Part shown: one piece after another, positions 1 through 12,756 of the stretch
Numbering within the stretch: the first letter of the stretch is position 1
How the letters are laid out: the number at the start of each line of letters is the position of its first letter
From: Limisphaerales bacterium
GTDB lineage: Bacteria; Verrucomicrobiota; Verrucomicrobiae; Limisphaerales; UBA11358
Length of the DNA: 12,756 bases
Direction of reading: 5' to 3'
Assembly (NCBI GenBank): GCA_003152145.1
Contig: PLZL01000162.1
Coordinates: forward strand, 189 to 12,944
The notes under the pieces: model-generated
Databases searched by the model: none
Told to the model about the DNA's origin: nothing
Seen by the model: only the letters and a program-made list of their open reading frames with translations
Program-made: the position numbers and the translations under genes

Positions 1-167
1 CTGGCCGCGCCAAATTCCAAGACACGCATGCCTCACATGGGGACAATGCCGGTCGTTGCGGAAGTTTTTCGAGGCGCATGAAGTTGGCGCGATTGTTGCT
101 CATCCAATCTATTGTTTGAATTAGTGGTTGCAAATGAAAATCCGAATATGTATTTAAAGAGGCGCGC

Positions 168-1250
168 ATGGAGTTGCCATTCATAGGCGGGGCAGCAAGG
201 AAAAAGCGGAACCAGATGATGGCGGTGGATCTGGGCACCCGCACCACGAAGGCCGTTCTCATGGAGCGGCGGGGCGAAGTGCTGGCCATGAGCCGCTACG
301 CGCTGCTGGACACTCCGATTTACGAAAAGAAATTTTCCGCCGAGCTGCTCTCCGACCATCTCCGCAACGTGGCCGAGGCGCTGGGCGGCACGACCAAATT
401 TGTGACGCTGGCCGTCGGCATTGACGACGCCATCGTGCGGCAGGTGGAGTTGCCGCAGATTCCGGTGGGCGAAATGCGGCTGGTGTTGAAGAACAACGCC
501 AAGGTCTATCTGCAACAGGATTTGCCGAATTACGCTTTTGATTGCCACATTTTTCCGCCCAAGACAGCGCCAGCGCCGGGCAAACCCGCCGACTCCGCCA
601 AGCCCGTCGGCGTGCCCAAGCTAAAAGTGCTCGTGGCCGGCGCGAAACAACAATTGCTGGATGATTTCCAAGTGGCCGTCAAAAACGCCGGACTGACGGC
701 GGATTGCATTGTGCCCGGAATCATCGGACCGATGAATGCTTTTGAAATGGCCATGCCGCAGGTATTCGCCAACGACTCCGTGGCGCTGGTGGACATCGGC
801 TTCAAACATTCCTCGATTTGCATCCTGGACCGCGGGGAGCTGGTTTTGATCCGCGTGGTCAACATCGGCGGGGACAAACTGACGGAGGGGCTGGCGGAAG
901 CCATGAACATCACCTACGCCGACGCGGAAAGCGCCAAGATGGGCATGGCGCCGGATGCCAAGTCCTCCATCGAAATGCAGGTGGGGCCGCTGGGACGGGA
1001 GTTGCGCGCGTCACTGGACTTTTTCGAGCACCAGCAGGACCGTCCCGTCTCGCAAATTTATGTCAGCGGCGCGGCGGCGAAGTCGGAGATGTTTCTGGAA
1101 ATGCTGCACGCGGAAATGATTGCCGAATGCAAGACGTGGAATCCGGCGACGTTTTTGCAGCTGGCGCTGCCGGGGCAGCAGACGGTCGAAATCGAACACG
1201 TCGGACCGCAATTGGGCGTGGCCATAGGAGCCGCGCTGGCGGCGTTTTAA
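168..1250 (+). CDS. pilM: Type IV pilus assembly protein PilM (actin-like ATPase)
   Basis: A 360-residue protein, the usual PilM size. It is a cytoplasmic FtsA/actin-fold protein that binds the N-terminus of PilN and couples the inner-membrane PilN/PilO/PilP ring to the pilus motor. Visible actin-fold motifs are the phosphate-1 loop AVDLGTRTTKAV (residues 19-30), the phosphate-2 strand VALVDIGFKHSSICIL (from residue 205) and the adenosine-loop-like YVSGAAAKSE (from 298). There is no signal peptide or membrane segment, as expected. The ATG at 168 has a good Shine-Dalgarno AAAGAGG (156-162, spacer 5); the Met pair at residues 17-18 would lie too close to the first actin strand. It is the first gene of a tight cluster: pilN follows after 12 nt. 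A separate PilM and PilN argues for a type IV pilus-type system rather than a classical T2SS, where GspL fuses both. Family assignment is confident; whether the machine builds a pilus or secretes is not decided by this gene. Confidence 0.93.
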   Translation: MELPFIGGAARKKRNQMMAVDLGTRTTKAVLMERRGEVLAMSRYALLDTPIYEKKFSAELLSDHLRNVAEALGGTTKFVTLAVGIDDAIVRQVELPQIPVGEMRLVLKNNAKVYLQQDLPNYAFDCHIFPPKTAPAPGKPADSAKPVGVPKLKVLVAGAKQQLLDDFQVAVKNAGLTADCIVPGIIGPMNAFEMAMPQVFANDSVALVDIGFKHSSICILDRGELVLIRVVNIGGDKLTEGLAEAMNITYADAESAKMGMAPDAKSSIEMQVGPLGRELRASLDFFEHQQDRPVSQIYVSGAAAKSEMFLEMLHAEMIAECKTWNPATFLQLALPGQQTVEIEHVGPQLGVAIGAALAAF

Positions 1251-1262
1251 TCAAACAAGGTT

Positions 1263-1934
1263 ATGCCAATCCACATCAACCTTCTAGCCGAAGCCCAAGC
1301 CGCCGAGGATTTGCGTCGGCGCGACCCGGTCAAGCGCGCCATCTTCATCGGCGTATCGCTGGTCGTGGTGTCCTTGATGTGGAGCGGCACGGTGGAAATC
1401 AACGCCATCCTGGCCAAGGAACGTTTCGCCGGGGTGCAAGCGTCTATCAATGCACAAACCAACGCGTATCAGCACGTGGAGTCAAACCGGAAAAGAATCG
1501 GGACAATCCAATTCAGACTGGCGGCGCTGCAAAAAATGCAGGCGGCCCGCTTCCTGCAAGGCAGCCTGCTCAACGCGCTGCAACACGCCACGGTGGACAA
1601 CGTGCAACTGACCCGGCTGCGTGTGGACCAGGCCTACTTTTTAACGGAAGGAACGGAATCGCAAACCAATGGCGACCGCGTGATTGCCGGCCGCCCGGCC
1701 ACCGTCAAGGAAAGAATCATCACGCATCTCGATGCGCGGGATTTCAGCGCCAATCCAGGCGACCAGGTCAACAAGTTCAAGGAAGTCATCGCCAAACAAG
1801 CTTACTTCCAAACCATGCTGGACAAAACCAACGGGGTGCAACTCGCCAATCCACCCTCCGCGCCGCAGACCGATGCCGGAAAGCCGTATGTGATGTTCAC
1901 GCTGGACTGTCGTTATCCGGAGGTGACCCGATGA
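1263..1934 (+). CDS. pilN: Type IV pilus inner-membrane assembly protein PilN
   Basis: A 223-residue bitopic inner-membrane protein. The N-terminus has the PilN signature INLL (residues 5-8), the short cytoplasmic stretch that docks into PilM. It is followed by a basic segment and one hydrophobic helix (about residues 26-46, IFIGVSLVVVSLMW). A helical coiled-coil-like stretch (about 50-95) and a periplasmic ferredoxin-like domain ending at residue 223 follow. PilN forms heterodimers with PilO. Start ATG 1263 lies 12 nt after the pilM stop with an AAGG (1257-1260) rather close to it; translation probably benefits from coupling to pilM. The stop overlaps the pilO start in an ATGA (1931-1934). 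The periplasmic part contains a longer polar insert (about residues 125-185) than I recall from proteobacterial PilN, which may be lineage-specific. Confidence 0.87.
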   Translation: MPIHINLLAEAQAAEDLRRRDPVKRAIFIGVSLVVVSLMWSGTVEINAILAKERFAGVQASINAQTNAYQHVESNRKRIGTIQFRLAALQKMQAARFLQGSLLNALQHATVDNVQLTRLRVDQAYFLTEGTESQTNGDRVIAGRPATVKERIITHLDARDFSANPGDQVNKFKEVIAKQAYFQTMLDKTNGVQLANPPSAPQTDAGKPYVMFTLDCRYPEVTR

Positions 1935-2512
1935 ACAAACTTCCAAAAGAGAAGCGCGATCAACTCATTCTGGTGGGCATGGGCACACTATTTCTGCTGA
2001 TCTTGATCGTCTTTGGTTTGATTCGTCCCCAGTATGGCACCATTTCAGCAGTCAATGCCCAGATTAGTGCCGCTCGCAACCATCTTCAATCCATGGAAGA
2101 CACCATCAAGAAGGCCAGCGCTGTTTCGTCCCAATTGGCAGAATTGACTTACACTCTCACCCAGACCGAGGGTGACATGGTCTCTGGTGATCCGGCTCAA
2201 TGGATTTACAATACGATTCGGAATTTCAAGGAGCATTACAAAGTGGATATTTCGGTCAACAGCCAGTTGTCAATGGGCGAGGTGGATTTGCTGCCGCATT
2301 TTCCGTATAAACAACTCAAGGTCACGGTAGGCGGCACGGCCTATTACCACGACTTGGGGAAATTCATCGCCGATTTTGAAAACACCTTTCCGCACGCGCG
2401 AATTGCCAATCTGACCCTCGAACCCGTCGGCGGCACTGGCGAGAACAATGAAAAACTGTCCTTTAGAATGGACATTATTGCCCTGGCAAATCCAACTGGA
2501 CCACAAGGTTGA
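1931..2512 (+). CDS. pilO: Type IV pilus inner-membrane assembly protein PilO
   Basis: A 193-residue protein. A short charged cytoplasmic start (KLPKEKRDQ) is followed by one strong transmembrane helix (about residues 12-31, LILVGMGTLFLLILIVFGLI), a coiled-coil-like region (about 36-75) and a periplasmic alpha/beta domain (about 85-190) with the PilO-like sequence YYHDLGKFIADFENTFPHAR. The last matches the part of PilO where the short ferredoxin-like fold dimerises with PilN. The ATG at 1931 overlaps the pilN stop by 4 nt (ATGA) and has a very good ribosome binding site GGAGGTG (1919-1925), so translation is coupled and strong. A much longer reading frame extends upstream in this phase, but that part is only the out-of-frame shadow of pilM and pilN. 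Function follows from fold and gene order: it is the stalk of the alignment complex between PilM/PilN and PilP/secretin. Confidence 0.87.
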   Translation: MNKLPKEKRDQLILVGMGTLFLLILIVFGLIRPQYGTISAVNAQISAARNHLQSMEDTIKKASAVSSQLAELTYTLTQTEGDMVSGDPAQWIYNTIRNFKEHYKVDISVNSQLSMGEVDLLPHFPYKQLKVTVGGTAYYHDLGKFIADFENTFPHARIANLTLEPVGGTGENNEKLSFRMDIIALANPTGPQG

Positions 2513-2518
2513 AACTGA

Positions 2519-2968
2519 ATGAAACCGCGCGCCCATACCCTTCAATGTCTGCTGGCAGCGTGGCTGCCCCTGACGGCTGCCGGCCCGCTGCCACTGTTAG
2601 CCGCGCCGCCGGCAGAACACGCCAAACCGGGAATCCAGCAATCAGCCTTTGTCAATCCCAACAACCCATCGGAAGGACGCGACCCGTTCTTCCCCGCTTC
2701 CACACGGCTCTATATCAGCAATCCCCAGAGCCAAATTCGCGGCCCGGCGTTGACCGACTTGACTTTGAAATCCATTTTGGGAACCGTCCCGCGTGTCTTC
2801 GCGATCATCAACAACCATACCTTTGCGCCCGGCGACGATGGGGACGTCACCACCAAATCCGGGCAGCGGCTGCACATTCATTGCGTGGACATCAACCCGG
2901 AGGCCGGCACTGCGACCGTCGAAGCCGGCGGCACGAGCGAAGTATTGCATTTATCCGGAGGGCCATGA
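2519..2968 (+). CDS. pilP: PilP-like / GspC-HR-like periplasmic secretin-docking protein
   Basis: A 149-residue exported protein lying exactly where pilP sits in pilMNOPQ clusters. The N-terminus looks like a Sec signal (about residues 1-29, hydrophobic LLAAWLPLTAAGPLPLLA). A proline-rich linker leads to the motif GRDPFFP (residues 53-59), reminiscent of the RDPF-type motif before the beta domain in PilP. A small all-beta region (about 68-149) includes LKSILGTVPRVFAIINNHTFAPGD and ends with VDINPEAGTATVEAG, the pattern of the PilP/GspC homology-region domain that contacts secretin N-domains. Many proteobacterial PilP proteins are lipoproteins; here the only early cysteine (C10) lacks a preceding hydrophobic stretch, so lipidation is unlikely. 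It starts 6 nt after the pilO stop, with AAGG (2505-2508) as a distant ribosome site. Assignment rests mainly on position and the RDPF motif, because sequence identity in this family is low. Confidence 0.72.
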   Translation: MKPRAHTLQCLLAAWLPLTAAGPLPLLAAPPAEHAKPGIQQSAFVNPNNPSEGRDPFFPASTRLYISNPQSQIRGPALTDLTLKSILGTVPRVFAIINNHTFAPGDDGDVTTKSGQRLHIHCVDINPEAGTATVEAGGTSEVLHLSGGP

Positions 2969-3083
2969 ATCATTTATGACAACACATTCTTCTCAAAACA
3001 AGTTGCCCCTCCATTCACATCGGCGGAATGGCAAAAGAAATGCTTCACATAATCGTGAATCTGTTCGTTCATTATTACCCCGT

Positions 3084-3112
3084 GCGGGAACAAACCCCAC
3101 GCGGGAGCAAAC
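3084..3112 (+). repeat. Imperfect 12-nt direct repeat in the secretin leader
   Basis: GCGGGAACAAAC (3084-3095) recurs as GCGGGAGCAAAC (3101-3112), with one mismatch and a period of 17 nt. It ends right before the AGGAG ribosome site (3113-3117) of the secretin gene, and the second copy itself holds a GGGAG. It lies in a 156-bp gap (2969-3124) that otherwise holds only a short inverted repeat, TTCAC/GTGAA at 3044-3059, and no gene. It could be an operator or RNA regulatory element, or simple duplication. Confidence 0.4.
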
Positions 3113-3124
3113 AGGAGTCAAACC

Positions 3125-5038
3125 ATGAAAAAGACCAAAATACTTGTCGTCACCTTGCTTGCAGGATTTGTCCTGCATCAGTTGGCCTTGTGCCAAACCA
3201 GCGCCACCGATGCCAACCCGACTGCTGCGAGCGGGGCCTCCACCAACCAACCTGCGAGCAATTTGGCGGAGGGCGGCAATCAACCTGTCAGCACAACCGC
3301 CGGCAACGAACCGGTTTCCAGCGTGTCAATGGCCAATGCCTCGCCCAACATGTTGGCCAGCAATGCGATCGCCAAGGCCAATTCCCAGGCGGCCATCGGC
3401 ACCAGCGCGCCAGCCGCCGCCGCCGAGCTGCCGATTCAATTCCAGGATGTCCCGATCACCACGGCCATTGAAAGCCTGGCGCGGCTGGCGGGCATTAATT
3501 ATTTGCTCGACCCCAAAATCGGTTACGGCCAGCCGGATCAAAACGGTCAAATCAAACCCGAACCGACACTGTCCATTCGCTGGGAAAATGTCACCGCTCA
3601 ACAGGCCCTCCTGGCGCTGCTGGACAATTACAATTTGCAACTCGTCGAAAATCCGAAAACCGGGATTGCCAGAATCACGACCAAGGAACCCAACGCGCTG
3701 CCGCCACTGGTCACCCGCGTCGTCCAGCTCAAATACGCCAGCACCTCCAACATGCAGGTCTGCGTTGTGAGTCTTTTGTCGGATGATCGGCGCAGCAAAG
3801 TGGTGCCCGACGCACGCACCAGCCAGTTGGTCGTGGTTGCCACCGAATCCGAACAGTCGGCCGTGGACACGCTCATCAGCCAGCTCGACAAGCCCACCCG
3901 CCAGGTGCTGATTGAAACGCATTTGGTTGAACTTTCCAGCAACCCCAGCACGGAGAAAGGCATTAATTGGTCAGGCACGTTGCAGGCCCAGAACGTTTCC
4001 TTTGGCAATGGCATAATGAATGCGGCCGCGCTTTCACAAACAATCACCAAACTTCCGGGTGACCTAGTCACTCTTTCTCCTGCCGTGCCGGGCGTGACTA
4101 CTCCTGGCGTGACTACTCCGGCTGTAACCACTCCCAGTGGTGCTATCATAACTCCGGCCACCACCACGCCGGCGGTCACCACCCCGGGTGTTCCGGCTAT
4201 CACCGCCACGCCGGGTCAGAGCAGCGCCACCATTTTGAATACAGTCCCCGGCAGCGGCGGCCTGTCGTTAAACTCGGCCAGCGGGCTGACCCCAAATATG
4301 GGTTTCCTGTCGGCCGATGGCGCCAGGGCCGTTCTCTCGTTCCTGAATCAATCGGCGGAGGCGCAGGTGGTCTCCACCCCGCGCGTCGTGACGCTGGACA
4401 ACGAAACCGCAACCATTTCCGTCACCCGCGATTTCCCGATCATCAATGTCACGGCGTCAACAGCAGGAGTTTCATCCGGCAGCTCCCAAATCACCTACTC
4501 CAACATCGGAACCGTCCTGCAAGTGACTCCGCGAATTACCGCCAACGATTACATCTGGCTCAAGGTCATCCCAGACGTATCGAGTTATTTCGCCACTGTT
4601 AACAAAACCGTCGCTGGCACAACTTACTCAGCCGACGAATTTGACAGCCGCCACATCGAGACCCAAGTCCTTATTCCCAACAATCACACCCTGGTCATGG
4701 GCGGTCTGGTGCAGGACAATCCCAACGCTTCCTACACCAAGGTTCCCATTTTGGGCGACATTCCGATTCTTGGCTTCGCTTTTCGCAGTGAAGTTAAAAG
4801 CCTTAATAAAAGCGAGCTCATGATTTTCATCACGCCAACCATCGTTCAAGATGCGGATTTCAGGCCGTCGGACGAGAACTTCCTCGGCAACCAGCCGAGA
4901 ACCATGAAAGACCCCATGAAGATGCATACCTGGTGGGACAGCGCCCAACCCCGCGGCGACTGGAGCAATCCAATAGCACCGGACCTTAGAGCTGACAAAA
5001 CCCAAAATCCAGACCCAGGAAAGGCATCAACGCCTTGA
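3125..5038 (+). CDS. pilQ: Secretin of a type IV pilus / type II secretion-like system (PilQ/GspD family)
   Basis: A 637-residue outer-membrane secretin. The N-terminus is a Sec signal (about residues 1-24, hydrophobic VVTLLAGFVLHQLAL). Next comes a low-complexity Ala/Ser/Asn/Thr linker (about 25-101), then an STN/N0 domain (about 102-195, starting LPIQFQDVPITTAIESLA) and one N1-type ring-building domain (about 196-258, VVQLKYAS...DKPTRQVLIE). The C-terminal secretin gate domain spans about 258-590, with the hallmark VPILGDIPILGFAF and ELMIFITPTIV. The gate domain is interrupted by a Pro/Thr-rich insertion (about 322-365). No AMIN peptidoglycan-binding domain is seen, unlike typical PilQ, so GspD-like naming is possible; the gene symbol rests on the pilMNOP context. 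Start ATG 3125 has AGGAG (3113-3117, spacer 7). The C-terminal tail (about 600-637) is polar with an HTWWD segment and no clear pilotin-binding motif. Very likely a true multimeric outer-membrane channel. Confidence 0.93.
   Translation: MKKTKILVVTLLAGFVLHQLALCQTSATDANPTAASGASTNQPASNLAEGGNQPVSTTAGNEPVSSVSMANASPNMLASNAIAKANSQAAIGTSAPAAAAELPIQFQDVPITTAIESLARLAGINYLLDPKIGYGQPDQNGQIKPEPTLSIRWENVTAQQALLALLDNYNLQLVENPKTGIARITTKEPNALPPLVTRVVQLKYASTSNMQVCVVSLLSDDRRSKVVPDARTSQLVVVATESEQSAVDTLISQLDKPTRQVLIETHLVELSSNPSTEKGINWSGTLQAQNVSFGNGIMNAAALSQTITKLPGDLVTLSPAVPGVTTPGVTTPAVTTPSGAIITPATTTPAVTTPGVPAITATPGQSSATILNTVPGSGGLSLNSASGLTPNMGFLSADGARAVLSFLNQSAEAQVVSTPRVVTLDNETATISVTRDFPIINVTASTAGVSSGSSQITYSNIGTVLQVTPRITANDYIWLKVIPDVSSYFATVNKTVAGTTYSADEFDSRHIETQVLIPNNHTLVMGGLVQDNPNASYTKVPILGDIPILGFAFRSEVKSLNKSELMIFITPTIVQDADFRPSDENFLGNQPRTMKDPMKMHTWWDSAQPRGDWSNPIAPDLRADKTQNPDPGKASTP
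4088..4219 (+). repeat. Degenerate (G/A)VTTP pentapeptide tandem repeat inside the secretin
   Basis: Codons for residues 322-365 encode PGVTTPGVTTPAVTTP, then SGAIITPATTTPAVTTPG and VPAITATPGQ. At the DNA level the first 15-nt units are GGCGTGACTACTCCT and GGCGTGACTACTCCG (one change), then GCTGTAACCACTCCC, with a later copy GCGGTCACCACCCCG. The period of 15 keeps frame, so unit gain or loss would alter loop length without breaking the gene. Within the secretin fold this lies before the conserved gate core (the core resumes near residue 390, GFLSADGARAVLSFL). Confidence 0.8.
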
Positions 5039-5097
5039 GGAAGTTTGTGAACCGGACTATTCAACGTGTCTTGAAAGACAACAACCCAGGTCGTTTT

Positions 5098-8000
5098 ATG
5101 AAAAATGCAACTTTGCTGCGCGTCGGACAAGAAAGCGTTGCGGCTCGCTGGTTTGGTCTTCTGGCGATTGCCGTGTTATTGCCGCTTGCTGTCAGTCTCA
5201 AGGCGCAAACTCCAACAATAACGGAAACGACCGTCACCACTTTGGGCGGTGGCCCGCAATATTACAATCCTGGCCACAGCTTTGGTTCTTCGAATAGCGT
5301 CTATGGAACTCTCTATTCGCAATTCCACACGCCTTCTGGCCTCGCGTATGACAGTTTTCAGGGTTATCTTTATGTGGCGGACAGGGACAATAATGCGATT
5401 CGCCTGATTGATCCCTCACCCAACCCGAGCGAAATTTTCACCTTTGCTCCAGATCCCCCCTACGTCCCGGCCAATTTGATTTCCCAGCCGGTCGGGGTGG
5501 CGGTTGATGCTTTGAGCGACGTCTTCGTCCTCAACCGCGGCAATGGCGCCAATGGAACGGTGGTAGAATTTGATTATCTCGGCAATTTAATCGCCACCAA
5601 CATGACAAAGTTGACCAACGCCAGCGGCATCGCCCTGGACACCATTGGCGATATTTATGTGACTGCCAGGAACACCGTGTTCAAGATTACGCCGGCCGGC
5701 GTGAGCAATGTCGTCGTCACCATCACCAATGCCGGCACATTCCTGCAAGGCATCGTTGTGAAGAGAAGCGGGCCGAGCGCAGGATGGCTTGCCGTTTGCG
5801 ACTCCGGACGCAACGGCATTTATCTGATTGACCCGACCAGTGGCATCATCATGACCAATGCCGGTTTCAATGGTGCCGGCGATGGCACCGGCAATAGGAA
5901 CCAGGGTGTTTTGAATGCCAGCGCCCGGTTTTTCCAGCCCTCTGGCATAGCAGAGGCGGGCGATGGAAGTTTGATTGTTTCTGACTTCGGCAATCATCGC
6001 GTCAAAGTCGTGACTGTCGCCGGCCTCACCACCAATCTGTATGGTGTCGCCTCGAATTATTGGTGGACTGGCACAACGCCGACCGGCGGGACAGCGCTTA
6101 AGGGTTGGTCGGACGGGGCGGTCTGGGAGCCTGATGGCGGGCCTGGTTTTGGCAATGTCCAAGCGCGGATGCCTTTCGGCGTGGCCATTGGGCCAGACGG
6201 CACAATTTATACGACCGAGGATTATTACCACATCATCCGCGATGTCACGGGAGCCAATATCAAGCCGCCGCTCCCCCCGCCGCCGGCTGCACCAACCATT
6301 CTGACCGTCACCACAAACTTCGGGCAGGTCACTTTGACATGGTCAACGGTTCCTAACGCAACGGACTACAATGTAGAACGCGCGCCTTCCAGCGGCGGCC
6401 CTTACACGATTATTGCCACCAACATAACTGCCACAACTTTTACCGACACCTCCGTGGTGAACGGAAATACATATTACTATGTCGTTTCAGCCTCGAACAC
6501 CGGCGGTGAAAGCACCAACTCGGCTGAAGTTAGCACCACACCGCCGCTGCCCCCGGTGCCCGACCCGCAAATCGGATGGGTTACTTTTCCCCCAACGTCT
6601 ACGCCATTCCCTTACACATCGGTGTTTAATGTTGGCTCACCTTCCGGGATTACTTTCAACAATGACGTGCCTATCGTCATCATCGGAGCCGCCGGCAGCA
6701 AAACACTCTACACCTATTTGAACACGCCAACCGTTACCAACGTTCCCGACCCCACGTTTGCCTCTGTTTCGGCACCGGTCGGTTATGTGGATGGCCTTCC
6801 TTTTTCTACTGTCACCAACTTGACGGTCGCGCAGATTTTGCCGAATCTGGCCATCAAGGCCATTGGCGAACAGTCCGGCCATCCCAATAGCGCCGTTGTT
6901 TCGGCGCTGTTCCAATTCATTGTCGGCAACCCGCAGGTCAACGGCACCGATGCCGCCCAGTTCACGGTCAGCAGCATAACAACTGGGGCACAGATGTATT
7001 ATACCACGGATGGCAGCGTTCCTAGCCCGACCAATGTTAGCGCTATTGGACCGATTACAAATGGCACAATGTTGTCTCTACAGTTCCCAGCCAGCACGAA
7101 CTTGCTACAGTTCCAAATCGCAGGTTTCAAAGCGAATTATCAGCCCAGCGTCATCGTCACCAATACTTTTTACGCGAGCAATTACGTTGCGAATACCATC
7201 AGTTTCGGCTTTGCCTCGGGCGAAGCCTCCAGCGCGTTTGTGGGTGCGTCGGGCCAGACTTTTTACGCGCCGGTGACCCTGACCATGTTGCCCGGAACAC
7301 CGGTGTATAGCTTGCAATTCAATGTGTCGGTATCCAGCACGGGCGTCGGGGTGACAAATCCGGCCCCTGCTGCCGGACCATTCAATTTTCAGTCCATGCT
7401 CATGTTGCCCGGAACAGAAACAAATGTTCCCGGCACGGTATATTTTGCGATTCCCCCGTGGATGTTTGCCGCCAATGAGACTACCAGCCTGCCGCCGGAA
7501 GATTATGTGACCAACAGCGCCGGCCAGGTTTTCGTCAATCTGCTGGTCAGCAATGGGAACCAGCTTGCCGTTGGCTGGCTTGAACGTTACGGCCGCACCA
7601 ACCTTTACAACACGACAGTGCAGGACCTGATTCAATACTCTCTCGCCCACGACGACTTGTTCCCCAACAGCCAACAACCCAACGGTGTCATCGCTGGAGG
7701 CTATAGTTTCAAAATCTCGCCCGGCGCCACCAACGGCCAGCAATATCAAATTCAAGTCGGCCAGGCATCGGCGACGGATGACGGCATTGGCACGCCGGGT
7801 TCGGCGGTGATCATTGTCGCCCCGAGCGGAACCAACAGCGCATCCCTAGGCGCAGGCACGCTCAATGCCATCAAAAATGTCACAATAGGAAGCATCCCAT
7901 ACCTTGTGGGCGACGTTTATCCATTCCGCTGGTTCAATGCGGGCGATTTTGGGTCGAGCAACCTGACAAAGTATGGAAGCGCAGATGCGGAACAGGTGTT

Positions 8001-9273
8001 CCAGTCGGCGGTTTATTCTTGGAACATGCCTCCGCCCGGCAGCGATTTCTTTGACGCCATGGATTCCGCCGGCGGGATTGGCTATGTAGATTCAGATCCG
8101 ACCAGTCAATTTTACGGATATTATACCAACGCCTACATCACCAACACGGCCGCATTGCTTGGCGGAGACTTCACCAACATCAACCAAATGGCCTTTGGCG
8201 ACGGCCAATTGGATGTGGCGGACGTTTATGTGACTTTTCTCCGTTCGGAGTTCACCAACAATCTCCTGTGGTTCGAGCGGGTCTGGACGAATGGCGTCCG
8301 CGTGGCGACAGCCAACTACGCCCCCGCCATTGAACCGGCTCTGCAAAAACAGTTATCGTCAGGCGGCGGCAAAGTTCAACCAGCATTCAATTCGAGCTTA
8401 AGCCCGGATTCCATCACCAACACGCCGTTCGTCAATTTCACTGCCGGCGATTATCAGGCCACCCCTGGCCAGCAGATTTCAATCCCCGTAACCGCCTCGG
8501 TCTTTGGCGCCTATCCGTTGAGTGTTTTGATGCTGAACATCAGCGTCGTGCCCTTGGACGGCTCGCCGGCTTTGACAACCCCCGTTTCATTTACCCTCAA
8601 TTCGCCGTTCAATAATCTGAACAATTACAATCCCGGCGCGGCCGGACTGCAAGACAGCTTTGGAAATGGCAATTATTCCGTGGCCTTGCTGCCCAAGCAA
8701 TTTCCGATTCCCCAAAACCTTGGCGTCACCGGCAACGCCGTCATCGGCACGCTGACCATCACCATTCCGGCGAACGCCACGAGCTTGTCCGCTTACGCGG
8801 TTCATTTTGACCACGCCTCGGCCTCGCCCAGCGGCTTGATCTCCTTCCCCAAACACACGCTGACGGGTTTGATTACTCTGTCCAGCCGCACCAATTCCAC
8901 CTATAACGACGGCATCTCGGATTCCTGGCGACTGCAGTATTTCGGCACCATTTACAATCTGCTCTCGGTCTCCAATGCCTGCCCGTCGGGCGACGGCATC
9001 AACAACTGGGGAAAATATGTTGCCGGGGTTGACCCCAACACGCCCAACGACTTTCCGAGCTTGAATCCCAATACACCGCCTCCTTCCGGCGCGGCCATGT
9101 CCATTTATTGGCCGACGGTCAGCGGCAAGCAATATGCAATCTTGAGTTCCGCCAGCCTGTTCCCCGGCAACTGGATCACCAACGCCATCCTCACCGGCAC
9201 CGGCACCGACATGGAATTTGACGACAATTCCACCGGCACGGTGAAGTTCTACCGCGTGCTGATTCTCCCGTGA
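5098..9273 (+). CDS. Giant exported multidomain protein: NHL propeller, FN3, chitobiase-like, cohesin/dockerin-like, Ca-loop C-terminus
   Basis: A 1391-residue predicted surface or extracellular protein. The N-terminus is a Sec signal (about residues 1-37, hydrophobic FGLLAIAVLLPLAVSLKA followed by Q). Residues about 70-385 hold six NHL-type blades (PSGLAYDSFQGYLYVADRDN, QPVGVAVDALSDVFVLNRGN, ASGIALDTIGDIYV, LQGIVVKRS, PSGIAEAGDGSLIVSDFGNH, PFGVAIGPDGTIYT). A proline linker leads to an FN3 domain (about 396-482). A chitobiase C-terminal-like beta domain (about 613-695, MYYTTDGSVPSPTN) and a cohesin-like beta region (about 700-898) follow. Next come dockerin-like Ca-loop segments (about 948-974 and 1033-1052, FGDGQLDVADVYVTFLR) and a second cohesin-like region (about 1118-1261). 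The C-terminal module has Asp-rich loops (DGISDSW at 1271, GDGINNW at 1298) and a closing beta domain. The start chosen is ATG 5098 with AGG at 5088-5090; an in-frame TTG at 5035 would bury the signal peptide. No catalytic site was recognised. Being 59 nt after the secretin suggests a co-expressed substrate, adhesin or glycan-binding partner. Exact function is unknown; cohesin/dockerin labels are by pattern only. Confidence 0.85.
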   Translation: MKNATLLRVGQESVAARWFGLLAIAVLLPLAVSLKAQTPTITETTVTTLGGGPQYYNPGHSFGSSNSVYGTLYSQFHTPSGLAYDSFQGYLYVADRDNNAIRLIDPSPNPSEIFTFAPDPPYVPANLISQPVGVAVDALSDVFVLNRGNGANGTVVEFDYLGNLIATNMTKLTNASGIALDTIGDIYVTARNTVFKITPAGVSNVVVTITNAGTFLQGIVVKRSGPSAGWLAVCDSGRNGIYLIDPTSGIIMTNAGFNGAGDGTGNRNQGVLNASARFFQPSGIAEAGDGSLIVSDFGNHRVKVVTVAGLTTNLYGVASNYWWTGTTPTGGTALKGWSDGAVWEPDGGPGFGNVQARMPFGVAIGPDGTIYTTEDYYHIIRDVTGANIKPPLPPPPAAPTILTVTTNFGQVTLTWSTVPNATDYNVERAPSSGGPYTIIATNITATTFTDTSVVNGNTYYYVVSASNTGGESTNSAEVSTTPPLPPVPDPQIGWVTFPPTSTPFPYTSVFNVGSPSGITFNNDVPIVIIGAAGSKTLYTYLNTPTVTNVPDPTFASVSAPVGYVDGLPFSTVTNLTVAQILPNLAIKAIGEQSGHPNSAVVSALFQFIVGNPQVNGTDAAQFTVSSITTGAQMYYTTDGSVPSPTNVSAIGPITNGTMLSLQFPASTNLLQFQIAGFKANYQPSVIVTNTFYASNYVANTISFGFASGEASSAFVGASGQTFYAPVTLTMLPGTPVYSLQFNVSVSSTGVGVTNPAPAAGPFNFQSMLMLPGTETNVPGTVYFAIPPWMFAANETTSLPPEDYVTNSAGQVFVNLLVSNGNQLAVGWLERYGRTNLYNTTVQDLIQYSLAHDDLFPNSQQPNGVIAGGYSFKISPGATNGQQYQIQVGQASATDDGIGTPGSAVIIVAPSGTNSASLGAGTLNAIKNVTIGSIPYLVGDVYPFRWFNAGDFGSSNLTKYGSADAEQVFQSAVYSWNMPPPGSDFFDAMDSAGGIGYVDSDPTSQFYGYYTNAYITNTAALLGGDFTNINQMAFGDGQLDVADVYVTFLRSEFTNNLLWFERVWTNGVRVATANYAPAIEPALQKQLSSGGGKVQPAFNSSLSPDSITNTPFVNFTAGDYQATPGQQISIPVTASVFGAYPLSVLMLNISVVPLDGSPALTTPVSFTLNSPFNNLNNYNPGAAGLQDSFGNGNYSVALLPKQFPIPQNLGVTGNAVIGTLTITIPANATSLSAYAVHFDHASASPSGLISFPKHTLTGLITLSSRTNSTYNDGISDSWRLQYFGTIYNLLSVSNACPSGDGINNWGKYVAGVDPNTPNDFPSLNPNTPPPSGAAMSIYWPTVSGKQYAILSSASLFPGNWITNAILTGTGTDMEFDDNSTGTVKFYRVLILP

Positions 9274-9314
9274 CAATTGTGGTGGGCTGCGGCGTGCTGC
9301 CGCGGCTCAACCCT

Positions 9315-9356
9315 AAAAAACCGGCGCGTTCTTTGGAGCGCGCCGGTTTGCTCTTT
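9315..9356. terminator. Bidirectional intrinsic terminator hairpin
   Basis: A perfect 11-bp stem AAACCGGCGCG (9318-9328) / CGCGCCGGTTT (9339-9349) with a 10-nt loop. On the minus strand the stem runs into six T residues (complement of 9315-9320), a textbook terminator for leftward transcripts from mntR/DUF971. On the plus strand it is followed by the weaker T-rich GCTCTTT (9350-9356), still able to end the pil-secretin transcript 42 nt after the giant gene's stop. No gene lies between 9274 and 9737. Confidence 0.8.
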
Positions 9357-9387
9357 GCCGAACCTGCCCGCCAGTCGCGCAGCGTTT

Positions 9388-9423
9388 TGGACTGCGGCGG
9401 CAAGCGGAGCGCGACGCCGCTTT
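9388..9423 (+). repeat. REP-like palindromic repeat, left copy
   Basis: TGGACTGCGGCGGC (9388-9401), 11 nt, then GACGCCGCTTT (9413-9423); AAGCGG (9402-9407) can pair with CCGCTT to form a hairpin. A related copy in opposite orientation lies at 9665-9692. From memory, this sequence (and its spurious translation containing CGGKRSATPL) recurs between genes in verrucomicrobial genomes, but this was not searched. Confidence 0.6.
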
Positions 9424-9455
9424 TTGGCCCGCCAACAAAATCAGAGCGCTCTTAA

Positions 9456-9661
9456 CCCGAATTCCGAAGTTGGAACGCGTGGGCGATGAGGTTCGGGGCG
9501 AGCGCACGCCGCTGGCGTGCGATTTTCGGCGGCTCGCCGAAAATCTCGTCCAACCCACTTTTTGCCGCCAGGGCTGGCCGTCGAAGGTGTGGAACGATGG
9601 TTTAGGCGGGCCGCCCAAACCAGCACGCGGGCCGCGTGCGCTCCCAACTTCGGAATTCGGG
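9456..9661. repeat. Composite inverted-repeat element with 18-bp arms and four internal hairpins
   Basis: The arms CCCGAATTCCGAAGTTGG (9456-9473) and CCAACTTCGGAATTCGGG (9644-9661) are perfect inverted copies, with looser similarity continuing outward (TTAA and CGCT). Inside are hairpins at 9504-9520 (GCACGCC, loop GCT), 9521-9545 (11-bp stem GATTTTCGGCG, loop GCT), 9599-9621 (GGTTT/AAACC with one mismatch, then GGCGG/CCGCC) and 9623-9639 (GCACGCG, loop GGC). No open frame resembles a protein; short frames across it are artefacts. The structure is typical of a non-autonomous repeat (MITE or REPIN-like) spread by a transposase encoded elsewhere. Confidence 0.65.
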
Positions 9662-9664
9662 CTT

Positions 9665-9692
9665 AAAGCGGTGTCACAGCCACCGCAGTCCA
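9665..9692 (-). repeat. REP-like palindromic repeat, right copy (inverted)
   Basis: Read on the minus strand it gives TGGACTGCGGTGGC (9692-9679), 3 nt, then GACACCGCTTT (9675-9665). It matches the left copy at 13 of 14 and 10 of 11 positions, but the middle is 3 nt instead of 11 nt. Together the two copies bracket the 18-bp inverted repeat, giving a nested palindrome from 9388 to 9692. Confidence 0.55.
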
Positions 9693-9737
9693 GGACGGCA
9701 AGCGTGCTTCCGTGAAACGCCGGAAACCAAATGCGTT

Positions 9738-10043
9738 TCACTCCTTTTCCTCCGCGACCCGCCGGAGATAATCAAACGAATAAATTCCCGTGTTATGCCC
9801 GTCGGCCCAGACCGGCTGAATCGCATAGCCGCCCACGGTAACAATCCGCGTGAGTTCAAGTGCCTTCGGCATCAGCGGCTGCGCAGGATTTTTATAGACG
9901 TTGCCCATGATGTCGGTTTCGCCTTTGCAGCCGGCGCAGGGACAGCAGCGGCGCAACGTTTCCAGCGGAATGAAGCTCTCCCCGCCATCGTCCCATTTGA
10001 TGGCCAGTTCGTTGCCAATGTGCTGGATGTCGAGCGGGCGCAT
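9738..10043 (-). CDS. DUF971 (GBBH-like N-terminal domain) protein
   Basis: A 101-residue protein of the DUF971 / gamma-butyrobetaine-hydroxylase-like N-terminal family (PF06155). The hallmarks are a leading beta strand with LAIKWDDGGESFIPLETLRR, the cysteine cluster CCPCAGC (Cys33, 34, 36, 39), a VGGYAIQPVWADGH segment and an ending GIYSFDYLRRVA. These Cys residues bind a metal (Zn) in the hydroxylase relatives, and free-standing DUF971 proteins are often linked to iron-sulfur cluster assembly, but no enzymatic role is established. It is the second gene of an operon with mntR: the mntR stop TGA (10045-10043) shares one base with this ATG. The AAAGG near 10050-10046 is the end of mntR and serves as ribosome site; a GTG one codon earlier (10046) is a possible alternative start. 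The link with a Mn regulator hints at a metal-linked role, which is inference only. Confidence 0.88.
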   Translation of the reverse strand: MRPLDIQHIGNELAIKWDDGGESFIPLETLRRCCPCAGCKGETDIMGNVYKNPAQPLMPKALELTRIVTVGGYAIQPVWADGHNTGIYSFDYLRRVAEEKE

Positions 10044-10489
10044 CACCTTTTCTTCAACCGGCTTTCAAACACGGCCAGCGTTTCGGGGCTGACGTGATGC
10101 TCGATGCCCTCGGCGTCCATTTCCGCCGCGTTTTCCGGAACACCGAGCGAACGCAAAAAGGCCACCACGGTTTCATGCCGCCGCTTGCATTCCCCGGCCA
10201 GCCGGTTCCCGGCGTTCGTGAGGAAGATGGCGCGGTAAGGTTTGGTGTTCACAAAGCCGGCCTGTTGCAGCCGCGCCAGAGTGCGGTTGACGGTCACGTG
10301 CGTCACGCCCAGCCGCCGTGCCAAATCTACCACGCGCGCCTCGCCGACGGAGACCGTCAGATCGGCGATGGCTTCGACGTAATCCTGGGCGGTTTCCGAC
10401 GCGCGGTCGCGCCGCGAACGGCGGAACGTTTCGGCCGGCGGCACCGCCGGACGCGCGGCAGCCAGAGGTTTGCGGATGGAACGCGGCAT
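10043..10489 (-). CDS. mntR: Manganese-responsive transcriptional repressor MntR (DtxR family)
   Basis: A 148-residue DtxR/MntR-family regulator, close in length to E. coli MntR (about 155). After a basic N-terminal tail (residues 1-30) comes a winged helix (about 31-100: DYVEAIADL, GEARVVDLARRLGVTHVTVNRTLARLQQAGFV, and wing YRAIFLTNAG), then the metal-binding/dimerisation helices ending DAEGIEHHVSPETL. All six Mn ligands known from Bacillus MntR (D8, E11, H77, E99, E102, H103) align with a constant offset of 28 as D36, E39, H105, E127, E130, H131. The DtxR SH3 domain is absent, as in MntR. Mn(II) loading should dimerise it on palindromic DNA and repress uptake genes. It is divergent from the outer-membrane/mntH operon across a 120-bp spacer containing a matching palindrome. 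The ATG at 10489 has no good ribosome site, so expression may be low. Confidence 0.94.
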   Translation of the reverse strand: MPRSIRKPLAAARPAVPPAETFRRSRRDRASETAQDYVEAIADLTVSVGEARVVDLARRLGVTHVTVNRTLARLQQAGFVNTKPYRAIFLTNAGNRLAGECKRRHETVVAFLRSLGVPENAAEMDAEGIEHHVSPETLAVFESRLKKR

Positions 10490-10535
10490 GATTTCTAAAA
10501 TGGAGCAAATGCCGGTTTTTTAGTCGAGGTTTTAT

Positions 10536-10555
10536 TTTGTAGTCAATGCTACAAA
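10536..10555. promoter_or_regulatory. Putative MntR operator (20-bp palindrome)
   Basis: TTTGTAGTCAATGCTACAAA has perfect 7-bp arms TTTGTAG/CTACAAA around 6 nt. Written as 8-4-8 it is TTTGTAGT-CAAT-GCTACAAA, the same layout and TAG...GCTA core as the E. coli MntR box as I recall it (AACATAGCAAAGGCTATGTT). It sits 6 nt upstream of the -35 box of the divergent uptake operon and 46 nt upstream of mntR. MntR is the obvious ligand; direct binding is inferred. Confidence 0.72.
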
Positions 10556-10561
10556 TTCTTG

Positions 10562-10590
10562 TTGACAGCCCGGTTTCCAAATTATATCTA
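10562..10590 (+). promoter_or_regulatory. Sigma-70-type promoter of the outer-membrane channel-mntH operon
   Basis: A perfect -35 TTGACA (10562-10567) with a -10 candidate TATCTA (10585-10590, spacing 17), or TATATC (10583-10588, spacing 15). Transcription would start near 10597, leaving a short leader of roughly 13 nt before ATG 10610. The 20-bp palindrome abuts the -35 and a second partial palindrome overlaps the -10, consistent with repression. Confidence 0.55.
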
Positions 10591-10599
10591 GCGCTACAT
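10586..10599. promoter_or_regulatory. Possible second regulator half-site pair
   Basis: ATCTAGCGCTACAT is a palindrome with a single mismatched pair and repeats the GCTACA half-site of the main operator (10548-10553 versus 10593-10598, 45 bp apart). The half-sites abut (TAGC-GCTA) rather than being 4 nt apart, so it may be a weaker or different site, or chance. It overlaps the proposed -10. Confidence 0.35.
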
Positions 10600-10609
10600 T
10601 GATTTGCTT

Positions 10610-11467
10610 ATGGTGAAAATGACCATTGCCGCTTGGCTGTTTCTCCGCTGGATTGCATCCGGCGTCCGGGCGCAGGAAACTCCGGCGCCGGACAAAAGCA
10701 GCCATAACCTTTTTAATCCCGTGCCGGACGCGTTGCTACGGGAACTGTCCCCCGATCGGCCCGACAAGACCGAATCGCCTTACACCGTGGACGCCGGACA
10801 TTCTCAGTTGGAGATGGATTTTGCCAATTACACCTACAATGATTCCGACGGCGTCCGCACGCGGGCCTGGAACGTCGCGCCTTTCAACATCAAAGCCGGC
10901 CTCTTGAACAATGTTGACCTCCGGTTCATTTTCGACAACTACCTGCACGTTCGCACGGAAAATCACACGGCGGGCACAACCACAACCCAGTCAGGCGTCG
11001 GCAACTTCACCACGCGGTTAAAGGTCAACCTGTGGGGTGATGACGGCGGTCAAACCGCGTTCGCGCTCCTGCCTTACGCTAAGTTTCCGACCAGCACGGA
11101 CGGGCTGGGCAACAACGCGGTTGAAGGCGGCCTCCTTCTTCCCCTGGCCGTAAAACTGCGGGGCGGTTTTGACTTGGGATTGGAAACCGGCGCCGGTTTT
11201 TTTCAGGATGGCAACGACAGCAATTATCACGAGGACTTCGTCAACATGGCCACGGTTGACCACGCCAGCGCCGGAAAGTTGAGCGGCTACCTGGAATTTT
11301 TCACCGACATCAGCACAGAACGTCATTCCGGCTGGATCGGGACGGTCGATTTTGGCCTCGAATTTGCCGGGAATGAAAACGTGCAGCTCGACTGCGGCTG
11401 CAATTTCGGCGTCACGCACGCGGCGAATGATTTCAATCCCTTCGCCGGAATCACCGTGAGATTTTAA
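10610..11467 (+). CDS. Outer-membrane beta-barrel transporter, candidate Mn(II) channel upstream of mntH
   Basis: A 285-residue exported protein. The signal peptide (about residues 1-22: MVKMTIAAWLFLRWIASGVRA, then QE) is followed by a short linker and the segment LSPDRPDKTESPYTVDAGHSQLEMD. I recognise that segment from the 'transporter' / Phenol_MetA_deg-like outer-membrane barrel family (PF13557). The rest alternates amphipathic strands and polar turns and ends in TVRF, with the C-terminal Phe typical of barrels folded by the BAM complex. A late cysteine pair (DCGCNFG) is unusual. ATG 10610 was chosen for the full signal peptide; ATG 10619 with GGTG upstream is also possible, and neither has a strong ribosome site. 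mntH starts 12 nt after the stop, and the promoter carries a putative MntR box. A role as an outer-membrane Mn pore, analogous to MnoP of Bradyrhizobium but from another family, is inferred from context only. Confidence 0.83.
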   Translation: MVKMTIAAWLFLRWIASGVRAQETPAPDKSSHNLFNPVPDALLRELSPDRPDKTESPYTVDAGHSQLEMDFANYTYNDSDGVRTRAWNVAPFNIKAGLLNNVDLRFIFDNYLHVRTENHTAGTTTTQSGVGNFTTRLKVNLWGDDGGQTAFALLPYAKFPTSTDGLGNNAVEGGLLLPLAVKLRGGFDLGLETGAGFFQDGNDSNYHEDFVNMATVDHASAGKLSGYLEFFTDISTERHSGWIGTVDFGLEFAGNENVQLDCGCNFGVTHAANDFNPFAGITVRF

Positions 11468-11479
11468 TCCGGAGCCAAA

Positions 11480-12756
11480 ATGGATCCGCCACCGGAACAA
11501 CCGCAGAATCCCCGGAACCAGCACGACGAAATTCATGTCCCGGCATCGGGCGCCAGCTGGCGCAAGTCTGCCAGGCGGGTCTCACTGCCGGAAGTCCACC
11601 GCAGCATCGTGATCCCGGCCAACGCCCCGTTTTGGCGGAAGCTGTTCGCATTTTCCGGCCCCGGCTTTCTCATCGCCGTCGGTTACATGGATCCCGGCAA
11701 CTGGGCGACCGATCTTTCCGGCGGCGCGCAATTCGGTTACACCCTGCTTTCCATCGTCATGCTTTCCAATCTCATGGCGATTCTGCTCCAGCACTTGTCC
11801 ATCAAACTCGGCGTCGCCACGGGACGCGATCTGGCCCAGGCCTGCCGGGACCATTACTCGACGCCGACCGTCTGGTTCCTCTGGATACTCTGCGAAATCG
11901 CCATCGGCGCCTGCGATCTGGCCGAAGTCGTCGGCTCGGCCATCGCGCTGCAATTGCTCTTCGGCATTCCACTGGTCTGGGGCTGTGTCATCACGGCTGC
12001 GGACGTGATTGCGGTCCTGTTTTTGCAGACGAAAGGCTTCCGTTACATCGAAGCCTTGGTGATCATTTTGATCACAACGATTGCCTGTTGTTTCGGGGCG
12101 GAACTTTTCTTTTCGAAACCTCACGTTACGCCGATGCTCCTGGGCTTCATTCCCAGCCCGGACATTTTGAAGAATCAAAACATGCTCTACGTCGCCATCG
12201 GCATCATCGGCGCGACCGTCATGCCGCACAATCTTTACCTGCACTCGTCCATCGTCCAGACGCGCAAGTTCGAGCAAAATGCCGCAGGCAAACGCGAGGC
12301 CATCAAATTCGCGACGATTGACTCGACGGTGGCGCTCATGTTCGCCCTGCTCGTCAATGGCGCGATTCTCGCCCTCGCGGCGGCGGCGTTTCACTGGTCG
12401 GGACATCAGGACGTGGCGCAAATCCAGGATGCCTACAAATTGTTGAGCCCGCTCCTCGGCGTGGGCGGGGCTGGTATTTTATTCGCCGTGGCGCTGCTGG
12501 CTTCGGGACAGAATTCCACGCTCACCGGCACGCTGGCCGGACAGGTCGTGATGGAAGGTTTCGTGAACATTCGATTGCGACCGTGGCTCCGCCGGCTCAT
12601 CACACGGCTCATTGCCATCGTTCCGGCGATTTGTGTCATCGGATTTTTTGGCGAAAGCAAAACCACGCAACTGCTCGTCGCCAGCCAGGTCGTGTTGTCC
12701 ATGCAACTCGGCTTCGCCGTCTGGCCGTTGTTGCGGTTCACCGGCGAAAAAGCCAA
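11480..12756 (+). CDS. mntH: NRAMP-family Mn(II)/H+ symporter MntH (3' end beyond window)
   Basis: The first 425 codons of an NRAMP divalent-metal transporter; the frame stays open to the window edge. A cytoplasmic tail of about 55 residues precedes TM1, which carries the metal-binding DPGN (71-74) in GYMDPGNWATDL. TM6 carries GATVMPHNLYLHS, with A245, M248 and H250 matching the Ala, Met and His of the DraNramp metal site (A227, M230, H232), while D71 and N74 match D56 and N59. About ten hydrophobic segments are present, including LLASGQNSTLTGTLAGQVVMEGF in TM8. The Met at the site is characteristic of true Mn/Fe NRAMPs rather than Mg or Al relatives. The ribosome site is GGAG (11471-11474, spacer 5), 12 nt after the upstream barrel gene, so it is one operon. 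With the divergent MntR this is confidently a Mn importer. Confidence 0.95.
   Translation, partial: MDPPPEQPQNPRNQHDEIHVPASGASWRKSARRVSLPEVHRSIVIPANAPFWRKLFAFSGPGFLIAVGYMDPGNWATDLSGGAQFGYTLLSIVMLSNLMAILLQHLSIKLGVATGRDLAQACRDHYSTPTVWFLWILCEIAIGACDLAEVVGSAIALQLLFGIPLVWGCVITAADVIAVLFLQTKGFRYIEALVIILITTIACCFGAELFFSKPHVTPMLLGFIPSPDILKNQNMLYVAIGIIGATVMPHNLYLHSSIVQTRKFEQNAAGKREAIKFATIDSTVALMFALLVNGAILALAAAAFHWSGHQDVAQIQDAYKLLSPLLGVGGAGILFAVALLASGQNSTLTGTLAGQVVMEGFVNIRLRPWLRRLITRLIAIVPAICVIGFFGESKTTQLLVASQVVLSMQLGFAVWPLLRFTGEKA

Follow-up and report, generated by a model that had tools for sequence, protein, structure and literature searches.

A giant propeller protein with predicted cohesin folds encoded behind the secretin of a pil-type cluster in Limisphaerales

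PilY1, the tip and priming protein of type IVa pili, contains a β-propeller and is not known to carry cohesins. PilY1 is described as calcium-dependent in Myxococcus (PMC8833165), and PilY1 genes are frequently placed beside those of minor pilins (PMC13190605). A second point of comparison is TcpF, a secreted protein whose gene belongs to the operon of the type IV pilus (T4P) machine that exports it, its export proceeding through the binding of a minor pilin (PMC9565799). Here we analyzed a window of 12,756 nucleotides from a Limisphaerales bacterium, in which a gene encoding a secreted protein of 1391 residues (5098..9273, + strand; hereafter, the giant) lies directly behind a secretin gene. 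Like PilY1, the giant is a secreted protein with a β-propeller that is tied to a T4P-type machine; unlike PilY1, it is encoded behind a secretin and not with minor pilins, and it has predicted cohesin folds. It also differs in family assignment: PF05567, which we take to be the PilY1 family (Neisseria_PilC/PilY1 C-terminal propeller), is absent among the Pfam matches of the window up to an E value of 1. The giant resembles TcpF in being encoded within the cluster of a pil-type machine, and TcpF provides a precedent for an operon-encoded, T4P-exported protein, but TcpF uses a minor pilin, whereas the giant's cluster yielded no pilin. A literature search, with most subscription journals outside its coverage, returned no description of a giant-bearing cluster.

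The pil-type cluster and its machinery

All genes of the cluster, from pilM to the giant, lie on the + strand. A short pilM (168..1250; Pfam PilM_2, 4.4e-22), which is a second PilM besides the long PilM of the genomes searched, is followed by a pilN-like inner-membrane gene (1263..1934), a pilO/GspM-like gene (1937..2512; Pfam T2SSM, 3.2e-6; NCBIfam GspM_XpsM, 9e-7), a pilP-like gene (2519..2968) and the secretin (3125..5038; Pfam Secretin, 1.4e-45), whose layout comprises STN-like and Secretin_N domains, a Thr/Pro-rich stretch and the secretin domain. This is the order of the T4P PilMNOPQ alignment complex, pilN and pilP being assigned solely from their position and from homology between loci: the former has same-place homologs across loci and returned no match in the Pfam scan, and the latter has weak homologs in the loci and no match in Pfam or NCBIfam. 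Downstream of the giant, Pfam matches identify a GBBH-like gene and a DtxR-like gene (− strand), and then a MetA-like outer-membrane gene and an Nramp gene (+ strand). Promoter-like sites show no excess in the window (5, against 5.7 in shuffled sequences), terminator-like sites number 24 against 16.7 in shuffles, and the window scan placed no terminator-like site on the + strand between the secretin and the giant.

Among the window genes, the Pfam scan revealed no gene for a pilin, a motor ATPase or PilC/GspF. T2SSF genes occur away from the cluster in all eight genomes analyzed, with at least four per genome, and in five of the eight the contig of the cluster has no T2SSF among the matches listed. 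The nearest lies about 110 kb off in the single-contig genome G100 and about 39 kb off in G013. A T2SSF gene located about 5 kb past the giant in G188 was taken as unrelated to the cluster, being on the opposite strand amid PCMT, thioredoxin, aminotransferase and Nramp genes.

These features bear on one alternative to a pilus-associated role, in which pilMNOP and the secretin would form a platform and gate akin to those of a type II secretion system, served by a borrowed motor and pseudopilins, and the giant would be a released substrate. The T2SSF matches elsewhere in each genome are in keeping with this reading, as are the T2SSM/GspM match of the pilO-like gene and the NCBIfam scores of the secretin, which are higher for GspD (218 bits) than for PilQ (189 bits); both scores, however, fall under their curated cut-offs (351 and 284 bits, respectively).

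Architecture of the giant and its cohesin and Asp-loop modules

Of 7994 candidates scored, 1168 are homologs of the giant at E≤1e-3. The fuller of two relatives in named genomes, from the Verrucomicrobia subdivision 3 MAG Umea_bin-09539, matches over residues 21-1391 of the window giant, with 53% identity in the best segment. As read from the sequence, the protein begins with a signal peptide (residues 1-36; 5098..5205), which would be cleaved before Q37. There follow an NHL β-propeller (residues 58-384; 5269..6249; Pfam NHL, 5.9e-13; PDB TRIM71 NHL chains, 1.7e-13), in which six blades were counted by eye, an FN3 domain (residues 393-489; 6274..6564; PDB 3mpc Fn3-like protein, 2.7e-19) and a chitobiase-C/FN3-associated segment (residues 618-690; 6949..7167; PF13290, 1.2e-4; PF13287, under its cut-off at 1.2e-3). 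The second half of the chain, encoded like the first on the + strand, comprises a predicted cohesin fold with insertions (residues about 694-934; 7177..7899), a dockerin-like double Asp-loop module (residues 933-1062; 7894..8283) conserved in 34 aligned sequences (A6), a second predicted cohesin fold (residues 1108-1264; 8419..8889) and a TSP3-like stretch with a C-terminal β domain that bears an FYRV motif near its end (8893..9270). TSP3_bac matched 26 of the 34 aligned sequences at E≤1, the window's own sequence not being among them. Additional giants encoded in the same loci present the same set of modules, with profiles matching 34 or 35 of 35.

The first-pass annotation had read two cohesin-like regions in this protein, and structure prediction bears this out, since both regions are modeled with a cohesin fold. 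For the second, CaCohA2 and several cohesins of type I are among the best rows of the fold comparison. At the sequence level, the cohesin family PF00963 scores 16.9 bits on the window fragment, below its cut-off of 24.1; it is matched at E≤1 by 9 of 34 and 8 of 35 aligned sequences (best values of 0.0014 and 0.0029), and one of the 120 homologs listed (P0085) carries it as a precomputed assignment. The fold-comparison rows for the cohesin regions are filled by cohesins, so that the lack of a dockerin row among them carries no information.

The Asp loops of the giant are degenerate and non-canonical. In the predicted models, in which the module was modeled within a longer chain, a helix follows each loop, and no row of the fold comparison lies over the module. 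Identification as a known dockerin by sequence was ruled out, the module having no dockerin match in Pfam or among PDB sequences; likewise, no dockerin is present among the 25 of 34 Pfam families listed for the paralogs. In searches of eight genomes, Pfam Dockerin_1 was found in two, each time within one open frame of about 10,000 codons, and the profile of the giant's own Asp-loop module matched no locus besides the giants. Among the 387 genomes of phylum-wide draws, this module turned up in two, G001 and G044.

The giant thus resembles cellulosomal and non-cellulosomal cohesin-dockerin proteins in its predicted cohesin folds, but differs from them in its non-canonical Asp loops and in that, within the eight genomes, no partner dockerins were found outside the giants except in the two very long frames. 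A scaffold of the cellulosome type, in which the cohesins of the giant would display dockerin-bearing enzymes on the surface, is therefore very improbable despite the predicted folds, even though divergent dockerins could escape both profiles. The docking of other dockerin proteins, also put forward in the first-pass annotation, finds no set of partners with either profile in these genomes. Confinement of the Asp-loop module to the giants in the eight genomes points instead to partners among the giants themselves. The first cohesin, the Asp-loop module and the second cohesin would then probably lock copies or paralogs together with calcium. A stronger version of this proposal, in which a pilus-type envelope machine with no pilin gene in its cluster would use the giants as extracellular element, and in which the one to three giants of a locus would polymerize through cohesin-dockerin-like contacts within the family into a calcium-locked fiber replacing a pilin filament, is improbable in our estimation.

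Linkage of the giant to the secretin, and clusters without it

Using the C-terminal half of the giant as query, we searched 196 genomes of the order to which Umea_bin-09539 belongs, presumably Limisphaerales to judge from source names, and obtained matches under 1e-40 in 60 of them. A set of 43 giant-bearing loci was assembled from 40 loci fetched from these 60 genomes (18 of which were left out), the window and the two relatives in named genomes. The secretin is in view in 34 of the 43. Eight of the others (L001, L045, L047, L049, L050, L056, L057 and L066) begin at a contig edge in the giant or less than 140 nt from it, and in L062, which is possibly misassembled, pilM, pilN and pilO were called and the secretin and pilP were not. 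In all 34 loci with the secretin in view, the first same-strand giant lies next to it, its longest-ORF start falling between −122 and +45 nt from the secretin stop. These loci encode one giant in 9 cases, two in 14 and three in 11.

The association extends to whole genomes. The pilM of the cluster (profile A2, E≤1e-45) was found in 109 of the 196 genomes, comprising 53 of the 60 giant-bearing genomes and 56 of the 136 in which no giant was found (Fisher's test, p 3.4e-10, uncorrected for kinship); the seven giant-bearing genomes that lack it may reflect assembly gaps. Phylum-wide draws recovered this pilM in 5 of 387 genomes, G001, G044 and three distant ones with values near 1e-60. Linkage to the secretin across relatives, which the first-pass annotation had set out as a check, holds across the order in every giant-bearing locus with the secretin in view.

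The converse does not apply, because the cluster also occurs without the giant. We fetched 40 of the 56 pilM-positive, giant-less loci and called the secretin in 36, the remaining four being two short contigs plus the loci L112 and L117. In 27 of the 36, at least 3 kb are available behind the secretin and no ORF scores above 100 bits against the giant profiles; L149 comes closest, through an ORF of 87 bits that lies about 11 kb away on the opposite strand. Two of these loci, L119 and L113, represent clean empty sites, in which the secretin and the GBBH-like, DtxR-like, MetA-like and Nramp genes follow the order of the window with the giant absent. Giant presence changes 11 times on a 63-row PilM tree, which was built by a quick search and has SH-aLRT values as its sole support, compared to a mean of 18.9 in shuffled labelings, none of 500 shuffles being as low. 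One row (L132, from G099) is labeled as lacking the giant although its contig is too short, and giant-like pieces lie on other G099 contigs. Descent of giant presence as a single clade was ruled out, since 11 changes are needed. The giant-less loci, the empty sites and the tree changes together indicate that the cluster persists where the giant is absent, and that the giant comes and goes at one site.

The first-pass annotation had interpreted the locus as a dedicated surface-scaffold secretion system, and this part of it is not supported, given that the same pilMNOP-secretin cluster lacks the giant in 27 loci, two of which are clean empty sites. Persistence without the giant is what would be expected of a general exporter, as in the type II-like reading outlined above. 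The substrates of a general exporter, however, need not adjoin its secretin, yet the giant does so in every locus with the secretin in view, and we regard release of the giant as a type II-like substrate as unlikely, though a serious contender.

The C-terminal FYRV domain, a second pil-type cluster and the proposed role

The C-terminal domain of the giant is widespread. It was found in 183 of the 196 genomes of the order, at least 74 of which lack the cluster pilM; matches per genome were counted among about 22 scored candidates, so that per-genome counts are to be read as "at least". In each of 121 proteins the domain closes the chain, leaving at most 8 residues to the terminus, and 23 of the 30 matches examined (out of 59 in two genomes) end no more than 8 residues from the stop. 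A function as specific export tag for the machine of the cluster was ruled out by this distribution (183 genomes, versus 109 with the cluster pilM).

Both its position, as for a sorting domain, and its occurrence irrespective of the cluster pilM favor a reading in which the giant is a bystander, co-transcribed with the pil cluster and exported and anchored by a route common to the many other FYRV-ended proteins. Order-wide linkage to one secretin and site-exact presence or absence in near neighbors are hard to explain on these terms, and we consider it distinctly unlikely that the giant is such a passenger.

The same domain provides a link to the pilus-like Amuc_1098-1102 cluster of Akkermansia. 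In the C-terminal alignment, 29 of 34 members match NCBIfam Amuc_1099_fam (best value, 9.6e-8), the window's own fragment not among them; in one paralog the match covers model positions 125-156 of 321 with 21 bits, under a cut-off of 50. The clusters differ in that the PilM and secretin of the window score far under the cut-offs of the Amuc models.

Because two FYRV matches, one each in G100 and G044, were located close to other secretins, we examined a second cluster, which has the long PilM and is Amuc_1098-1101-like, in a hand-picked, non-random sample of 20 loci from 19 genomes. In the one locus tested (L150), the Amuc_1101, Amuc_1100 and Amuc_1098 families match with 486, 73 and 328 bits, each under its equivalog cut-off. 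Setting aside L165, which is cut before a called secretin, 16 of the 19 loci (14 of 17 without the two prompting ones) encode a same-strand protein of 556-725 residues with the giant's C-terminus, starting 11-1153 nt behind the secretin; the misses are L159, L160 and L162, the last on a contig that ends at this point. In these proteins the giant's C-terminus is accompanied by a signal-like N-terminus, repeat blades and segments resembling FN3 and TSP3; the C-terminal scores are weak (15-26 bits) in 3 of the 16. Repeated WQDN and WxSxxQDG blades are apparent in the 11 proteins aligned, and we call them propeller-like from these repeats, as they have no family match; in Pfam, TSP3_bac and fn3 match five and four of eight, respectively, all below cut-off.

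That two different clusters each encode a propeller protein close to a pil-type secretin is reminiscent of PilY1 and favors such a role for the giant. Direct adjacency (less than 210 nt) is, however, seen in 5 of the 16 second-cluster loci, and the other 11 have a gap of about 1 kb, with room for a gene. In L150 this gap holds a 5'-3' exonuclease gene with no evident tie to pili; this gene, together with the comparable gaps of ten further loci, lowers the weight of the PilY1-like role and raises that of the bystander reading.

Our leading proposal, held tentatively and at somewhat less than even confidence, assigns the giant a PilY1-like role as a surface protein exported by Sec, in partnership with the trans-envelope PilM-N-O-P-secretin complex whose genes directly precede it. 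Following Sec export, the propeller-headed protein would sit at the secretin of the cluster or leave the cell through it, and would carry adhesion or display functions outside. The giant would hence be a PilY1-like element elaborated with cohesin modules, for which calcium binding and self-association may be expected.

The encoding of a propeller and two predicted cohesins in one protein directly behind a secretin, at some loci in two or three copies and at others with clean absence, suggests a surface part or cargo of a pilus-like machine. This arrangement places cellulosome-type cohesin folds in a pilus-machine cluster, in an order represented here mostly by uncultured genomes, and propeller-like proteins sharing the FYRV C-terminus are found behind two different pil-type secretins. 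Like neighborhoods with zero, one, two or three giants provide a genetic handle on the function of a secretin-linked surface protein.

FYRV protein of the second pil clusters

In the Amuc_1101-like pil clusters, the second, long-PilM clusters that we selected by hand from 19 genomes (L150-L169), a protein of about 640 residues with an FYRV domain follows the secretin at a distance of no more than 1.2 kb in 16 of the 19 loci that show a secretin. This protein is composed of repeat-blade, FN3-like, TSP3-like and FYRV parts, and Pfam searches of it returned no family naming a propeller.

Secretins, PilM genes and dockerins

A Thr/Pro-rich repeat stretch (TPGVTTPAVTTP; window about 4080-4230) separates the Secretin_N and secretin domains of the secretin. 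Two short-pilM clusters lacking the giant (L112 and L117) have pilM-N-O-P with no secretin ORF called behind, which may reflect a frameshift or real loss. Genome G100 carries a third PilM-type gene (G100:C1:4116723-4117799) near its third secretin (4110680). Among 8 genomes searched, two gave a Pfam dockerin match, each within one uninterrupted reading frame some 10,000 codons long (G100:C1:1739553-1739714 and G013:C44:113127-113288).

The FYRV C-terminal domain

The NCBIfam model Amuc_1099_fam, which describes a protein of a pilus-like system in Akkermansia, is matched by 29 of the 34 members of the C-terminal alignment, the window's own sequence not being among them. At the giant-less locus L134, a 1073-residue ORF between pilP and the secretin gives a weak FYRV-domain score (19 bits).

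The FYRV domain (window 8893-9270; loci L080-L109) also forms the C-terminal end of many other ORFs in the order, with 37 and 22 matches in two genomes. A stop codon follows within 8 residues in 23 of the 30 matches examined in two genomes. In this placement at ORF ends the domain resembles a sorting domain.
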